Shown: positions 1 through 64,000 of the stretch, piece by piece | How positions within the stretch are numbered: position 1 is the first letter of the stretch | How the letters are laid out: each line of letters starts with the position of its first letter | Source of the DNA: Luteolibacter sp. Y139 | GTDB lineage: Bacteria; Verrucomicrobiota; Verrucomicrobiia; Verrucomicrobiales; Akkermansiaceae | DNA length: 64,000 nt | Assembly (NCBI RefSeq): GCF_038066715.1 | Contig: NZ_JBBUKT010000005.1 | Coordinates: 372,001-436,000, forward strand | Direction of reading: 5' to 3' | Notes under the pieces: generated by a model | What the model was told of the DNA's origin: nothing | The model's database searches: none | What the model saw: the letters and a program-made list of their open reading frames with translations, nothing else | Program-made: the position numbers and the translations under genes

Positions 1-795
1 GAGTTCGTCTTCGCCCGGGGTGGAATCCTTGCGCGCGCTGGCGATGTCCTTCTTGGTGGTGGAGAGGGCGTGGAGGCCGGCGAGGCGCGTGAAGAGATCG
101 CGCAGCACCATGGCGGGCGCGTGGAGGAGGGAGGGACGGATTTCCGTTTCGCCGGAAGTACGATAGTCGCCGTAGGTGAGCAGTGCCTCGTTGATGGCGC
201 GTTCCTCGGTGGCGAGGCGGGAGGCGATCTCGGCGGCAGCGGGCAAGATGGCGGCCATGCCGGCGCGGAGCTCTTCCACCCGTTCGCGATGGACCTGGAG
301 CTGTTCCTCGATGGTGCGGAAGCTCCGCTGCAGGAGTGCCCAGTGGCCCGGTATGCGATGGGTGACCGGATGGTCGGCAGTGACGATGACGCGGCCATCG
401 GCGAGGAAGGTCATCAGCCGCAGGGCGAAGCCTGGCTTCCCGCCGCTGGGGGGAATGGTGCCGGTGAGCAGTGCGAGAGAGCGGTCCTTCGAGCTCGGCA
501 GGACCCAGGTGGCGGTGTCCGGGGCATCGTCTCCCGCGGGGTGCAGGATCTGGATCATCTGGTGACCCAGGTAGCCGAGGCGGCCGATCCACGGCTGGCC
601 GCAGCGGGCGAGGTCCGGGGAGAGCATGGCCGGGGGCATGGGGGAGAGTTCGGTGACCTTCCGGGTTTTTCCCAATCGCCGGAATGAGGCGACCAGTAGA
701 AGGAGGAGGGGACCGAGAACGACGATGCCGAACCAGGCTGCCAGCACCCAGCCGGGCAACAGGTTTGAAAAAGACAGGAGGGCGACCGCCGTCAT
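1..795 (-). CDS. Membrane-anchored protein of unknown function (3' end outside window)
   Basis: Reading leftward from an ATG at 795, 265 codons stay open to the window edge, so the C-terminus is missing. The first ~40 residues are strongly hydrophobic (two stretches near residues 4-20 and 21-38, ending in LLLLLVASFRR), suggesting one or two membrane helices. A soluble part follows; around residues 160-200 it is rich in Glu, Arg and Ala (QVHRERVEELRAG) and could be helical or coiled. I recognise no family. The opposite strand is also open in places, but this frame is the longest and has a credible membrane start. The gene is divergent from the 1144 gene. Confidence 0.6.
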   Translation of the reverse strand, partial: MTAVALLSFSNLLPGWVLAAWFGIVVLGPLLLLLVASFRRLGKTRKVTELSPMPPAMLSPDLARCGQPWIGRLGYLGHQMIQILHPAGDDAPDTATWVLPSSKDRSLALLTGTIPPSGGKPGFALRLMTFLADGRVIVTADHPVTHRIPGHWALLQRSFRTIEEQLQVHRERVEELRAGMAAILPAAAEIASRLATEERAINEALLTYGDYRTSGETEIRPSLLHAPAMVLRDLFTRLAGLHALSTTKKDIASARKDSTPGEDEL

Positions 796-1143
796 GCCTC
801 CGGTTTTAGGGAAATTCTAAAAAGTTTACAACGCTTAATCAGGAAGTCTTGATGATCAGACGGTGACGATAATGTAGCTGGTTTGGAGAATGGGAGGGGT
901 TCGTTGGGGAATTTGGGACTCGGATGGATGGATCGGGACGGATGTTTTTACCGCGGATCACGCGGATGGCACGGATGAGAAGATGGGACGGGGATGGGGG
1001 TGGCTGAGGGTGGAGTCGGCAGTTCGGGACCATTCGTGCCGGTCTGAAGACTGGCGCTCCCAGGGGGAAGGGGGCTTGCGATGACGCTCAATCCGGGGGG
1101 CTGAGGTGAAACAATCCCGGGCGAGCTTCGTATCGCCCGCCCC
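796..1143. other. Intergenic region with a genome-type repeat remnant
   Basis: No credible gene. Bases ~947-985 carry a run of the form accgcggat..acgcggat..gcacggatga, a degenerate direct repeat of CGGAT units. I know similar sequence as a common dispersed intergenic repeat in Verrucomicrobia (general knowledge, not checked here). An A/T-rich patch at ~815-840 may belong to the promoter of the leftward gene. Bases 1035-1070 contain 'gcgctcccag', also seen in the repeats flanking the purine nucleoside phosphorylase gene. Confidence 0.4.
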
Positions 1144-3336
1144 ATGATTTCAGGCTTTGTGCGACACGCTGCGAGTGCGGTCATTTTGATGGGTTGCGCG
1201 ACGGCGGCCAACTCCCCGTCACGCGATCCGTGGCTGTGGCCATTCGCTTCCGATAGCATCTGGAACATGCCGCTGGGCAGCGGGGCGGTGCTGGTGCCGG
1301 CGGGGCTGAACTCGAACGGAGGCGTGGCGATCGATCCGGAGATCCTGGCGAGGACGAATCCCGGTGCGCCGCAGCGCGAGATCTTTGCTCCGGCAGGATG
1401 GGAGACGCGGGAGGGTGGTTCGCAATCGCTGGGGACTGCGGGTTTCAATGACGATCTGATCGTGCCGGATGCGCGGAAGAACTGGACTCCGAATTACAGT
1501 GCGGCGGTGCTTCAGCCGGATGGCTTCACGGTGGAGAATCTGGGGCCGATCTGCCGGCCGCGGGAAGGGAGTCCGGTGTGGGCGTATCGTTTTCCGAAGA
1601 CCGATTTGCGCGGTGATGGCATCACGGGTTCGCATGGAGGCTCGGGTCTTTCGGCGCTGGGTGGCAGCATCCGGCGCGGTGAGTTGTTAGACGAGCAGCC
1701 GATCCGGCATGCGATCAAGGTGAACATCTTCTGTGAGAAGTTCACTTACTTCGGGAAGGAGCGGGCGGGGTTCCGCTGGCCGTCTGATCGTGCCGACAGC
1801 TATGCGGCGAAGGGCTACAAGGGGAGCAATCCGGCGGTGGTGATGGGATCGCTGCTGTGCCTGAAGCCGGACCTGGATCTGAGCGGGCTGGGCCTGAAGA
1901 CGACGGTGGCGCGGAAGCTGGCGCAGGCGCTGCAGGATTACGGTGCCTACATTTCCGATGATGCGGCGCACGATGTCTTCTACTTCTGCGCGGAGCGTGA
2001 GGTGCGCGAGGAATGCGCGTCGGTGCTGGGGATCTCGCTGGAGGGATCGGCGGGGCCTTTCTATGAGGATGTCGCGCGACTGGTGCCGCTGCTGCAGGTG
2101 GTGGATAACAACAGTGCGGCGAACATCGGGGGCGGAGGAGTGCGTCGTGCTCCTATGGCGCCGCCGCTTGCGGAGAGCGTGGGGAATCCGCTGCCGTTGC
2201 ATCCCGGGCCGAGCCTGGTGCCGAATGCGGGGATGGAGCATGGAGACAAGGTTCCCGATGGCTGGGCGATTAGCAGTGGTGAAGGGGTGTTGAGTCGAGA
2301 GACGGCGGCGCCTTTCGCGGGGGCGGCATCACTGCGGCTGGAGACCGGTGGTAGGGCGATGGCGCGCGTGCAGGTTCCTGCCGGGAGCTTTCCGAAGACG
2401 GTGACGCTCTCCGGCCAGGTGCGAACCGAAGGCGCGGCCAACGCGATGCTGGGGCTGATGTGCTACACGAAGGAGTGGAAGGCGCTGAATTTTCTCATCG
2501 CGGGTAATAGTCCGTCGGGTGCGGGATGGAGAGAGGTCAGCAAGGAGCTGACGCTGCCCGAAGGAACGGGGCAGGTGGATGTGGCGCTGCTGGTGGAGGG
2601 GAAGGGGACGGGCATGCTGGATGAGGTGAAGCTTCTAACAGACGGGAAGGTGGTTCCTCCGGTGGAAGCGAAGCAGGCTCCGGCGAAGGCGGAGAATGCG
2701 TGGTCGCCGGCGCAGGGATTCTATCCTGAATACCCGGACGCGTGGATGACCTTCCACAACGGGCTGAAGGAAAAGGCGGCGAAGGGCGGGGTGGATCTGC
2801 TCTTCATCGGTGACTCGCTGACGCTGGGTTGGGACAAGGAGCTGTGGGAGAAGTACTATGCGCCTCGTAATGCGGCGAATTTCGGGGTGGGTGGAGACGG
2901 CACGCCGCAGCTGCTGTGGCGGATGGAGCATGGTGGCTTCGATGGCCTCCAGCCGAAGGTGGTGGTGCTGATGATCGGCGTGAACAATGTGTGGCCGGGC
3001 TATCCGGCGGCGGACACGGCGAAGGGCATCCGGGTGTTTGTGGAGAAGCTGAAGGAGAAGATGCCGGCTTCGAAGATCCTGCTGCTGGGGATGCTGCCAG
3101 CGTTCGATGCGGGGGATGGGATCCGCACTTACGCGGGTGAGGTGAACAAGAGCATCGCGGCGCTGGCGGATGGGAAAGCGGTGCGGTTCCTGGACTTCGG
3201 CCCGGAGCTCCTGGACGGGAGCGGGAACCGGAAGGCAGGCTTCTATCAGGATGACCGGCTGCACCTCGCGAAGCCGGCGTATGAGAGCTGGGGGATGGCG
3301 ATGGAGGGTGTGTTGGGGGAGTTTTTCGGGAAGTAG
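1144..3336 (+). CDS. Secreted SGNH/GDSL-family hydrolase with large N-terminal domain
   Basis: 730 residues. The N-terminus (MISGFVRHAASAVILMGCATA) looks like a signal peptide, possibly with a lipobox-like MGC. Residues ~30-330 form a domain I do not recognise. Residues ~350-500 look like a carbohydrate-binding-type beta-sandwich (NAGMEHGDKVPDGWAI). The C-terminal ~200 residues are an SGNH hydrolase: block I FIGDSLTLGW with nucleophile Ser558, a Gly block at NFGVGGDGTPQ, block III MIGVNNVW, and block V with Asp704 and His707 (DRLH). Members are esterases, often acting on acetylated carbohydrates; the substrate here cannot be read from sequence. It stands alone, with a ~350-bp gap before it. 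Confidence 0.85.
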   Translation: MISGFVRHAASAVILMGCATAANSPSRDPWLWPFASDSIWNMPLGSGAVLVPAGLNSNGGVAIDPEILARTNPGAPQREIFAPAGWETREGGSQSLGTAGFNDDLIVPDARKNWTPNYSAAVLQPDGFTVENLGPICRPREGSPVWAYRFPKTDLRGDGITGSHGGSGLSALGGSIRRGELLDEQPIRHAIKVNIFCEKFTYFGKERAGFRWPSDRADSYAAKGYKGSNPAVVMGSLLCLKPDLDLSGLGLKTTVARKLAQALQDYGAYISDDAAHDVFYFCAEREVREECASVLGISLEGSAGPFYEDVARLVPLLQVVDNNSAANIGGGGVRRAPMAPPLAESVGNPLPLHPGPSLVPNAGMEHGDKVPDGWAISSGEGVLSRETAAPFAGAASLRLETGGRAMARVQVPAGSFPKTVTLSGQVRTEGAANAMLGLMCYTKEWKALNFLIAGNSPSGAGWREVSKELTLPEGTGQVDVALLVEGKGTGMLDEVKLLTDGKVVPPVEAKQAPAKAENAWSPAQGFYPEYPDAWMTFHNGLKEKAAKGGVDLLFIGDSLTLGWDKELWEKYYAPRNAANFGVGGDGTPQLLWRMEHGGFDGLQPKVVVLMIGVNNVWPGYPAADTAKGIRVFVEKLKEKMPASKILLLGMLPAFDAGDGIRTYAGEVNKSIAALADGKAVRFLDFGPELLDGSGNRKAGFYQDDRLHLAKPAYESWGMAMEGVLGEFFGK

Positions 3337-3399
3337 CTTCCGCTGTGCTCAGCCGAGGGGGCGTGGAATGCCGACTTCCATCCTGCTGCCGGAGTCATT

Positions 3400-4050
3400 T
3401 CATTTCTCTCTGGTCACTCCGCCGATAGGAAAACCCCCGCCGATCACGATCAAGACAGACTCGCCTTGAGGAGAGCGGACCAAGGCACAGGTTCCACTGG
3501 GGACCGTTAGGGAGATCTTCGTGCTTTCGCCTTCCGCGGAGGCATCGACCAAAAGGTCAGGGAAGGGTTCGTCAGGTTTGCCCAGATGGGCGCTGAGCTC
3601 GAGCTTCTCGCCTTTCCAGTCCAGGCCATCGGCGCCTGCAGCGACCTTGACTTGGGCGGCGGTGCCTTGGCGGAGAGCTCCTTCGAGATACTGCTGGGCG
3701 AGTGCCTTGTGAACCATTCCCTTCACGAGCGGAACCCCTTGGGGAGCGGGTAGGTCGCTGGGAGAATCGCTGAGGAAGTCGGCGGGAACCGGTAGCACCC
3801 CGAGTTCACCGGGGCGGAGTTCGAGCATGGACTTGGCCTTGGCCGTGTAGTCGACGACCCGGCGGCTGCTCTTGCTCTCATCGCCATTGGCCGTGGTGTC
3901 TGAGGTAGGAGATGGGCCTGCTTCGTTGCGGGGGCTCGGTGGAGGTGTGTTCTTGCTGTCGTTCGCTTTTGCCAGCTTCCAGGCTATCGGGCCGCCCAGC
4001 AGGGCGAGCAGGAGACAGCAGAGAAGGAGGATTCGCGGCCGGTTTATCAT
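3400..4050 (-). CDS. Small anchored or secreted protein of unknown function
   Basis: 216 residues. An N-terminal hydrophobic helix (MINRPRILLLCCLLLALLGG) acts as signal or anchor. A Pro/Ser/Thr/Asn-rich, probably disordered linker follows to residue ~65. The remaining ~150 residues look like a compact beta-rich domain (for example KLELSAHL and VPSGTCALV). No known family. It is convergent with the SGNH hydrolase gene (stops ~60 bp apart). The last gene before the tRNA-Pro repeat region. Confidence 0.65.
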   Translation of the reverse strand: MINRPRILLLCCLLLALLGGPIAWKLAKANDSKNTPPPSPRNEAGPSPTSDTTANGDESKSSRRVVDYTAKAKSMLELRPGELGVLPVPADFLSDSPSDLPAPQGVPLVKGMVHKALAQQYLEGALRQGTAAQVKVAAGADGLDWKGEKLELSAHLGKPDEPFPDLLVDASAEGESTKISLTVPSGTCALVRSPQGESVLIVIGGGFPIGGVTREK

Positions 4051-4433
4051 TCCTGCGATGTTGGGTGGCGGAGTCGAGAGGCATCAAGGAGATAGAGTCC
4101 GGGGCGAGGGCTTGGGGAGGTGCTGTTGAAGCATTGGGGAAGTGGGTTTTCTTCCTGTTCCGCGCGTGGAGTGGTGGCAGCTGTGGCGGGATTGTCCTGC
4201 GGACCACGCCAATCAGCGGCTTCGCCGGAGTGGGGTTGGTCGCGAAGCTCCCGCCGCGTTCAACCCCAAAAGGCATCCTCGCTTAGGCTCGGAAGTGGTT
4301 TGACCCTGCGGGTCTTTGCCAGTTTGCGGCTTTGCCGGGAAAGATGGGTCGCGAAGCTCCCGCTGCAATCTCATCCCGCCACCTAGGGGAATGGTATGAC
4401 AGCCGGAGTGGCTGGATCGAATGCTCAGGTTGA
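4051..4433. other. Intergenic region downstream of the left att-like repeat
   Basis: No gene recognised. The stretch holds short internal repeats: 'ggtcgcgaagctcccgc' occurs near 4238 and again near 4345. The piece at ~4271-4300 (gcatcctcgctt-aggctcgga) is similar to 8231-8262 beside the intact tRNA gene. The resemblance between the two sides of the island therefore reaches, imperfectly, beyond the perfect 60-bp repeat. Confidence 0.45.
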
Positions 4434-4493
4434 ATGGGCCTGAGTGGTCGGGGTGGCGGGATTCGAACCCACGGCCTCTTCGTCCCGAACGAA
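4434..4493 (-). repeat. Left att-like site: 60-bp direct repeat of the tRNA-Pro 3' part
   Basis: Identical over 60 bp to 8331-8390. It contains tRNA-Pro from the second base of the anticodon stem through the 3' end, plus 11 bp downstream. Beyond 4493 the sequence no longer matches a tRNA (aagcgccacc instead of the D-arm), so this is not a second gene. Such a displaced tRNA 3' copy is the usual footprint of tyrosine-recombinase integration. Confidence 0.85.
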
Positions 4494-4740
4494 AAGCGCC
4501 ACCTCGCCGTCAACCCCAGATCCTCCAAGGGAAATCCTGTTAGATCGGGAGTCTAGGGGCCTCACCCCACCCGTTTTGCCCCCCTTCAAACTCGCAAAAG
4601 CCCCATCTCTAGTGGGTCGCATTGGGTCCAGGAGGGTCCCACTGAGACGGCGAAAATGGGCCCCATTTGGCTCGCCGGAGCAAGGGGTCCTGTAAGGCAC
4701 CCCTCGACCCGCGACGATTCCGGGGTTCCGCCGTCAGCAG
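4494..4740. other. Non-coding end of the tRNA-Pro island
   Basis: About 250 bp between the left att-like repeat and the first island gene. It has runs of C and A and short frames on both strands, but nothing I can assign to a protein. It may hold the remains of a recombination or excision region. No integrase fragment is visible. Confidence 0.4.
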
Positions 4741-5208
4741 TCAGGAATCTTTCTCGAAGGTGATGGAGACATCACCAGAACCAAGTGCCTCGGAAAGTCC
4801 TTTCGGATTGTCGAGCTTTCCGAGCTTCGTGTAACTGTAGGAAGTTCGGAAACTGTCGTAAAAGAGAACCAAGGTGCTGGAATTGTAGATCATCAGGTCA
4901 CCGGAATGAATCATGCCGGGGTTCGCATCCTTCGTCGGAAGGCCGCTGGCGAACCGGTGAAACTTTTCATTCCTGTGGAGATCGGACATTTTTACGGTAA
5001 GCGGCAGCATGCCCACGAATGCCTTGGCCGTTTCGTTATCCTCAAGTTTTGCATCGAAGGTCTTGCTGCCAATTTTGAGGCGGATTTTCACGGTGGATAT
5101 GGGGTTGGCGGCGGTTTCGGGTTTAGCTTCCTCGCCTTTGCAGGACGAGGAGACTCCGGCGAAGACCGCAAGGCTGATGCTCATTAGTGCTCGACTGATC
5201 GTCTTCAT
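4741..5208 (-). CDS. Cyclophilin-like domain protein, probable lipoprotein
   Basis: 155 residues. An N-terminal signal-like segment ends in SSSCKGEE, a weak lipobox. The rest fits the 'cyclophilin-like 2' small beta-barrel family: KIGSKTFDAKLEDNETAKAF, FVGMLPLTVKMSDL, IHSGDLMIYNSSTLVLFY, and a C-terminal LGSGDVSITFE. Family members have no demonstrated proline isomerase activity and are often encoded beside oxidoreductases and AraC-type regulators, as here. It is the last gene of the four-gene leftward operon, 18 bp after the SDR gene. Its coding sequence is visibly poorer in G+C than the surrounding chromosome, which supports transfer. Confidence 0.8.
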   Translation of the reverse strand: MKTISRALMSISLAVFAGVSSSCKGEEAKPETAANPISTVKIRLKIGSKTFDAKLEDNETAKAFVGMLPLTVKMSDLHRNEKFHRFASGLPTKDANPGMIHSGDLMIYNSSTLVLFYDSFRTSYSYTKLGKLDNPKGLSEALGSGDVSITFEKDS

Positions 5209-5226
5209 ACTCGTTTTGAGTGGAAG

Positions 5227-5994
5227 TCAGCCGACGGTGAGTCCCCCGTCGACGGTGAGGGCATGGCCCACGACGTAGCTTGCCGCCGGACTGCACAGCC
5301 AGAGCACCGCCGAGGCGATTTCTTCCGGTCTGCCAGGACGACCGATCGGAACCTGGTCGCCCGCATTCCGGTAAGCTTCTTCGTCACCGCTTACGACATC
5401 CCTTGCAATCTGGGTGTCGATCAGACCCGGGTTGACCGCATTCACCCGAATCCCTTGCTTGGCGTATTCCAGCGCGGCCGTACGGGTCAGCCCGACGACG
5501 CCATGTTTGGACGCGATGTAGGAGCCGATCCCCGGATTACCCGTGAGAGCACCTACGGAGGCATTGTTGACGATGGCCCCCGATTGCTGACGTTGCATCT
5601 GCATCAGCTCGTGCTTCATGCAGCTCCAGACGCCCCGAAGATTGATCCCGATTACGCGCTCCCATTCCTCATGGGTGCTTTCGGCAGTGGGTGCCAGCTT
5701 GGCCATCACACCGGCATTGTTGAACGCGGCATCCAGTCGGCCGAATTCGGCCACGGTCCGCTCGACCATCGCCGCCGCCTGCGACTCGTCGCTGACATCG
5801 CACCGGATGGCCAAGGCTTTGCGTCCTCGGGCACGCAACTCCTCGGCGACTGACTCGACCGCTTCCTCTCGAAAGTCGGCCAACACCACGACGGCCCCTG
5901 CGTCAGAGAATGCTTTCGCCGTTGCTAGTCCCATGCCGGAGGCCGCGCCCGTGACCAAGGCCACCTTGCCGCTAAAGTTCAAAGGATGATTCAT
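5227..5994 (-). CDS. Short-chain dehydrogenase/reductase, probably NAD-dependent
   Basis: 255 residues, a classical SDR. Cofactor motif TGAASGMG at residues 15-22, NNAG at 92-95, catalytic Ser146, Tyr159 and Lys163 (YIASK), and the C-terminal VDGG. An Asp at residue 40, at the end of the second strand (VVLADF), normally selects NAD(H) over NADP(H). The substrate is unknown; the closest generic relatives are glucose-1-dehydrogenase-like and 3-oxoacyl-ACP-reductase-like SDRs. Third gene of the island operon, 25 bp downstream of the hydrolase gene. Confidence 0.88.
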   Translation of the reverse strand: MNHPLNFSGKVALVTGAASGMGLATAKAFSDAGAVVVLADFREEAVESVAEELRARGRKALAIRCDVSDESQAAAMVERTVAEFGRLDAAFNNAGVMAKLAPTAESTHEEWERVIGINLRGVWSCMKHELMQMQRQQSGAIVNNASVGALTGNPGIGSYIASKHGVVGLTRTAALEYAKQGIRVNAVNPGLIDTQIARDVVSGDEEAYRNAGDQVPIGRPGRPEEIASAVLWLCSPAASYVVGHALTVDGGLTVG

Positions 5995-6019
5995 AATGAT
6001 TCCTATCGGTTGAATGTGA

Positions 6020-7090
6020 TCAAGGGGTGGCTGCCCCGGATGCCGGAGCAGTATCTGCGGCGGGCTTCAGGTTAGCGGTGAAGAATGAGGTGAGCTTGTC
6101 CCAAGGGATGAGATCGACCCGGTCATAGAGATCGACGTGACTGGCTCCCGGAACCATGACCAGTTCCTTGGGCTCTCCGGCGAGATTGTATGCTTGCTCG
6201 CTGAATTCCTTGGAATGGGCCGCATCGCCGGTGATGAAAAGCATCGGGCGGGGTGAGATCGTCTCTATGTCCGCGAAGGGATAGAAGTTCATAAACTTCA
6301 CGTTGCTGCTCAATGTCGGGTGGGTCGTCGCATTTGGCGAGCTGCCTTCGGGCGTGAACTGGCCGCGAGAAGTACGATAGAAATCGTAGAACTCCCGTTG
6401 GATCGGATGAGTGTCCGCCGTCAGTTCATGGACCGTTCCGCCGGTAAGCTCCGTTTTTGCTCCGTCCGCCTCCTTCCATCGCTGTTCGGCGGCCTGGGCG
6501 ATGATCTGCTTCCGCTGCTCGACAGTCTGCGAATGGTTGAGGGCATCCCGGTTCGCGGCCCCCATGTCGTACATGCTGACCGTGGCAACGGCTTTCATCC
6601 GCGGGTCGATCTTGGCCGCACTGATGACAAAGCTCCCACTGCCGCAGATGCCCAAGGCACCAATCCGGCCGCGATCGACAAACTCCTGTGATCCCAGGAA
6701 ATCCACCCCGGCACTGAACGCTTCGGCGTAAAGATCCGGCATCACCGCGTTGCGAGGATCGCCTTCGCTGCCTCCCCAGAACGGCAGGTCGATGGACAGA
6801 GTGACAAAGCCCTGGTCCGCGAGCTTCTGCGCGTAGAGATTTGCACTCTGTTCCTTCACCGCGCCCATCGGATGCCCGACAATGATCGCGGGATGTTTCG
6901 AGTCCCGGGCCAGCGTCGTGGGGACAAACAGATTTCCCGCGACATTTGTTTTGTATTGGGTTTTGAAGGTGACTTTTCTCATGGTCACCTTTGCGCTTTG
7001 ATAGAAGTTGTCCGCGCCTTGCGGCTTGTCAGTTCCGCTGCCGGCCAGAGCTCCGGCCAGGAATGTTAACGAGGTCATCAGTGTTTTCAT
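6020..7090 (-). CDS. Alpha/beta hydrolase, YcjY/dienelactone-hydrolase type, exported
   Basis: 356 residues with a short N-terminal signal-like stretch (MKTLMTSLTFLAGALAGSG). The fold is marked by IIVGHPMGAVKEQS (oxyanion region), IDLPFWGGSEGD, the nucleophile elbow GICGSGSF, FITGDAAHSKEF (acid region) and the His in PGASHVDLYD. The elbow has Cys where most hydrolases have Ser; this occurs in dienelactone hydrolases and YcjY-like proteins. The C-terminus is an Ala/Pro-rich tail. The start codon overlaps the regulator's end by 4 bp, so the two are translationally coupled. It probably acts with the SDR on one small-molecule pathway (inference). Confidence 0.8.
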   Translation of the reverse strand: MKTLMTSLTFLAGALAGSGTDKPQGADNFYQSAKVTMRKVTFKTQYKTNVAGNLFVPTTLARDSKHPAIIVGHPMGAVKEQSANLYAQKLADQGFVTLSIDLPFWGGSEGDPRNAVMPDLYAEAFSAGVDFLGSQEFVDRGRIGALGICGSGSFVISAAKIDPRMKAVATVSMYDMGAANRDALNHSQTVEQRKQIIAQAAEQRWKEADGAKTELTGGTVHELTADTHPIQREFYDFYRTSRGQFTPEGSSPNATTHPTLSSNVKFMNFYPFADIETISPRPMLFITGDAAHSKEFSEQAYNLAGEPKELVMVPGASHVDLYDRVDLIPWDKLTSFFTANLKPAADTAPASGAATP

Positions 7091-8142
7091 CGGTTCGTTT
7101 TCGGTTTATCGGTGGATCGGGAATAAGCGGAGCGCATGTGTTGCTCACGCCACTCTCCCGGTGTGGCGCCTTGCCATTCGTGGAAGGCACGGAAAAAGGA
7201 ATTCGTATCCTCGTAGCCCAGTAGGAAGGCCACTTCGCTGATTTCGATGGTGACTTCGCCAAGGTATTCGAGGGCCAACTCGTGACGGGTATCCTGCACA
7301 AGTCGCTGGAAGGTGAGCCCGGCATCATTCAGCCGTCGCTGGAGAGTTCGCACGCTCAGGTGAAGCTCGCGGGCGACATCCGCACGACCTGGACGACCTC
7401 CGGCGAGCGTGCGCTTGAGGGTCAGTCTTACCAGCTCGCCAACACCCGCGTCGGACCGCAATTCGTCGAGTTCACGATCCAGTTGTGCTCCCAGAATCTT
7501 CAATAGCTCTTCATTGTGGGTAGCGAACGGCCGCGCGAGATCCTCGCTCCGGAAAACGACAGCGTTGTGACCGGCCTTGAAGCGAATGCGGCAGCCGAAG
7601 TGGTTCTCAAACAGCTCCCGATGCCGGACTGTCCTGGCCAGTTCCACACGAAGAGGCCGGATCTGGCCTTGGCTCCCCCGGCTGCCTAGAGCAACCACCC
7701 AAGCCAAGCACACGTCGACCAGAACTTCGGGTTCGGCACCCTCATCCTGGAGGAACACGAAGTTGATTCTCGTTTCGGCTCCGTCGCTTTGAACGCGGAT
7801 TTCTTCAGGACAGGTCAGGATCTTGCACCGGGACACCCGCTGCAGGGCATCTCCAAAAGTACGGCTGCACACCGCAGCGACCTGAATAGGTTCAAATCGC
7901 TCGAACCTAGATTCGGCTCCGAGCTTCAGGCCAATCGCCGGGTCGCCGCTGATATGGCCGATGGCTTTCCAAAGGGCGAAGAGCTGCGCCGTGGCAGCAT
8001 GGATCTTTTCTTGATTAAGGAATCCCGGGGGCAATCCCGCTTCGCGTTCCACGGTGCGGATGGAGATTCCCCGTTCGGCCAATCGCTTGGCCAAGAGGCT
8101 CGAAATCCGGAAGCGGTCGCCTGTGACTTTGCCTGCCGACAT
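7087..8142 (-). CDS. AraC-family transcriptional regulator
   Basis: 351 residues. Residues ~20-210 match the N-terminal ligand-binding region of the OruR/ArgR-like AraC subgroup (often called Arabinose_bd-like). The C-terminal ~100 residues hold two helix-turn-helix units, with RADVARELHLSVRTLQRRL and ISEVAFLLGYEDTNSFFRAF as recognition-helix regions. First gene of the leftward operon, so it probably controls itself and the three enzymes behind it (inference). It starts about 200 bp downstream (in its own direction) of the tRNA-Pro gene. Confidence 0.88.
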   Translation of the reverse strand: MSAGKVTGDRFRISSLLAKRLAERGISIRTVEREAGLPPGFLNQEKIHAATAQLFALWKAIGHISGDPAIGLKLGAESRFERFEPIQVAAVCSRTFGDALQRVSRCKILTCPEEIRVQSDGAETRINFVFLQDEGAEPEVLVDVCLAWVVALGSRGSQGQIRPLRVELARTVRHRELFENHFGCRIRFKAGHNAVVFRSEDLARPFATHNEELLKILGAQLDRELDELRSDAGVGELVRLTLKRTLAGGRPGRADVARELHLSVRTLQRRLNDAGLTFQRLVQDTRHELALEYLGEVTIEISEVAFLLGYEDTNSFFRAFHEWQGATPGEWREQHMRSAYSRSTDKPKTNR

Positions 8143-8330
8143 GCTGCTAAGATGTCATAGTCCGTGTTCTCTTGCACTGGTGAAACGTGCCAAGTTGCTT
8201 GCAAAACGTGCCACTGCTGTGTTCCGTCCCAAAAAAGCATCCTCGCTAGGGCTCGGAAATGGGTTCTCATCCCGCCACTGGCGTTAGGGTCAAAGCAGCT
8301 GTAAAGGCTGGGGTGACCGGTCAGGCTGAA

Positions 8331-8390
8331 ATGGGCCTGAGTGGTCGGGGTGGCGGGATTCGAACCCACGGCCTCTTCGTCCCGAACGAA
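8331..8390 (-). repeat. Right att-like site inside tRNA-Pro
   Basis: Perfect 60-bp partner of 4434-4493. Here it is part of the intact tRNA-Pro gene plus 11 bp 3' of it. The two copies are direct repeats ~3.9 kb apart and enclose exactly one four-gene operon. Confidence 0.85.
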
Positions 8391-8418
8391 GCGCGCTACC
8401 AGACTGCGCCACACCCCG
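8342..8418 (-). tRNA. tRNA-Pro (anticodon CGG)
   Basis: Read leftward: 7-bp acceptor stem (8412-8418 with 8346-8352), a D-arm containing AGTCTGGTAG, an anticodon stem CTTCG/CGAAG with loop TTCGGGA (anticodon CGG at 8382-8384), a T-arm with GGTTCGAATCC, discriminator A, and an encoded CCA at 8342-8344. 77 nt including CCA. It reads the proline codon CCG, common in G+C-rich genes. Its 3' half is duplicated at 4434-4493. Confidence 0.95.
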
Positions 8419-8877
8419 ATATCTCGGTGAAATCCAAGCCTGCTTTTCGGGAAAAGCGGGGCGGCTTTCTTCCCGATTTCACCCGGAGCTGCAAGCGAAT
8501 TTTCGGGGCGGGTTTGCCGGTGTTTGCTGCGATCAAAGAAGGGAACGCTCCGGTCCATCGGGCATTTCCCGGCATGGATCGGACCTTTGGTCCTCGAAGC
8601 GTGTGGCATTCATTTCCTAGGCCTCGCGGCCCAGGCTGGGATGGAGCGGGCCCTTGGCCCTGAACTTGATCTCATGCGTGCAACGGTGGGAAAGCCGGGA
8701 TTTGCCCTGCAGTCCAAGGGGCCTGCGGCGTTCATTCTGCACGGTCGTGGGGTTTTCCCGGGGACTCGTGAATCTACGTTAGATGCGCGTTGACCGCTTG
8801 GCGGCAAATGGTTAGAAGCGCTTGAATACCGGGGAGTCGTGACTGACGGGCTCCTCCGGGTGCAACCCTTCCCGCCC
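8419..8877. other. Intergenic region, no feature recognised
   Basis: About 460 bp between tRNA-Pro and the large Rhs-like gene. Short frames exist on both strands but none has a recognisable domain or a credible start. It should contain the promoters for the leftward tRNA and the rightward rhs-like gene; I could not pick a convincing -35/-10 pair. Confidence 0.4.
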
Positions 8878-11800
8878 ATGAAAACCCGCCTACCTGCGGC
8901 ATTGCTGTCGCTTGCCTTGTCGTCGCCGCTGTTTGCCGGTGATCCGGTTCAGCCGCCGTTGCTGGAGTTCGCCGCCGGTTTGCCGGGGAAACAGATCCGC
9001 CTGAAGTGGAACTCCGAGAGCGGGGTGCGGTATCGGATCGAGCGGTCCACGGACCTGGGCAGTGCCGGTGGTGGGGGTGGAGGCGGCGGTGCCGGTGGGT
9101 GGAAGCAGCTGGCGCTGGTGGAGGCGACGGGGACGCAGGGGGAGTGGTTGGATCCGGAGCCGACGACGACGAAGTCCTTTTACCGCATCGTGCAGCCGCA
9201 GGCGGAGGTGTTCGAGATCCCGGAGCCGGTGTTGCAGCCGCTGGGAGGTGATATTCTCATTCACGGGCAGTGCATCCTGGACGGGAGCAAGCTGGTGATT
9301 TCGGTGAACGGGGTGCCGCAGGAGGTGGCCTTGGTGGCGATGGGTGGCGGTTATTGGCGGGCGTCCATTGTCGGCGGGATGTTGCCGGGTGGAGCGGTGG
9401 TTTCGGCGATCGCGGTGCGTGATCCGTCCGGTGTGGATGTGGTGACGCTGAATATTCCGATTTCGATCACGGCGACGGGGCGTGCTTCGGATGCTCCGCC
9501 TTCGTTGCCGCCGGGGGCGCCGCTGGCGTCGTCGAATCCGATTCCGGGTGTTGGCATCGTGGTGAAGAAGGGTGGAAGCAGCACCGCACGCAGCGGCAGC
9601 GGGGAAATCGGCTGGCTGGGGGACGATGGGGATATCAGCAGCCCGAGCTTGCTCGCCGCCTTCCTCAGCAAGAAGGGCTACGATTACTACCAGGCCCAGA
9701 GTCAGTTGAACTCTGCTTCCCTGAGCAGCGGCGGCGGTGGCAATGCGAGCCCGCTTTATGATGCGCAGGGGCTGGAAGTGAGCAGCGCGCTCTATCAGGG
9801 AGGCACCCACAAGCACGCGATCAATACCAAGGGCGCGGGTGCGAATACGGGCCGGGTGGTGCCGTCATCCTGCGGCATGCCCGGGGAGGTTTCGCTGAGC
9901 CACGTCTCGCTGGAGCTGCCATGCGCGGCGGGGCCGGCGCTGTCGTGGGTGTGCACGTATCGCTCGAAGGCGCCGGTGAGCTCGGGCCTCGGGGCGGGTT
10001 GGGATTTCTCCTATAATATCTCGGTGGAGCCGGTGCCGCTGGCGGCGGGTCCGAATGCGCCGCGGGTGATCGTGCGCGATGGTGGTGGGCGTGCGGATAC
10101 GTTTTATCGGCAGGCCGATGGGACGTATCGCTGCGACGGGATGTTCCGCGAGGGCAGCTTCCGCAATGGGGTCTTCACGCTGACTTTCGCGAATGCGGGC
10201 CGCTGGATCTTCCGCGCGCTGGATGGATCGCCGGGTGCGGGGAAGATCTCCGCGATCGTGGATCGCAATCAGGTGGGGCTGACCTGCGCTTATGATTCGT
10301 CCGGGCAACTGAGCACGGTGAGCGATGCCTTTGGCCGCAGCCTGGCGGTGGAGTGGGGCGGCTCGCCCTCGCCGCACATCATCTCGGTCTCGGCGGAGGC
10401 GACGATGACGAGCTTCACTTACGCGAAGATCTCCTACGGCTACTCGCCGTCCGGACGGCTGGCCAGTGTGACCTCGCCCTACGAGCCCGGCACGCCACCT
10501 GCGGTGGGACCGGTAACCTTCGACTACAGCGAGGGGCAGGCGGATCCGAATCTGAACGGCAACCTGCTCTCCGTGCACGATGGCGCGGGCCGTTTGTTAG
10601 AGGGATTCGAATACGCGACGTCCACCAATCCGCTGGATCCGGCGTATGACACGTGTTCGGCGCATGACTGCAATCGCGAAGCCGTGGTGGCGCAAGCGCT
10701 GCGGAGGACGACCTTCGCGGTATTGCTTTCCGGCGGCTACGAGTGTTGTGAAAACGATGAGCTGGGCCGCGTAACGGTGAGCACCTTCGACAAGATGCAT
10801 CGCCTGTTGCGGGAGCGTTGCTACACGGGCTTTGCCACACCGGATGTGCCGGTGACCACGTCGAGCCTGCCGGATCCTGCGACGAGGCTGCGCCCGACCG
10901 ATCCGGCCTACTTTGAAAGGAGCTGCACCTACAATGCGGACAGCCTGTGCACGAGCATCACGTATCCCGATGGCAGCTGCCGGAAGACGGTGATGGCCCG
11001 CGATTTCAGCAAGGACTGCCCGGTCCGCGAGCGTGGCAATGCGCGGGTGGTGACGCTGGTTTCGTCCGGCGGTGAGGCGCGCACGGTGACCTGCGATCAC
11101 CTGCCGGGCTACGGTTCGCCAGAGTCGGCGCGGCCGGGGAATCCAATCGGCGGGCTGACCATCAAGGGTGGCAAGAACCCCGGCGGCAACATTGTTCCCG
11201 CCAAGCTGATCTGGAGCCCGAAGAGCAACTTCGTGAGCGACGATTGCGATGATCGGGACGAGCTGTCCGCGATGCGGTCGATCAACGGCATCAACAGCAT
11301 GCCGAGTCGGCTCTCGATGACGCCAACGACCGCGAGGCAGACGCAGGGTAGCAGCTTCGGCGAAAAGGTGGCCGTGGGTCTCCAGGCCGGCGCCGGTGCG
11401 CTGGCCCAGGGCTATGGCGTGAAATCCCCGCGCGATGCTTCTTCCGGCCTTGCGACCGGCAGGCGCCAGCACTCGCCGCTGGCGATCATCGACGACTCGG
11501 ACTGCGACGACGTGAGCTTGTATCGTAACAATGAGAACTGCCACTGGTCGTTCACCTGTCCTGATCCGTCCGATTTCGGTGCGGCGGCCTCGCATGCCAT
11601 CGGCGCTTGTGATGACTCGGATTACGTCGGTCCATGCGATGCGTCGTTTGTCACGCGCATCGTCACCGCGCACGGACAGGCCTTCAGCTACGGCTACGAT
11701 GGTAGTGGGAACCTGACCAGCGAGACGAGTCCGGTGGCCGGTGCCGCCGTGGCCTTCGCCTACAATACGCGCGGCCAGATGACCTCCTGCACGGTGAACG

Positions 11801-14800
11801 ATGATATCGACACCGACTCCTCCTTTTCCAAGGTGGTGGTGTATGATGACAGCGATGGCTTCGCGTCCTCGGTGACGACCGATCCGACCGGGCTGGCGAT
11901 CACGACGTCCTTCGACTACGATCCGCTCGGCCGGGCGATCTCGGTGACCGGGCCGCTGAATGACGTGTGGTCCTTCGGCTATGACCTCCGCGGGACGCTG
12001 GTCTCGGTGACGAGTCCGCCGTGTCCGATGCCGATCACGACGACGGCGGTGCTCGATGCGGGAGGTTGTGTTGCCCGTGTGGACACGGACCACCGCGGTG
12101 CCGATGGCAAGCCGGTGGCGGACAATCCGTTGTATTCCACCTTTTACGTCTACGATAGCCGGGGCCGTCTCTCGCGCGTGGCGGGAGAAGAGCGGCCGGT
12201 GGAGTCGCTGGGCTTGCTCGATCCGAGCTCACTTGGCTTGGAAAACTTCGCCGTCACCGACTTCACCTTCGATGCTGCCGGACAAGTCGTCCGCGTCAGC
12301 ACGCCAGCGGCTTGCCGTGGGCAGACCGTGGATCTGGCCTGTGACTACAGCTACGACGAGCGCGGGCTCCCGTATCAAATCACGGAAGGGGGCAGCGGGG
12401 CGACGACTCCGGTGGTCACCAAGACGGACTATGATTTGAGCGGTGCGCCGGTGCGCGTGGCGGCCGTGGCGAGCGGGATGATCGCGCCTCAGGTGAGCTT
12501 CACTTGGGATGGCTTCCACCGGCTCTCCTCGGTGACCGACCCGATGGGCAATGTGGCTTCGCTGAGCTACGACAACCAGGGCTTCGTGACCGAGACGGTG
12601 TATGGCGAGATGGAAGACGTGCCGGGGTCCGCGGGGAATGTGATGCTTTATCGCACTTCATCGAGGAGCGGTGGGCCGGGCTTGCGCGCCTATAACCAGA
12701 ACAACGCGCGAAGCAATCACGCCAAGGCCTACAACCAGAACAGCGCGCGGAGTAATCACGCCAAGGCAGGGGCCAGCTTTGAGCTATTCTTCGACCGGTA
12801 TGAGTCCGATGACATCTACATCGCGGAACGCTTCACGCCGGGTGCGCCGGGGCAGCCGGCCTTGGAGACGACGGTGGTGCATCGTTCGCCGGCGGGCTTG
12901 CCGCGGTCCGAGACCTGCAATGCGGATCCCGTTTGCCAGTGGGACTACGATAGCGCGGGCCGCTTGACCTCTTTCACGGATGGCGCGACCACGACCACGC
13001 TGACGCTCGACAAGAAGGGTCAGGTGCTGGTCTGCGGCCAGACCGATCATTTCCGGATTCAAGGGATGCCGGACAAGACCTTCACGATGACTTGCAGCTA
13101 TGATGCGCTGGGCCGCTGCGTCTCGGTGACCGATGGTGTCGGGAACTCGTCTTCCTCGGAGTGGGATTCGGTCGGCCGTTGTGTGTCGGTCACGCAGCCC
13201 GGCGGGCTGGTGGTCCACATGAACTATGACGGTGGCACTGCCGCCGGTCCCTTCAGCCAGCAGGTGACTGCGGATGTGGATGGCGATGGCAAGCAGGACG
13301 TGCTCTGCGCTTCGCTTTCCCGCTGTGGCGAGACGGTCTTTACCGAGGACTCCTATGGATATCGTACTTCCTTCACGCGGGATTCGCTCGGCCGGACGAG
13401 GTTGTGCCAGTGTCCGGATGGCACCCATGTGGAAGTCACCTACGATTCGCTCGGCCGTGCCTCGGACTATCACCGGAGGAACGGGCAGCTCACTCACGCG
13501 GATTTCAATCTGCGCGGCCAAGTCACTTCCGTAAGTCATAGCCAACTGCCGGCCGGGGTGCTGCCGGTGGCGCCGAAGAGCTTCGTCTACAATGGCATGG
13601 GCGATTGCATTAGCTGCACGCAGGGATCGTCGGTGGTGCAGTGCACCTACGACTCGCTCGGCAATCCGCTTTCCGAGACCAGTGGTGGCCACACGGTGAC
13701 CTGCACCTACGATCAACGCGGCCGGACCGGGATCACGTATCCGGATGGCCGGCGCTATGCGGAGTCGCGTGATGCGCTTGGCTTCCTGCAGTCGGTTTCC
13801 ACGCTGACGGCGGTGGGCGTGCCGATTTCGCCGCCGGTGGTGGTGTTCCAGTATGCGGGTGACCGGGTGTGGCGCAGCACGCAGGCGAATGGCGTGGTGA
13901 CCACCTACAACTATCGCGGTGATGGACCGCCGGGAGGTGCGGACTTGAGCTTCGATACCTGCACGGAGATCGTGGTGACCAATAGCCTGATCGCGCATGA
14001 GCTGGCGCACGTGGTGCAGCAGCGCAACGGCGCCCAGCATGTCGTCTCGCGGCAGACGCTCTTCACGGAGAGTCCGCAAGGGCCGGGCCGGATGCAGAAC
14101 TTCACGCGCGATGCGATGGGCCGGATCACCGGATGCTTCACGCGTCGTCGTGAGGCGCTTGGCGGGCCGCCGCTCCCCGAGCTGGCCGTGAGCTACACGC
14201 TTGGCAAGGAAGGCCGCCGGATTCAGGAGGTCCGCAATGGCGTGGTCGGCAACTACACGCAGGACTCGGCTTTGCCGCCCGGCGACCAGCAGATGGATCA
14301 GTACTCCAGCTGGCCCGGTGGGGGCATCGCTTGGGGTGATGACGGTAATGTCCACAGCATGGAACGCGGCAGCACCGGCACGGATTCGTATCAGTACGAT
14401 GCCGAGGGCCGTGTGACTGCGGTCACGCGTTCTTCGACTGCGGGCACGCTGACCCTGGTGGCTTACGTTTACGACGCGATAGGTCGCCGCGTTTCCAGCA
14501 CCACGGGTGGTGGGGGTGGCCTGCCGCCGGTGACGACGGAATTCGTCTATGACGGCGACGAGTGCATCCAGGAGTGGAGTGACGATGGCAGCGGCACGGG
14601 CACGACGAGCCCTGCGGTGACCTTCGCCTGCGCGGAGGGGATCAAGTATGGGATCATCACGCGGAATGGCACCATTTACTACCCGGTGCCGAATGCGGCG
14701 TTCAAGGGTCGCCACATCGGTTCCCCGATTCGTGGCGGGAATCGCGAGGCCTCTCTGGGCCGGGTTGGCTTCCGGACCTGCAGCTGCCCGCCGGGCTACT

Positions 14801-15177
14801 TCTACTCGTCCGCCCGCAACAAGGTGGAGCACTGGGGTGATCCGCATGAAAACGTGGACGGCTTCGTTTGCCCCGGGGGCGGCCGCGTCTGGCCGACGGC
14901 GGGCTATTGGAGCATGGTGACCGACTCGGCGGCTGCGGTTACCGATCGCTTCGATTGCGATGATGCCGGCACGCCGGTCTTCCTGAATGCGGCGGGCCTG
15001 CCGACCGGTGCCTCCTCGGCGACCGTGCCGATCCGCTGGTGTGCGCCGGAATGTATGTGGGAGCCCTCGATCCGGATGATCGTTTGCCCGGCTGGACTTT
15101 ATAGTCCGGATCTCGGGATGACGGTGTCGCAGGCGCAGGATCACAACTCGAGCCGGTCCAACAAATCGTCCAACTAA
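8878..15177 (+). CDS. Giant secreted YD-repeat/Rhs-like protein with non-YD inserts
   Basis: 2099 residues from the ATG at 8878, chosen because a clean signal peptide follows (MKTRLPAALLSLALSSPLFAG); a GTG at 8839 would add 13 residues before it. An Ig/FN3-like start and a Gly-rich run (residues ~63-73) precede a long series of YD repeats (SYGYDGSGNLTS, YDSRGRLSRV, YDALGRCVSVT and many more), the fold of Rhs/teneurin shells. Oddities: a ~180-residue non-YD insert around residues 740-920; a 13-residue tandem repeat at 1271-1296; HELAHVVQQRNG at 1707-1718, a zinc-metallopeptidase-type HExxH; unusually many Cys for YD repeats; a degenerate Rhs C-terminus (LYSPDLGMTVS) with no toxin domain and no immunity gene behind it. 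Probably a surface or exported shell protein; cargo and target unknown. Confidence 0.85.
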   Translation: MKTRLPAALLSLALSSPLFAGDPVQPPLLEFAAGLPGKQIRLKWNSESGVRYRIERSTDLGSAGGGGGGGGAGGWKQLALVEATGTQGEWLDPEPTTTKSFYRIVQPQAEVFEIPEPVLQPLGGDILIHGQCILDGSKLVISVNGVPQEVALVAMGGGYWRASIVGGMLPGGAVVSAIAVRDPSGVDVVTLNIPISITATGRASDAPPSLPPGAPLASSNPIPGVGIVVKKGGSSTARSGSGEIGWLGDDGDISSPSLLAAFLSKKGYDYYQAQSQLNSASLSSGGGGNASPLYDAQGLEVSSALYQGGTHKHAINTKGAGANTGRVVPSSCGMPGEVSLSHVSLELPCAAGPALSWVCTYRSKAPVSSGLGAGWDFSYNISVEPVPLAAGPNAPRVIVRDGGGRADTFYRQADGTYRCDGMFREGSFRNGVFTLTFANAGRWIFRALDGSPGAGKISAIVDRNQVGLTCAYDSSGQLSTVSDAFGRSLAVEWGGSPSPHIISVSAEATMTSFTYAKISYGYSPSGRLASVTSPYEPGTPPAVGPVTFDYSEGQADPNLNGNLLSVHDGAGRLLEGFEYATSTNPLDPAYDTCSAHDCNREAVVAQALRRTTFAVLLSGGYECCENDELGRVTVSTFDKMHRLLRERCYTGFATPDVPVTTSSLPDPATRLRPTDPAYFERSCTYNADSLCTSITYPDGSCRKTVMARDFSKDCPVRERGNARVVTLVSSGGEARTVTCDHLPGYGSPESARPGNPIGGLTIKGGKNPGGNIVPAKLIWSPKSNFVSDDCDDRDELSAMRSINGINSMPSRLSMTPTTARQTQGSSFGEKVAVGLQAGAGALAQGYGVKSPRDASSGLATGRRQHSPLAIIDDSDCDDVSLYRNNENCHWSFTCPDPSDFGAAASHAIGACDDSDYVGPCDASFVTRIVTAHGQAFSYGYDGSGNLTSETSPVAGAAVAFAYNTRGQMTSCTVNDDIDTDSSFSKVVVYDDSDGFASSVTTDPTGLAITTSFDYDPLGRAISVTGPLNDVWSFGYDLRGTLVSVTSPPCPMPITTTAVLDAGGCVARVDTDHRGADGKPVADNPLYSTFYVYDSRGRLSRVAGEERPVESLGLLDPSSLGLENFAVTDFTFDAAGQVVRVSTPAACRGQTVDLACDYSYDERGLPYQITEGGSGATTPVVTKTDYDLSGAPVRVAAVASGMIAPQVSFTWDGFHRLSSVTDPMGNVASLSYDNQGFVTETVYGEMEDVPGSAGNVMLYRTSSRSGGPGLRAYNQNNARSNHAKAYNQNSARSNHAKAGASFELFFDRYESDDIYIAERFTPGAPGQPALETTVVHRSPAGLPRSETCNADPVCQWDYDSAGRLTSFTDGATTTTLTLDKKGQVLVCGQTDHFRIQGMPDKTFTMTCSYDALGRCVSVTDGVGNSSSSEWDSVGRCVSVTQPGGLVVHMNYDGGTAAGPFSQQVTADVDGDGKQDVLCASLSRCGETVFTEDSYGYRTSFTRDSLGRTRLCQCPDGTHVEVTYDSLGRASDYHRRNGQLTHADFNLRGQVTSVSHSQLPAGVLPVAPKSFVYNGMGDCISCTQGSSVVQCTYDSLGNPLSETSGGHTVTCTYDQRGRTGITYPDGRRYAESRDALGFLQSVSTLTAVGVPISPPVVVFQYAGDRVWRSTQANGVVTTYNYRGDGPPGGADLSFDTCTEIVVTNSLIAHELAHVVQQRNGAQHVVSRQTLFTESPQGPGRMQNFTRDAMGRITGCFTRRREALGGPPLPELAVSYTLGKEGRRIQEVRNGVVGNYTQDSALPPGDQQMDQYSSWPGGGIAWGDDGNVHSMERGSTGTDSYQYDAEGRVTAVTRSSTAGTLTLVAYVYDAIGRRVSSTTGGGGGLPPVTTEFVYDGDECIQEWSDDGSGTGTTSPAVTFACAEGIKYGIITRNGTIYYPVPNAAFKGRHIGSPIRGGNREASLGRVGFRTCSCPPGYFYSSARNKVEHWGDPHENVDGFVCPGGGRVWPTAGYWSMVTDSAAAVTDRFDCDDAGTPVFLNAAGLPTGASSATVPIRWCAPECMWEPSIRMIVCPAGLYSPDLGMTVSQAQDHNSSRSNKSSN
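12688..12765 (+). repeat. Two-unit 39-bp tandem repeat inside the Rhs-like gene
   Basis: Two adjacent 39-bp units encode AYNQNNARSNHAK and AYNQNSARSNHAK. They differ at a few positions, mostly synonymous, so the duplication is not brand new. The Asn/Ser/Arg/Lys-rich composition is unlike the YD repeats around it and resembles the extreme C-terminus (DHNSSRSNKSSN). Confidence 0.85.
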
Positions 15178-15267
15178 CGTGGGAACCGGCGGTGGGGTGG
15201 GGAACGCTTCCTAGCGCTTCCTAGCAAAAGGCTTGCCAGCCCCGCCCCCGCCGCCTACCTCCCGCGC

Positions 15268-15699
15268 ATGGCCCTCGAGACCACCCTCATTCTGTTCAAG
15301 CCCGACGCCGTGTCCAAAGGCCTCGTCGGCACCGTGCTCGCCCGCTTTGAAAAGGCAGGCTTCACCATCCGCGGCATCAAGAAGCTGTTCCTGACCGACG
15401 AACTGCTGGCGGACCACTACTCGCACATCGCGGACAAGCCGTTCTTCCCGTCCGTGCGCGAGTTCATGCAGGAGACCCCGGTGATCGCGCTGGCGCTGGA
15501 AGGCGACGATGTGATCGCGAAGGTCCGCGACTTGCTCGGCCCGACTGATTCGAAGGCTGCCGCTCCGGGAACGATCCGCGGTGACTTCGGCGACAAGGAA
15601 GGCGATGCGAAGATGCGGAATGTCTGCCATGCTTCGGATTCGACGGAAGCGGCTGCCGCGGAGATCAAGCGGTTCTTCAAGGACGGCGAGGTGTTCTGA
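15268..15699 (+). CDS. ndk: Nucleoside diphosphate kinase
   Basis: 143 residues, normal length. It transfers the gamma-phosphate from ATP to nucleoside diphosphates through a phosphohistidine. The N-terminal TLILFKPDAV and the active-site region RNVCHASDS with His121 are clear; the usual HGSDS reads HASDS here. IRGDFG is also conserved. Cytosolic. The gene stands alone, followed at once by a strong hairpin terminator shared with the convergent methyltransferase gene. Confidence 0.96.
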   Translation: MALETTLILFKPDAVSKGLVGTVLARFEKAGFTIRGIKKLFLTDELLADHYSHIADKPFFPSVREFMQETPVIALALEGDDVIAKVRDLLGPTDSKAAAPGTIRGDFGDKEGDAKMRNVCHASDSTEAAAAEIKRFFKDGEVF

Positions 15700-15722
15700 G
15701 ACCGGCCCGATTTTATCTTTTC

Positions 15723-15758
15723 AAAGCCCGGTCGCCGATGAGGTGGGCCGGGCTTTTT
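15723..15758 (+). terminator. Intrinsic terminator after ndk
   Basis: AAAGCCCGG (15723-15731) pairs with CCGGGCTTT (15748-15756) around a ~16-nt loop, followed by a T-run. The A-rich 5' side means it could also serve the convergent gene whose stop codon lies at 15758-15760. Confidence 0.85.
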
Positions 15759-16354
15759 CATTGAGGGGTGTCGACGTTCGGTCGACGCGGCGTGGACAGA
15801 ATGTCCATGCTCCTTACGAGCACCAGGAACGGAGCGGGCCTCAAGGTGTCCTCGCGGCGGAAGATCTCGGCGTGGTGGTTTTCAGCCCAAGCAACCACTG
15901 CGGCGCTTTCCTTGTCTCCGCCGTCGTGGCCGGGGTAGCAGACGATGGTGAGGATGCCGCCGGGTTTCAGGACGATGAGGGATGCGTCCAGTGCTTGGAG
16001 GGTTTCTTCTGTTTGGGTGATGATCGCGTGATCGGCGCCGGGGAGGTAGCCGAGGTTGAACATCACGGCGGATGCGGTGGCGGGTTTTGCGTGGTCCGAG
16101 AGGGTGGCGTGGGAGCCGTGGACGAGCGTGACGCGATCTAACAGATTTGCGGAGGCGAGGCGTTCGCGGGTGGAGGTGATGGCCTGCTCCTGGACATCGA
16201 AGGCGATGACGGTGCCGGTTTCGCCGACGAGCTTGGCGAGGAAGAGGGTGTCGTGGCCGTTGCCGGCGGTGGCGTCGATGGCGAGGTCGCACTGGCGCAG
16301 GACCGCCGTGATTTCGCGGTGGGCGCGGGCGGTGGGGCGTTCGGGGGCGGTCAT
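15758..16354 (-). CDS. YtqB/MnmM-like SAM-dependent methyltransferase
   Basis: 198 residues, a Rossmann methyltransferase. SAM motif AIDATAGNGHDTLFLA (residues ~26-41), acidic residue region VIAFDVQEQAI, and the family hallmarks MFNLGYLPGADH and TIVCYPGHDGGDKES. In Bacillus and Staphylococcus the YtqB/MnmM family methylates nm5U34 in tRNA; assignment here is by family. The last ~17 residues (SMDILSTPRRPNVDTPQ) are encoded by a copy of the 53-bp palindromic repeat, so the natural C-terminus has probably been replaced or extended. Confidence 0.82.
   Translation of the reverse strand: MTAPERPTARAHREITAVLRQCDLAIDATAGNGHDTLFLAKLVGETGTVIAFDVQEQAITSTRERLASANLLDRVTLVHGSHATLSDHAKPATASAVMFNLGYLPGADHAIITQTEETLQALDASLIVLKPGGILTIVCYPGHDGGDKESAAVVAWAENHHAEIFRREDTLRPAPFLVLVRSMDILSTPRRPNVDTPQ
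15763..15815 (-). repeat. 53-bp double-palindrome repeat, copy 1 (within coding sequence)
   Basis: Read leftward: AAGGAGCATGGAC, 5-nt loop, GTCCACGCCG, then CGTCGAC, 5-nt loop, GTCGACACCCCT. Two adjacent hairpins with inverted ends, like the copies at 22647, 56873 and 58689. This copy lies inside the end of the methyltransferase gene and is read through in frame. Confidence 0.85.
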
Positions 16355-16447
16355 GGGCGTGGCGGGGTGAAGGCCCGGGAGATTGGGAAAGTTAGACCGG
16401 CGTGATGATGATTTTCGATCATTGATGGAAGCACGGGGCTGCTCCCG

Positions 16448-16541
16448 TCTCGCTGCCCTTCAGGCCGCCGGGGCTGGCGCAATGGGGACCCCGGGCGATG
16501 CCCGGGGCTGAGGGATTTCGCACCGTTGGCGCTTAAAGGCA
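16448..16541 (-). repeat. ~90-bp hairpin repeat, copy R5
   Basis: Shares the layout cccttcaggccgcc .. ccccgggc-n4-gcccgggg .. ctgaggg .. ccgttggc with the copies at 32291, 32930, 39921 and 40101, in the same orientation as 32930. It lies just downstream of the leftward psd gene. The T-tract seen in R1 and R2 is lost here (gacccc instead of aaaacccc). Nothing else is recognisable in the 16355-16639 gap. Confidence 0.75.
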
Positions 16542-16639
16542 GGGCTTGAGCACCATTGACGCTTTAGAAATGAGGGTGAGACATGCCGGGAGGGCGAGAC
16601 CAGCGACGAGGGTGAGACCGGCCATGAGGAGAGGTGATC

Positions 16640-17545
16640 TCAGTTCCCCATTGCGGTTCCGACCTTGGCGTAGAGTTCGGTCTGCTTGGATGACCATTCG
16701 ACGAGGTCGTCGGCGAGCTTGATGGCGCCGGGTTCGAAGATGGTGATGGTGGAGGAGCCGCCGAAGGCGAAGTAGCCTTTTTCGTCGCCTTTCTTCACGG
16801 GCTTGCCGGGGGTGAAGGTCTGGAGGATGGAGCCGACGCAGGTGGCGCCGATTTCTAACAGGAGGACGGTGCCGAGGTCTTCGGTCTCGAGCTTGGTGAT
16901 CGTGCGCTTGTTTTCCCACAGGTATGAGAGGCGCTGTCTGAGGGCGATGGGGGAGACGGAGAAGAGGGGTCCATTGATGACCCGGGTGGTGCCGGGGGTG
17001 CCGGTGGCGGGGAAGTGGAAGCGGTGGTAGTCGACCGGGCAGAGGCGGGAGAGGACGAGGGAGCCATCGGCGTATTTCGAGGCGAGTGCGTCATCGCCGA
17101 GGAGTTTTCCGAGGTCGAATTTCTGGCCCTTCACGAAGACGCCGTCGATCTGGCTGGCTGTTTGAAACCCGAGGTGGCGGCCATCGGCGGGGAAGACGGC
17201 CCGGGTGTCGGCGATGGGGCGGGCCGAGGGCTTCAGCTTGCGGTAGAAGAACTCATTGAAGGTGCGGTAGCTGTCCGGGGAATCGGCGAATTCCGAGGGA
17301 TCGAGGCCGTATTTCTCGATGAAGGGGGCGACTTTCGCCCGGGTGGCGGGATCGTCCATGCGCTTGCCGTACCAGCGGGAAAAGCCGGCCTTTTTCACCA
17401 TCAGGTGGAGGGGCATGTAGCCGAGCGGATTGGCGTAGGAGAACTTCAGGAAGCCCTCGCCGTAGACCTGCTCGGTCTCCATCTGGCCGGTGTGGCGGTT
17501 GAAATAGCGGATAGCGCTCACGTCCCGCGACCGTAGGGGCGGCAT
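16640..17545 (-). CDS. psd: Phosphatidylserine decarboxylase proenzyme
   Basis: 301 residues from the ATG at 17545 (MPPLRSRDVSAIRYFNRHTG). It makes phosphatidylethanolamine at the membrane using a pyruvoyl group formed by self-cleavage. The segment YRTFNEFFYRKLKPSARPI, the acid/base region CPVDYHRFHFPATG, and the C-terminal cleavage motif GYFAFGGSSTITIFEPG (GGSS in place of LGST/GGST) are typical of the family branch with FGGS motifs. A longer in-frame extension upstream was rejected because it would run into the divergent lipoprotein gene and is not conserved in character. Divergent from the cytochrome biogenesis operon. Confidence 0.92.
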   Translation of the reverse strand: MPPLRSRDVSAIRYFNRHTGQMETEQVYGEGFLKFSYANPLGYMPLHLMVKKAGFSRWYGKRMDDPATRAKVAPFIEKYGLDPSEFADSPDSYRTFNEFFYRKLKPSARPIADTRAVFPADGRHLGFQTASQIDGVFVKGQKFDLGKLLGDDALASKYADGSLVLSRLCPVDYHRFHFPATGTPGTTRVINGPLFSVSPIALRQRLSYLWENKRTITKLETEDLGTVLLLEIGATCVGSILQTFTPGKPVKKGDEKGYFAFGGSSTITIFEPGAIKLADDLVEWSSKQTELYAKVGTAMGN

Positions 17546-17621
17546 GCCAATCACGGGAAGCGGAAAGAGGATGGCCGGAATGCCCTTGCGCGTCGCGGGG
17601 GAGGCGGTTATCGGCGGCGCG

Positions 17622-18218
17622 ATGAAAATCCGGGCCCTCACTGCTTGTCTCGGCTTTGCGCTGTTCCTGCCTGCCTGCCGAAAGCCGGCCGAGGTGACCG
17701 TGGATGAAGAGCGCCCGCTGACGATGCGCGACGAGCAGGTGAAGCTGGATGCGACCAGCAACGATCGTTTCCAAGCGCCCGGCGGCGCGACCAGCAATCC
17801 CTTCCTCGCTGGAAAGGTGCCCGAGGGCTGGCTGGAGATGCCGGGGAATCAATTCCGCCTGCTGAACTATCGCTTCGGCTCTGGGGGCGAGGTGGCGGTG
17901 GGACTTTCCTCCGGTGGCCTGACGGACAACGTGAACCGCTGGCTCCGCCAATTCGACAAGGACCCGGTCACCGATGGCGACGTGGCGAAGCTTGAGAAGG
18001 GCGCCGTGGTGGGAATCGAGGGTGTGTGGGTCGCCGCCGAGGGCGACTATATGCCCGGCATGGGCCAGTCCGCCCGCCCGAAACAGGCGCTCTACGGTCT
18101 GGTCGCCCAGGATGCGGGCCGGGTGATCACGGTGAAAATGACCGGCCCGGCCGAAGAAGTTGCAGCGCAGAAAGAAGCGCTGAAAGTGTTCGTGGCGGCC
18201 CTTCGCAGACGGGAATAA
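17622..18218 (+). CDS. Lipoprotein of unknown function preceding the ResB/CcsA genes
   Basis: 198 residues from the ATG at 17622, chosen because it gives a lipoprotein signal (MKIRALTACLGFALFLPACRK, lipobox LPAC). The mature part is ~180 residues; WLEMPGNQFRLLNYRFGSGGEVAVGLS and the C-terminal KMTGPAEEVAAQKEALKVF suggest a PsbP/DUF1795-like small alpha/beta fold, but I cannot name the family. It lies 64 bp ahead of the ResB gene on the same strand, so it may be part of the cytochrome c maturation operon and act on the periplasmic side (inference). Confidence 0.75.
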   Translation: MKIRALTACLGFALFLPACRKPAEVTVDEERPLTMRDEQVKLDATSNDRFQAPGGATSNPFLAGKVPEGWLEMPGNQFRLLNYRFGSGGEVAVGLSSGGLTDNVNRWLRQFDKDPVTDGDVAKLEKGAVVGIEGVWVAAEGDYMPGMGQSARPKQALYGLVAQDAGRVITVKMTGPAEEVAAQKEALKVFVAALRRRE

Positions 18219-18282
18219 GCCGCTGTCCCGCTCCTCTTGAACGACCCCGCCCGCTTGACCCGTAACCCGCTGCCCTGATCTG

Positions 18283-19548
18283 ATGAACGATTCCGCCCGC
18301 CAGTCGATCCCTGCCCGCATTTATCACATGCTGGCAAGTTTCGGCCTCGCGACCATCCTGCTCCTGATCCTGCTGCTTGAAACGTGGACGGCGACGCTGG
18401 AGATGAAGCTGAACGGGCTGTTTCCGACGGTTCAGAAGTATTTCGACATTCACAACTGGTATGTGTTCCCCGACGCGGGGATCTTCAATGAAAAGGCGGT
18501 GGGCAAACTTCTCCCGCCCCTGCCCGGTGGCTACTGGGTGTGTGCGCTGCTGGCGCTGAACCTGACGCTGGGTGGCATCATCCGGATGCGGAAGGGCTGG
18601 AAGACGGCGGGCGTGCTGATGTCCCACTTCGCCATCGTTTTCATGATCGTGGCGGGTGGCGTGGCGCAGCTGAAGGAAGAGCGCGGCGTGATGATGCTGA
18701 GCGAGGATGACAAGGGCCTGCCGAAGACCGCGGACTATGCGAGCTCGCTGACCGAGACGAGCATCGAGATCACCGAGGTGAAGGACGGCAAGGCCGTGGG
18801 GCCGGTGCAGTTCGTGAAGGATGCCTACTACTCGGATCTCGGGCCGGAGCAGCACCGGAAGGTGATGCTGCCGAAGCTGCCCTTCGATCTCGAGGTGCAG
18901 GGTTACGTCCAGAACGCGAAGGCGATGTCCACGGCGAGCATGGCACCGGAACGCGGTGAGCCGGTGGTGGACGGGTGGTTCATTTTCTCACGCGAGCGGA
19001 ACAAGGACACCGAGATGGATACGCCGGGCGTCCATGCGCGGATCGTGCCCCGCGACGGTGGCAGCGGCCAGGTGATGCTGCTGGTGACGAGCGATCCGGA
19101 CTCGTTCACGCCGCGCGCGCCGGTGACGGTGAAGTCGGGTGACCGGACCTTCCTGGTGCGGCTCGACAAGCGGGTGTGGCCCGTGCCCTTCAAGGTGACG
19201 CTGGTGGATGCGCGGTCCGAGTATCATCCGAACACGAACCGTCCGAAGCTTTTCGAAAGTGACATCATCCGCACGCAGGACGGGCACGAGACGAAGCACT
19301 TCATCGAGATGAACAAGCCGCTGCGGCAGGAGGGACTGACCCTCTACCAGCGGACCATGATGAATGGTCCGGGCGGCGCTGCGACCGAGGCGACCATCTC
19401 CGGCTTCGAAGTGGTGCGGAATCCCTCCGACAAGTGGCCGGAGTGGAGCATCTACGTCGCCGGCTTCGGCCTGGTCCTGCATTTCCTTCTCAAGCTCGGG
19501 ACCTTCCTGTTCCGTGGTAAGTCCACTCCTGCCCCGCAATCGACATGA
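18283..19548 (+). CDS. ResB/CcsB-like cytochrome c biogenesis protein
   Basis: 421 residues. It works with CcsA/ResC to move haem to the outside of the membrane and attach it to apocytochrome c (system II). N-terminal membrane helix at ~16-36 (MLASFGLATILLLILLLETW), further helices near 85-100 and 110-130, a large extracytoplasmic beta-rich region, and a last helix near residue 400 (WSIYVAGFGLVLHFLLKLG). The ResB arrangement of helices and the position right before ccsA support the call. Its stop overlaps the next start by 4 bp (ATGA). Confidence 0.88.
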   Translation: MNDSARQSIPARIYHMLASFGLATILLLILLLETWTATLEMKLNGLFPTVQKYFDIHNWYVFPDAGIFNEKAVGKLLPPLPGGYWVCALLALNLTLGGIIRMRKGWKTAGVLMSHFAIVFMIVAGGVAQLKEERGVMMLSEDDKGLPKTADYASSLTETSIEITEVKDGKAVGPVQFVKDAYYSDLGPEQHRKVMLPKLPFDLEVQGYVQNAKAMSTASMAPERGEPVVDGWFIFSRERNKDTEMDTPGVHARIVPRDGGSGQVMLLVTSDPDSFTPRAPVTVKSGDRTFLVRLDKRVWPVPFKVTLVDARSEYHPNTNRPKLFESDIIRTQDGHETKHFIEMNKPLRQEGLTLYQRTMMNGPGGAATEATISGFEVVRNPSDKWPEWSIYVAGFGLVLHFLLKLGTFLFRGKSTPAPQST

Positions 19549-21563
19549 AAGCCAATATCGGACGTTGGATTGTTTTCGCCCTCGGGCTGTTCGCTGTCGT
19601 GGGTATCCTGATCTTCGCGGTGCGCGATAGCCAGCCGGAAGGGGATACGCGCAAGGTGGCGGACTACACCCCGTGGGATCAAGAGACGCTGGATCTGGCC
19701 GCGCTGCTGCCGGTGCAGGATGGCGGACGCATCAAGCCGCTGGGCACCTATGCGGGCTTCAGCATGCTGGGCCTGCACGGCGCGCGGAAGATGGAGATCC
19801 TGGGCAAGGACGACAAGAAGGTCATCCTGAAGCCGCTCGACTGGATGCTCGATTGCATGTTCCGGCCGGAGCTGGCGGATCAATTGCCGACCTTCCGCTT
19901 GGATAACTCGGAAGTGCTGGAAGCCGTGGGTGTGAAGGCCCGCGGTCGACGTGACCGCTACAGCTACAACGATCTCAAGCCGGGCCTGGACAAGCTGCGC
20001 GAGCTTTCCGTGTCGTATGAGCAAATCCAGCGGCAGGATCCGAAGCAGCTGAAGGCGGTGGAGGAGCAGACGCTGGCGCTGGCCTATAGTGTGCGGACCT
20101 ATGAGTTCCTGACGGGCTATATGAACTTCGCGCGGAATGGACTGCTGCCGGCATCGTCCGCGAAGGAAGGAAAGATCCTGCCGGTCAGCGAGGTGATGCA
20201 GGCGGCGCCGAAGATCCGCGCAGAGCTGAAGGCGGCGGCCGAAGGCAAGCAGGCATCGAGCGAGGTGCAGACGATCACGGTGCTGATCGAGCAGGCGGCG
20301 AACTCGGCGAAGTTCGGCCTCAATCTTTTCCCGCCGTCCAACAAGGACGACAAGGCGTGGCTCAGCGCGGGCGACCGCATCTTCCACATCTTCACCGGGC
20401 TGACGCGCGAGCCGGAGCAATCGATCAAGGATATCAAGCTGCTGGAGGATGTGGCGCAGTCGCTCAAGGACGGGCAGCCTGCTTTCCGCGAGAAATTCTC
20501 TGCATGGGAAAGCAGCGTGGTGGAGCGCGCGAAGGCTCGTGACGAGTATCGCTCGATCCCGCTGGAGGCGGACTACTTCAAGAAGAACTGGTTCATCTAC
20601 GCGCTCGTCTGGTTCCTGTTCGCGGTGGTGACTTCGGCGGTGATGTTTTTCGCGGGTCGCTCGAAGGCCGGGCGCATCGCTCACTGGGCCACGGTCAGTT
20701 TCCTGGGACTCGGGCTGATTTACATGATCATCCCGATCACGAAGCGGTCGATCATCATGGGGCGTCCGCCGGTGGGGAATCTCTACGATACGATCATCTT
20801 CATCTGCGCGGCGGTGGTCGCCTTCGGGTTGTTAGTCGAGTGGATGACGCGGAAGCGTTTCGTGCTCGGGATCACGCCGCTTGTGGCGGCGTTCATGATC
20901 GTGCTGGCCCGCCGCTTCGAGGTGGGCGAGGGGAAGGATCACCTGGATCCATTGATCGCGGTGCTGCGGTCGAACTACTGGCTGACGATTCACGTGCTCA
21001 CGATCAGCCTCGGCTATGCGGCGGGTCTGATCACGGCGCTGCTGTCGATCGTTTACCTGATGATGCGGACGCTGGGTCTGGATGGCGGCGATGTTTCGCT
21101 GCGGCGCTCGGTGACGCGTGCGGTGTATGGGTGCGTGTGCCTGACGCTGACGCTGTCGCTGATCGGCACGGTGCTCGGTGGCATCTGGGCGAATGATTCG
21201 TGGGGTCGCTTCTGGGGCTGGGACCCGAAGGAGAACGGCGCGCTGATGATCGTGCTGTGGAGCCTGGCGATTTTGCATGCCCGCCTCGGTGGCTACATCA
21301 AGGAGTGGGGGCTGCACCTGTGCGCGATGTTCGGCGCGATCATCGTGGCCTTCTCGTGGTGGCACGTGAATTTCCTGAGCGTGGGCCTGCACAACTATGG
21401 CTTTTCGGCGGACAAGAAGTTCTGGCTGCTGATCTTCTATGGCTTGATGGGACTGTTCATGCTGTGGGGTGCAATCGCGGCGCTGGTGGAGAAGATGCAG
21501 AAGAAGCGGCCGAAGAGTGGGGCTGAGGTTCCGGTCGGTTTGCCTTCGAAGCCGGTGGGTTGA
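19545..21563 (+). CDS. CcsA/ResC-like cytochrome c assembly protein
   Basis: 672 residues, longer than a minimal CcsA because of a ~330-residue extracytoplasmic N-terminal region after the first helix. The C-terminal half has about eight membrane helices and the haem-handling WWD-type motif WGRFWGWDPKENGALM, plus conserved His residues (LTIHVLTISLGYAAGL; SWWHVNFLSVGLHNYGFS). Forms a complex with ResB in the cytoplasmic membrane. Translationally coupled to the preceding gene (4-bp overlap). Confidence 0.92.
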   Translation: MKANIGRWIVFALGLFAVVGILIFAVRDSQPEGDTRKVADYTPWDQETLDLAALLPVQDGGRIKPLGTYAGFSMLGLHGARKMEILGKDDKKVILKPLDWMLDCMFRPELADQLPTFRLDNSEVLEAVGVKARGRRDRYSYNDLKPGLDKLRELSVSYEQIQRQDPKQLKAVEEQTLALAYSVRTYEFLTGYMNFARNGLLPASSAKEGKILPVSEVMQAAPKIRAELKAAAEGKQASSEVQTITVLIEQAANSAKFGLNLFPPSNKDDKAWLSAGDRIFHIFTGLTREPEQSIKDIKLLEDVAQSLKDGQPAFREKFSAWESSVVERAKARDEYRSIPLEADYFKKNWFIYALVWFLFAVVTSAVMFFAGRSKAGRIAHWATVSFLGLGLIYMIIPITKRSIIMGRPPVGNLYDTIIFICAAVVAFGLLVEWMTRKRFVLGITPLVAAFMIVLARRFEVGEGKDHLDPLIAVLRSNYWLTIHVLTISLGYAAGLITALLSIVYLMMRTLGLDGGDVSLRRSVTRAVYGCVCLTLTLSLIGTVLGGIWANDSWGRFWGWDPKENGALMIVLWSLAILHARLGGYIKEWGLHLCAMFGAIIVAFSWWHVNFLSVGLHNYGFSADKKFWLLIFYGLMGLFMLWGAIAALVEKMQKKRPKSGAEVPVGLPSKPVG

Positions 21564-21722
21564 GGGAGTCGTTGGTGGAAACGCAGGCGCGTTCGTGAGA
21601 ACGCGAGGGTGAGGTCGGCTTCACTCGCTGCTTCCGCGGTGTCACCACCGCGCCTACGGAGGGTGGGGCGGACCGCGCTACATTCTATTGCGGGCTGCCC
21701 GGTCCGTCCGTAGATCTTCCTT

Positions 21723-22652
21723 GTGAGCGGGAACTGGACTTTCAAATCCGTCGCCATCGTTGGTTCGGGAGCGATCGGGCTTTATTATGGGGCGCGGCTT
21801 GCGGCGAATGGGGAGGATGTGCGGTTTCTACTGAAGTCGGATTATGATGCGGTGCGGCGCGACGGGATTCGCGTCGAGAGTGTGGCGGGGGATTTGCATC
21901 TGCCGGAGGTGCAGGGCTTCCGTAGCTCGGCGGAGATCGGGCCGGTGGACCTGGTCATCGTGGCTTGGAAGACGACTTCGAATCATCTGTTAGGCGAGGT
22001 GCTGCCGCCGCTGCTGCATGAGGGGACGCAGGTGCTGACCTTGCAGAACGGGCTGGGGAACTGTGAGCAGATCGCGGAGATCGTGGGTCCCGAGCGGGTG
22101 CTGGGTGCGCTTTGTTTCGTGTGCCTGAATCGCATCGCTCCCGGCCATGTCAGCCACACTGCCGGCGGCAGGATCAGCGTGGGGGAGTTCGTGAATGATG
22201 ACCGTGGGCGTGGGCCGGAGATTGCGCGGCGTTTCACGGCGGCTGGGATTCCGACGGAAGCGGCGCCGCTGCTGGCGGCGGCGCAGTGGACGAAGCTGGT
22301 GTGGAATATTCCCTTCAATGGGCTCGCGATTGCCGAGGGCGGGGTGACCACGGATATCCTGTTAGCCACGCTCGGGGTGGAAGATGAGATCCGCGCGCTG
22401 ATGGCGGAGGTGATTGGCGCGGCGCGGGCGCAGGGGCTGGCGCTGGAGGACTCGCTGATCGATTTCAATGTGGAGCGGACGCGGCCGATGGGGCCTTACC
22501 GGCCATCGAGCATGATCGACTATGTGGAGGGCAGGGAGGTGGAGTTTGATTCGATCTGGGCGGAGCCGCTGCGGCGGGCGAAGGCTGCAGGTATGAGCGT
22601 GCCTCACATGGAGCGGCTGGCGGGACGCATTCGGGAGCGGCTTGGGCAGTAG
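21723..22652 (+). CDS. panE: 2-dehydropantoate 2-reductase (ketopantoate reductase)
   Basis: 309 residues with a GTG start. Reduces ketopantoate to pantoate with NADPH for CoA synthesis. N-terminal Rossmann motif VAIVGSGAIGLYYGARLA, NGLGNCEQI at ~100, LVWNIPFNGLA with the catalytic Lys region (QWTKLVWN), and the C-terminal RPSSMIDYVEGREVEFD typical of the family. PanE-like paralogs of other function exist, so the substrate is inferred. The stop codon lies inside the left end of a 53-bp palindromic repeat. Confidence 0.88.
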   Translation: MSGNWTFKSVAIVGSGAIGLYYGARLAANGEDVRFLLKSDYDAVRRDGIRVESVAGDLHLPEVQGFRSSAEIGPVDLVIVAWKTTSNHLLGEVLPPLLHEGTQVLTLQNGLGNCEQIAEIVGPERVLGALCFVCLNRIAPGHVSHTAGGRISVGEFVNDDRGRGPEIARRFTAAGIPTEAAPLLAAAQWTKLVWNIPFNGLAIAEGGVTTDILLATLGVEDEIRALMAEVIGAARAQGLALEDSLIDFNVERTRPMGPYRPSSMIDYVEGREVEFDSIWAEPLRRAKAAGMSVPHMERLAGRIRERLGQ

Positions 22653-22699
22653 TGTGGACGTGGTGTCTGTAACGCGTCGACGGAACGTCGACACCCCTT
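22647..22699 (+). repeat. 53-bp double-palindrome repeat, copy 2
   Basis: Right half intact (GTCGACGGAACGTCGAC followed by ACCCCTT). The left half is degenerate: TGTGGAC is kept but its partner GTCCACA reads GTCTGTA. The first 6 bp overlap the end of panE including its TAG stop. Confidence 0.75.
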
Positions 22700-22703
22700 A
22701 GGG

Positions 22704-22779
22704 CCACGGGATTCATTCCGCTTTTCCGGACTGGCGAGCCCTGCCGTCCAAGCGGGATGAATCCCGCGCTCCCAGTGGG
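22704..22779. repeat. Inverted repeat upstream of the phosphorylase gene
   Basis: CGGGATTCATTCCGC (~22707) and GCGGGATGAATCCCG (~22752) are near-complementary arms; the right arm is followed by cgctcccagtggg. The right arm plus this tail recurs at 23590 on the other side of the phosphorylase gene. No promoter could be picked out with confidence in the remaining ~65 bp. Confidence 0.6.
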
Positions 22780-22846
22780 GACGGCGACATTCGCGCCGGG
22801 CCACTTGGGGTTTGATGTGAGGGGCTGATCCGGTCCACGATGTGGC

Positions 22847-23584
22847 ATGGCTGAACCGGTGGGTATCGTGTTAGGGTCGGGACTCGGTCCCTTGGCGGAT
22901 CGCGTGGCAGTGACGAAGACCGTGGGATTTGCCGAGGCGGGGTTGCCGGTTTCTTCCGTGAAAGGTCACGCAGGGCGCTTTCTTTTTGGCACGCTTGGCG
23001 GTCGTGAGGTGATCGTGATGCAGGGGAGGGTGCACCTTTACGAAGGGCATGATGCGAAGGCGATCACCGCGGGAGTGCGGTGGTTTTATGAGCAGGGAGT
23101 GCGGCACATCATTCTCACGAATGCCGCCGGCACGCTGAATGAGGATCATGCGCCGGGGACCTGGATGATGCTGAATGATCATCTCAATCTGACGGGCACG
23201 TCGCCGCTGGAGGGCGGGCCGAACTTCATCGACATGACGCAGGTCTACGATGCCGAGGCGATGCTGGAGTTCCACTCGCTGGCCACGGAGCGGAAGGTGC
23301 TGCTCCACGAGGGCGTGTATGCCGGGCTACGAGGGCCGCAGTACGAAACGCCGGCCGAGATCCGGATGCTGCGGGCGATGGGCGCGGATGCGGTGGGGAT
23401 GAGCACCGTGCTGGAGGCGATCCAGGCGCGTGCGCTGGGGATGAAGGTCAGCGCTTTCTCTTGTCTCACCAATTGGGCGGCCGGGATGTCGCCGGAGGAA
23501 CTGAATCACGCGGAGGTGATTGAGACCGGCGCGGCTGCGGCGGGGGAGATGATGGGGCTGCTGGAGGCCTGGTGCGGGCTGTAG
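22847..23584 (+). CDS. Purine-nucleoside phosphorylase
   Basis: 245 residues, PNP/MTAP family (trimeric type). Splits purine nucleosides with phosphate. Phosphate-binding IVLGSGLGPLADRV at residues ~7-20, VKGHAGRFLFG, MQGRVHLYEGHD, the Asn/Glu region ILTNAAGTLN, YAGLRGPQYETPAEIRMLRAMGADAVGMSTV, and the base-binding NWAAGMSPEELNHAEV. At 245 residues it is slightly shorter at the N-terminus than the usual ~270. Monocistronic between two repeats. Confidence 0.92.
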   Translation: MAEPVGIVLGSGLGPLADRVAVTKTVGFAEAGLPVSSVKGHAGRFLFGTLGGREVIVMQGRVHLYEGHDAKAITAGVRWFYEQGVRHIILTNAAGTLNEDHAPGTWMMLNDHLNLTGTSPLEGGPNFIDMTQVYDAEAMLEFHSLATERKVLLHEGVYAGLRGPQYETPAEIRMLRAMGADAVGMSTVLEAIQARALGMKVSAFSCLTNWAAGMSPEELNHAEVIETGAAAAGEMMGLLEAWCGL

Positions 23585-23589
23585 CAGTC

Positions 23590-23618
23590 GGGCGGGATGA
23601 ATCCCGCGGTCCCAGTGG
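23590..23618. repeat. Short repeat shared with the upstream side of the phosphorylase gene
   Basis: gcgggatgaatcccgc followed by ggtcccagtggg; 22752-22779 reads the same apart from one base. Self-complementary (GCGGGAT/ATCCCGC), so it can form a small hairpin between the two convergent genes. Confidence 0.65.
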
Positions 23619-23626
23619 GCTGACGG

Positions 23627-24055
23627 TCAGTTCAGGGCCTTCTCAGGCTCCGGAGTGGCTGCCTGCCGATTCTTTTTCGGCTGGAACGGCGTCACGAAGG
23701 CATCGTCGAAGTCGAAGGCAGCGGCGAAGTCTTCCTTGGTGTCACTGTCCTGCTTGCCGAACATCTGCTCGTCGATGAGGTGGAAGACCATCTCGCCGAT
23801 GTCGCCGCTTTCGCGGACGCCCCACTCGTGCATGAGGGTCGCGGCCATGGGGCCGAATTGCTCCAGCGCGAGGTCGCGGTAGCCGACGCAGAGTTCCTTG
23901 CCGGAGACGTGCCGCGGTTCGCCGTTGTTCGACTCGGAGGCGCGCTTCAGCGTGAAATCGAGCGATTCCTTCAAGAAAAGGTAGGCCAGCGGATCGTATC
24001 GCTTCTCGCGCTTCAAGATCGCTTCGACCGCTTGCTCGAACTGCAGTGCCTTCAT
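23627..24055 (-). CDS. Verrucomicrobia/Planctomycetes-restricted protein (Minf_1886-like), paralog A
   Basis: 142 residues from the ATG at 24055 (MKALQFEQAVEAILKREKRYD); an upstream in-frame extension looks non-native. The core is YLFLKESLDFTLKRA, HVSGKELCVGYRDLALEQFGPMAATLMHEWGV, GDIGEMVFHLIDEQMFGKQDSDTKEDFAAAFDFDDAF. I know this as an uncharacterised family confined to Planctomycetes and Verrucomicrobia. Helical, cytosolic, no catalytic motif evident. Tandem with a second copy 101 bp upstream. The C-terminus adds a short Lys/Glu/Pro tail. Confidence 0.82.
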   Translation of the reverse strand: MKALQFEQAVEAILKREKRYDPLAYLFLKESLDFTLKRASESNNGEPRHVSGKELCVGYRDLALEQFGPMAATLMHEWGVRESGDIGEMVFHLIDEQMFGKQDSDTKEDFAAAFDFDDAFVTPFQPKKNRQAATPEPEKALN

Positions 24056-24156
24056 TCGCAGGAGAGGATGCCCGGTTCCTTTGACGGAGTCAAAGCCGTT
24101 AGCTAACGGGCGACTTCCTTGGATTTCCGGGGCCAAGCGGGGCTACTTACGTAGAA

Positions 24157-24549
24157 CTACGTCCGTTCATCCTCGGGGCCGCCTTCATGCTGCAGGTCAT
24201 CGAAATCGAATACCGCAGCGAAGTCCTCTTTCTTGTCACTATCCAGTTTGCAGAGGATCTGCGCGTCGATCAGGAGGTAGACCATTTCGCCGATATCCGC
24301 GCTGCCGCGCAGGCCCCACTTCAGCATCAAGCTCGAGGTGCCCGAGCCGAATTGCTCCAGTGCCAGATCGCGAAAACCAAGGCTCAGTTCCTGACCGGTG
24401 ACCTGGCGAAACTGGCCGCCATTGTCTTGTGCCACCCGCCAGAGTGTGAAATCGAGCGCTTCCTTTAGGAAGTAGTACGCCAGCTCGTGGTAGCGTTTCT
24501 CCCGTTCCAAGATCAAATCGACTGCCAGCTCGAAAAGTTGTGGGGACAT
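24157..24549 (-). CDS. Verrucomicrobia/Planctomycetes-restricted protein (Minf_1886-like), paralog B
   Basis: 130 residues, alignable end to end with its neighbour: EREKRYHELAYYFLKEALDFTLWR, VTGQELSLGFRDLALEQFGSG, SADIGEMVYLLIDAQILCKLDSDKKEDFAAVFDFDD. Function unknown. The two copies differ at many positions, so the duplication is old. The conserved acidic end (KEDFAA-FDFDD) suggests it binds a partner (inference). Confidence 0.8.
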   Translation of the reverse strand: MSPQLFELAVDLILEREKRYHELAYYFLKEALDFTLWRVAQDNGGQFRQVTGQELSLGFRDLALEQFGSGTSSLMLKWGLRGSADIGEMVYLLIDAQILCKLDSDKKEDFAAVFDFDDLQHEGGPEDERT

Positions 24550-24638
24550 TCACCGAAGAGATTGCCCGTTTCATTTCGAGAAGTCAAAGCCACCGGGCGG
24601 AGCGAAGCACGCGATGGCAGGCGGACGGTTTTCTCCCG

Positions 24639-25661
24639 TCATGGTCTTTTCTGCCGGGTGCGCTTTGTGAGGCGGTAGCGTTGGACCGGGCTGCGCGGCG
24701 AGGCGGGATTGGTCATCTCGATCCGTCCCGAAGCTAGCGCGGGCTGGAGGTAGCTTTTTTGGAAAGAAGGCCTGTGGGTTAGACCCAACCGCTGCATCAG
24801 CTCGGCAGAGGTCACCTCTTCGGCCCCGGAGAAGCACCGGATCAGCAACCTTACTTGTTCGGTTACTTGTTCGGTTACTTGTTCGGTTACTTGTTCGGTC
24901 GCTGGAAGCGAATCAAGAGCGTCGCGGATGGCGGTCAGCATGAATTCCGCGAAGGGTGCGGCGTCCGCTTGCCGGTCCGCTTCACCCAATGCGGCATAGT
25001 AGGCTTCCTGGCGTTCGCTGATGAGGCTCTCCACGGGCAGGTAGGCGAGATCCGCATGCCACGAGGCGAGGGCCAGCGATTGCCAAAGCCTGCCCATGCG
25101 GCCGTTGCCGTCGGCGAAGGGGTGGATGAACTCGATCTCGTAGTGGAGGATCGAGCTGGCGACCAGTGGGTGGTGGTCGGTGGTTTCCGCCCAGCGGAAG
25201 AGATCGCGCACCAGATGCTCCACGCGATTCGCGGGCGGGGCCATGTGGACGAGCTTGTCTCCCCGGTAGATGCCGACACCGCTGGAGCGGAAAGCTCCCG
25301 CTTGATCGACGAGGGCTTTCATCATGATGCCGTGGGCTGTGAGGAAATCATCGGCTGAGGTCGCCTTCCAGTCGCTGAAGCGGTCGTAGCAGAGGATGGC
25401 GTTGCGGACCTCTTGGATTTCGCGTGGCGTTCCGAGCACCCGCTTGCCTTCGAGAATGGCGGTGACCTGGTCGATGCTGAGCGTGTTATTCTCGATCGCG
25501 AGCGAGGCTTGGATGGTGCGGATGCGATTCTCGCGGCGTAGCCGTGGCGACACAGCCTCGCGTCCTTCGCCTACCCAGCGCCCCACCCGTTCGCTGATCT
25601 CTGCCACGAGCGCGACGATCCGCGACGTGAGAGTGAAGGGCGGCTGGTGAGGCTTAGGCAT
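24639..25661 (-). CDS. Fic-domain protein (probable AMP-transferase) with winged-helix C-terminus
   Basis: 340 residues from the ATG at 25661; a GTG at 25679 would add six. Fic proteins usually transfer AMP to target side chains. Counting from the GTG: the catalytic loop HPFADGNGRMGR is at 186-197, and the inhibitory motif (S/T)xxxE(G/N) is present as SLAIEN at 59-64, placing it in the class with an N-terminal self-inhibiting helix. The Fic core is followed by four copies of TEQV (261-276) and a winged-helix-like end (LGLTHRPSFQKSYLQPALASGRI). It begins 18 bp after the stop of the degenerate PBP gene, in the same direction, so co-transcription is likely. Confidence 0.9.
   Translation of the reverse strand: MPKPHQPPFTLTSRIVALVAEISERVGRWVGEGREAVSPRLRRENRIRTIQASLAIENNTLSIDQVTAILEGKRVLGTPREIQEVRNAILCYDRFSDWKATSADDFLTAHGIMMKALVDQAGAFRSSGVGIYRGDKLVHMAPPANRVEHLVRDLFRWAETTDHHPLVASSILHYEIEFIHPFADGNGRMGRLWQSLALASWHADLAYLPVESLISERQEAYYAALGEADRQADAAPFAEFMLTAIRDALDSLPATEQVTEQVTEQVTEQVRLLIRCFSGAEEVTSAELMQRLGLTHRPSFQKSYLQPALASGRIEMTNPASPRSPVQRYRLTKRTRQKRP
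24853..24900 (-). repeat. Four tandem 12-bp units in the fic gene
   Basis: acttgttcggtt is repeated three times exactly, and a fourth time with one change (final c). It encodes TEQV x4. Copy-number changes would keep the reading frame and only lengthen or shorten the linker between the Fic core and the winged helix. Confidence 0.9.
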
Positions 25662-25679
25662 GGAGATCGATATGGGCAC

Positions 25680-27389
25680 TCAATTCCCCAGCCGCTGGGC
25701 GAGGTCATCCAGGACGCTGTCGAGTTGCTTGGCGGGGGCGATGCGCTGGGGGTCGTCGAAGCCGACCCAGATGGCGGTGGAGCCTTTGGGGCCGAGGCGG
25801 GCGAGCCAGGCGTCGCGGCCGGAGCCGGTGGCGCCGGCTTGGACGCGGGTGCCGGATTCCTTGTCCAAAAGGTCGGCGGCTTCCTTGGCTGCTTGTTTGC
25901 CGATGGCCGGGGTGGTGCTCGGGGCGGCGGTGTAGAGGACCTTGCCGTCCGGGGCGGTGATGCTCTGGATCAAGTAGGGCTTCGGGCGCTGGCCGGCATT
26001 GCCGAGGGTGGCGAGGCCGGTGGCGAGTTCCAGCGGGGTGGCGGCGGCGCTGCCGCGGAAGAGGTCTTCGGTTTCGAGGAAGGGGCCGGTGATGCCGCAG
26101 CGCTTGGCGATGCGGATGGTTTCCTTCGGGCCGATCTGGCGGCCGGTCTGGACGGGCTTGCCGGGGAGCACGAGGCGACCGCGTTCGGCGGCGGCGGCGG
26201 CGACCCATGGGGAGAAGGCGGAGCCGAGGTCGCGGCGGGCGCCGATGGTGCGGTCGTAGCGCGAGTCGAGGTAATCGCGGCCGCCGACGAGTGCGAGGAT
26301 GGCACCGGTCTTCGTCTCCAGGGTGACGGCGGCGCATTGGAGATACTGCGGCTCGGCGCCTTGCTGGTGTTTCTCGTGGGTGGGGTATTCCCAGCCCTTG
26401 GATTGCTCGATGTTTCGCAGCGATTCGGAAAGGTCGGTCTCAAGCCGCGTTTGCCAGCCGGCATCGAGCGTCGAGCGCACGGTGAGGCCGCCGTCGCGGA
26501 TGTCCACGTCGTCGAGGATGGTCTGGAGTTCCTTCTGGATCGCTTCGAGGGCGTAGGAGCGTTCGGCACCGCGCTGCTCCTGGGGCACCAGCTTGATCGG
26601 CATCGCCTTCACTCGCGCGACGTCGGCGTCGTTGATGAGGCCCATCGCCTTCATGCGGGCGAGCGTCTGCGACTGTTGCTCGCGGGCGGCATCGAGATTG
26701 CGGAAGGGCGAGAAGATGTGCGGGCCGCGGATGATGCCGACGAGCATCGCGCTTTCGGCTTCATTGAGCTGCGACGTTTGTTTGCCGAAGTAGGTGCGCG
26801 CCGCTTGCTCGATGCCGTGGCAACCGGCACCGAAATAGATGCGGTTCAGGTAATTCGCGAGGATCTCGTCCTTCGAGTAGCGCGACTCAAGCCGTAGCGT
26901 CAGCGCGATCTCCAGCAGCTTGCGGTTGATCGATTTCTCGCGGATTTCGAAGGTATTCCGCGCGAGCTGCATGCTGAGCGTGGATGCGCCCTGGGCCATG
27001 CCGCCGCGTTTGACATTCTCCACGGCCGCGCGAGCAAGACCGCGGACATCGACGCCGCTGTGTTCGAAAAAGCGGGCATCCTCGCGGGCACGCAGGGCAT
27101 TGACGAGGAAGTTGGGAATGTCGGCGCGGGTGATCAGGCGGCGGCTGTTAGGTCCGCCGCTGCCCATCTCCTTGCCATTGCGATCATAGATGGCGGTATG
27201 CGCCGGCATCTTCGCGACTTCGGCGAGGTCGAACCGCGAGGCCTTCGAGAAATAGAACAGCGCGACCATCAGGCCGAGCGTGCCGCCGATGACGCCGGTC
27301 CACAGCAGCCACTTCATCGACGTGCGCAGCCAACCCGGCATCCAGGCCAGCCAGGCCGGGGTTCTGCGGATCGGTCGCCAAGTGGACAT
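25680..27389 (-). CDS. Class A penicillin-binding protein with degenerate transpeptidase domain
   Basis: 569 residues. One N-terminal membrane helix (~28-48), then a GT51 glycosyltransferase that looks intact: AREDARFFEHSGVD (Glu103 region), QGASTLSMQLARN (134-145), RYSKDEILANYLNRIYFG. The transpeptidase part has lost its catalytic set: SxxK reads Ser390-Ala-Phe-Ser393 (no Lys), no SxN motif is visible, and KTG reads ATG (520-522). It is also shorter than the 808-residue neighbour. Inference: it polymerises glycan strands but cannot cross-link, or is structural. Encoded 43 bp downstream of an intact paralog and directly before fic. Confidence 0.88.
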   Translation of the reverse strand: MSTWRPIRRTPAWLAWMPGWLRTSMKWLLWTGVIGGTLGLMVALFYFSKASRFDLAEVAKMPAHTAIYDRNGKEMGSGGPNSRRLITRADIPNFLVNALRAREDARFFEHSGVDVRGLARAAVENVKRGGMAQGASTLSMQLARNTFEIREKSINRKLLEIALTLRLESRYSKDEILANYLNRIYFGAGCHGIEQAARTYFGKQTSQLNEAESAMLVGIIRGPHIFSPFRNLDAAREQQSQTLARMKAMGLINDADVARVKAMPIKLVPQEQRGAERSYALEAIQKELQTILDDVDIRDGGLTVRSTLDAGWQTRLETDLSESLRNIEQSKGWEYPTHEKHQQGAEPQYLQCAAVTLETKTGAILALVGGRDYLDSRYDRTIGARRDLGSAFSPWVAAAAAERGRLVLPGKPVQTGRQIGPKETIRIAKRCGITGPFLETEDLFRGSAAATPLELATGLATLGNAGQRPKPYLIQSITAPDGKVLYTAAPSTTPAIGKQAAKEAADLLDKESGTRVQAGATGSGRDAWLARLGPKGSTAIWVGFDDPQRIAPAKQLDSVLDDLAQRLGN

Positions 27390-27432
27390 AAGGGGAGACG
27401 GAAGACTTCAAGACGCTAGACCAGACTGATGG

Positions 27433-29859
27433 CTAGCGGCCTTGGCTTTCGGGGACGGGGATGGCTTTTTGAATCACGGGCTCGCCTTCATCGACCGGGA
27501 TGGCCTTGGGGATCTCGATTTCCTCTTCATCGAGGATCGGTGAGTCGTCAGACACCGGCTGGGCCTTTGGAGGACGGTTGGACGTGGTGGCCTCTGGCAC
27601 CTCGCCGTCGAGAGGGATGGCCTTCGCCGGGTGATCGGGGCAGAGATCGTTTTCGGCAGGCACCATGTCCTTCGGGACGTTGTCGGTATAGGCCTCTTGG
27701 GCGGCTTCGCAGCCGGCGGTGGCACGCTTGCCGGAGCTGCGGCAGAGGCGGCACTCGACGAAGGAAAGCTGTGACTTCAGGCCCTCCGCCTTGTAGCCGA
27801 GCTTGTCGGCGGTCTTCATGACTTCCACCCACACGGGCAGGGCGAGGGTTGCGCCGTAGCCCTTTTCGATGGTCTTCTTCGGCGTATCCAGGCCGACCCA
27901 GACGGCGCAGGTGATGCTGGAGGTGTAGCCGGCGAACCATGCGTCCTTGTAGTCATTGGTGGTGCCGGTCTTGCCACCGCAGTCCTTGTTAAAGCCAAGG
28001 CTCTTGATGGCGGCCGCGGTGCCGCGGGTGGTGACCTCGTGCAGGATGTTAGAGACGCTCCAGGCCGGGCCCTTGCTGACGGCTTCGTAGGAGATGTAAG
28101 GCGAGTCACCTTTCTCCGGCCACACCACGTTGCCATTGCGATCGCGGATCTCCTTGATCAGGCGCGGAGCGTAGCGGACGCCGCAATTCGGAAAGACCGT
28201 GTAGGCCGAAGCCACTTCGTAGGTGCTGGCTTCCCATGCACCGAGGAAGGACGTCGGCAGCTTCGGCATCGGGGTCTCGAAGCCGACGGAAAGGGCGACG
28301 TCCGCGACCTTGTCGATGCCGGCGCGATTGCCGACGCGCACGGACATGGTATTGCGCGATCGGATCAAGCCGGTGGAAGCGGGAAGGTAACCGCCGAATT
28401 TGCCGTCGGAGTTGTGCGGATGCCAGGCGCCCGCGCCGCGGATTTCGCCGCGCGAGATCGGACCATCGTCAATCAGGGTATCCGGGCGGATGCCACTTTC
28501 GAAGCCGGCGAGGTAGACGAAGGGCTTGAAGACCGAACCGATCTGCCGCTTGCCTTGCAGGGCGCGGTTGAACTTCGACTCGTCGGCATTGCGACCGCCG
28601 ACAATGGCGAGCACGGCACCGGTGAGGTTCTCGATGGCGACCACGCTGCCCTGGAGATATTGGGGCTGGGTCTTCTTGTCGATGGGCAGCGCGTTCCATG
28701 CGGCGCGCGTCTGGTGATCGTAGCCGGGCCGCCGCTCGATCTCCCGCAGCTTCGCATCCAGTGCTTCCTCGGCCTTCTTCTGAATCAAGTGATCGATGGT
28801 GGTGGTGATCTGGAGTCCGCCGAGCTCGATGTTCTCTTCTTCCAGGATGCGCTCGAGTTCGCGGCGGATCGCATCCATCGCGTAGCTATCGTGGAAGATG
28901 CGTCGCCACTCCGGGCGGATGGAAATGGGCTCCTTCTTCGCGGCTTCGGCTTGGTCCGCCTTGATGAAGCCTTCCGAGACCATGCGATCGAGCACGGTGT
29001 TCCGTTCGCGGATGGCCTTGTCGATGTCCTTGAAAGGGGAGAAGGCATTCGGGCCGCGGACGATGCCGGCGAGCAGTGCGGACTCGGAGAGGGTGAGGTC
29101 CTTCGCGGATTTCTCGAAGTAAGTGCGCGAGGCTTCCTCGATGCCGCGGACCTGGTGGCCCCAGAAAATCCGGTTCAGGTAGTGCTGGAGGATTTCCTCC
29201 TTCGAGTAGGTCGACTCGATGCGGTAGGAGACGGCGGTTTCCAGCAGCTTGCGATCGAGCTCCTGGATCTTCGGCGAGAAATCGAGAAGCGAGGCTTTCA
29301 GCGCGAAGCTATTCCGCGCGAGCTGCATGGTCAGGGTGGAGGCACCCTGGGCGGCGCCGCCGCGGACGAAATTTTCCTTCACCGCGCGCCCTACGCCGAT
29401 CCAGTCGACGCCGCCGTGGGTGTAGAAGCGTTTGTCCTCGCGGGCCAGGATGGCGAAAATGAAGTCCTGGGCGACCTCGGAGACCTTGATCACGTCGCGT
29501 TTCTCGCCGTGGATGCGGCCGAGTTCCTCGCCGCGGCGGTCGAAAACGACGGTCCGCTCGGGCATTTCCGCGACCTTCGCCATGTCGTAGGGACGGGCGC
29601 GGACGAAATAAAATCCGGCCATGGCGAGACCTGCGTAAAGTCCCGCGATCAGTGGGTCGCCGAGGAGCCGGATCGGGACGCGGAGGAACTTCGGCAGGGG
29701 AGAAATGAGGCCGTGGAAGATTAAAAACGGCCAGAAAAGGATCACGGAACCAAGTCCGACGGGCTTTCGGGCCGGTTCGGTCTTCTTGCGGTTGGACGAG
29801 CGCTTATCGGAGAATTTTCCGGTTGGGCTGCCGGGGTCCTTCGGGGATGATTTCGGCAT
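27433..29859 (-). CDS. Class A penicillin-binding protein 1 (bifunctional)
   Basis: 808 residues. Basic cytoplasmic tail, membrane helix near 69-87, GT51 domain (AREDKRFYTHGGVDW with Glu141; QGASTLTMQLARN 171-183; YSKEEILQHYLNRIFWG), then a complete transpeptidase: SxxK at Ser442-Lys445 (GSVFKPF), SxN at 501-503 (SRN), KTG at 630-632. Polymerises and cross-links peptidoglycan. The C-terminal ~140 residues hold four Cys in a small cluster (VECRLCRSSGKRATAGC) and a Pro/Glu-rich tail with repeated KAIPV/KAIPL words, probably disordered. First gene of the leftward PBP-PBP-fic set. Confidence 0.93.
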   Translation of the reverse strand: MPKSSPKDPGSPTGKFSDKRSSNRKKTEPARKPVGLGSVILFWPFLIFHGLISPLPKFLRVPIRLLGDPLIAGLYAGLAMAGFYFVRARPYDMAKVAEMPERTVVFDRRGEELGRIHGEKRDVIKVSEVAQDFIFAILAREDKRFYTHGGVDWIGVGRAVKENFVRGGAAQGASTLTMQLARNSFALKASLLDFSPKIQELDRKLLETAVSYRIESTYSKEEILQHYLNRIFWGHQVRGIEEASRTYFEKSAKDLTLSESALLAGIVRGPNAFSPFKDIDKAIRERNTVLDRMVSEGFIKADQAEAAKKEPISIRPEWRRIFHDSYAMDAIRRELERILEEENIELGGLQITTTIDHLIQKKAEEALDAKLREIERRPGYDHQTRAAWNALPIDKKTQPQYLQGSVVAIENLTGAVLAIVGGRNADESKFNRALQGKRQIGSVFKPFVYLAGFESGIRPDTLIDDGPISRGEIRGAGAWHPHNSDGKFGGYLPASTGLIRSRNTMSVRVGNRAGIDKVADVALSVGFETPMPKLPTSFLGAWEASTYEVASAYTVFPNCGVRYAPRLIKEIRDRNGNVVWPEKGDSPYISYEAVSKGPAWSVSNILHEVTTRGTAAAIKSLGFNKDCGGKTGTTNDYKDAWFAGYTSSITCAVWVGLDTPKKTIEKGYGATLALPVWVEVMKTADKLGYKAEGLKSQLSFVECRLCRSSGKRATAGCEAAQEAYTDNVPKDMVPAENDLCPDHPAKAIPLDGEVPEATTSNRPPKAQPVSDDSPILDEEEIEIPKAIPVDEGEPVIQKAIPVPESQGR

Positions 29860-29959
29860 GGACGTGGAGAACTTAACGCGGATGGTCCGCGGATGCGAAG
29901 GCGATATCGCACCTCAAACAAAGGTGGGCGAGTGTGTCGCTTTGACGTGTGAGAAAGCG

Positions 29960-30946
29960 ATGAAGCATCCGAGATTTTTCAATGGAGTGGCGGCGGCCGT
30001 TCTGGCTTCCGCCTTGTTGCAACCGGCGTGGTCGCGCGAGCCCGTGGGCTCGATCGAGGACATACGCAAGCTTGAAGGCAAGATCGCAGCCGTAGCGGAG
30101 AAGGCGATGAAATCCACCGTGGCCCTGATTTCCGAGGAAAGCGGGGCTTCCGGGTCGGGCGTCATTACCTCCGCCGACGGACTGATCCTGACCGCGGCCC
30201 ACGTGATCGAGGGCGCGGAGCAGGTGCTGGTCGTCTTCCCGGACGGCAAGCAGGTGAAGGGCAAAGTGCTCGGCGCGAACATGTCGAAGGACATCGGCAT
30301 GGTTCAGATCGAGGAGAAAGGCCCGTGGCCCTTCATTGAGCGCGGGGAATCCAAGCCGCTGGAAGCGGGCGACTGGGTGATCGCGATGGGTCACTCGACG
30401 GGATTCGATCCGGCGCGGACTCCGCCGGTGCGATTCGGCTCGGTGGTTTCGGACGGCCCCGGGAATTTCCTGACGACGGATTGCACGCTGATCGGCGGTG
30501 ATTCCGGCGGTCCGCTGTTCGACCTGAATGGCAAGATCGTGGGGATCAATTCCTCGATCGGTGATGCCCTGAAGAATAACAACCACGCGGGAGTGGATGG
30601 TTTCAAAGAGGACTGGGACCGGCTGATCGCGGGGGAAGTCTGGGGCCAGCTCCAGATGGACCCGATGTCGAATCCGGAGCGAGCCGTCATGGGTATCGAG
30701 CTCGGGTCGCAGGTCCGTGGTGGCGGGATCGTCATTTCCGGCGTGAGCGAGCATGCGTCGAAGGCAGGCATCCGCCCGGGTGACATTCTCCAGAGTGTGG
30801 AGGACAAGCAGGTGCGCGATGGCCGCGCGCTGCAGATCTTCCTCGCGAAGAAGCAGGCGGGCGACAAGGTCAAGATCGGCATCTTGCGCGCGGACAAGCC
30901 GCTCAAGCTGGAGATCGAATTGAAGCAAAAGAACCAGATCCGCTGA
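29960..30946 (+). CDS. HtrA/DegP-like trypsin-fold serine protease with PDZ domain
   Basis: 328 residues from the ATG at 29960, which starts a clear signal peptide (MKHPRFFNGVAAAVLASALLQPAWS). The catalytic triad is visible: His81 (LTAAHVIEG), Asp111 (SKDIGMVQI), Ser182 (GGDSGGPLFD). One PDZ domain follows at about 240-325 (GGGIVISGVSEHASKAGIRPGDILQSVED). Periplasmic quality-control or regulatory protease (family knowledge). Divergent from the PBP operon; its start lies ~100 bp from that of the PBP. Followed 60 bp later by a related but degenerate gene. Confidence 0.9.
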   Translation: MKHPRFFNGVAAAVLASALLQPAWSREPVGSIEDIRKLEGKIAAVAEKAMKSTVALISEESGASGSGVITSADGLILTAAHVIEGAEQVLVVFPDGKQVKGKVLGANMSKDIGMVQIEEKGPWPFIERGESKPLEAGDWVIAMGHSTGFDPARTPPVRFGSVVSDGPGNFLTTDCTLIGGDSGGPLFDLNGKIVGINSSIGDALKNNNHAGVDGFKEDWDRLIAGEVWGQLQMDPMSNPERAVMGIELGSQVRGGGIVISGVSEHASKAGIRPGDILQSVEDKQVRDGRALQIFLAKKQAGDKVKIGILRADKPLKLEIELKQKNQIR

Positions 30947-31005
30947 GCCTGAATCTGAATCTTAAATTTAGTCCGAACCGGAACCTTTTTCATCTTCGTC
31001 CCATT

Positions 31006-32256
31006 ATGAGAACCAGTCTTCTTGCGACCGCATTTCACGCCGCCCTGGTGGCCGGCGCGTTCGCCCAGGGCCGCGGCGAGGTGCCGCTGATGCGCCCGGA
31101 GGAAGCGGAAACGGTGCAGCGCCAGTCGATGGAATTCATCGACGCGGTGCGCCCGTCCGTCCGCCCCGTGGTCCCGTCCACGCTATGGGTGTGGGCGGAT
31201 ACCGGCTATGGCCTGCGCTCGGTGGCCTACGGCACCGTCGTCCAAGACGGCACCAAGGCGCTGACCAAGTGGAGTGAGATCGCGATGACCCGCGGCCCGA
31301 TCAAGGTCGTGGGTGGCGATGGCACCACGGCAACGGCCACCGTGATCGGTGTCTATCAGGAGGAGGACCTGGCCCTGCTCCAACTGAAGGGTGCGAGCTA
31401 TCCGGCGGTGAAGCTGACGGATCGCGAAGCGCCGAAGCTGGGCCATTTCCTGATCGCCGCATCGCCGGATGACACGCCGGTGAGCGTGGGGGTGGTGGCG
31501 GTCGAGGCGCGTTCCTTGCGCGAAAAGGACCAGGCATTCCTGGGCGTGATCGCGAATACCGATCCGCCAGCGAAGGGCCTGAAGATCGAGGATGTCGAGA
31601 AGGGCAGCGCTGCAGCCCTTGCGGGTCTTGAGAGCGGCGACCGCATCCTTGCGCTCAATGGCCGCACGGTGACCAATCTGGTGGAGCTGAAGTCGGTGCT
31701 ATCCGGTTTTCACCCGGGGGATAAGATCGCGATCCGGTATCTCCGCAAGGGTGCCGAGGCGACCGCCAATGCCGAGCTCAAGGAGCGGAACGTGGACTAC
31801 CCGGAGATTCCGAATGGCCGCCTGCGCCAGATGGAGCGGATGGGCGCGGATGAAAAAGGCCTGAGTCTGGTGCATGAGGGATTTCCCAGCGTGATTCAGA
31901 CCGACCTGCGCGTCGGCCGCGAGCAATGCGGCGGGCCGGTGGTGGATCTGGATGGCAATGTCGTGGGAATCGGGATCGCGCGTGCGGACCGTACGCGGAG
32001 TTTTGTGATTCCGGCGAAGCATGTGATCGATCTGTTGTCACGCGAGCCGGTTTCCCCCGAGGTCGCCCAAGCGGCGATGGAGGAGGAAGAGCAGGCGAGA
32101 CAGCGGCAGGTGGGTCAGAACATGCCACCGCAGCAGCGGGTTCCGCGCGCGGTGCCAGCGCCACCGGGGGCGGCGGAGAATCTGCGGCATCACCTGGAGG
32201 AAATGGAGAAGCTGATGGACCGGATGCGGGCGGAGATGGATGGGCTGGATGAGTGA
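31006..32256 (+). CDS. Inactive-looking HtrA-like protein with internal PDZ domain
   Basis: 416 residues with a signal peptide ([22 protein letters not shown]). A trypsin-like first lobe (residues ~60-175) lacks the catalytic His: the region reads TKWSEIAM. An Asp remains at 121 (EEDLALLQL). A PDZ domain sits at ~178-260 ([20 protein letters not shown]), and only then comes the serine-region motif, as [18 protein letters not shown] with Cys308 in place of Ser. So the PDZ interrupts the protease fold and two of three triad residues are changed. The C-terminus is Glu/Gln/Pro-rich with a helical Met/Glu end. Probably a binding or regulatory partner of the active protease before it (inference). 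Confidence 0.8.
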
Positions 32257-32290
32257 TCCAATGTGCTTCGCTTCGTGAGCAACAGGTAGA

Positions 32291-32382
32291 GTTCTTCAGG
32301 GCCAACGGCCCACGATTCCTAAGCCCCGGGCAACGCCCGGGGTTTTTCGTGCGTGGGGGATGGCGGCCTGAAGGGCTGCGAT
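32291..32382 (+). repeat. ~90-bp hairpin repeat R1 (terminator-like)
   Basis: Order: cttcagggccaacggcc, agccccgggcaacgcccgggg, tttttcgtgcg, atggcggcctgaaggg. The central stem CCCCGGGC/GCCCGGGG with a 4-nt loop and T5 is an intrinsic terminator for the + strand, right after the HtrA-like gene (stop 32256). Outer arms (cttcagg.. and ..cctgaag) are also complementary. Confidence 0.85.
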
Positions 32383-32461
32383 ATGGGTGCGGTTTGTCTT
32401 CTAACCAAGGCCGGAAATGGGGTTCCACAATCCCTGCAGATTTACGATTGTGACATCCACG

Positions 32462-32914
32462 ATGCCACAATCGCTCTCTCGCATTCTGATCCATTTGGTC
32501 TTCAGCACAAAAAACCGGGAACCTGCTCTATCAACCGCACTTCAGGCCGAGCTTCATCCCTATCTTGCGGGAACATTGGACAGTATGGATTGCCCGTCTT
32601 TGCGCGTGGGTGGAGTCGGGGATCACGTGCACATGCTATTCGGCCTTTCACGCACCAAAACGATTGCTGAGGTCGTCGAGGCGGTGAAGACCTCGTCATC
32701 GAAATGGATTAAATCGAAGGACGCGCGATTGTCCTCGTTCCATTGGCAATCCGGTTACGCCGCATTCTCCGTCAGTCAATCCGATGCCGATCAGGTGGTG
32801 GCCTACCTTGCGAATCAGGCGGAGCATCATCGCAAGCGGACGTTCCAGGAGGAATACCGGTTGTTGCTGGAAAAGTATCAGGTGCCGTTCGATGAGCGGT
32901 ACGTTTGGAATTGA
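32462..32914 (+). CDS. IS200/IS605-family Y1 transposase (TnpA, RAYT-like)
   Basis: 150 residues from the ATG at 32462 (MPQSLSRILIHLVFSTKN). HUH single-strand nuclease/transposase: the metal-binding His pair is HVH at 55-57 (VGDHVHMLFGL), and the likely catalytic tyrosine is Tyr115 in QVVAYLANQAEHH, with the conserved Gln119. HWQSGYAAFSVSQSD is the usual family segment before it. It looks intact, with no frameshift or stop. The length fits an IS200-like TnpA, but its flanks are dispersed repeats rather than IS ends. Confidence 0.92.
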   Translation: MPQSLSRILIHLVFSTKNREPALSTALQAELHPYLAGTLDSMDCPSLRVGGVGDHVHMLFGLSRTKTIAEVVEAVKTSSSKWIKSKDARLSSFHWQSGYAAFSVSQSDADQVVAYLANQAEHHRKRTFQEEYRLLLEKYQVPFDERYVWN

Positions 32915-32929
32915 GGGAGCCGCTCACGT

Positions 32930-33020
32930 ATCGCGACCCTTCAGGCCGCCATCCCTGCGCACGAAAAACCCCGGGCGTTGCCCGGGGCTGAGGGATTTCA
33001 GGCCGTTGGCCCTGAAGAAT
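32930..33020 (-). repeat. ~90-bp hairpin repeat R2 (terminator-like)
   Basis: The reverse complement matches R1 nearly base for base through the central stem, the T5 run, tcgtgcg, and the outer cttcagggccaacggcc / atggcggcctgaaggg segments; differences cluster in two ~5-10 bp patches. Oriented as an intrinsic terminator for the leftward hemQ gene (stop at 33076). Confidence 0.85.
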
Positions 33021-33075
33021 GAGCGTAGCGGGTCTCTGTGACTGCGCGGGCCGCGTGGGATTGATCAGCCCCACC

Positions 33076-33903
33076 TCACAAACACACCCGGCGGAACAAC
33101 TCGTCCAGCGGCAGCTGCATGCCGATGTAGAAGTCGCCGAATTCGGCGTAGCGGGCGGAGACTTCGTCGAAGCGCATTTCGTAGACGATCGACTTGATGT
33201 CGATGGTGTCCTTGGCGAGCAGGGTGACGCCCCATTCGTATTCATCGAGGCCGGTGGAGCCGGTGATGAGCTGGAGGATGCGGCCGGAATAGGTGCGGCC
33301 GACGCGGGCGTGGCCACTCATCAATTCGCGGCGTGCTTCGTAGGACAGCGAGTACCAGTTGTCGGCACCGCTGCGGCGCTTGGACATGGGGTAGAAACAG
33401 ATGGCGGGCCAATCCGGCAGCACCGGGTAGAGGCGGTGCTTGAGGTAGTGCGCCATGCGCTCCTCGAATTCCTTCATCGCCTGTTCGAATTCCGCGCTGC
33501 CTTCGGTGAGACCCTTTTCGCCGATCAGGGTTTCGGCGGCGTATTGCGCGGAGGTGGTGGTGTATTCCGAGCTCTCGGTCATCGAGAGATACGAATACGC
33601 TGGGCTGAGGATCTCCGGCCCGAGCGAAAGCGTGAGCTGCTTTTCATAGGCCGTGGCCACTTGCAGGTCCGGCGTAAGGAGCATGAAGCCGATGTCCGCC
33701 TTCGGGGTGGCGATGGCGAAGGTCAGCAGGTGGGTGTCCTTGGTGGCGCGGATTTCCTGGACCAGTTCGGTGAGGCGGGTCTTGGCCGCACGCTTCTCGT
33801 CATCGCCGAGCAGGGACCACTGCGAGTGGTCGATTTGATAGAAGAGGTGCATCACGTGCCAGCCTTCGCGTGACACCAGCGGGGAAACATTCGAATCGGA
33901 CAT
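33076..33903 (-). CDS. hemQ: Coproheme decarboxylase (HemQ/ChdC)
   Basis: 275 residues, chlorite-dismutase superfamily. Last step of the coproporphyrin-dependent haem pathway: decarboxylation of coproheme to haem b. CFYPMSKRR supplies the catalytic Tyr171 and Lys175 (spacing as in characterised enzymes). NWYSLSYEARRELMSGHARVGR carries the proximal haem ligand His198. ITGSTGLDEYEWGVTL and YEMRFDEVSARYAEFGDFYIG are near-signature segments. Supplies haem for the c-type cytochromes assembled by the ResB/CcsA genes in this window. Adjacent (2 bp) to the upstream membrane-protein gene. Confidence 0.95.
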   Translation of the reverse strand: MSDSNVSPLVSREGWHVMHLFYQIDHSQWSLLGDDEKRAAKTRLTELVQEIRATKDTHLLTFAIATPKADIGFMLLTPDLQVATAYEKQLTLSLGPEILSPAYSYLSMTESSEYTTTSAQYAAETLIGEKGLTEGSAEFEQAMKEFEERMAHYLKHRLYPVLPDWPAICFYPMSKRRSGADNWYSLSYEARRELMSGHARVGRTYSGRILQLITGSTGLDEYEWGVTLLAKDTIDIKSIVYEMRFDEVSARYAEFGDFYIGMQLPLDELFRRVCL

Positions 33904-33905
33904 GA

Positions 33906-35066
33906 TCAGCGGCGTTCGGGGAGAATGGGAATCGAGGAAAGTTTCTTGAAGGAGCTGGCCGGAGTGCCGCCGGGCGGTCCCTCGAGGACATCGACGGTCC
34001 AGAGCTTGCCCTTGCCCGTGCGGTAGGCCTGGAAATCGCCGTCGGCACTGAAGCCATCGGTGGCGGTGAAGGTGGCCGTGGCATTGCCCGTCGTTTCGAA
34101 GCGACCGGCACCGAAGCCGCGGGTGATGGGGTCGCCGACGGGGTTGCCCTCGGCATTGCGGAAGATCACGCGCAAGGAGCCGCCGCCGGAGTTCCCGGGG
34201 TCGAGCGAGAGTTCCAGCACCGGGATGAGGACGACATCGCGCTTGGCTACGTCGCGGCTCTCGCCGGAGCGAACCGGCTCGCGCCAGAAGGTGCTGCCGG
34301 AGGAGATGGTGGCGAGCTGGCCTTTCATCGGGTAGCTCGGCCGGCTGTCAGAATCGCGGGTGAAGGAAAGCAGGCTGAAAAAGCGGGTGAGCACCCAGAC
34401 CGAGGCGATCATGGCGACCACCACAAAGGTGGCGATGCCGATGACTTCGCGGCGGTTCAGGCGGGGGCGGGGGATGTTCCCCTTGGCGGCGGGCGAAGAA
34501 GCACCGCGAGGGCGGTTTTCCCGTGAGGTCGTTTTGGCAAGCAGGTCGTCCTCGTAGCCGTCCGCTTCTTCTTGCTCTTCCTCCTCCTCTTCTTCGTCCA
34601 CGGAAGGTTCCGGGTCGGCTACGGCCGGGGACGTGGGGGCGCTCGGAGCGGCTGCGGCCGGAGGCGTGTGCGCTTCGTCGATGGCGCTGGTCAGGGCGAC
34701 GACCTCGTTCGCGGGTGCGGGCGGGGTTGCGGGCTTTGACTTGGCCTTGGGAGTGGCTGGGATTTCGTCCTCGTCGAGTTCGCCGATTTCGTCAGAGGGG
34801 GCGGAGCGGGGAGTCAGCGGCTTGACCGGTGAGCTCAGGCCGCGCGGCATGGGCGGCTCGGCGGGGCCGGCGGGCTCGGGCACCGGGGTCACATCCTTGG
34901 CTGCCGGAGCAGCTGGGGCGGCCTTTGGCTGGCGGGGCCGGACGGCTGCGGTGGTTTCCTCGTCGAGATTCCACAAATCCTCCTCCGTGGTCTCCCGGGA
35001 GAGATCCGAAAGATGCGGGCGATTGCGGCCCGGCAAGCCGGAGGGATTGGGTGGTTCCGCGGACAT
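33906..35066 (-). CDS. Acidic, Pro/Ala-rich single-pass membrane protein
   Basis: 386 residues from the ATG at 35066 (MSAEPPNPSGLPGRNRPHL); an in-frame extension upstream overlaps the ferredoxin promoter region and was rejected. Residues 1-~205 are low-complexity: Pro/Ala/Glu-rich, with a run of nearly continuous Glu (DEEEEEEEQEEADG). One membrane helix at about 210-230 (VIGIATFVVVAMIASVWVLTRFF), then a ~150-residue extracytoplasmic domain (LELSLDPGNSGGGSLRVIFRN). No known family. Two bases separate it from hemQ, so the two are co-transcribed; whether it has a role with HemQ is unknown. Confidence 0.78.
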   Translation of the reverse strand: MSAEPPNPSGLPGRNRPHLSDLSRETTEEDLWNLDEETTAAVRPRQPKAAPAAPAAKDVTPVPEPAGPAEPPMPRGLSSPVKPLTPRSAPSDEIGELDEDEIPATPKAKSKPATPPAPANEVVALTSAIDEAHTPPAAAAPSAPTSPAVADPEPSVDEEEEEEEQEEADGYEDDLLAKTTSRENRPRGASSPAAKGNIPRPRLNRREVIGIATFVVVAMIASVWVLTRFFSLLSFTRDSDSRPSYPMKGQLATISSGSTFWREPVRSGESRDVAKRDVVLIPVLELSLDPGNSGGGSLRVIFRNAEGNPVGDPITRGFGAGRFETTGNATATFTATDGFSADGDFQAYRTGKGKLWTVDVLEGPPGGTPASSFKKLSSIPILPERR

Positions 35067-35274
35067 GGCAGAGGGTGGCCCCCGGTTTAGGAACCACGCC
35101 CGGACTTGGCCAGTGGAAACCTCGGCGATGCCTGCCCGGCGGAGGTGACGAATTGGTTCACTGCCGGCTATTTTCGCGCCCGGATGGCCCGCCACCCGCT
35201 CCGAAACGGCAAAAAGGGATTGCATGCGGGTCCCGGCGGCGCGATGCACTCGCCAGCAGCATTTCCTCTCCACG

Positions 35275-35514
35275 ATGGCCGACCGCGAAGACAAGAACCG
35301 GGAAAACGTCACAGGCAAATTCTACGTCGATAGCCAGTGCATCGACTGTGACCTGTGCCGCGAGACCGCGCCGAACAATTTCACCCGCTCCGACGACGAG
35401 GGCTACTCTTACGTCTACAAGCAGCCGGAGAACGACGAAGAGCGCGCCCAGAGCCGCGAGGCGATGGAAGGCTGCCCGGTCGAAGCCATCGGTGACGACG
35501 GCAGCGAAGACTGA
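35275..35514 (+). CDS. Small ferredoxin, single [4Fe-4S] type
   Basis: 79 residues from the ATG at 35275. Cluster ligands C-x2-C-x2-C (SQCIDCDLCRETAP) and a distant Cys-Pro (EGCPVEAIG). Acidic overall, as in electron-transfer ferredoxins of the 3Fe-4S/4Fe-4S single-cluster type. Cytosolic electron carrier; partner unknown. A start at 35224 is possible but adds residues unlike a ferredoxin. Followed 11 bp later by the DUF721 gene, suggesting one operon. Confidence 0.9.
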   Translation: MADREDKNRENVTGKFYVDSQCIDCDLCRETAPNNFTRSDDEGYSYVYKQPENDEERAQSREAMEGCPVEAIGDDGSED

Positions 35515-35525
35515 TCTCCAAAGCC

Positions 35526-35894
35526 ATGGCCAAGGAATCCCGGCTCGAAGCGATGCGTCGCGCGGTGCTCCGGGAATGGCGGGGTGAGGAGCCGGCGCAC
35601 TTGGACGAGCGGCTGCACCTGCCGAAGGAATTCCTGGCATCCATTCTCAAGGCCGCTGGTGCGACCGAGGGCATCGATGAGGAGAAGCTGCGCTCGATGT
35701 GGAAGGAAGTGGCGGGTGATTTCGTGGCGCGCCATGCCACGCCGGTGTCGCTGAAGGGCGGCTGCCTGACGCTCCATGTGCTGCAACCGGCGATGCGCTT
35801 TCACCTGGAGCAGACGCGCACCGTGCTGCTGCAAAAAGTCCAGGAAGCTGCTGGTGCCGGCGTGGTGAAGAGCATTCGCTTCCATGTCGGCTGA
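35526..35894 (+). CDS. DUF721/DciA-like protein
   Basis: 122 residues. The central KLRSMWKEVAGDFVARHATPVSLKGGCLTLHVLQPAMRFHLEQTRTVLLQKVQEAAGAGVVKSIRFHVG is the DUF721 pattern, a KH-like fold; in many bacteria DciA helps load the replicative helicase. Whether this member does so is inferred from family. Between the ferredoxin and HAD-Nudix genes, with 11- and 12-bp gaps. Confidence 0.82.
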   Translation: MAKESRLEAMRRAVLREWRGEEPAHLDERLHLPKEFLASILKAAGATEGIDEEKLRSMWKEVAGDFVARHATPVSLKGGCLTLHVLQPAMRFHLEQTRTVLLQKVQEAAGAGVVKSIRFHVG

Positions 35895-35906
35895 TCTCCC
35901 TCTTTC

Positions 35907-36956
35907 ATGTTTCGCAATCTGATCTTCGACTGGTCCGGTACGCTGGTGGATGACCTCCCGCCGGTGCTGGAGGCGACCAACCATGTGCTGGGCATTTATG
36001 GAAAGGAGCCGCTGGATCGCGAGAGCTTCCGGCGGCGTTTCCGGCTGCCCTATGCGGAGTTCTATGAGGAGATGATCCCCGGCGTGCCGCTGGCGGAGCT
36101 GGAGGTGCATTTCCGCAAGGCCTTCTCGGAGTCGACGGCGGCGGTGACGATCCTGCCGCATGCGCGTGAGAAGCTGGAATGGTGCCGCGACCACGGCGTC
36201 CGCTGCTTCGTGCTGACGAGCATGGATAGCGATGCCTTCCATGCGCAGCTGGTGGATCTGGGGCTGAGTGATTTTTTCGAGGCGACCTACTCGGGCGTGT
36301 TGGACAAGCGGGAGCGGATCCTGGGGATTCTGGAAAGCCATCGGCTGGCACCGGAGGAGAGCGCCTTCGTGGGGGACATGACGCATGACATCGATACCGC
36401 GCGGCATGGCAATCTCACGTCGATCGCGGTGCTCACGGGCTACACGCATGCGGGTCCGCTGTCCGAGGCGCGGCCGGATCTGACGGTGCCGGATCTGGCG
36501 GTGCTGAGGACTTTGTTAGGTCGGCATGGTTGGAAGCCGCGGCCGGTGGCTACGGTGGGCGCATTGCTTCATGATGGAAATGGCAAGCTGCTGATGGTGA
36601 AGACCCACAAGTGGGGTCACCGCTGGGGGATCCCCGGTGGGAAGATCCGCCGCGGGGAGAGCTCGCTGGATGCGCTGCGCCGCGAGATCCGCGAGGAGAC
36701 GGGGCTGGAGATCACGCATCCCCACTTCGTGCTGGTGCAGGACTGCATCGACTCGGATGAGTTCCAGCGGCCGGAGCATTTCCTGCTGCTGAACTATGTG
36801 GCGCGCACGAAGCCGGGGGAGGTGAAGCTCAATGACGAGGCGCAGGAATACCGGTGGGTGACGCCGGCCGCGGCGCTGGGGCTGGATCTGAACCGGCCGA
36901 CGCGGACGCTGCTGGTGGAGGCGCTGAACCAGGATTTGATCGAGCATCCGGTGTGA
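35907..36956 (+). CDS. HAD-family hydrolase fused to a Nudix hydrolase
   Basis: 349 residues in one uninterrupted frame. Residues ~1-205 are a HAD phosphatase: motif I DWSGTLVDD (Asp8 nucleophile; the second Asp of DxD is Ser, so the acid/base residue is changed), motif II VLTSMDSD, motif III/IV region SGVLDKRERI and FVGDMTHDIDTA. Residues ~210-349 are a Nudix domain with box GGKIRRGESSLDALRREIREETGLEI (fits G-x5-E-x7-REUxEExGU). Nudix enzymes split nucleoside diphosphate-X compounds, and the HAD part might then remove phosphate (inference). Substrate unknown. Confidence 0.88.
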   Translation: MFRNLIFDWSGTLVDDLPPVLEATNHVLGIYGKEPLDRESFRRRFRLPYAEFYEEMIPGVPLAELEVHFRKAFSESTAAVTILPHAREKLEWCRDHGVRCFVLTSMDSDAFHAQLVDLGLSDFFEATYSGVLDKRERILGILESHRLAPEESAFVGDMTHDIDTARHGNLTSIAVLTGYTHAGPLSEARPDLTVPDLAVLRTLLGRHGWKPRPVATVGALLHDGNGKLLMVKTHKWGHRWGIPGGKIRRGESSLDALRREIREETGLEITHPHFVLVQDCIDSDEFQRPEHFLLLNYVARTKPGEVKLNDEAQEYRWVTPAAALGLDLNRPTRTLLVEALNQDLIEHPV

Positions 36957-36970
36957 TGGGTGGTCTTTAC

Positions 36971-37093
36971 GCTTTTGTAGCGGGACGACTGCGTCGTTCC
37001 GGCGGGGCGAGGGCGGAAGGTGGATCGCCGCTATCATTACCGCTACGGTCCGCACCCAGCCGGAAGGACGCAGTCCTTCCGCTACAAGAAGAG
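36971..37093. repeat. Paired inverted repeat with internal palindromes
   Basis: Left arm 36973-37000 (tttgtagcggga, cgactgcgtcg, ttcc) and right arm 37061-37090 (ggaagg, acgcagtcc, ttccgctacaag) are near reverse complements, and each arm is itself palindromic around ACTGCGT. The pair fills most of the gap between the Nudix gene and the 37144 gene and could form a large cruciform or act as a terminator. I know similar 'tgtagcggg..actgcgtc' words as frequent intergenic repeats in Verrucomicrobia genomes (not checked). Confidence 0.7.
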
Positions 37094-37143
37094 AAGCCAC
37101 GCGCTTGGCTTGATTTCCTCATTCGATCATCAAGCCTCCGATC

Positions 37144-37695
37144 ATGGCCGTGACCAATTGGATGAGCTGGGAAGGGGGCGTCGATCTGATCGCCGTGACT
37201 GCGCCGGACGTGGCGATGCCGAATGTGATCGTGCACGTGGCGCGGATGGTCCACACGCCGGTGGGCTCGGCTCCGTCGGGGATTGTTTTCTGGCAGCCGG
37301 ATCCTTCCTTGCCGCCGGCGGTGTGTGGATTCGTTTCCACGGATCCGAAGGTGGGTGCGTATTTCGGCCCGCAGATTTTCGCGGGCACGCCTTTCGAGGG
37401 CGCTCCGGTGCTGGATGCGAAGATCGAGATCGTGTCCGGTCCGGATGCTTGCTCGGCGCGGGTCGAGGTAGCTGGACATGTCTTTGAAACCTCGCTCACG
37501 GGGCTGGCCCCGGCCGAGCTGATCCAGCGCGCGCCGATCGCGACCGCGCCCTTCACCCAGCAGGGTCTTGAAGCTCCGGCTGCCACGGCGACGCTGAAGG
37601 TGAATGGCCAGCCGGTGGAGATCATCATCCCGCCGGTGGGGATCACGGGCGGACCGTGCGCGGTCTCGGCGCCTTGCGGCCTGTATGCGCGTTGA
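37144..37695 (+). CDS. Protein of unknown function
   Basis: 183 residues. No signal peptide, membrane helix or known motif. Composition (many Val, Pro, Ala, Gly) and strand-like segments (VIVHVARMVHTPVG, ARVEVAGHVFETSL, ATATLKVNGQPVEIIIP) suggest a beta-rich protein. It ends just before folB, with the folB start a few bases beyond its stop, so the two may be co-expressed. The opposite strand is also open here, but this frame starts with ATG and fits the direction of the neighbours. Confidence 0.6.
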   Translation: MAVTNWMSWEGGVDLIAVTAPDVAMPNVIVHVARMVHTPVGSAPSGIVFWQPDPSLPPAVCGFVSTDPKVGAYFGPQIFAGTPFEGAPVLDAKIEIVSGPDACSARVEVAGHVFETSLTGLAPAELIQRAPIATAPFTQQGLEAPAATATLKVNGQPVEIIIPPVGITGGPCAVSAPCGLYAR

Positions 37696-37699
37696 TTTC

Positions 37700-38065
37700 A
37701 TGGGAGACTTCCACGAGATCGAAATCCGGCGGCTGAAGGTGACGTGTCACATCGGTGTGCCGGAGGAGGAGCGCGCGCTGCCGCAGCAGCTGCGGGTGAC
37801 GGTGAAGCTGTCGGTGGGGACGCCGTTTCACACGATGGGCGACGAGATCTCCCGCACGCTCGACTACGCCGCGCTGGCGGCCGCCATCCAGGATCTGTCG
37901 GCGGCCCGGCCGCGGCGGCTGATCGAGACGCTGGCGGCGGATGTGGCCAATTTGACACTGGAATTTCCTGTCGTGAGCGCGGTGGAAGTGACGGTGGAAA
38001 AACATATCCTGCCTGATACCGAATGCGTCGCGGTGCACCTCCGGCGCGAGCGCGGGACGGTCTAA
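37700..38065 (+). CDS. folB: Dihydroneopterin aldolase (FolB)
   Basis: 121 residues from the ATG at 37700 (MGDFHEIEIRRLKVTCHIGVPEEER); an ATG at 37685 would overlap the previous stop. Cleaves dihydroneopterin to 6-hydroxymethyl-dihydropterin in folate synthesis. Family marks: CHIGVPEEERALPQQLRVTVKL, the Asp-Tyr substrate pair (RTLDYAALAAAIQDL), LIETLAADVANLTLEF with catalytic Glu, and VEVTVEKHILPDTECVAV. Other members of the tunnelling fold have different functions, but these motifs fit FolB. Confidence 0.9.
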   Translation: MGDFHEIEIRRLKVTCHIGVPEEERALPQQLRVTVKLSVGTPFHTMGDEISRTLDYAALAAAIQDLSAARPRRLIETLAADVANLTLEFPVVSAVEVTVEKHILPDTECVAVHLRRERGTV

Positions 38066-38122
38066 CGACTGGCCGCCTCTCCCGGGTTGCAATGCTCGCC
38101 TGATCCGCCATCTTTCGGGGAC

Positions 38123-39709
38123 ATGGATTCACACGCCGACGCCGAAAAGCTCTCCATCCGGTGCCCCGGATGTGGCCAACGCTTCAAGGTGGGCCTGGAA
38201 TTGCGCGACCGGATGGTGGAGTGCGGCACCTGCGAGCACCGTTTCCGCGTGAATGACGAGGTGGTGGTGCGGGCGAAGAAATTCTATCCCGGCGAGCGCC
38301 GCGCTGCGGCCCTGGACTCCTTTTCCCGTGTCCCGCGGAATGCGGCGCCGTCCCAATCGACCTTTCAGACGATCCAATACGCGCCGGAGCCGGTGCACCG
38401 CACCATCGAGCCGACCTCGCCGCTCCGGCTGGTGCTGGGCTTCAGCGCGGTGCTGATCGCGGTGATCGTGATCCTGATGCTGATCTTCGGCGGTATGCCG
38501 GGTGGGGTGCTCTACGGGGCCTCGCAGTCGAAGCGGCTGATGCTGGCCGTTTTCTCGGCGGTGGTCAGCGGCGTGCTGCTCGTTGCGGCGAATCCGCGGG
38601 CGCGTGGCCGGGCTGTTTTGGCGGCGCTGCTGACGGCGGGCGGATTGATCTCGCTGCCGTTCTTTTTCACGAATGGGGTCACGCTTGCCAGCAGCGGGGC
38701 GGATATCGCGGAGGATGCCCCGGCTGCGGGAACTCCCGGCAAGGAAACGGAAAGGCCGAAGACGGCGGAGGAGGAGAGCGTGGCCGCGCTGAAGCGGCAG
38801 GTATCCTACGAGCCGCTGGCGCGTGCGCTGGAAACCGATCCGAAGGCCGTGGGCCTGTGGCTGCGCGGCCTGCGCGAGTTCCACCGGCCGCAGGTGCGCG
38901 ACTACATCATCCGCAACTCCGGAGCCGATCCGAGCTCCCACATGTATCCGCGCTCGAATGAGTATCTGATGGTGGTGACGGGTTTCAAAGGGGACATCGG
39001 TGATCTCGCGCGCCTCTGCGAACGCTTCGGCGAGGTTCACCGTCCGTCCGATGAACTGCGGATCATCGAAGTGGTGGTGAAGAATGAGAGCTTCCAGGAA
39101 GGAGCGCTCGAGAAGCTGACCGATCCGGCGAATCCGGCCTTCTATGAGCTGAACAAGCGCGAGCTGGAAAGCATCGACCTGGAGCGCGCGCGCAAGGCCG
39201 TCAATCGCCTCGCTCCGGTGGAGCCGAAGCTTTACCGCAAGGACATCGTCAAGCGGATGGGCGAGCTGATCCAGGAGGGCGACTTCGCGATCCAATTCGA
39301 GATCGGCAAGGCTTTGCCGAAGTGGAGCGAGCCTGGCGACGGGATGGAGGAGGTGGTGCTCGGCGTGCTTGAGAAACTGCCGGCGGATGGCGAGGTGGCG
39401 GAGCCACTGGTGACCTTCCTCGCGGGCCGCAAGGACATGGCCGCGGTTTCCTTGCTCGATCGCTTGTGGCTGCAGGAGCCGAACAAGTGGGAGGAGAATT
39501 ACGGTGCCTTCGGCCAGCCGGTGGAAGACAAGGTGCTGTCCCGTCTTCCCCAGACGACTCCGGTCCAGCGGATGTCCGCGGTGCGCCTGCTAGGCAGGGT
39601 CGGCACGGCGAAGTCGGTGCCGGTGCTGGAAGGCGCGATGAAGGATGCGAATCCGGAGATGAAGGTGCTGATTCAGCACGCGTTGGAGTCGATCCGTGGG
39701 CGAAAGTAG
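38123..39709 (+). CDS. Zinc-ribbon membrane protein with HEAT-like C-terminus
   Basis: 528 residues from the ATG at 38123. Residues ~10-45 form a zinc ribbon with two CxxC pairs (RCPGCGQRF and CGTCEHRF), resembling MJ0042-type N-terminal zinc ribbons. Three membrane helices lie at about 105-128, 143-160 and 165-190. A long soluble helical region follows from ~215; its end (QRMSAVRLLGRVGTAKSVPVLEGAM) looks like HEAT repeats. No catalytic motif. Unknown function; the layout suggests a membrane scaffold (inference). Confidence 0.75.
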   Translation: MDSHADAEKLSIRCPGCGQRFKVGLELRDRMVECGTCEHRFRVNDEVVVRAKKFYPGERRAAALDSFSRVPRNAAPSQSTFQTIQYAPEPVHRTIEPTSPLRLVLGFSAVLIAVIVILMLIFGGMPGGVLYGASQSKRLMLAVFSAVVSGVLLVAANPRARGRAVLAALLTAGGLISLPFFFTNGVTLASSGADIAEDAPAAGTPGKETERPKTAEEESVAALKRQVSYEPLARALETDPKAVGLWLRGLREFHRPQVRDYIIRNSGADPSSHMYPRSNEYLMVVTGFKGDIGDLARLCERFGEVHRPSDELRIIEVVVKNESFQEGALEKLTDPANPAFYELNKRELESIDLERARKAVNRLAPVEPKLYRKDIVKRMGELIQEGDFAIQFEIGKALPKWSEPGDGMEEVVLGVLEKLPADGEVAEPLVTFLAGRKDMAAVSLLDRLWLQEPNKWEENYGAFGQPVEDKVLSRLPQTTPVQRMSAVRLLGRVGTAKSVPVLEGAMKDANPEMKVLIQHALESIRGRK

Positions 39710-39722
39710 GTTAAGTTCGGGC

Positions 39723-39890
39723 ATGGAGGGAGGACCCGAGAAGAAGGAGCCGGCGTCCGGAAAGCCGGAGGATGAGACGTGCGCGATCTGCGGACGCGAG
39801 GCGGTGATGGTGGTGGATGGCGTGGGCTGGTGCGAGTCGTGTGTGCACGCGCGTGGATCGTGCTGCGGGGAGGCGGAGATGGAGGAGTGA
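39723..39890 (+). CDS. Very small Cys-rich, probably zinc-binding protein
   Basis: 55 residues from the ATG at 39723, 13 bp after the previous stop. Charged N-terminus (Glu/Lys-rich), then CAICGREAVMVV, GWCESCVHARGSCC: two CxxC pairs spaced like a zinc ribbon plus an extra CC. Acidic end. Small proteins of this type often bind zinc and a partner; nothing more can be said. The two-base-pattern bias and tight spacing to the upstream gene favour a real gene. Confidence 0.6.
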   Translation: MEGGPEKKEPASGKPEDETCAICGREAVMVVDGVGWCESCVHARGSCCGEAEMEE

Positions 39891-39920
39891 GCCTAGGGTG
39901 GTAAGTCGTTTTTTCGGCTC

Positions 39921-40017
39921 CTTCTCCAGCCCCAACGGGGCGGCAAGCCCTCAGCCCCGGCCAACGGCCGGGGTTTGTGAATGGCCATGATGGCGGCCTG
40001 AAAGGTCGCGAGATTGG
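39921..40017 (+). repeat. ~90-bp hairpin repeat R3
   Basis: Same layout and direction as R1: ccccaacgggg, tcagccccggccaacggccgggg, tttgtgaatg, atggcggcctgaaaggtcgcga. The central stem differs in sequence from R1 but keeps its pairing (compensatory changes). Lies 30 bp after the small zinc-binding gene. Confidence 0.8.
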
Positions 40018-40100
40018 GCAAGGCTCGCAGGATCAATCAGCGCGTATTTTTCCGGCGAGTCCGTGTTACCAAGATGACCGTGATGCCGGTTTCATCTGCT

Positions 40101-40199
40101 CACGTCTCGCGTCCCTTCAGGCCGCCGTGCCCTGCGCACGAAAAACCCCGGCCGATGGCCGGGGCTGAGGACTTGCCGCGCCGTTGGCGCTTGAAGGCA
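40101..40199 (-). repeat. ~90-bp hairpin repeat R4
   Basis: Inverted relative to R3, 83 bp away: tctcgcgtcccttcaggccgcc, tgcgcacgaaaaaccccggcc, gatggccggggctgagg, ccgttggcgcttgaagg. It ends 20 bp before the stop of the leftward small membrane-protein gene and has the A5/T5 tract that makes it a terminator for that gene. R3-R4 form an inverted pair without a transposase. Confidence 0.8.
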
Positions 40200-40218
40200 A
40201 ATGCTGCTCCTTACGCTT

Positions 40219-40356
40219 TCAATGTGCCGGAGCAGCCGCCGGGGCGTCTTTCCGCGAGAACTCCGCGGTATTGCTCAGGTACCAGATCGTCGCGCTGCTG
40301 GCGATGACAGCGAAGAGGACGATCATGGTGAGCAGCATGCCGAAACAGGATTTCAT
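40219..40356 (-). CDS. 45-residue single-pass membrane protein
   Basis: ATG at 40356, stop TGA at 40219-40221. The protein begins MKSCFGMLLTMIVLFAVIA and continues SSATIWYLSN, TAEFSRKDAPAAAPAH: a hydrophobic helix at residues ~5-28, then a short polar Ala/Pro tail. Cysteine at residue 4. It lies 51 bp downstream of rsmB on the same strand and immediately before terminator-like repeat R4, so rsmB and this gene probably share a transcript. Function unknown; the position, start codon and clean helix make chance unlikely, though it is short. Confidence 0.65.
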   Translation of the reverse strand: MKSCFGMLLTMIVLFAVIASSATIWYLSNTAEFSRKDAPAAAPAH

Positions 40357-40407
40357 CGGGGTGGGGAAAGGATGATCAGCTTTCGGCAGGTCCGGCAAGG
40401 TCGGGTT

Positions 40408-41661
40408 TCAGGCCAGGCGCAGGAGGGCGGCGAAGGCTCCGTCGGTGCCATCGCGCTGGGGCAGGGCCTGGTGGGTGCCTTCCAGGGACAGCTCGGGGTG
40501 ATCGGCGAGGAGGGCTTCGATGAGGCCGGTGTTTTCCTCGGCTTCGATGGAGCAGGTGGAATAGACGAGGCGGCCGCCGGGCTTGAGGCAGGGGAGGGCG
40601 TTCTCGATGATCTGGCGCTGGAGCTTGGTGAGCTCGGTGATGTCGGAGGGCTTGATGCGCCAGCGGACATCGACGCGACGGCGGAAGACGCCGGTGTTCG
40701 AGCAGGGGACGTCGAGGAGGATGGCATCGAAGGAGGCGTGCCACTTGGCCGGTGCGGGGGTGCTCCAGTCGTGGCAGTCGATCTCGGTGTCCTTGATGTG
40801 GAGACGCTCGAGGTTTTCGCGGAGGCGCGGGAGGCGCTTTTCGTTCGAGTCGGTGCAGATGAGGTCCTTGCCGCCTCTTTGAGCAGCGGCGATGAGGAAG
40901 GCCTTGCCGCCGGGGGCGGCGCAGGCATCGAGGATGCGCTCGCCGGGGCGTGGGTCTAACAGGTCGACGCAATGGCGGGTTGCGGGGTCCTGGATGTAGA
41001 TGGCGCCGGAGGCGAGCAGTTGGGTCGGGATGGGGCCTTCGATTTGGAAGAAGCCATCAGGGAGGTCGGGGACGGTTGTTTCTTCGTCTTCTTCCTGGCT
41101 ACGGGGCGCAGGTGGGAGATCGGCGCTGGCGGGAGCCAAGGGATTGATCCGCGCGATGGTTGGCGCGGGCTGGTTGTTGAAGAGCATCAGCTCGATCGCC
41201 TCGTCTTTCCCGTAGGCCTTCTTCCAGCGCTTCAGCAGCCAGTCCGGATGCGAGCAGGCGACGGCGGGCGGGACTTCGGAAAGATCGAGCAGCTTCTTCT
41301 TCGTCGCGGCGGCGCGGCGCATCACTGCATTGATGAGGCCACGGCTGGCGCTCTTGCCGAGTTCCACGGTTTCGAAGACGGCGGCGTGGTCGGGGAGCTC
41401 CAGGATGAGGAGTTGGCAGAGGCCGACGCGGAGGATGTCCCGCGTCTCGTCATCCAGCTTCCCCTTGCGAAGCTCGCCGATCCAGTGGTCCAGCAGCCGC
41501 AGGTTCCGCAGCACGCCGAGCACGATCGCATTCAGCAGCGCCCGGTCCGCGGAGGAGAGGTCATTCCGCGAGGCATGGCGCTCGATGAGGTTTTCGGCGT
41601 AGGCGTGGCCCTTCGTCCATGCACGGAGAATGGAGACGGCAGCGCGGCGCGGGGATTTCAT
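40408..41661 (-). CDS. rsmB: 16S rRNA (cytosine967-C5)-methyltransferase RsmB-like
   Basis: 417 residues. An N-terminal NusB-like RNA-binding domain (MKSPRRAAVSILRAWTKGHAYAENLI; residues ~1-130) is fused to a Rossmann methyltransferase of the NSUN/Fmu family. SAM motif DACAAPGGKAFLIAAA, LDVPCSNTGVFRRRVDVRWR (motif IV Cys) and YSTCSIEAEEN (motif VI Cys, the catalytic nucleophile). HPDWLLKRWKKAYG is another RsmB feature. Modifies 16S rRNA before subunit assembly. Related m5C methyltransferases exist, but the NusB part favours RsmB. Confidence 0.92.
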   Translation of the reverse strand: MKSPRRAAVSILRAWTKGHAYAENLIERHASRNDLSSADRALLNAIVLGVLRNLRLLDHWIGELRKGKLDDETRDILRVGLCQLLILELPDHAAVFETVELGKSASRGLINAVMRRAAATKKKLLDLSEVPPAVACSHPDWLLKRWKKAYGKDEAIELMLFNNQPAPTIARINPLAPASADLPPAPRSQEEDEETTVPDLPDGFFQIEGPIPTQLLASGAIYIQDPATRHCVDLLDPRPGERILDACAAPGGKAFLIAAAQRGGKDLICTDSNEKRLPRLRENLERLHIKDTEIDCHDWSTPAPAKWHASFDAILLDVPCSNTGVFRRRVDVRWRIKPSDITELTKLQRQIIENALPCLKPGGRLVYSTCSIEAEENTGLIEALLADHPELSLEGTHQALPQRDGTDGAFAALLRLA

Positions 41662-42092
41662 GAAGAAGATTTTAGAGGCCAGAAACCAGAGACCAGAGGA
41701 AAGGCCCGGGGAAGGGGAGGGAAGGCTGGTGGGACGGAGGTTTCAAGCTTTGTGCAAGAGAAATGACGAATGACTTAAATAAGTGAATTGCGGAAGCCGC
41801 AAGGTTGCAGAACAAAGACGAATTGCGGGCCATTAGGCATGATGCGGCAATGCACGAGAGGGCTCGAGATGCTACGAGCTGATGGGAACTGACGAAACTT
41901 ATTGCGTGATCTTGGTGTGAAGTTTCTTAGGACATCTCAAACAATTAAGCCTCGTTCTTGGCGATGAGCCACGGGATGCCAAACGCAAAATAATCGAACG
42001 TTCATCGGTTTGCGGGGTTCGTCGAAGCTGACCGAAAATTGAATGGCTGGCTTTGAGCGTGGGTCTACAATAACAGGCTAACAGGTAACATC
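41662..42092. other. Lower-G+C intergenic region at the edge of an accessory patch
   Basis: About 430 bp, noticeably richer in A/T than the flanks. At 41674-41694 it has ccagaaaccagagaccagagg, and a related word in inverted orientation occurs at ~43820-43846 on the other side of the patch. I see no gene; small frames have no credible product. A promoter for the 42093 gene should lie here. Confidence 0.45.
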
Positions 42093-42653
42093 ATGACTAT
42101 CTTTCGCCGTCCCATCCGAGATTTGGTAGTGTGGTTTGTTTTTGCCGCGGCGGCGGCTTACTCTCTTTATAAGGGGCTTCAGTTCTCTTTTGCAGCATGC
42201 TCATTGGTGTGCCTCGGAATCACATGGAAGAAGTACACGATACAGATCTTCGATTTGGTCAAAGGCCGCCTTGCTCGAATTTCGCAAGCGAAGTTTGGCG
42301 ACCTTTCAATAACAGCCGATCCCGCCGATCCTGTGTTGCGGGCGCTGTCCAAAATCATCGAATCGCAGCCTTGGATGGCCTCGTTGATCGAAGGGCTCGG
42401 CTCGTCACACCTTTCATTGCTGGCGCTCGCAAATGATAACCCGGGGCATAAGGCCCACACCGGGCAAGAGGCAGTGTATCGTGACCTTCGAGCGCGAGGC
42501 ATGATCAGCTCGAATGGGCCAATTGGCCAAGGCGGCGAAGTTTCGCCTACTAGTTTGGGCAAGCAAGTTCTAGAAACACTTCGTTCCCTTCGGGCTGACC
42601 TAGCTCAAATTGATCAGAATCCGGAAGAGAGCAATCAACAGTCACGCGTCTAA
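42093..42653 (+). CDS. Two-helix membrane protein of unknown function (accessory)
   Basis: 186 residues. Two hydrophobic segments (about 10-26 and 30-45: DLVVWFVFAAAAAYSLY, FAACSLVCLGITW), then a cytosolic-looking part. Its end (EAVYRDLRARGMISSN, EVSPTSLGKQVLETLRSL) has the look of a small winged helix. Codon use is less G+C-biased than neighbouring genes. Convergent with the nuclease-like gene, 44 bp between stops. No family recognised; a sensor or anchor for that neighbour is possible (inference). Confidence 0.65.
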   Translation: MTIFRRPIRDLVVWFVFAAAAAYSLYKGLQFSFAACSLVCLGITWKKYTIQIFDLVKGRLARISQAKFGDLSITADPADPVLRALSKIIESQPWMASLIEGLGSSHLSLLALANDNPGHKAHTGQEAVYRDLRARGMISSNGPIGQGGEVSPTSLGKQVLETLRSLRADLAQIDQNPEESNQQSRV

Positions 42654-42697
42654 CTTCGTCCCGAGAATAAGGATGCGGGGCGAGGGGCGTGGGTCTT

Positions 42698-43696
42698 CTA
42701 CGACGCTTGCCTCGCAGGAGTAGTTCGGTCGCACGACAATATCGATGTGGCAATTTTCGAGAGAATGTCGTCGTCGTGCAAAAGGGAAGGGAGATGAGAT
42801 GCCGTGATGACCAAGATCGTTTCCTTATACCGGAATATCTCGTTCTGTGGGTCCTGCTCGTTCTCGCCGAAACAATCTAGATTCCCTCCCACCTGTCTCG
42901 GGTCGCCGTCGCCTTCGTCCATTCGCGAGAACGGATGTCTAAGCAGAACCGCTGGAACTGTTCTGAGACTTACTCCTCCGTGATGAAGGTTTCCGGTAGC
43001 GAGATCCACCCCTTCCGTTCCATCTAGCATGAAGAGAGGAGCGTTTGTGACAATGACGGGAAGGTAATACCGCTCCAGGTATCCGAAGCTCTTTTCTGCT
43101 ACTTTCCTCTTCTCTTCTGCAATGAGGCCCAAGGTGGCTCTGCACGCTTGGATGGCCGCATCGTTTAGTGCCGTGCCGCCTCGCTCTCTCTGATCGGACA
43201 CCTCCACCCACATTCCAGCATCCGAGACTGGCAGAATTGTCAAAGAGTGTCCTGTATCGTTGATGCTCGCCCAACAAGAATTCAGCACAGCAGACGAGTA
43301 TGGACTGTTCTTGCCGACGTAAGTGCGCCGAAAAATTCTCACCTGTTGGCGATTCTGGCGCTGGATGGCGGGAAGAAAAATGAGCTTCCGAGTTCCGAGG
43401 TAAGCCCGTTTGCATTCGATCGCCAAAGTGATTTCGACCCCTCCTATCATAGGACCTTCAAGAGAGCATCGAGCGATAATGTCTGCTCTCAACTGCTGCC
43501 CGAACACGAGAGGATACTCCTCGATAACGTCGTCTACGTATAGATGGTGCCCTGGCCTACGCCGCGGGCCAGTCATCTCCTGCAGCAGCAAGCGAATAAC
43601 GGCCTGATGTAGAAATGTGCCTTCATTATTCGCAACTCGAACGATCCGGGCAACTTCGGCGTCACTGCTTCCGTTCATTCGGCTAACAAAAAGCAA
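42698..43696 (-). CDS. PD-(D/E)XK nuclease-like protein of unknown function (accessory)
   Basis: 332 residues, soluble, no signal. Residues ~65-100 carry RADIIARCSLEG..GGVEITLAIECKRAYLG, fitting the PD-(D/E)XK arrangement (Asp, then Glu-Cys-Lys on a strand). The N-terminal HQAVIRLLLQEM and the histidine in RRPGHHLYVDDV resemble the helix before such cores. The rest (QACRATLGLIAEEKRKVAEKS, VIVTNAPLFMLDG) has no motif I know. Restriction and other defence proteins commonly use this fold, but identity here is by motif only. Start codon uncertain (MLFVSRMNGSSD: the second Met is possible). Lower G+C than its surroundings. Confidence 0.6.
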   Translation of the reverse strand: MLFVSRMNGSSDAEVARIVRVANNEGTFLHQAVIRLLLQEMTGPRRRPGHHLYVDDVIEEYPLVFGQQLRADIIARCSLEGPMIGGVEITLAIECKRAYLGTRKLIFLPAIQRQNRQQVRIFRRTYVGKNSPYSSAVLNSCWASINDTGHSLTILPVSDAGMWVEVSDQRERGGTALNDAAIQACRATLGLIAEEKRKVAEKSFGYLERYYLPVIVTNAPLFMLDGTEGVDLATGNLHHGGVSLRTVPAVLLRHPFSRMDEGDGDPRQVGGNLDCFGENEQDPQNEIFRYKETILVITASHLPSLLHDDDILSKIATSILSCDRTTPARQAS

Positions 43697-43775
43697 AGCG
43701 GGAGTCTCCTCCAGCGCATTCGTCCAGTTGTCGTTTTGTCAAAGCACCATCAGAGCTGGTGACGGAGCAAAGAAA

Positions 43776-43805
43776 AAGAGGCGCGGGCTGGTGCCCGCGC
43801 CTCTT
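43776..43805 (-). terminator. Intrinsic terminator after ugd
   Basis: 13-bp stem AAGAGGCGCGGGC (43776-43788) with GCCCGCGCCTCTT (43793-43805) around a TGGT loop. On the leftward strand it is followed by a T-rich tract, as expected 47 bp past the ugd stop. The A/T-rich ends on both sides may also let it stop rightward transcripts. Confidence 0.88.
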
Positions 43806-43819
43806 GATTGAAGTCTTGT

Positions 43820-43846
43820 TTCTGGACTCTGGTCTCTGGCTGCTGC
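43820..43846. repeat. Boundary repeat (ccagagaccagag-like), right side of accessory patch
   Basis: tttctggactctggtctctggctgctg; the reverse complement contains ccagagaccagagtccagaaa. The left-side counterpart at 41674-41694 reads ccagaaaccagagaccagagg. The shared word is ccagagaccagag, in opposite orientation on the two sides. Confidence 0.5.
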
Positions 43847-43852
43847 CTGAGA

Positions 43853-45160
43853 TCAGCGGCCGATGGAGATGTATTCGAGGCCGGCGGCCTTGGCGTCCTT
43901 GGGGTCGATGAGGTTGCGGCCGTCGAAGACGAGGGGGGTGCGGAGGCGCTTCTTGATCTCGTGGAGGTCGGCCTTGGCGTAGGCGGGCCATTCGGTGCCG
44001 ATGACCAGGGCGTCGGCGCCGTCGAGGGTCTCATACATGTCCGTATGGTAGCTGATGCTGCCGGTGAGTTCGCCGAACTTCTGGGCGGTGCCGAGGGCTT
44101 CCGGGTCGGTGGCGGCGACGACGGCACCTTCGGAGAGCATCTTCTGGCAGAGCTTGATGGCGACGGACTCGCGGACGTCGTCGGTGTTCTGCTTGAAGGC
44201 GAGACCCCAGAGGGCGATCTTCTTCTCGCGGAAGACCCAGAGCTTCTCGCGGATCTTGGCGAGGAAGCGGTCGAGCTGGTCGAAGTTGATCTTCTCGACT
44301 TCCTTGAGCAGGCCGAAGGGCTGGCCGAGGGATTCGGAGATGTGGATGAAGGCCTTGATGTCCTTCGGGAAGCAGGAGCCGCCGTAGCCGAGGCCGGCAT
44401 TCAGGAAGGAGCGGCCGATGCGCTTGTCCATGCCGATGCCTTCGGCGACCTTTTCCACGTCGGCACCGGAGGCCTCGCAGATATTCGCCACGGCATTGAT
44501 GTAGGAGATCTTCAGCGCGAGGAAGGAGTTCGCGGCGTGCTTGATGAGCTCGGCAGAGTTGATGTCGGTGACGAGCACCGGAGCGACGAAGGGCTCATAG
44601 ATCTTCTGCATGTAGGCGAGCGCGCGGTCGTCATTCGAGCCGATCACGACGCGGTCGGGATGCAGCAGGTCATCGACAGCGCAGCCTTCGCGAAGGAACT
44701 CTGGATTGGAGACGACGCCGAACTCGACACCGGCGGGGGCGTAGCGGCGGACGGTCTGCTCGACCTTGTCGCCGGTCTTCACGGGCACGGTGGACTTGTC
44801 GACGATGACGCGGTAGCCGAGCTCCGGGGTGAGGCACTGGGCGATCTCGCGGGCGACCTTTTCGATGAAGGAGAGGTCGACGGAGCCGTCCGGCTGGGGC
44901 GGAGTGGGGACGGCGATGAAGATCACCTCGCCACTTTTGACGCCTTCCTCGGTGGAGGTGGTGAACTTGAGGCGGCCGGCGGCCACATTCGACTTCACGA
45001 GTTCCTCAAGGCCGGGCTCATAGATGGGCACCTTGCCGGCGAGCAACGTTGCGACTTTCTCGGGGTTGTTATCGACGCAGGTAACCTCGTGGCCGACTTC
45101 GGCAAAGCACGTGCCGGAGGTAAGACCGACATAGCCGGTCCCGATAATCGTGATCTTCAT
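43853..45160 (-). CDS. ugd: UDP-glucose 6-dehydrogenase
   Basis: 435 residues, typical length. Oxidises UDP-glucose to UDP-glucuronate with NAD+, for extracellular polysaccharide or lipopolysaccharide. N-terminal MKITIIGTGYVGLTSGTCFAEVGHEV, central FLREGCAVDDLLHPDRVVIG, catalytic Cys in GLGYGGSCFPKDIKAFIH, and C-terminal ALWGLAFKQNTDDVRESVAIKLC. Monocistronic, with its own terminator. Confidence 0.96.
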   Translation of the reverse strand: MKITIIGTGYVGLTSGTCFAEVGHEVTCVDNNPEKVATLLAGKVPIYEPGLEELVKSNVAAGRLKFTTSTEEGVKSGEVIFIAVPTPPQPDGSVDLSFIEKVAREIAQCLTPELGYRVIVDKSTVPVKTGDKVEQTVRRYAPAGVEFGVVSNPEFLREGCAVDDLLHPDRVVIGSNDDRALAYMQKIYEPFVAPVLVTDINSAELIKHAANSFLALKISYINAVANICEASGADVEKVAEGIGMDKRIGRSFLNAGLGYGGSCFPKDIKAFIHISESLGQPFGLLKEVEKINFDQLDRFLAKIREKLWVFREKKIALWGLAFKQNTDDVRESVAIKLCQKMLSEGAVVAATDPEALGTAQKFGELTGSISYHTDMYETLDGADALVIGTEWPAYAKADLHEIKKRLRTPLVFDGRNLIDPKDAKAAGLEYISIGR

Positions 45161-45385
45161 GTAGATTTAGGGGGGGTGGGTGAAACGCGGGCGTGTCTAG
45201 CAGCCTCGCCGCCCTGGCGCAAGTCCCGCGATCGCGGAATTCAGGCGGTTCCGGAGATTTTCGCGGGTTTTGGGGGAGGGGGCGACGAAACGAGCGAAAG
45301 GGACGGAAGGAGGGTTTTTCCGGTGTTTTTTGCGGGTTTTCGATGATTTCGTGGCCGCTTGGGCTGCCTTTTCCGGCGTTTCGGC

Positions 45386-46162
45386 TCAGGCCATCTGTTT
45401 CCAGAAGAGGCGGGCGGCGATGCCCAAGCCGATCAGGGCGACGGTGGTGCGGACGGCGACGGCCGGGATCCTCTGGGCGAAATGGGCGCCGAGGAAGTAG
45501 CCGGGGATAGAGCCTGCGACCAGCCAGCCGGCGAGCCGCCAATCGACGCTGCCGCAGGCGATGAAGTAGATGACGGAGGCGACATTGCAGAGCAGGGAGA
45601 GGAGGGCCTTCAGGGCATTGACGCGGTTCAGGTCGCGCAGGCCGAGGAGGCTGAGGCCGGCCATCATCATGATGCCGATGCCGGCGCCGAAGTAGCCGCC
45701 GTAGATGGCGACGCCGGTCTGGAAGGCGAGGCCCCAGGGGCGCGGGCCGGTTGGTTCGGCGTCGTGGCCTTCGCCGCGTTTTTTCTTCAGCCAGCGCTGG
45801 ATGGGGGCATTCAGGAGGAAGAGGGTGGTGGCCATCAGGAGGAGCCAGGGCACCACGGCATCGAAGTAGGAGGAGGGCAGCGCGAGCAGGAGCCAGCCGC
45901 CGGCGAGGCCGCCTAACAGGCTGACGATTCCGAGCGGGAGAATCCACGGCTTCACCTCGGCCAGCCGGTGGCGGAAGGCCCAGACGCTGCCGGGCATGCC
46001 GATGAAGAGGGCGACGGTGGAGGTGGTGTTTGCCAAGACGCCGCTGAGGCCCGCGGCCATGAGTGCGGGGAAGGTGAGCATGGTGCCGCCGCCGGCGACG
46101 GCATTCATGACCGCGGCGAGGAAGCCAGCGGCGAGGACGATCCATTCCTGGTGACCGGGCAC
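45386..46162 (-). CDS. TSUP (TauE/SafE)-family membrane transporter
   Basis: 258 residues with about eight membrane helices. N-terminal IVLAAGFLAAVMNAVAGGGTMLTFPALMAAG and the repeat-related internal FQTGVAIYGGYFGAGIGIMMMAGLSLLG are the duplicated signature halves of the TSUP family. Members export or import sulfite, sulfoacetate, taurine-derived or other small anions; the substrate cannot be assigned. The 225-bp gap toward ugd (45161-45385) holds nothing recognisable. Confidence 0.9.
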   Translation of the reverse strand: MPGHQEWIVLAAGFLAAVMNAVAGGGTMLTFPALMAAGLSGVLANTTSTVALFIGMPGSVWAFRHRLAEVKPWILPLGIVSLLGGLAGGWLLLALPSSYFDAVVPWLLLMATTLFLLNAPIQRWLKKKRGEGHDAEPTGPRPWGLAFQTGVAIYGGYFGAGIGIMMMAGLSLLGLRDLNRVNALKALLSLLCNVASVIYFIACGSVDWRLAGWLVAGSIPGYFLGAHFAQRIPAVAVRTTVALIGLGIAARLFWKQMA

Positions 46163-46302
46163 GGGGGAAAGGGAGTCGCTTTACCCGGGAAATGGAACGT
46201 CAAAATGTGGTCTTCAAGTTGAGAGGAGGTGGAGATTTCACCGGGGCTTCATCGGGATGGCATCTTGTCGTCCGACCATGCTCTCCGATGAGGCGGCCAG
46301 CG

Positions 46303-46974
46303 ATGACGGAGTCGGCGTGGAACAGTCTGGCGGTTCCGCCCTTGGTGATCGTGGCGGCTTTGGTGGGTTTGTTTATGGCGATGGACGGGGTGATCATCGG
46401 CTTCTTTCTGTTGGCCTTGCTTCCTCTGCCTCTCCTTGCGTTTTTTCCTCCGCTGCTTTTCGGGACGATGGGGAGATACGGTCAGACGAGGTGGCACCGG
46501 GCCTCGTTTGGCGGTGCATCCGTCCTGTCACTGGCGATCATGGTGTTCTTGGCGGTAACCGTGATCCCGTCGCTCGTTTTGAATCCGCCGCGATTTCTTC
46601 CGAAGGCGAAGGAGGGGACTCGGGTAGCGCGGCTGGAATTCCGGTTTCCGAAAGTCACCCGCGTGGTGACCGATCCTCATTTCCAACTGCGATTCTACCG
46701 GGGAGATGCGCCGGAAGTGGTCTCGCTGCCGGATGGATCGGAAGCGCTGGTATTTCGCGGTGGCGGGGCCGTTCTATCCACATGGGGTGATCAGATGAGT
46801 GTGGATGAGAGGGGCTTCAATATCGGCGGGTGGATGGGCGCGCAAACTTCCGACCCTGAAATCCGCGTTACCAAGAAAGGGGAATTTGGCGGGCCTTTAT
46901 CGGAGATCCATGTCTCTGTGTCGGAGACCCGGGTCTGGGAGGAGCGAGGTGCACACAAGCGAATCCGCCGGTAA
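46303..46974 (+). CDS. Membrane protein of unknown function
   Basis: 223 residues from the ATG at 46303 (MTESAWNSLAVPPLVIVAALVG); ATGs at 46288 or 46192 are possible. Three hydrophobic segments (about 9-28, 35-55 and 70-95) followed by a ~120-residue extracytoplasmic domain with strand-like segments (ARLEFRFPKVTRVVTD, FNIGGWMGAQTSDPEIRVTK). No known family. Divergent from the TSUP gene. Confidence 0.65.
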   Translation: MTESAWNSLAVPPLVIVAALVGLFMAMDGVIIGFFLLALLPLPLLAFFPPLLFGTMGRYGQTRWHRASFGGASVLSLAIMVFLAVTVIPSLVLNPPRFLPKAKEGTRVARLEFRFPKVTRVVTDPHFQLRFYRGDAPEVVSLPDGSEALVFRGGGAVLSTWGDQMSVDERGFNIGGWMGAQTSDPEIRVTKKGEFGGPLSEIHVSVSETRVWEERGAHKRIRR

Positions 46975-47013
46975 GCGCGTGGCTTCCCGGCGGATCGTGG
47001 TTGGCGGTTTACA

Positions 47014-47250
47014 TCACTTCAGCGCGCTGAGGTCGGCGCCGTGGTTGATGTGATAGACGGAACCGCCGAGGACGATGGCGGGGACGCTGCGGACGCCGGC
47101 TTGCTCGGCTTCGGGGAGGCGGGCGGGGGATTGGCCGAGGTGGACGATTTCCACTTCGAAGCGGGCGGGGTCGAGGGAGGTGGCGAGGGATTGCTCGGCA
47201 TCGATGCAGACGGGGCAGCCGGCGTGGTAGAAGGTGGCGTGTTGTTTCAT
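47014..47250 (-). CDS. Small glutaredoxin/thioredoxin-like protein
   Basis: 78 residues from the ATG at 47250 (MKQHATFYHAGCPVCIDAEQSL). Redox motif CPVC at 12-15; a conserved cis-Pro region RSVPAIVLGGSVYHINHG. Size and fold pattern fit a minimal glutaredoxin-like protein. Frames extending further upstream run through the divergent promoter and were rejected. Divergent from the HxlR-type regulator, which may sense the same thiol stress (inference). Confidence 0.8.
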   Translation of the reverse strand: MKQHATFYHAGCPVCIDAEQSLATSLDPARFEVEIVHLGQSPARLPEAEQAGVRSVPAIVLGGSVYHINHGADLSALK

Positions 47251-47334
47251 GGGATGGAGATGGATGGTGTTGGAGTTGGTGGTTTGGTTTTGCGTTTGAG
47301 CGGCGGGTTGCCGTGACGTAGGAAAGCACGCGCG

Positions 47335-47769
47335 ATGAATCGGGAAATCGGGCAGGAATCGGGAGGGTCCCCACCGGAAAGTGCCCGGGTGACAAGCCCG
47401 CCGGCGGCGCGGGAAGATGCGGCGGTGAAGCCTGCCTATCTCTCGCTGGAGGACCGGAACCGCTATCGGAGCCTGGAGGACGTGGTGGGGTGCAAGTGGA
47501 GCGTCGCAGTGCTCGCAGCGATCGCGCGCGGGGTGAAGCGGCCGGGTGAGCTGGAGCGATTCATTCCGGGGATCTCGGCGAAGGTGCTGGCGGAGCGGTT
47601 GAAGAAGCTGCTGGATTACGGACTCGCGGAGAGAACGGAGTTTCCCGGGCTGCCGGCGAGGGTGGAGTATGAGCTTTCGGAAAAGGGGCGGAAGCTGGCC
47701 GGGATCATCGAGCAACTGCGCGAGCTCGATGGGCGCTATGGAAGCGGGGAAGAGGAGGAAGTACCATGA
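47335..47769 (+). CDS. HxlR-family transcriptional regulator
   Basis: 144 residues. After a disordered ~35-residue N-terminus comes a winged helix of the HxlR type: VVGCKWSVAVLAAIARGVKRPGELERFIPGISAKVLAERLKKLLDYGLAER, then VEYELSEKGRKLAGII. Many HxlR proteins are thiol- or quinone-responsive; the Cys in VVGCKW is at the usual sensing position. ATGA overlap with the MOSC gene and divergence from the glutaredoxin-like gene suggest it controls both. Confidence 0.88.
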   Translation: MNREIGQESGGSPPESARVTSPPAAREDAAVKPAYLSLEDRNRYRSLEDVVGCKWSVAVLAAIARGVKRPGELERFIPGISAKVLAERLKKLLDYGLAERTEFPGLPARVEYELSEKGRKLAGIIEQLRELDGRYGSGEEEEVP

Positions 47770-48461
47770 ACATCGTAGCTCTGCACTATGGTCCGGTGAG
47801 GGAAGTGGTCAGCGAGGGCAGCGGCGCCTGGTGGGACAAGGATTGGCGAACGGGCTTTTACAAGGTGCCGCATGAGGTGCCGCAGTGGCTGGGCTATCAG
47901 GGCTTCCGCGGGGATGAGCAGGCGGACATGAGATACCACGGCGGGGTGGACAAGGCGGTGTGCGTGTATCCGTCCGAGCACTATGAGTTCTGGAATGGGG
48001 TGCCGGATTTGGAGGGACTGCCGACGGGGGCCTTTGGCGAGAATCTAACAACGCGTGGGTTGATCGAGGATGAGGTGTGCGTGGGGGATGTGTTTGAGAT
48101 CGGCAGCGCGATCGTGCAGGTGTCGCAGCCGCGGCAGCCGTGTTGGAAACTGGCGCGCAGGTGGCATGTGAAGGACTTGGCGGCGCAGGTGGAGCGGAAT
48201 GGGCGGACGGGGTTTTATTTCCGCGTGCTGTGGCATGGGGAGGTCTCGGCGGGGGATGAGTTTCATCTGCGCGAGCGGCCGTTTGCCGAATGGACGCTGG
48301 GGCGTTGCAACCGGATCATGCACCAGCGGGAGGGTGGGGCTGAGGCGGATCGGGGGCTGGCGCTGTGCCCGGCGCTATCGGGGAGCTGGAAGGATGGGCT
48401 GTGGAGCCGGGGGCGTGGGCGGGAGAGTGATCCTGCGGCGCGGCGGGATCAGCCGAAGTGA
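47766..48461 (+). CDS. MOSC-domain protein (YiiM-like)
   Basis: 231 residues. MOSC domains bind a molybdenum cofactor or sulfur via a Cys; YiiM-type proteins help reduce N-hydroxylated bases. Seen here: YQGFRGDEQADMRYHGGVDKAVCVYPSEHYEFW, GAFGENLTTRGLIEDEVCVGDVFEIG, and the Cys-containing QVSQPRQPCWKLARRW. The C-terminal 40 residues are Gly/Arg-rich and atypical. Translationally coupled to the HxlR gene (4-bp overlap). Confidence 0.88.
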   Translation: MNIVALHYGPVREVVSEGSGAWWDKDWRTGFYKVPHEVPQWLGYQGFRGDEQADMRYHGGVDKAVCVYPSEHYEFWNGVPDLEGLPTGAFGENLTTRGLIEDEVCVGDVFEIGSAIVQVSQPRQPCWKLARRWHVKDLAAQVERNGRTGFYFRVLWHGEVSAGDEFHLRERPFAEWTLGRCNRIMHQREGGAEADRGLALCPALSGSWKDGLWSRGRGRESDPAARRDQPK

Positions 48462-48474
48462 GAGGATCGAGCTG

Positions 48475-51288
48475 TTAGGGCATGATGCGGTCTTCCGAGA
48501 CGGCTACCCATGCGCCATCGACCTTTGACTCGATCTTCAGCGTGAGGCCTTCCGGCGCAATCACTCCGTCGGGATAGACTTGAAGGCGGAATGAAGCCTC
48601 GCCTTCCTTGCTGGTGACATCGCCTGCGCCATCGGAGTTCCGGTCGGCGTATAGGACATCACTGGTGCCGGTGAGTGAGCCATCGCCGCGAACGTCGACG
48701 AAGACCGGTTGATCCTCTTCATCATACATCTCGACGCGAGCAGGAGCGGAGGCGGTGATGCGGAAGTCGGCGGGGGCATCCGAGCTATCCGCGCGCACGA
48801 AGTGGTGATGAATGGGGACGCTGTAGAAGGGATTCCCCCGATACTCGCCTGCTTCGACCACGGCGGAGGAAACGCCTGCTTCCGCGTCGTCGATTTTCAG
48901 TTCGGAGATCTGGTCCTTTTGACCCGGAGCGCTCCAGACGGTGGACAGCGTTCCCTTGCCGATCGCCCCTGCTGCCGCGGCCAAGCGGATGACCGCGAAG
49001 CTACCGGGCTCGATGCGGACCTTCATGAGGCGATCGACTCCCGCGGTGCCGAGAGTCACGCGCGCTTCACCTGATGTTACGTCCCACGTGGCGTCGGCGG
49101 GGATGCCGTCGAAGGCGAGCGTGCCTTCCACTGGGATGGTATTCGGATTCGACAAGGTCAGGCGTCCTCGCAAGGGACGACCCACGACGGGAATCACCAG
49201 TGAGCGGAGCGGCTGGAGATCCACGGTGCCTTTCTTGTCCGCGGGCTTCTTGGCGATGGCATCGCCTTGCGAACGGGAAGCGAGCAGGGATTTCACCGAG
49301 CTACGAATGCGCGCGGGGATTCGCTTTTCATTTTCGGAAAGCCGGGTTGCTTCGGCCGCGGCGGCATCGGAGCTGGAGCGATCACCGCATTTTGCCAGCA
49401 GGCAGGAGAGCCGTGCCTGCTCGGCGGGCAGCAGGGCGAAGAGGTCAAAGCTTCGCATCAAGCGGATCGACTCACGGCGCATCGCGAGCGCTTCATCCAA
49501 GCGCCCGGAGGCTTCCAGGAATTCGGCATAGAGGGAATAGACCTGGGCCTCGCTGATCTTCTTTCCAGCTGCCCGGTGGTAGGCGAGCAGCAGCTTCAGA
49601 TCTTCTTCCACGCCGTCCAAGGTGCCTGCAGCGAGACGGAGAACACAGCGCTCTTGGCGAGCGGGCTCGCAGCCATCGGCGACCAGTTCATCCAGCATCC
49701 GAGAGCCTTCCGCCTTATTCCCAGATGCCAGCAGGCAGCGGGCGTGGATCAAGGTGGCTCGTTGCCACGTGGGTTTGGTGAGAAAGCCATTCGACTTTGC
49801 TTTCTGCGCAAGCTCCGCTGCCTCATTGACCAAAGAGGGATCGAATTCGCCGAGATCAAGACTGCAGGCAATGCGATCGAGCTTGGCCTGCAACTTGCCG
49901 CGGCCCTGGTAGGAGTCTGGCCAAGAGGTATCGATGACCCGCTGATACTCGTCCCTCGCCGCTTCTGTTAGTCCAAGGAGAAGAAGGTTGTCGGCGTTGT
50001 CACCGACAGCCTCGTACCAAATGTTAGAGACTTCGCCAATCGGCTTCTTGTCCTTACTGGCTTCGGTGACCGCTTCTGACCAGATCTGTGCCCAGACCCG
50101 CCATTCCATGGCCTCCTGCCAATGGCCTGCCTGTTCCCGGTCGCCGGCGAGCGAGAGAAAGGCGGAAGCATTCATGCGATCGAAGTTCTCCTCCATCGAG
50201 AATTCACCCGTGCGACGGATCGTCGGAGTGCCAAAGGGTGGTCCCTTCGGGACTTCCCGGCGGCGGATCTCAGGAAGCGCGGCGAGGCCCGGGCCGAGAT
50301 CCGGGTAGGTCCTCGGGTCCAGCTCGAAGCCGCTCCGCCAGAGATTCTCTTCCTGCCAGGCACGGATTTCCTTGGCTCGGCCGAAGCGACGGACGACAGC
50401 CAAGCCTCCCAAGGCATTTGAAGTGACGCTGCGTGCGAGTTCCCGGTCGCCACGAGCGAGGGCTGCGCGGAATAGCCAGTCCCACACGTCCGCGGCCCAC
50501 TCCGGATCCTCGCGGCCGGTGCGGGTCTGGGCCTCGCGCCAAACTTCATTGAAATAGGGACGGAACACTCCGCCCTCCTTCTCAAATGCGGGCGTAATCT
50601 CATCCAGTGCCCGCAGGCCTGCCTCTCGTCCGCCTTTCCGGTAGGCTTCCACGACCTTGGCCACCTGGGGCTTGGGGTCGAGCCGCGGGGCATCCTTTGG
50701 CAATGACTTCTTCTCCGGGTCGGGCTTGCCGGTAGGGATGCTGCCGAATTCGGCGATGCCGCGGTCCGACTTCACGGTCATCGCCAGGGCCAGCTTCGGG
50801 ATCTGAGGCTGCTGATAGCAGAAACAGACGAGGTATTCCTTGCCGGGTTCCAAGTCATCCTTCGGGAAGCTCTGCACCAGGAATTCCCGTGCATGCGGGA
50901 AGCGCTCATTCACCGACTTGAATGCCCGCGCGGGCTTCTTGAGATACGTGAGTTGGAAGTCCGCGTCACCTTCCACCGGCACGATCGACCAGCGGAAGCG
51001 GCCCACCTTCTCGTTGTCCTGTTCCGGGTGCAGGAACATCCACAGCACGGACTGATCGAGCCATTCCGGAGTAGTGAACCGGAAGCCATGATAATACCAG
51101 CCATCGATCTCCACGGACTTGGCCGGGGTCAGCAGATGGACGCGGGCAAATCCGTTTTCGTCCTTCCCGAACTCGATTTTCGGAAATTGCGCCGCGGACG
51201 AGCGCAGCTTTTCCACTGCTGCCAATTCGCAGCGGGCTACGAAGGGGAAAAGGCAGAGAAGGAATGCGACGATCTTTATCCTCATCAT
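48475..51288 (-). CDS. Large secreted helical-repeat protein of unknown function
   Basis: 937 residues starting at the ATG at 51288 (or 51285). Signal peptide MMRIKIVAFLLCLFPFVARC. Residues ~30-190 look like a beta-sandwich. A long helical region (~200-690) follows with TPR-like segments (QVYSLYAEFLEASGRLDEALAMRRESI, HARCLLASGNKAEGSRMLDELVADG). The C-terminal ~240 residues are beta-rich (LRGRLTLSNPNTIPVEGTLAFDG; an Asp-rich DRNSDGAGDVTSKEG that might bind calcium). No family recognised. The stop codon TAA is part of a TGTTAG word at 48473. Confidence 0.72.
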   Translation of the reverse strand: MMRIKIVAFLLCLFPFVARCELAAVEKLRSSAAQFPKIEFGKDENGFARVHLLTPAKSVEIDGWYYHGFRFTTPEWLDQSVLWMFLHPEQDNEKVGRFRWSIVPVEGDADFQLTYLKKPARAFKSVNERFPHAREFLVQSFPKDDLEPGKEYLVCFCYQQPQIPKLALAMTVKSDRGIAEFGSIPTGKPDPEKKSLPKDAPRLDPKPQVAKVVEAYRKGGREAGLRALDEITPAFEKEGGVFRPYFNEVWREAQTRTGREDPEWAADVWDWLFRAALARGDRELARSVTSNALGGLAVVRRFGRAKEIRAWQEENLWRSGFELDPRTYPDLGPGLAALPEIRRREVPKGPPFGTPTIRRTGEFSMEENFDRMNASAFLSLAGDREQAGHWQEAMEWRVWAQIWSEAVTEASKDKKPIGEVSNIWYEAVGDNADNLLLLGLTEAARDEYQRVIDTSWPDSYQGRGKLQAKLDRIACSLDLGEFDPSLVNEAAELAQKAKSNGFLTKPTWQRATLIHARCLLASGNKAEGSRMLDELVADGCEPARQERCVLRLAAGTLDGVEEDLKLLLAYHRAAGKKISEAQVYSLYAEFLEASGRLDEALAMRRESIRLMRSFDLFALLPAEQARLSCLLAKCGDRSSSDAAAAEATRLSENEKRIPARIRSSVKSLLASRSQGDAIAKKPADKKGTVDLQPLRSLVIPVVGRPLRGRLTLSNPNTIPVEGTLAFDGIPADATWDVTSGEARVTLGTAGVDRLMKVRIEPGSFAVIRLAAAAGAIGKGTLSTVWSAPGQKDQISELKIDDAEAGVSSAVVEAGEYRGNPFYSVPIHHHFVRADSSDAPADFRITASAPARVEMYDEEDQPVFVDVRGDGSLTGTSDVLYADRNSDGAGDVTSKEGEASFRLQVYPDGVIAPEGLTLKIESKVDGAWVAVSEDRIMP

Positions 51289-51338
51289 GACCGGAGTCTT
51301 CCGGGCTGTTATTAGGATTGCAAGCATGCCGCAGTGGG

Positions 51339-51692
51339 ATGGAAGCCCTCCGGCGGGAACTGCGTGTCGCGGTGGTGGAGGGAGATGTGCCGTTGAAGGT
51401 TGAGCCGGGAAGTGCGCACGATGTGCAGCTTCAGGATCCGGGTGGCCGGGAATGGGAGGTTGCACGACGGGCACCGCTCCGCACCCGATGCTGTCGCTCG
51501 ATTATTTCAGTGTGGCTGGGACTGCGGAAATTCGGAGATGACCGCCGGATCAGCACGGGCCAAGCCGATCTGGGGGCGTATCGGGCGCTGGGGGCGCCGG
51601 GATTTGAGGAAAAGGGTCGTTTCGCCAAGGAAGTGCTCGGGATCAAGGATTGGAGCGAGGTGCGGCACCGCGGGCCGGTGACGGGGGAGTGA
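51339..51692 (+). CDS. Doubtful small gene
   Basis: 117 residues from the ATG at 51339 (MEALRRELRVAVVEGDVPLK). It has no recognised domain, and two other frames are open in part of the same stretch. The second half (GFEEKGRFAKEVLGIKDWSEV) reads like real protein. The stretch fills the 51289-51757 gap between the large secreted-protein gene and thrS, and may equally be a decayed gene. Confidence 0.3.
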   Translation: MEALRRELRVAVVEGDVPLKVEPGSAHDVQLQDPGGREWEVARRAPLRTRCCRSIISVWLGLRKFGDDRRISTGQADLGAYRALGAPGFEEKGRFAKEVLGIKDWSEVRHRGPVTGE

Positions 51693-51757
51693 GGAGGGCG
51701 GAATCGGTGCGAATCGGGCATTGAAAAAGCCGTTTTCCCGGCCAATCTCCCCGCCCC

Positions 51758-53632
51758 ATGTCCGAACGGAAGACTCTCGAAGAACGCGCCCAAATGACGG
51801 ATCTGGAGCGCCTGCGCCACTCCTGCGCCCACGTGATGGCGACTGCCATCCTGCGCATTTGGCCGGACGCCCAGTTCGCCTACGGGCCGCCGATCGAGAG
51901 TGGATTCTACTACGACTTCGAGATGAAGCACCGGATCACGCCGGATGATTTCGAGAAGATCGAGGCGGAGATGAAGAAGATCTCGAAGGAGAACCAGAAG
52001 TTCGAGCGCCGGGTGCTGACGCGCGACGAAGCTAAGGCGATGGCCGAGAGCGGTCGCCTCGGCGGTCTTTCCGAGCGTCCGGGCAATGCGAGTCGTTTCA
52101 AGCTGGACCTGATCGACAAGATTCCGGAGGGCGAGGAGATCTCCTGCTTCCAGAATGGTGAGTTCATCGACCTCTGCGCGGGGCCCCATGTGGGCTACTC
52201 GGGCAAGTGCAAGAACGTGAAGCTGATGTCGGTGTCGTCGTCCTTCTACCTGGGCGATGAGTCGAAGGGTCAGCTGCAGCGGCTTTATGGAACGGCTTTT
52301 GAATCGAAGGAATTGTTAGAAGAGCACCTGGTGCGCTTGGAGGAGGCGAAGAAGCGCGATCACCGCCGCCTTGGCCGTGAGCTGCATCTTTTCCACATCG
52401 ATGAAGCGGTCGGGCAGGGCCTGATCCTGTGGAAGCCGAAGGGTGCGCTGGTGCGTCGTGCGTTGCAGGATTTCATCACGGCGGAGCTGGACAAGCAGGG
52501 CTACTCGCAGGTCTTCACGCCGCACATCGGCAAGCTGGACCTTTACCGCACGTCGGGGCACTTCCCCTACTATCAGGAGAGCCAGTATCCGGCGATTCCC
52601 GAGCGTGATGTGCTCGAGAAGCTGGCGGATGAGGACACGACCTGCGCGCAGCTGATCAATGGTCTCAGCGATGGCACCTACGAGGGCTACATGCTGAAGC
52701 CGATGAATTGCCCGCACCACATCAAGATCTTCGCGAGCGAGCACCGCTCGTATCGTGATCTGCCGGTGCGCTTGGCGGAATTCGGCACGGTGTATCGCTG
52801 GGAGCAATCCGGCGAGCTCGGCGGGATGACGCGCGTGCGCGGCTTCACGCAGGATGATGCGCACCTTTTCTGCACGCCGGATCAGATCGCGAAGGAGCTG
52901 ATCGGCTGCCTGAGCCTGGTGAAGACGGTGCTGACGACGCTCGGCATGACGGATTACCGCGTGCGCGTCGGCTTGCGTGATCCGGATGACAGCAAGTTCA
53001 CGGGTGATCCTGCGAAGTGGGATCTGGCGGAGGCGGCTTGTCGTGAGGCGGCGGCGACGCTTGATGTGCCCTATACCGAGGAAGCGGGTGAGGCGGCGTT
53101 CTACGGGCCGAAGATCGACTTCGTGGTGAAGGACGTGATCGGCCGCGATTGGCAACTGGGCACGGTGCAGGTGGACTACGTGCTGCCGGAGCGCTTCAAG
53201 CTCGAGTATGTGGGTGCGGATAACACGACGCACCGGCCGGTGATGATTCACCGCGCGCCGTTCGGCTCGCTGGAGCGTTTCACGGGTCTGCTGATCGAGC
53301 ACTTCGAGGGCAAGTTCCCGACGTGGCTCGCACCGGAGCAGGTGCGGGTGCTGCCGATTTCCGACAAGTTCCTGGAGGCTGCCGAGGCACTGACGACGCA
53401 GCTGGCTGAGGCTGGCGTGCGGGTGTCGCTGGATAGCTCGTCCGACAAGGTGGGTGCGAAGATCCGCAATACGCGGCTGGATCGCGTGCCTTACATGCTG
53501 GTGCTGGGTGCGAAGGAAATTGAGGAGGGCACCGTGTCCGTGCGGCATCGCGACAAGGATGACCTTGGGGCGAAGCCGGTGGGCGAGTTCATCGCGGAGA
53601 TCGTGGCGGAGATCAAGGAGCGGAGGCTCTGA
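51758..53632 (+). CDS. thrS: Threonyl-tRNA synthetase, lacking the N-terminal TGS domain
   Basis: 624 residues. Charges tRNA-Thr. Editing domain early: LRHSCAHVMATAILRIWP with HxxxH (residues ~16-), SGFYYDF, and CAGPHVGYSGK. The class II core has motif 2 (YRWEQSGELGGMTRVRGFTQDDAHLF), KPMNCPHHIKIF with a zinc Cys, and motif 3 (HRAPFGSLERFTGLLIEHFEG). C-terminal anticodon-binding domain: VRVLPISDKFLEAAE. The ~60-residue TGS domain found at the start of most bacterial enzymes is missing; the editing domain begins almost at once. No upstream in-frame extension resembles TGS. Confidence 0.96.
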   Translation: MSERKTLEERAQMTDLERLRHSCAHVMATAILRIWPDAQFAYGPPIESGFYYDFEMKHRITPDDFEKIEAEMKKISKENQKFERRVLTRDEAKAMAESGRLGGLSERPGNASRFKLDLIDKIPEGEEISCFQNGEFIDLCAGPHVGYSGKCKNVKLMSVSSSFYLGDESKGQLQRLYGTAFESKELLEEHLVRLEEAKKRDHRRLGRELHLFHIDEAVGQGLILWKPKGALVRRALQDFITAELDKQGYSQVFTPHIGKLDLYRTSGHFPYYQESQYPAIPERDVLEKLADEDTTCAQLINGLSDGTYEGYMLKPMNCPHHIKIFASEHRSYRDLPVRLAEFGTVYRWEQSGELGGMTRVRGFTQDDAHLFCTPDQIAKELIGCLSLVKTVLTTLGMTDYRVRVGLRDPDDSKFTGDPAKWDLAEAACREAAATLDVPYTEEAGEAAFYGPKIDFVVKDVIGRDWQLGTVQVDYVLPERFKLEYVGADNTTHRPVMIHRAPFGSLERFTGLLIEHFEGKFPTWLAPEQVRVLPISDKFLEAAEALTTQLAEAGVRVSLDSSSDKVGAKIRNTRLDRVPYMLVLGAKEIEEGTVSVRHRDKDDLGAKPVGEFIAEIVAEIKERRL

Positions 53633-53654
53633 GGATCGTCGCCTGTGTTTTCTA

Positions 53655-54995
53655 TCAGGGCTCCTCTGGAGGTCCCAGCTTGGGATCCAGAGGAGTCTGG
53701 TGGTTGTCGGCAAGGAGCGCGACCAGGTAGGCGAGATTGGTGGCGGTGAAGGCGCCTTTGTTCGCCGCAGCATGGATGCGCGTGGCCACGCCGGTGCGGT
53801 AGCCATCGAGGTCGATGCTGTAGGGCTCTTCCGCGATCATGACGAGGCGCGCGCGTGCATAGCTGGCGGCCTGTTGAGCGGAGAAATCGAGTTTCCTGGC
53901 ACCGGGTAGGACTCCATCTGCCGAGGTGGTGGCGATGATGTGCTCGACGTAGGCATCGATCCGCTCGCGAGTGGAGTAGAAGCGCTGACCGAAGCCGCTC
54001 ACCAGCCCTTCTATGGTGAAGTAAAGGAGATCGCGAAGGACTAGCCGGGAGGTGACGCGTTCGGGGAAGTGCTGGTCATTGTAGGTAGCCAGTTCGTGGG
54101 CGTATTTGGCGTAGAAGGTGTCGATCATGGTGGCATCCCCGCCAGGCATGCCGGAGAGGGAAACATTGTCCCGGCGGCCGATGAGGTGGAAGAGATCGGA
54201 GGGCGCATGGGCCAGGCATTCCTCCAGCGTGGGTGAATGATCGAGAAGGTAGTCTTTCCAGAGGCTGGCTGCGGCTTCGGGTGCTTTCTCGTCGTGGGGT
54301 GCGGCGGCTGGCGGATCGATCCGGTAGCTTTGGGCAAAGGCGATGAGGGCGTAGCAGGTGTTCTCTTTCGAGACTGCGGTTGATGGTTGCTCGGTGTAGC
54401 GGCGAAGTTTCGCGGCGAGCTGGCCGCGGAAGAGATCAAGTTCCGGAGCGGGAACCGTGCTGCCGGCGAGGATCAGGCGGGCGCGGATGTAGCCCGCGGT
54501 GTCGTCGATGGAGAAGCCGAGAAAGGAAGCCCAATTGAGCCCGCCACCCGAGAAGCTCCGCTCGATAAAGGCCTTTCGCTCGGCGTCGCTGAGGCTCGAC
54601 TTTGCCCGTGGAGCGCGGGCGAAAGCGGCGGCGATGAAATCGTGGAGTTCGCGGAAGGCAGGCCGCTGGGCGGTGGCCTGCGGGTCCCGGCGATCGGCGG
54701 CGGTGGCCAAGGTGCGGGTGTAGGTGGTGAGGAACTTGGCGCGCGTGGCGGCGTCCTTCTTCGGGTCGTTGTACAAGGTCAGGTTCATCTGCTCGCCCAT
54801 GCGGCCGAACAGTTCCCAGGGCTTTTCCGAGATGCAGTTTTTGGGGTCGAGCGGAGTGGGGGCGGTGGCAAGGTAGTCGTCCCAGGATCTGGCGGGTGGA
54901 GTAGCCGGGGGTGGCTCGGCGAGGCCTCCTCCGATCAGGATCGGCGCGAGGAGGAGGCTGAGGGAAAGGAGGGAAATCCTTGGGAGAGGAGGCAT
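53655..54995 (-). CDS. Secreted protein of unknown function
   Basis: 446 residues from the ATG at 54995 (MPPLPRISLLSLSLLLAPILIGGGLA), a good signal peptide; an upstream in-frame Met at 55037 was rejected. The mature part is helical, with two related halves: PTPLDPKNCISEKPWELFGRMGEQMNLTLYND near the start and SPTLEECLAHAPSDLFHLIGRRDNVSLSG in the middle, so an internal duplication is likely. No catalytic motif seen and no family recognised. Convergent with thrS (stops 22 bp apart). Confidence 0.72.
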   Translation of the reverse strand: MPPLPRISLLSLSLLLAPILIGGGLAEPPPATPPARSWDDYLATAPTPLDPKNCISEKPWELFGRMGEQMNLTLYNDPKKDAATRAKFLTTYTRTLATAADRRDPQATAQRPAFRELHDFIAAAFARAPRAKSSLSDAERKAFIERSFSGGGLNWASFLGFSIDDTAGYIRARLILAGSTVPAPELDLFRGQLAAKLRRYTEQPSTAVSKENTCYALIAFAQSYRIDPPAAAPHDEKAPEAAASLWKDYLLDHSPTLEECLAHAPSDLFHLIGRRDNVSLSGMPGGDATMIDTFYAKYAHELATYNDQHFPERVTSRLVLRDLLYFTIEGLVSGFGQRFYSTRERIDAYVEHIIATTSADGVLPGARKLDFSAQQAASYARARLVMIAEEPYSIDLDGYRTGVATRIHAAANKGAFTATNLAYLVALLADNHQTPLDPKLGPPEEP

Positions 54996-55080
54996 GGCGA
55001 CGGTTACTTTACGGGAGATGTCTGTCCGTTTTCCCATCCATCCCCGGGCTCCTCGAGTGGATTCGCCCGCAAAATCCCGC

Positions 55081-55109
55081 TTGCCGCTTGGTGCGACTGG
55101 GCTTATACA
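55081..55109 (+). promoter_or_regulatory. Candidate sigma-70-type promoter for infC
   Basis: TTGCCG (55081-55086), a 17-bp spacer, TATACA (55104-55109). Each hexamer matches four of six consensus bases. It would give an untranslated leader of about 260 nt before infC. Predicted by eye only. Confidence 0.4.
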
Positions 55110-55232
55110 CTCGGCTCAGTCGCCCGCGAGGCTCCGGTGTTTTGGCACCGGCCGACGCGTCCCACGCGACTACAGGCCGCTTCAGGCCACATGATGTTTT
55201 CTTTGGAACGCCACGAAATGAGAAATTTGCCA

Positions 55233-55251
55233 CCCGTTCATCGTGAACGGG
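55233..55251 (+). promoter_or_regulatory. Hairpin in the infC leader
   Basis: CCCGTTCA (55233-55240) pairs with TGAACGGG (55244-55251) around a 3-nt loop TCG. It is not followed by a T-run, so it looks more like a structured leader element than an intrinsic terminator. About 115 nt upstream of the ribosome binding site. Confidence 0.5.
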
Positions 55252-55364
55252 GCGGCTTATTTGGTCCCGTATGATCGATTCGGATCACGGCCAGCGTTCC
55301 CTAAAGCTCTTCGCAGGTGAAGGTGCGGTCTCTCCGTGCCAGCCCGCGTCGCATTGAACCCCAC

Positions 55365-55370
55365 GGAGGA
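55365..55370 (+). promoter_or_regulatory. infC: Ribosome binding site that fixes an AUC start for infC
   Basis: GGAGGA at 55365-55370, then 7 nt (tacagcc), then ATC at 55378. No ATG, GTG or TTG lies at a suitable distance in this frame. The next in-frame Met is ~30 residues on, inside the conserved domain. Confidence 0.75.
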
Positions 55371-55377
55371 TACAGCC

Positions 55378-56097
55378 ATCGCCAAGCCATCAAAAGGTAA
55401 CTTCAAGGGTCGTCAGCAGCGCGACATGACGCGCATCAACGACCGGATCCGCGCGCCCAAGGTGCGTGTCGTACTGTTCAACGGTGACCAGATGGGGGTG
55501 ATGAGCTCCCGGGAAGCGCTCGAGAAAGCGAAAATGATCGGGCTCGACCTGGTCGAGATCGCCCCGAACGCGGATCCGCCGGTCTGCCGCATTGTCGACT
55601 ACGGCAAATACAAGTACGAGCAGTCGAAGCTGAAGAAGGTGAAGTCGAAGAGCTCGACCCGCATGAAGGAAGTGAAATTCCGCGTGGGTACCGGCACACA
55701 CGACTACAACATCAAGATGGGCCGTGCCGAGACCTTCCTCGATACCGGGCACAAGGTGCGCATGGTGCTGCAATTCCGCGGTCGCGAAAACGCTCACAAG
55801 GAGCTCGGCTTCGTGATGATGAAGCGCATCATCGAGGACCTGAAGCAGATCGCCCACGTCGACCAGGAGCCGCGCCTGAATGGCCGTGCCGTCGGCATGA
55901 CGCTCTCGCCGCTGCCCGCGCACCAGCGCAAGCGGAGGTTCCATCTCTATCACGGCGAGCTGATGGAGGAAGACGACTTCGAGGAAGACGAAGGTCTCCA
56001 CGAAGACGAGCAGCCCGAAGGCCTGACCGAAGCGGAATCCAAGGCGCAAGACGCCAAGGAGGAAGCGAAGGAAGAAGCCGCGGCCGAAAAGGACTGA
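55378..56097 (+). CDS. infC: Translation initiation factor IF-3, apparent AUC start
   Basis: 239 residues counted from ATC at 55378 (read as Met, then AKPSKGNFKGRQQRDMTRINDRIRAPKVRV). IF-3 binds the 30S subunit and checks start codon and initiator tRNA. Conserved segments: INDRIRAPKVRVVLFNGDQMGVMSSREAL, GLDLVEIAPNADPPVCRIVDYGKYKYEQ, TGTHDYNIKMGRAETFLDTGHKVRMVLQFRGRE, MTLSPLP. AUU/AUC starts let IF-3 repress its own synthesis (known in Escherichia coli). A ~55-residue acidic tail (EEDDFEEDEGLHEDEQPEG and Ala/Glu/Lys repeats) extends beyond the usual end. rpmI and rplT, the usual followers, are absent; a HAD gene follows instead. Confidence 0.93.
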   Translation: MAKPSKGNFKGRQQRDMTRINDRIRAPKVRVVLFNGDQMGVMSSREALEKAKMIGLDLVEIAPNADPPVCRIVDYGKYKYEQSKLKKVKSKSSTRMKEVKFRVGTGTHDYNIKMGRAETFLDTGHKVRMVLQFRGRENAHKELGFVMMKRIIEDLKQIAHVDQEPRLNGRAVGMTLSPLPAHQRKRRFHLYHGELMEEDDFEEDEGLHEDEQPEGLTEAESKAQDAKEEAKEEAAAEKD

Positions 56098-56108
56098 GGC
56101 CCAGCCCG

Positions 56109-56789
56109 GTGGTAAAGCTCTGGCTGTTCGACATCGACGGCACCCTGGTAGATACCGGTGGTGCCGGGATGCGGGCCTTGCAGGAAGCTGCCGAGGAATG
56201 CTTCGGCGGCAGCGGGCCCGAGCTGGATCTCGCCGGCAGCACCGATCTCGGTGTGCTGGCGGGGATCCTGGCTCACTTTGACCGGGCTCATGGCCCGGAG
56301 GAGGAGGCTGCGTTTTTTGCCTGCTACCTGCGGCACTTGGAAAAGAACCTCGCGGGTGGAGGCTATGCCGGCCGGGTGTTGCCGGGTGCGGCGGAGTTAT
56401 TGGAGAGCTTGTCGCGCTTGCCGGAGGTGACGGTGGGTCTTCTAACGGGGAACATCGCGGGTGGTGCGGCGGCGAAGATGCGGCACTACGGGTTGGATGC
56501 GCATTTCGCCTTCGGGGCGTATGGGTGTGACCATGCGGACCGGAATTTGCTCGGGCCGGTGGCGCTAGCGCGTGCGGCGGCTCATGCGGGGCGTGATTTC
56601 ACGGCCGCGGAGACGCTGGTGATCGGGGATACGCCGAAGGATGTGGCTTGTGCGAAGGCGATGGGGGCGCGGTGCCTTGCCGTGGCGACGGGGAAGTTCA
56701 ACGCGGAGCAGCTGCGGGAATGCGGGGCTGATGTGGTGGTGGAGCGGCTGGATGATCCAGTGGTGCTGGGGATGTTTGCGGGTGTTTGA
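56109..56789 (+). CDS. HAD-family phosphatase (phosphoglycolate phosphatase-like)
   Basis: 226 residues with a GTG start, 11 bp after infC. Motif I LFDIDGTLVDTGGAG (DxD intact, residues ~7-21), motif II VGLLTGNIAGG, motif III/IV ETLVIGDTPKDVACAKAMGA. The cap domain lies at ~20-85. Substrate unknown; the general pattern resembles Gph. Cytosolic. The short gap suggests co-transcription with infC. Confidence 0.85.
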   Translation: MVKLWLFDIDGTLVDTGGAGMRALQEAAEECFGGSGPELDLAGSTDLGVLAGILAHFDRAHGPEEEAAFFACYLRHLEKNLAGGGYAGRVLPGAAELLESLSRLPEVTVGLLTGNIAGGAAAKMRHYGLDAHFAFGAYGCDHADRNLLGPVALARAAAHAGRDFTAAETLVIGDTPKDVACAKAMGARCLAVATGKFNAEQLRECGADVVVERLDDPVVLGMFAGV

Positions 56790-56872
56790 GGGCAAACGCC
56801 GCGAGCCGTGTTTGCATGTTTTTCGGGCCCGCGGCGCAGCGGTGGAATAGCCAAGAGGAAAGGCGAGTCCAT

Positions 56873-56925
56873 AAGGAGTGTGGACGTTTCGTCCACACCG
56901 TGTCGACGGAACGTCGACACCCCTT
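56873..56925 (+). repeat. 53-bp double-palindrome repeat, copy 3
   Basis: AAGGAGTGTGGAC, 5 nt, GTCCACACCG; then TGTCGAC, 5 nt, GTCGACACCCCTT. Both hairpins are perfect and the outer ends AAGG..CCTT are inverted. It lies between two convergent genes. Confidence 0.88.
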
Positions 56926-56973
56926 AATACGGAGCTGCGCTTCGCTTGCGCCTTAGCTATTTCAGGCTGTTGT

Positions 56974-57666
56974 CTAACGGCTCTGCAGCATCATCCACGC
57001 GAGGAGAGAGGGATCGGCGTAGGCGGGATTCCAGGATTCGTGGCCTTCTTCGGGGTAGTAGGTGGAGCGGAATTTCTTGCCGCCGGCCTTGAGGATGGCG
57101 TCTTCCATTTCGCGGGTTTTTTCGACGGGGACGGCGGGGTCCTTTTCGCCGTGGAAGGCCCAGATGGGGATTTCCTTGAGGTCCTTCGCGGCGGCTGGGT
57201 CGCCTGCGCCGCAGATCGGCACGCCGCTGGCGTAGAGCTTGGGCTCCTTGGCGAGGCAGGCCCAAGTGCCGTAGCCGCCCATGCTGATGCCGGTGAGGTG
57301 GACGCGCTTCGGGTCCACCCGGAGGGTTTTCATGAGATGGTGGGTGAGGGCGAGGACTTCATCGGGATTCCACCAGCGGCCGTCCGGGCACTGCGGTGCG
57401 GCGAGGATGAAGGGCAGGCCGTGGTTGTTCATCGCGAACTTCGGCGGGCCGTGTTTCTTGATCTTTTCGAGATCGGTGCCGCGCTCGCCGGAGCCGTGGA
57501 GGAAGATGACGAGTGGCAGGGGATCCTTGGTGTCGGCGTAGCCCTCGGGGAGGAACTGGAGGTAGGGGATGTTTTCGCCCTTTTTCCATTCGAGGGTTTC
57601 CTTGGATTCGGTGGGGGCCGCGAAGGCGGCGAACGGCAGCAGGAGTAGGAACGCGAGGAATCGCAT
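56974..57666 (-). CDS. Secreted esterase of the alpha/beta hydrolase (PHB-depolymerase/feruloyl-esterase-like) type
   Basis: 230 residues with signal peptide MRFLAFLLLLPFAAFAAP. LVIFLHGSGERG (oxyanion region), catalytic Ser in HLTGISMGGYGTWACLA, Asp in WAFHGEKDPAVPVE, His in YYPEEGHESWNP. Similar secreted proteins act as carbohydrate-linked esterases or peptidases; substrate unknown. Monocistronic. Confidence 0.88.
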   Translation of the reverse strand: MRFLAFLLLLPFAAFAAPTESKETLEWKKGENIPYLQFLPEGYADTKDPLPLVIFLHGSGERGTDLEKIKKHGPPKFAMNNHGLPFILAAPQCPDGRWWNPDEVLALTHHLMKTLRVDPKRVHLTGISMGGYGTWACLAKEPKLYASGVPICGAGDPAAAKDLKEIPIWAFHGEKDPAVPVEKTREMEDAILKAGGKKFRSTYYPEEGHESWNPAYADPSLLAWMMLQSR

Positions 57667-57762
57667 GGATACACTCCAGTCAGAGCCGGCCGAAAAGCCA
57701 AGGGGGAATGATGCCCGTCCGGGGGCTTGCCGCGGTCGCCTCGACCGGCCTAGCTAACGCGC

Positions 57763-58677
57763 ATGGAAATCATTCGTGCAGGGGTTGCCGGGACTGGGTC
57801 GATGGGGCGCAACCACGCCCGCGTTTACAGCCTGATCCCGGGTGCGAAGCTCTGCGCGATCTATGATGCCGATCCGGAGCGCGCGAAGGCGGTGGCGGAT
57901 GAATTTGGGGCGGAGCCGGTTTCCTCGCTGGAGGAGCTCGCCGAGCGGGCGGAGGCGATCAGCGTGGCGGTGCCGACGATTGCGCACCGGGAGGTCGGAT
58001 GCCGTTTGATGGAGCTGGGTGCGCATGTGCTGATGGAGAAGCCGATTGCGCCGTCTGTGGAGGATGCCACGGCGCTTGTTGAGACTTCGAAGCGGACGGG
58101 GCGGATCCTTCAGGTGGGGCACATCGAGCGCTTCAATCCGGTGCTGCGGCAACTGGAGCAGCGGCTGACGAATCCGGTTTTCATCGAAGCGCACCGGCTT
58201 TCGCCGTTCCCGAATCGGAGCATCGATATCGGGGTGGTGCTGGATCTGATGATCCATGACATCGAGGTGATCCTGCACCTGGTGCGTTCGCCGGTGGCGA
58301 GCATCGATGCGGTGGGCGTGCCGGTGTTGATGAAGTCCGAGGATATTGCGAACGCGCGCATTCGTTTCGAGAATGGCTGCGTGGCGAATGTGACGGCGAG
58401 CCGGATCAGCCCGGAGAAGATGCGGAAGATCCGGGTATTCCAATCCGACTGCTATCTCTCACTGGATTACCAGGAGCAAGCGGGGCAGATCCATTGGAAG
58501 GAAGGGATGGGCATCCAGCGCGCGGAGGTGGAAGTGGAGAAGGATGAGCCGCTGAAGCTGGAACTGGCGGCGTTCATCGCGAGCGTGGCGCATGGGCATG
58601 ATCCGGCGGTGACGGGGCAGCAGGGGACTGCGGCGCTGGAGCTGGCGCTGGAGATCACGCGGTTGATTCACGCGTGA
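57763..58677 (+). CDS. Gfo/Idh/MocA-family oxidoreductase
   Basis: 304 residues. N-terminal Rossmann domain IRAGVAGTGSMGRNHARVYSL; the family's cofactor/substrate motif MEKPIA at about 92-97; substrate-side histidine/Asp region SIDIGVVLDLMIHDIEVILHLV. C-terminal alpha/beta domain. Family enzymes oxidise sugar hydroxyls with NAD(P), some on UDP-sugars for cell-envelope synthesis. The neighbouring murA makes an envelope role plausible but unproven. Confidence 0.88.
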   Translation: MEIIRAGVAGTGSMGRNHARVYSLIPGAKLCAIYDADPERAKAVADEFGAEPVSSLEELAERAEAISVAVPTIAHREVGCRLMELGAHVLMEKPIAPSVEDATALVETSKRTGRILQVGHIERFNPVLRQLEQRLTNPVFIEAHRLSPFPNRSIDIGVVLDLMIHDIEVILHLVRSPVASIDAVGVPVLMKSEDIANARIRFENGCVANVTASRISPEKMRKIRVFQSDCYLSLDYQEQAGQIHWKEGMGIQRAEVEVEKDEPLKLELAAFIASVAHGHDPAVTGQQGTAALELALEITRLIHA

Positions 58678-58688
58678 TGTAAGGAGGT

Positions 58689-58741
58689 AAGGGGCGTGGA
58701 CATCCTGTCCACGCCGTGTCGACAGAATGTCGACACTCCTT
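58689..58741 (+). repeat. 53-bp double-palindrome repeat, copy 4
   Basis: AAGGGGCGTGGAC, 5 nt, GTCCACGCCG; then TGTCGAC, 5 nt, GTCGACACTCCTT. Its last two bases overlap the TAA stop of the leftward murA gene (58740-58742). Confidence 0.88.
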
Positions 58742-60008
58742 ATTCCCGCACTCGCTCGACGTTTGCGCCGAGGGCCTGGAGCTTTTCGTCGATGTGCTCG
58801 TAGCCGCGGTCGATGTGATAGAGGCGGCGGATCTCGGTGGAACCTTTCGCTGTTAGGGCGGCGAGGACGAGGGCGGCGGAGGCGCGGAGGTCGCTGGCCA
58901 TGACGGGGGCGGCGCTGAGTTGCTCGACGCCCTTGATGACGGCCTTGCCATCTGCGACTTGGATATCGGCGCCCATGCGCTTCAGCTCGGCGCAGTGCAT
59001 GAAGCGCTGCGGGAAGATGGTGTCGACGACGATGCTGGTGCCGGGTGTGGTGGCGAAGAGCGCGGTCATCTGCGCCTGCATGTCGGTGGGGTAACCGGGG
59101 TAAGGCTCGGTGACGATTTCCGCGGGCATCGGATTGTCGCCGCGGAGCACGGTGCAGGCGTCGCCGACGTCATTGAAGTGAACCTGGTGGCCTGCCTTGC
59201 GGAGCGTGGCGGTGATGGCGGTGAGGTGCTCGTGGCGGATGCGGCGCAGGGTGACGCCTTCGCCGGCGAGGGCGGCGGCGGCCATGAAGGTGCCGGCTTC
59301 GATGCGGTCCGGGATGACGTTGTGAACGCAGCCCTTCAGCTTCGACACGCCTTCGATCGTGATGACCGGGGTGCCCGCGCCGCGGATCTTGGCGCCCATG
59401 GCGTTGAGGAAATCGGCGAGGTCGACGACCTCGGGTTCGCAGGCGGCGGAGGTGATGGTGGTGATGCCTTCCGCGAGGGTGGCGGCCATCATCACGTTGT
59501 CGGTGCCGAGCACGGTCGGTCCCATCGGGCCGCAGAGGTCGATGGTCGCGCCCTTGAGGCCATCGGGGGCGGAGAGGACGACGTTGCCGCCTTCGATTTC
59601 CGCCTTCGCGCCGAGAGCTTCGAGGCCGCGGACGTGCAGGTCGACCGGGCGGTCGCCGATGACGCAGCCGCCGGGCAGGGCGACGACGCAGCGGCGCTTC
59701 CGCGCGAGGAGCGGACCCATCACGCAGACGGAGGCGCGCATGCGGCGCACGATCTCGTAGTCGGCGGTGTCGGAAATATCGGCGGCGGTGACGCGCACGG
59801 TGCCGGAGAAGCGCTCCACGTCCGCACCGAGGGCGGTGAGGATCTGCACCATGTAATTCGTGTCCGAGACATCGGGCACGCGGCGGATCACGCAGTCCTC
59901 ATCGGTCAGCAGGGTGGCGGCGAGAATCGGGAGCGAGGCGTTTTTCGATCCGGAAATCGTGATGGCCCCGTGGATCGGGGTGCCGCCGTGAACGATGAGC
60001 TTGTCCAT
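58740..60008 (-). CDS. murA: UDP-N-acetylglucosamine 1-carboxyvinyltransferase
   Basis: 422 residues. First committed step of peptidoglycan synthesis: enolpyruvyl transfer from PEP. SGSKNASLPILAATLL (Lys22-Asn23), the catalytic Cys115 in ALPGGCVIGDRPVDLH (same number as in Escherichia coli; fosfomycin target), GTGTPVITIEG region, and the C-terminal GSTEIRRLYHIDRGYEHIDEKL. Cytosolic. Its stop codon is formed at the edge of a palindromic repeat. Upstream (60009-60099) holds only a short gap before prmC. Confidence 0.96.
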   Translation of the reverse strand: MDKLIVHGGTPIHGAITISGSKNASLPILAATLLTDEDCVIRRVPDVSDTNYMVQILTALGADVERFSGTVRVTAADISDTADYEIVRRMRASVCVMGPLLARKRRCVVALPGGCVIGDRPVDLHVRGLEALGAKAEIEGGNVVLSAPDGLKGATIDLCGPMGPTVLGTDNVMMAATLAEGITTITSAACEPEVVDLADFLNAMGAKIRGAGTPVITIEGVSKLKGCVHNVIPDRIEAGTFMAAAALAGEGVTLRRIRHEHLTAITATLRKAGHQVHFNDVGDACTVLRGDNPMPAEIVTEPYPGYPTDMQAQMTALFATTPGTSIVVDTIFPQRFMHCAELKRMGADIQVADGKAVIKGVEQLSAAPVMASDLRASAALVLAALTAKGSTEIRRLYHIDRGYEHIDEKLQALGANVERVRE

Positions 60009-60099
60009 TGATGAAGTTTGCTAGTTTGCAGCATTGCCCTACGGGCTACGCATATTTGCCGCTTTGCGGATGAGAGGGTCGCTATCGCTCCTGCCGCGT

Positions 60100-60954
60100 T
60101 CAGTTTTCAGGAGCTGAAAATCGCGCGACCGGGAAGCGGGGGATGCCGGAAAGGTCCTTGAGAGTCAAGACGTCGGTCAGAGATGCCGCACGGAGAAGGG
60201 ATTCGACTTCGGTGGATTGGTGGGTGCCGATTTCGAGGGCGAGCCAGCCGCCGGGATTGAGGCGTTTTGCAGCTTCGGGGATGAAGCGGCGAATGAGGTC
60301 CAGCCCGTCTTGGCCGCTAAAGAGGGCGAGGTCGGGATCGTAGGCGAGTTCCTTGGCCAAGGTGGGGCGGTCGGTTTCCGGGACGTAGGGGAGATTGGCG
60401 ACGATGAGGTCGAAGGTCTGGCTGCCGAGGGCGGAGAAGAGGTCGCTTTCGGCGAAGGTGACGTTGGTGATTTCCAGTTCGGCGGCGTTTTCGCGGGCGA
60501 GGGAAAGGGCGTCGGGTGAGACGTCGGCGAGCGTTGCGTGGGAGTTCGGGAAATCCCCGGCGAGGGTGAGGCCGAGGACGCCGGTGCCGCAGCCCATGTC
60601 AAGGATGCGCGGGCTGTCGGGGAGCTTGGCGTTTTTGATGAGCCACTCGGCGAGTTCCTCGGTCTCGGGGCGGGGGATGAGGGCGCGGGCGTCGGTTTTA
60701 AAATCGCGGCGGTGGAAGGTGACGTAGCCGATCAAGTGCTGGATGGGGACGCCTTCGCCGCGCTTTTTCAGGAGTTCGCGGAGCGGGGCGAGATCGGTTT
60801 CTTCCAGCGGCTGATCAAAGCGCAGGTAGAGGTCCATGCGCGTGCAGGAAAGCTGGTGGGAGATCAGCATCTGCATGTTCCTGCGCGCGTCCTCGATGCC
60901 CTTTTTCGTGAGATAGGCGGTGCCCTTGTCGAGGGTCTCGAGGACGGTGGTCAT
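60100..60954 (-). CDS. prmC: Peptide chain release factor N5-glutamine methyltransferase
   Basis: 284 residues from the ATG at 60954 (MTTVLETLDKGTAYLTKKGI). Methylates the Gln of the GGQ motif in release factors. N-terminal helical domain, then FHRRDFKTDARALIPRPETEELAEW, SAM motif ILDMGCGTGVLGLTLA, and the active-site tetrapeptide as NLPY (IVANLPYVPETD) where most enzymes have NPPY. The prfA gene, often adjacent, is not in the window. Confidence 0.92.
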   Translation of the reverse strand: MTTVLETLDKGTAYLTKKGIEDARRNMQMLISHQLSCTRMDLYLRFDQPLEETDLAPLRELLKKRGEGVPIQHLIGYVTFHRRDFKTDARALIPRPETEELAEWLIKNAKLPDSPRILDMGCGTGVLGLTLAGDFPNSHATLADVSPDALSLARENAAELEITNVTFAESDLFSALGSQTFDLIVANLPYVPETDRPTLAKELAYDPDLALFSGQDGLDLIRRFIPEAAKRLNPGGWLALEIGTHQSTEVESLLRAASLTDVLTLKDLSGIPRFPVARFSAPEN

Positions 60955-61100
60955 GCGCGGGGGTAGACAGAAGACCTGCAGGCACAAGACGCAAGACTTG
61001 AGCGATGAAAGATCGGTGAATCGGGCGGGGCGGGAAGTGGATCGCCTGAGTGGAGCTCGGAAGATGCGCTATGGTGCCGGAATGGTGTTGGAGCGGCCCC

Positions 61101-61553
61101 CTATGATCCGAACTCGACGGCGGCTTGGTCGAGTTCCAGTTGGTAGTGCGGATTGGCCGCGATGAGCTTGGCGGTGGCGGGGAAGGCGGGATTGCCGGAT
61201 TCTTTGCCGAGGTGTCCGCCAACGGCATAGATCACCGCGGGGTGTTCCTTGGCCAGAGCGGTGGCGAAGGCTTCGTCGCCGAGACGGGCGCGGAGAGCGA
61301 CCATGTTGAGGGCGATGGTTTCGAGGTCTTCACCGCCGAGCATCTTGACGCGCGAGCGGGAGTAGGCGGCGAAGAAGATGTGGTGGATCTCCGCAGCATC
61401 CGGGATGCCGTCGCCATGCATGTAAGTCTGGCCGTGGAGGCTCGGGTGGTCCTCGACTTCAGGAAAAGGTGTGGGCAGGGAGGAGTTGGAAGAGGACGCG
61501 CAGCTTGTGATGAACGCGGCCGCCAGGATGAGCGCTGTGATGCGGCTCTTCAT
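61101..61553 (-). CDS. Lipoprotein of unknown function
   Basis: 150 residues. MKSRITALILAAAFITSCASSS is a lipoprotein signal (ITSC). The mature part (HGQTYMHGDGIPDAAEIHHIFFAAYSRSRVKMLG; LIAANPHYQLELDQAAVEFG) is helical with no known motif. Translationally coupled to the M20 peptidase gene upstream (ATGA overlap at 61550-61553). The 60955-61100 gap to prmC holds nothing recognisable. Confidence 0.75.
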   Translation of the reverse strand: MKSRITALILAAAFITSCASSSNSSLPTPFPEVEDHPSLHGQTYMHGDGIPDAAEIHHIFFAAYSRSRVKMLGGEDLETIALNMVALRARLGDEAFATALAKEHPAVIYAVGGHLGKESGNPAFPATAKLIAANPHYQLELDQAAVEFGS

Positions 61554-62722
61554 GCCAGCGATTTCACGAAGTCCGTGAAGAACGCAGCGCCTTCCTCAAG
61601 AGCGGCGATGTCGATGAACTCGTCGCAGGTGTGTGCCTGGTCAATGGAGCCGGGGCCCATGCAGACGGAGGCGAGGCCGACTTCGGCCAGGTGGGCGGCA
61701 TCGGAGAACCATGGCGCGCCGACTGGTTTGGAGGCGGCTCGTGCTTTCTGAATGCGGGCGATCCATGGATGCCCGGCGGGAGTTTCCATGGGGTGGTTTT
61801 CCTTCGGCTTCACGATCTCCAGCGGGAGGGCGAGACGGGCGATGGTCTTTTCGAGCAATGCGAGCGCGCCGCCGGCATCGCGCAGGGCGGGCGTGATGCG
61901 GATGTCGATCTCGGCTTCGGCGAGGTCGGGCACGATGTTCGGGCGCGAGCCGGCGCGGAGGACTCCGACATTGATGGTTGAGCGGCCGAGGACGGGGTGG
62001 GTGTAGGTGGCGAGCTCGGCGGAGAGTTCGCGCTCAAGGATGTCGAGGGCGCGGGCGAGTTTCATGGCGGCATTGTCGCCGCGCTCGGGTTGGGAGGAAT
62101 GGGCGGCCTTGCCGGTGGCTTTTAGCGTGGCCCAGAGCGAGCCCTTCGTGGTGTGAACGATATCGAGCGACGTTGGCTCGCCGACGATGGCGAAGGAGTA
62201 GTCGTGCGCGTGGTGCTTTGCGAAATCCTTGGAGCCCCATTGGCCGGATTCCTCGCCCATGAAGGCGACGAAATCGACGGCGACGGGCAGCTTGCCGAGG
62301 ATGGAGAGATTTTCCTTCAGGCCCCAGAGCATGGCGGCCATCGGGCCCTTGGTGTCGGAGGTGCCGCGGCCCCACATCCGGCCGTCACGGATTTCGCCGC
62401 CGAAGGGGTCGATGGTCATGGCACCGACGCCGACGGTGTCGAGGTGCGGGCCGAGGAGGATGCGCGGCCGGCCATCGCGCGGAGCGAAGCGGGCGATCAA
62501 GTTCGGGCGGCCGGGCTTGATTTCCTCCAGCGCGACATCCGCGCCGAGATCGGTGAGCCAGGCCTTGAGGAAATCGGCCAAGGCGGCTTCGCCGGTATTG
62601 GCGTTGTCGGTGCCGGGCGGATTGTCCGGATTGACCGAGGGAATGCGGACGAGCTGCTGGAGAAGTTCGACGGGGCCGGTCACGGGGGGATTGGAGGGCA
62701 ACGGGCGGCGGACGTCCAACAT
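61550..62722 (-). CDS. M20-family metallopeptidase/deacylase (ArgE/DapE/CPG2-like)
   Basis: 390 residues from the ATG at 62722 (MLDVRRPLPSNPPVTGPVELLQQL); a longer in-frame extension would overlap the valS promoter. Two-zinc hydrolase: LLGPHLDTVGVG (His-Asp), GRGTSDTKGPMAAML (bridging Asp), FMGEESGQWGS (catalytic Glu pair), VGEPTSLD, and the last metal ligand His in SIDQAHTCDEFI. A dimerisation domain lies between (KAAHSSQPERGDNAA). It may act on an acylated amino acid such as acetylornithine or succinyl-diaminopimelate; the choice cannot be made from sequence. Confidence 0.9.
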   Translation of the reverse strand: MLDVRRPLPSNPPVTGPVELLQQLVRIPSVNPDNPPGTDNANTGEAALADFLKAWLTDLGADVALEEIKPGRPNLIARFAPRDGRPRILLGPHLDTVGVGAMTIDPFGGEIRDGRMWGRGTSDTKGPMAAMLWGLKENLSILGKLPVAVDFVAFMGEESGQWGSKDFAKHHAHDYSFAIVGEPTSLDIVHTTKGSLWATLKATGKAAHSSQPERGDNAAMKLARALDILERELSAELATYTHPVLGRSTINVGVLRAGSRPNIVPDLAEAEIDIRITPALRDAGGALALLEKTIARLALPLEIVKPKENHPMETPAGHPWIARIQKARAASKPVGAPWFSDAAHLAEVGLASVCMGPGSIDQAHTCDEFIDIAALEEGAAFFTDFVKSLA

Positions 62723-62895
62723 GGAACGTGGGGAGGCCGGGGAATCAGCCTTGGGCGATGTTTTTCGCGCTCGCGGGGCTGCGGGCCAGGTCATTTGGGC
62801 AAAGTAGCCGGTTTTCGGTCCACGTTCGACCCGGGAGCGGTTCCTTCGCCCCACCCCTTTACAAATACCGGCCCCTCTGGCATGGGTCCGCGCTC

Positions 62896-64000
62896 ATGTC
62901 CGAATTGCCGAAAGCCTATGAACCCCAAGAGGTGGAAGCCAAGTGGTACGCCGCTTGGCTCGAAGGGAAGTGCTTTGAAGCCGATCCGACCTCGGAAAAA
63001 GAGGCGTACTCGATCGTCATCCCGCCTCCGAATGTCACCGGCATCCTGCATCTCGGCCACGTCCTGAATAACACCATCCAGGACATCCTCGCCCGCCGCG
63101 CCCGCCAGAAGGGGAAGGAAGTGCTGTGGCTGCCCGGCACCGACCACGCCGGCATTGCGACGCAGGCGAAGGTGGAGCGCGAGCTGCGTGAGAAGGAAGG
63201 CAAGACGCGCCGCGATCTGGGGCGCGATGAGTTCCTCAAGCGCGTGTGGGATTTCAAGGAGAAGCACGGCAACATCATCATCAGCCAGCTCAAGCGCCTC
63301 GGCTGCTCCTGCGATTGGAGCCGCGAGCGCTTCACCATGGATGAGTCCTACACGAAGTGGGTGAGCCATGTGTTCGTGGAGCTGTTCAAGGAAGGCCTGA
63401 TCTATCGCGGCAAGCGCATCGTGAACTGGTGCCCGGTGTCCCTCACCGCGCTGTCCGATGAAGAGGTGATCATGAAGGAGCAGAACTCGAAGCTCTTCTT
63501 CATGAAGTATGAGCTCACGGATGCTCCCGGCGAGTTCCTCGAAATTTCCACCACGCGTCCGGAGACTCTCATGGGCGACGTGGCCGTGGCGGTGAACCCG
63601 AAGGACCCGCGCTTCGCGAAGTATGTGGGCCGCACGGTGAACCGTCCATTCCCGCACGCCGCGATCCCGGTGATCGCGGACGATCACGTGGACATCGAGT
63701 TCGGCACCGGCGCGCTGAAGATCACGCCGGCGCACGACAAGGCCGACTTCGAAATCGGCATCCGCCACAATCTTGAGATCATCGACGTGCTCACACCGGA
63801 TGGTCATGTGAATTGCCCGGAGGTGCCGGAGATCCACGGACTCGAGCGTTTCGCGGGCCGCCGGAAGGCCGCCGCGAAGCTGGAGGAGATGGGCCTGCTC
63901 ATCAAGGTGGAGGAGTACAAGAACAACGTGGGCTACTCCGAGCGCGCCGACGTGCCGATCGAGCCGCGCATTTCGATGCAGTGGTTCCTCAAGTATCCCT
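62896..64000 (+). CDS. valS: Valyl-tRNA synthetase (3' end outside window)
   Basis: ATG at 62896; 368 codons are open to the window edge. Class I synthetase start: MSELPKAYEPQEVEAKWYAAWLEG, IVIPPPNVTGILHLGHVLNNTIQD (HIGH motif as HLGH), WLPGTDHAGIATQAKVER, and the early editing domain with STTRPETLMGDVAVAVNP and PAHDKADFEIG. The KMSKS loop and anticodon domain lie beyond the edge. Divergent from the M20 peptidase gene. Confidence 0.96.
   Translation, partial: MSELPKAYEPQEVEAKWYAAWLEGKCFEADPTSEKEAYSIVIPPPNVTGILHLGHVLNNTIQDILARRARQKGKEVLWLPGTDHAGIATQAKVERELREKEGKTRRDLGRDEFLKRVWDFKEKHGNIIISQLKRLGCSCDWSRERFTMDESYTKWVSHVFVELFKEGLIYRGKRIVNWCPVSLTALSDEEVIMKEQNSKLFFMKYELTDAPGEFLEISTTRPETLMGDVAVAVNPKDPRFAKYVGRTVNRPFPHAAIPVIADDHVDIEFGTGALKITPAHDKADFEIGIRHNLEIIDVLTPDGHVNCPEVPEIHGLERFAGRRKAAAKLEEMGLLIKVEEYKNNVGYSERADVPIEPRISMQWFLKYP

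Follow-up and report, generated by a model that had tools for sequence, protein, structure and literature searches.

Positions 32291-33020 of the window (the whole 64,000-nucleotide stretch of Luteolibacter sp. Y139 DNA analysed here) carry a transposase gene between inverted copies of a dispersed repeat, which raises the question of what kind of enzyme this is and whether it moves the repeat. An earlier note on this DNA had read the locus as a REP-associated tyrosine transposase (RAYT) and the probable mover of the local repeats.

A Y1 transposase gene between inverted repeats

The tnpA reading frame (32462-32914, + strand; open from 32417) is intact and encodes 150 aa that match Pfam Y1_Tnp at E 1.3e-22, with the HVH motif (H55-V-H57) and Y115 in place as the earlier note had described. 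Alignment of 52 family members (A5; the window enzyme and 51 others, taken from the 76 loci with a readable frame among the relatives described below) shows H55 and H57 to be invariant and Y115 nearly so. An AlphaFold2 model of the protein (pLDDT 89) finds its best Foldseek match in ISDra2 TnpA (E 9e-8), with IS608 TnpA also among the nearest and E. coli RAYT (4er8) at rank 30 of the matches (E 1e-4); judged by the Pfam and fold matches, this is a Y1 HUH transposase with a predicted HUH fold and a catalytic tyrosine. The gene is present once in the 7.1-Mb genome, the second-best match standing at E 0.61, and so the many near-identical copies that the earlier note had named as a case against its reading are absent. 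There is no tnpB in the unit.

Enclosing the gene are inverted arms (32292-32358 against 32953-33019, 88% complementary; 32357-32392 against 32920-32955, 86% complementary), which the covariance model described below matches on opposite strands as two copies of one repeat, R1 on the left (32292-32387, + strand, 100.1 bits) and R2, inverted, on the right (32925-33019, - strand, 100.4 bits), both of them training copies of that model; the placement of tnpA between inverted copies is thus borne out. Upstream, a + strand gene (31006-32256) stops 35 bp short of R1; from its sequence it is presumably PDZ/serine-protease-like. Downstream, a - strand gene (33076-33903), presumably HemQ/chlorite-dismutase-like, has its end 56 bp away from R2. 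A search of Rfam gave no match up to E 1 within 31900-33300.

A repeat of three hairpins

R1 is composed of three hairpins, all on the + strand: H1 (GGGCC-AAC-GGCCC, 32299-32311), H2 (CCCCGGGC-AAC-GCCCGGGG, 32324-32342), with a terminator-like TTTTT directly after it (32343-32347), and H3 (GCGGCC-TGAAG-GGCTGC, 32363-32379). Their counterparts in R2, on the - strand, lie at 32933-32949 (H3), 32969-32987 (H2) and 33000-33012 (H1). Used as a blastn query against the genome, R1 hit 37 places at E<=1, and the 30 aligned share a common architecture of TTCAG, H1, AATCCCTCAG, H2, a variable spacer, H3 and GAKAC (a consensus, with variants), in which the loops are of AAC- or AAA-type in H1, AAC/ATC in H2 and TGAAG-type in H3; a T-run after H2 is frequent in the own copies and missing from some. 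Copy L025 was left out of the resulting alignment (A1) because of an insert. Across 29 own copies, 97.6% of cells are paired (99.3% in H1, 99.6% in H2 and 93.6% in H3), as against 27-51% in slid structures, and 9 of the 19 pairs show changes on both sides; covariation also extends to 114 distinct copies taken from 25 further loci, in an alignment fitted to the model. What had been taken for a dispersed hairpin of ~90 bp is therefore indeed a dispersed repeat; pairing and covariation resolve the single hairpin into three.

The covariance model R1 was built from those 29 own copies, five of which are the strong copies of the window, whose scores are thus high by construction. Up to 150 candidates were scored per genome here and in the orientation and 22-genome counts below, so that all these counts are lower bounds; 67 of the 150 scored in the own genome match at E<=0.1, 53 of these at more than 54 bits, and 24 of the 53 lie outside the training set. 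The genome-wide count, which had been proposed as a check, therefore comes to at least 53 strong copies, below the more than 100 that REPs usually reach according to PMC2817692. The transposase-free relatives that the earlier note had placed at 16448, 39921 and 40101 are all recovered: a solo copy at 16444-16539 (- strand), and the left (39922-40017, + strand) and right (40101-40197, - strand) arms of a doublet. A weak, degenerate copy (29 bits) lies at 8573-8667 (- strand). The CGTC-tagged REPs described in PMC3733652, which have no known transposase, are comparable in that CGT[C/A]TC precedes H3 when the hairpin is read from the opposite strand; they differ from the present repeat, which has 6-bp stems without AT foot pairs, forms a three-hairpin unit and flanks a transposase.

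An enzyme of the subclass 1.2 type

Table 1 of Quentin et al. (2018, PMC6006769) gives TnpA_Y1 subclass 1.2 the signature DH[IV]H, WQ and Y...Q..HH in about 148 aa, and that paper adds a conserved C-terminal tail of ~30 aa, low copy number and closeness to IS200 enzymes; there the subclass is listed with REP 'no', is said to be one that 'does not share IS properties', and comes mostly from Cyanobacteria and Bacteroidetes. The window TnpA is alike in all the positive marks, with DHVH, WQ and YLANQAEHH in 150 aa, a tail conserved in A5 and a single copy in its genome (1-11 copies in the order-level genomes that have the enzyme), and the class-2 Y...NP motif is absent, YLANQAEHH standing in its place. 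Among 77 readable family members (the window plus 76 of 80 related loci), Y...Q..HH is found in 74 and DH[VI]H in 60; L047 (frame) and L048, L071 and L097 (stop) were dropped from these motif counts and kept in the flank counts. By published motifs, then, the sequence matches the subclass 1.2 type. It differs in coming from a family with more phyla and with a cognate three-hairpin repeat, both flanking and dispersed, such that the 'no REP' listing does not hold for this family.

A tree of 44 rows places E. coli rayT and three further Y1 genes of the own genome on one side of a branch (100/97) and the window enzyme outside it, and gathers six IS200-type enzymes and one ungrouped Kovacikia row into a clade (100/96). 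The window family lies between the RAYT and IS200 groups, next to the IS200 clade and with Bacteroidota plasmid and MAG rows interspersed; as branches are long, the root of the tree and the monophyly of the family are tentative. The GT[AG]G tag is seen beside none of H1, H2 and H3 on either strand (consensus of the 29 copies, by eye). With motif, tree (a check that the earlier note had itself proposed) and tag all against it, we reject the RAYT label.

The repeat borders related enzymes in other genomes

Related loci, taken as the best 80 of 395 in a collection of 84,980 species genomes, come from records labelled Verrucomicrobiota, Planctomycetota, Acidobacteriota, Chloroflexota, Bacteroidota and more; some are near-identical, and hence not independent. 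An R1-type repeat lies inverted on both sides within 200 bp at 58 of the 80 (+ upstream, - downstream), upstream only at 10, downstream only at 8 and on neither side at 4. Within the first 150 bp, 61 '+' against 8 '-' matches are found upstream and 62 '-' against 12 '+' downstream, a signal that fades with distance, and the nearest copies in the expected orientation stand at median gaps of 12 bp upstream and 9 bp downstream. A model-free test for inverted flanks (positive if the score is >=30 and above all 100 shuffles) was positive at 61 of 78 testable loci (two were too short), as against none of 17 hemQ loci (one of 18, L119, was left out of this control) and 4 of 141 shifted positions; of the 17 loci that failed, three beat all shuffles and scored <30.

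Four of 246 records from a plasmid search cover >=80% of the query, and the two at 41-45% identity are both from Bacteroidota. The Persicobacter enzyme (45% identical) has inverted flanks with an R1-type match; the Bernardetia enzyme (41%) has inverted flanks without one. The Bernardetia flanks (L156, 1386-2064) belong to another, AT-richer inverted repeat of 32 bp with 94% complementarity, which suggests that repeat types differ between clades.

Dispersal and co-occurrence

A search at E<=1e-4 took in 22 enzyme-bearing genomes or records, picked for a spread of labelled phyla. At least 8-124 repeat matches were counted in 15 of them and 2-6, perhaps just the copies adjoining the enzyme, in six; G217 (Bacteroidota) gave no repeat match at this threshold. 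One Planctomycetota MAG (G214, the genome of locus L105) carries at least 124 R1-type repeats among its 150 scored candidates, on both strands.

A survey of 189 genomes from the order to which the window belongs (enzyme at E<=1e-15, repeat at E<=1e-6, with 22 repeat candidates scored per genome, which makes the counts lower bounds) found the enzyme in 113 and the repeat in 96: both in 82, enzyme only in 31, repeat only in 14 and neither in 62 (Fisher p 1e-13, which ignores kinship). The comparison of repeat with tnpA presence, as called for in the earlier note, thus comes out in favour of co-occurrence. Loci were obtained from 30 of the 31 enzyme-only genomes, and 23 of the 29 that were long enough for the flank test (one was too short) have inverted flanks above all 100 shuffles, with at least a weak R1 match (E<=0.1) at 19 of the 30, which indicates that the model misses diverged repeats. 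Partial enzyme matches occur in three of the 14 repeat-only genomes, and no enzyme match was found in G109 (7 repeat matches) or G036 (21 repeat matches; 86% complete). The earlier note had set down abundant repeats in relatives without the transposase as counting against it, and these 14 genomes, one with 21 matches, are to that extent on the opposing side; given enzyme-only and repeat-only genomes, the association is strong but not strict.

The same place in relatives

The protease-like gene and the hemQ-like gene also stand side by side and convergent in 13 of 17 further genomes from the genus, their aligned ends 8-520 bp apart, and because they adjoin one another there without tnpA the unit is absent from this spacer in all 13. 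The remaining four hemQ loci are non-comparable (G117 is rearranged, one meets a contig end, and two have no protease gene in the stretch). None of the 17 holds a tnpA, and the repeat model finds two matches in them, a degenerate copy in G117 (44 bits) and a weak one in the G100 spacer (20.7 bits, E 0.001).

In G117, the nearest relative compared (~2.0 of 7.5 Mb covered), the protease gene is followed by an R1-type copy (89.9 bits) and then by a tnpA-leader-like sequence (score 30, against <=24 in 1000 shuffles) with no tnpA, and hemQ adjoins the degenerate copy. Between the own genome and G117, the protease-like and hemQ-like genes have swapped partners with both flanks of the own copy L007; as the partners were exchanged at repeat copies, both breakpoints fall at repeats. 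Gene order in the two genomes is seen to differ exactly at repeat copies (window 32256-33076; L168, L215 and L007), with two junctions swapped. Three sites could be compared with G117, of which one keeps its copy (L008) and two are without; no model match lies between the genes flanking the 16444 copy, nor at the site of the 39922/40101 doublet. The compared part of G117 yielded no exact empty site for any solo copy, and the exact ends of such copies are not recoverable because the spacers of relatives are too diverged.

Gene context and orientation to GC skew

With genes taken from a simple codon-based caller, none of the 53 own strong copies lies inside a called gene, 31 of the 49 for which the caller gives a gene on either side sit in convergent spacers, and the gene on the H1 side points towards the copy at 46 of 53. 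Local GC skew, read along the repeat, is negative at 49 of the 53, and the four positive copies are each one arm of an inverted pair. Leaving out the eight copies that form four inverted pairs (set aside after the skews had been seen), the skew is negative at 45 of 45 solo copies; this includes all 25 that lie between convergent genes, where gene direction does not account for the orientation. A like bias is found in the same genus, at 12 of 13 copies in G117 (13 of 22 repeat matches, those inside the stretches compared) and 20 of 23 in G100 (all 23 matches at E<=1e-3), and a weak one in distant genomes, at 14 of 19 in G006 (p 0.06; 19 of 20 matches used) and 17 of 27 in G049 (p 0.25; 27 of 45 used). 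The leading strand is usually G-rich, and if this applies here the lagging-strand template would carry the complement of R1. Orientation that follows replication is also described for IS200/IS605 elements in a review (PMC5371812). We regard the orientation to GC skew as the strongest clue to mechanism.

The same data bear on the idea that the repeat is an intrinsic terminator, or another extragenic structure kept by selection, and that a transposase just happened to land between two copies. Such a role would fit the H2 hairpin and T-run of many own copies, their absence from called genes and the direction of the upstream neighbour, and we think it unlikely: 58 of 80 loci have whole inverted copies to either side of the enzyme, at a median of 9-12 bp, which excludes a chance landing; the T-run is missing from some copies; and the 25 solo convergent copies share one orientation to GC skew at sites where the direction of a terminator would be indifferent. 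As this orientation is left unexplained, we reject selection for termination as the sole cause.

A probable REPtron-like unit on a class-1 enzyme

Drawing these observations together, we consider it probable that R1, tnpA and R2 together form a REPtron-like unit, in which the enzyme is of class 1 and most likely acts on the cognate repeat at its borders. Because it sits between mirror copies of a dispersed repeat, the enzyme likely spreads that repeat, and its co-occurrence with the repeat points the same way; the earlier note's 'probable mover' would thus be right, as would the arrangement that it described (tnpA enclosed by inverted copies of an extragenic repeat that is also dispersed), with the exception of the enzyme, which is no RAYT by the features compared. 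We suggest that a single-strand-specific TnpA would recognise the repeat when it folds on the exposed lagging-strand template, presumably the G-rich strand, i.e. the complement of R1 as read, with Tyr115 making the cut next to the hairpins; what is then pasted into single-stranded gaps at forks could be a single copy, a doublet or the whole unit, the surviving copies being those in intergenic spacers, often convergent ones, such that solo copies and doublets would represent non-autonomous forms. H2 with the T-run behind it may in addition terminate transcripts of upstream genes, either as a by-product or as the reason that copies are kept. By analogy with IS200/IS605 and RAYT systems, a cognate enzyme-repeat pair acting on single-stranded DNA would be the simplest account.

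It is very unlikely that the unit is instead an ordinary member of IS200/IS605 (subclass 1.1) that differs in its ends, a reading which would draw on the NCBIfam IS200/IS605 transposase model NF033573 (59.3 bits, just above the cut-off of 55) and on ISDra2 and IS608 TnpA as nearest solved folds. Against it stand the single copy in this genome, ends dispersed without the gene, Y...Q..HH and the conserved tail, published marks of 1.2 and not of 1.1, and the distance of IS200-type enzymes, which are ~25-30% identical to the window TnpA among the plasmid matches listed and, in the case of the six in the tree, form their own clade (100/96). Polar chromosome marks such as KOPS and Chi offer another parallel, in which the orientation of the copies would be selected and the enzyme would be a captured passenger; the uniform orientation of the 45 solo copies is what such marks would show, and yet strong copies number only about 53 over 7.1 Mb, two of three sites comparable in G117 lack theirs, and the repeat stands on both sides of the enzyme in 58 of 80 loci, all of which makes this reading more improbable still.

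The unit that we favour resembles RAYT/REPtron systems (class 2) in having a Y1 HUH enzyme between inverted dispersed extragenic palindromes, along with doublets and solo copies, and differs in its class-1-type enzyme (no Y..NP), the missing GT[AG]G tag and a repeat of three hairpins and about 96 bp in place of one 20-40 bp palindrome. With IS200/IS605 elements (IS608, ISDra2) it shares the fold, the metal and tyrosine residues and a replication-matched orientation; it differs in its single copy, inverted-repeat ends, gene-less dispersed ends and lack of tnpB in the unit. The statement in the earlier note that RAYT arrangements are mainly described in gammaproteobacteria is dated, GTAG repeats being known in the verrucomicrobium O. 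terrae (PMC3733652). Among the openly licensed PMC papers that literature searches listed, no title or abstract start reports a repeat cognate to subclass 1.2.

A subclass described as without IS features or REPs thereby gains a testable substrate in a conserved cognate repeat, the REPtron arrangement would not be limited to class-2 enzymes, one mover is offered for a dispersed hairpin repeat of several phyla, and the orientation signal makes strand-specific insertion testable from genome sequence alone. We lean, if only slightly, towards the wider view that all subclass-1.2 Y1 enzymes form a third and ancient kind of REPtron over many phyla, with three-hairpin populations of their own, replication-strand-specific insertion, and copies that also serve as gene-end hairpins and rearrangement points.

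Other Y1 genes and repeat arrays

That one of the three further Y1 genes in the genome moves the repeat instead, as a class-2 enzyme (true RAYT), is the least probable reading of all, as no R1-type copy lies within about 1.5 kb of any of the three, L115 and L116 have other inverted repeats, those of L115 being dispersed in their own right (29 matches in the genome, including the query), and in other organisms it is enzymes of the subclass 1.2 type that have R1-type repeats at their borders.

Both loci lie outside the window, on contig G000:C5. L115 (about 287.3-290.5 kb) encodes a class-2-type Y1 enzyme with NHIH and YIAENP, flanked by GTGG-tagged palindromes in an arrangement of class-2 type; compared by eye contig by contig, this repeat and the R1 repeats mostly lie on matching strands. 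L116 (about 247.2-250.4 kb) encodes another, with NHVH, YIRRNP and 31-bp inverted flanks of its own. Elsewhere, at L033 (1270-2785) and L093 (2122-3446), the enzyme is adjoined by arrays in which + and - copies mostly alternate, in the manner of BIME clusters.
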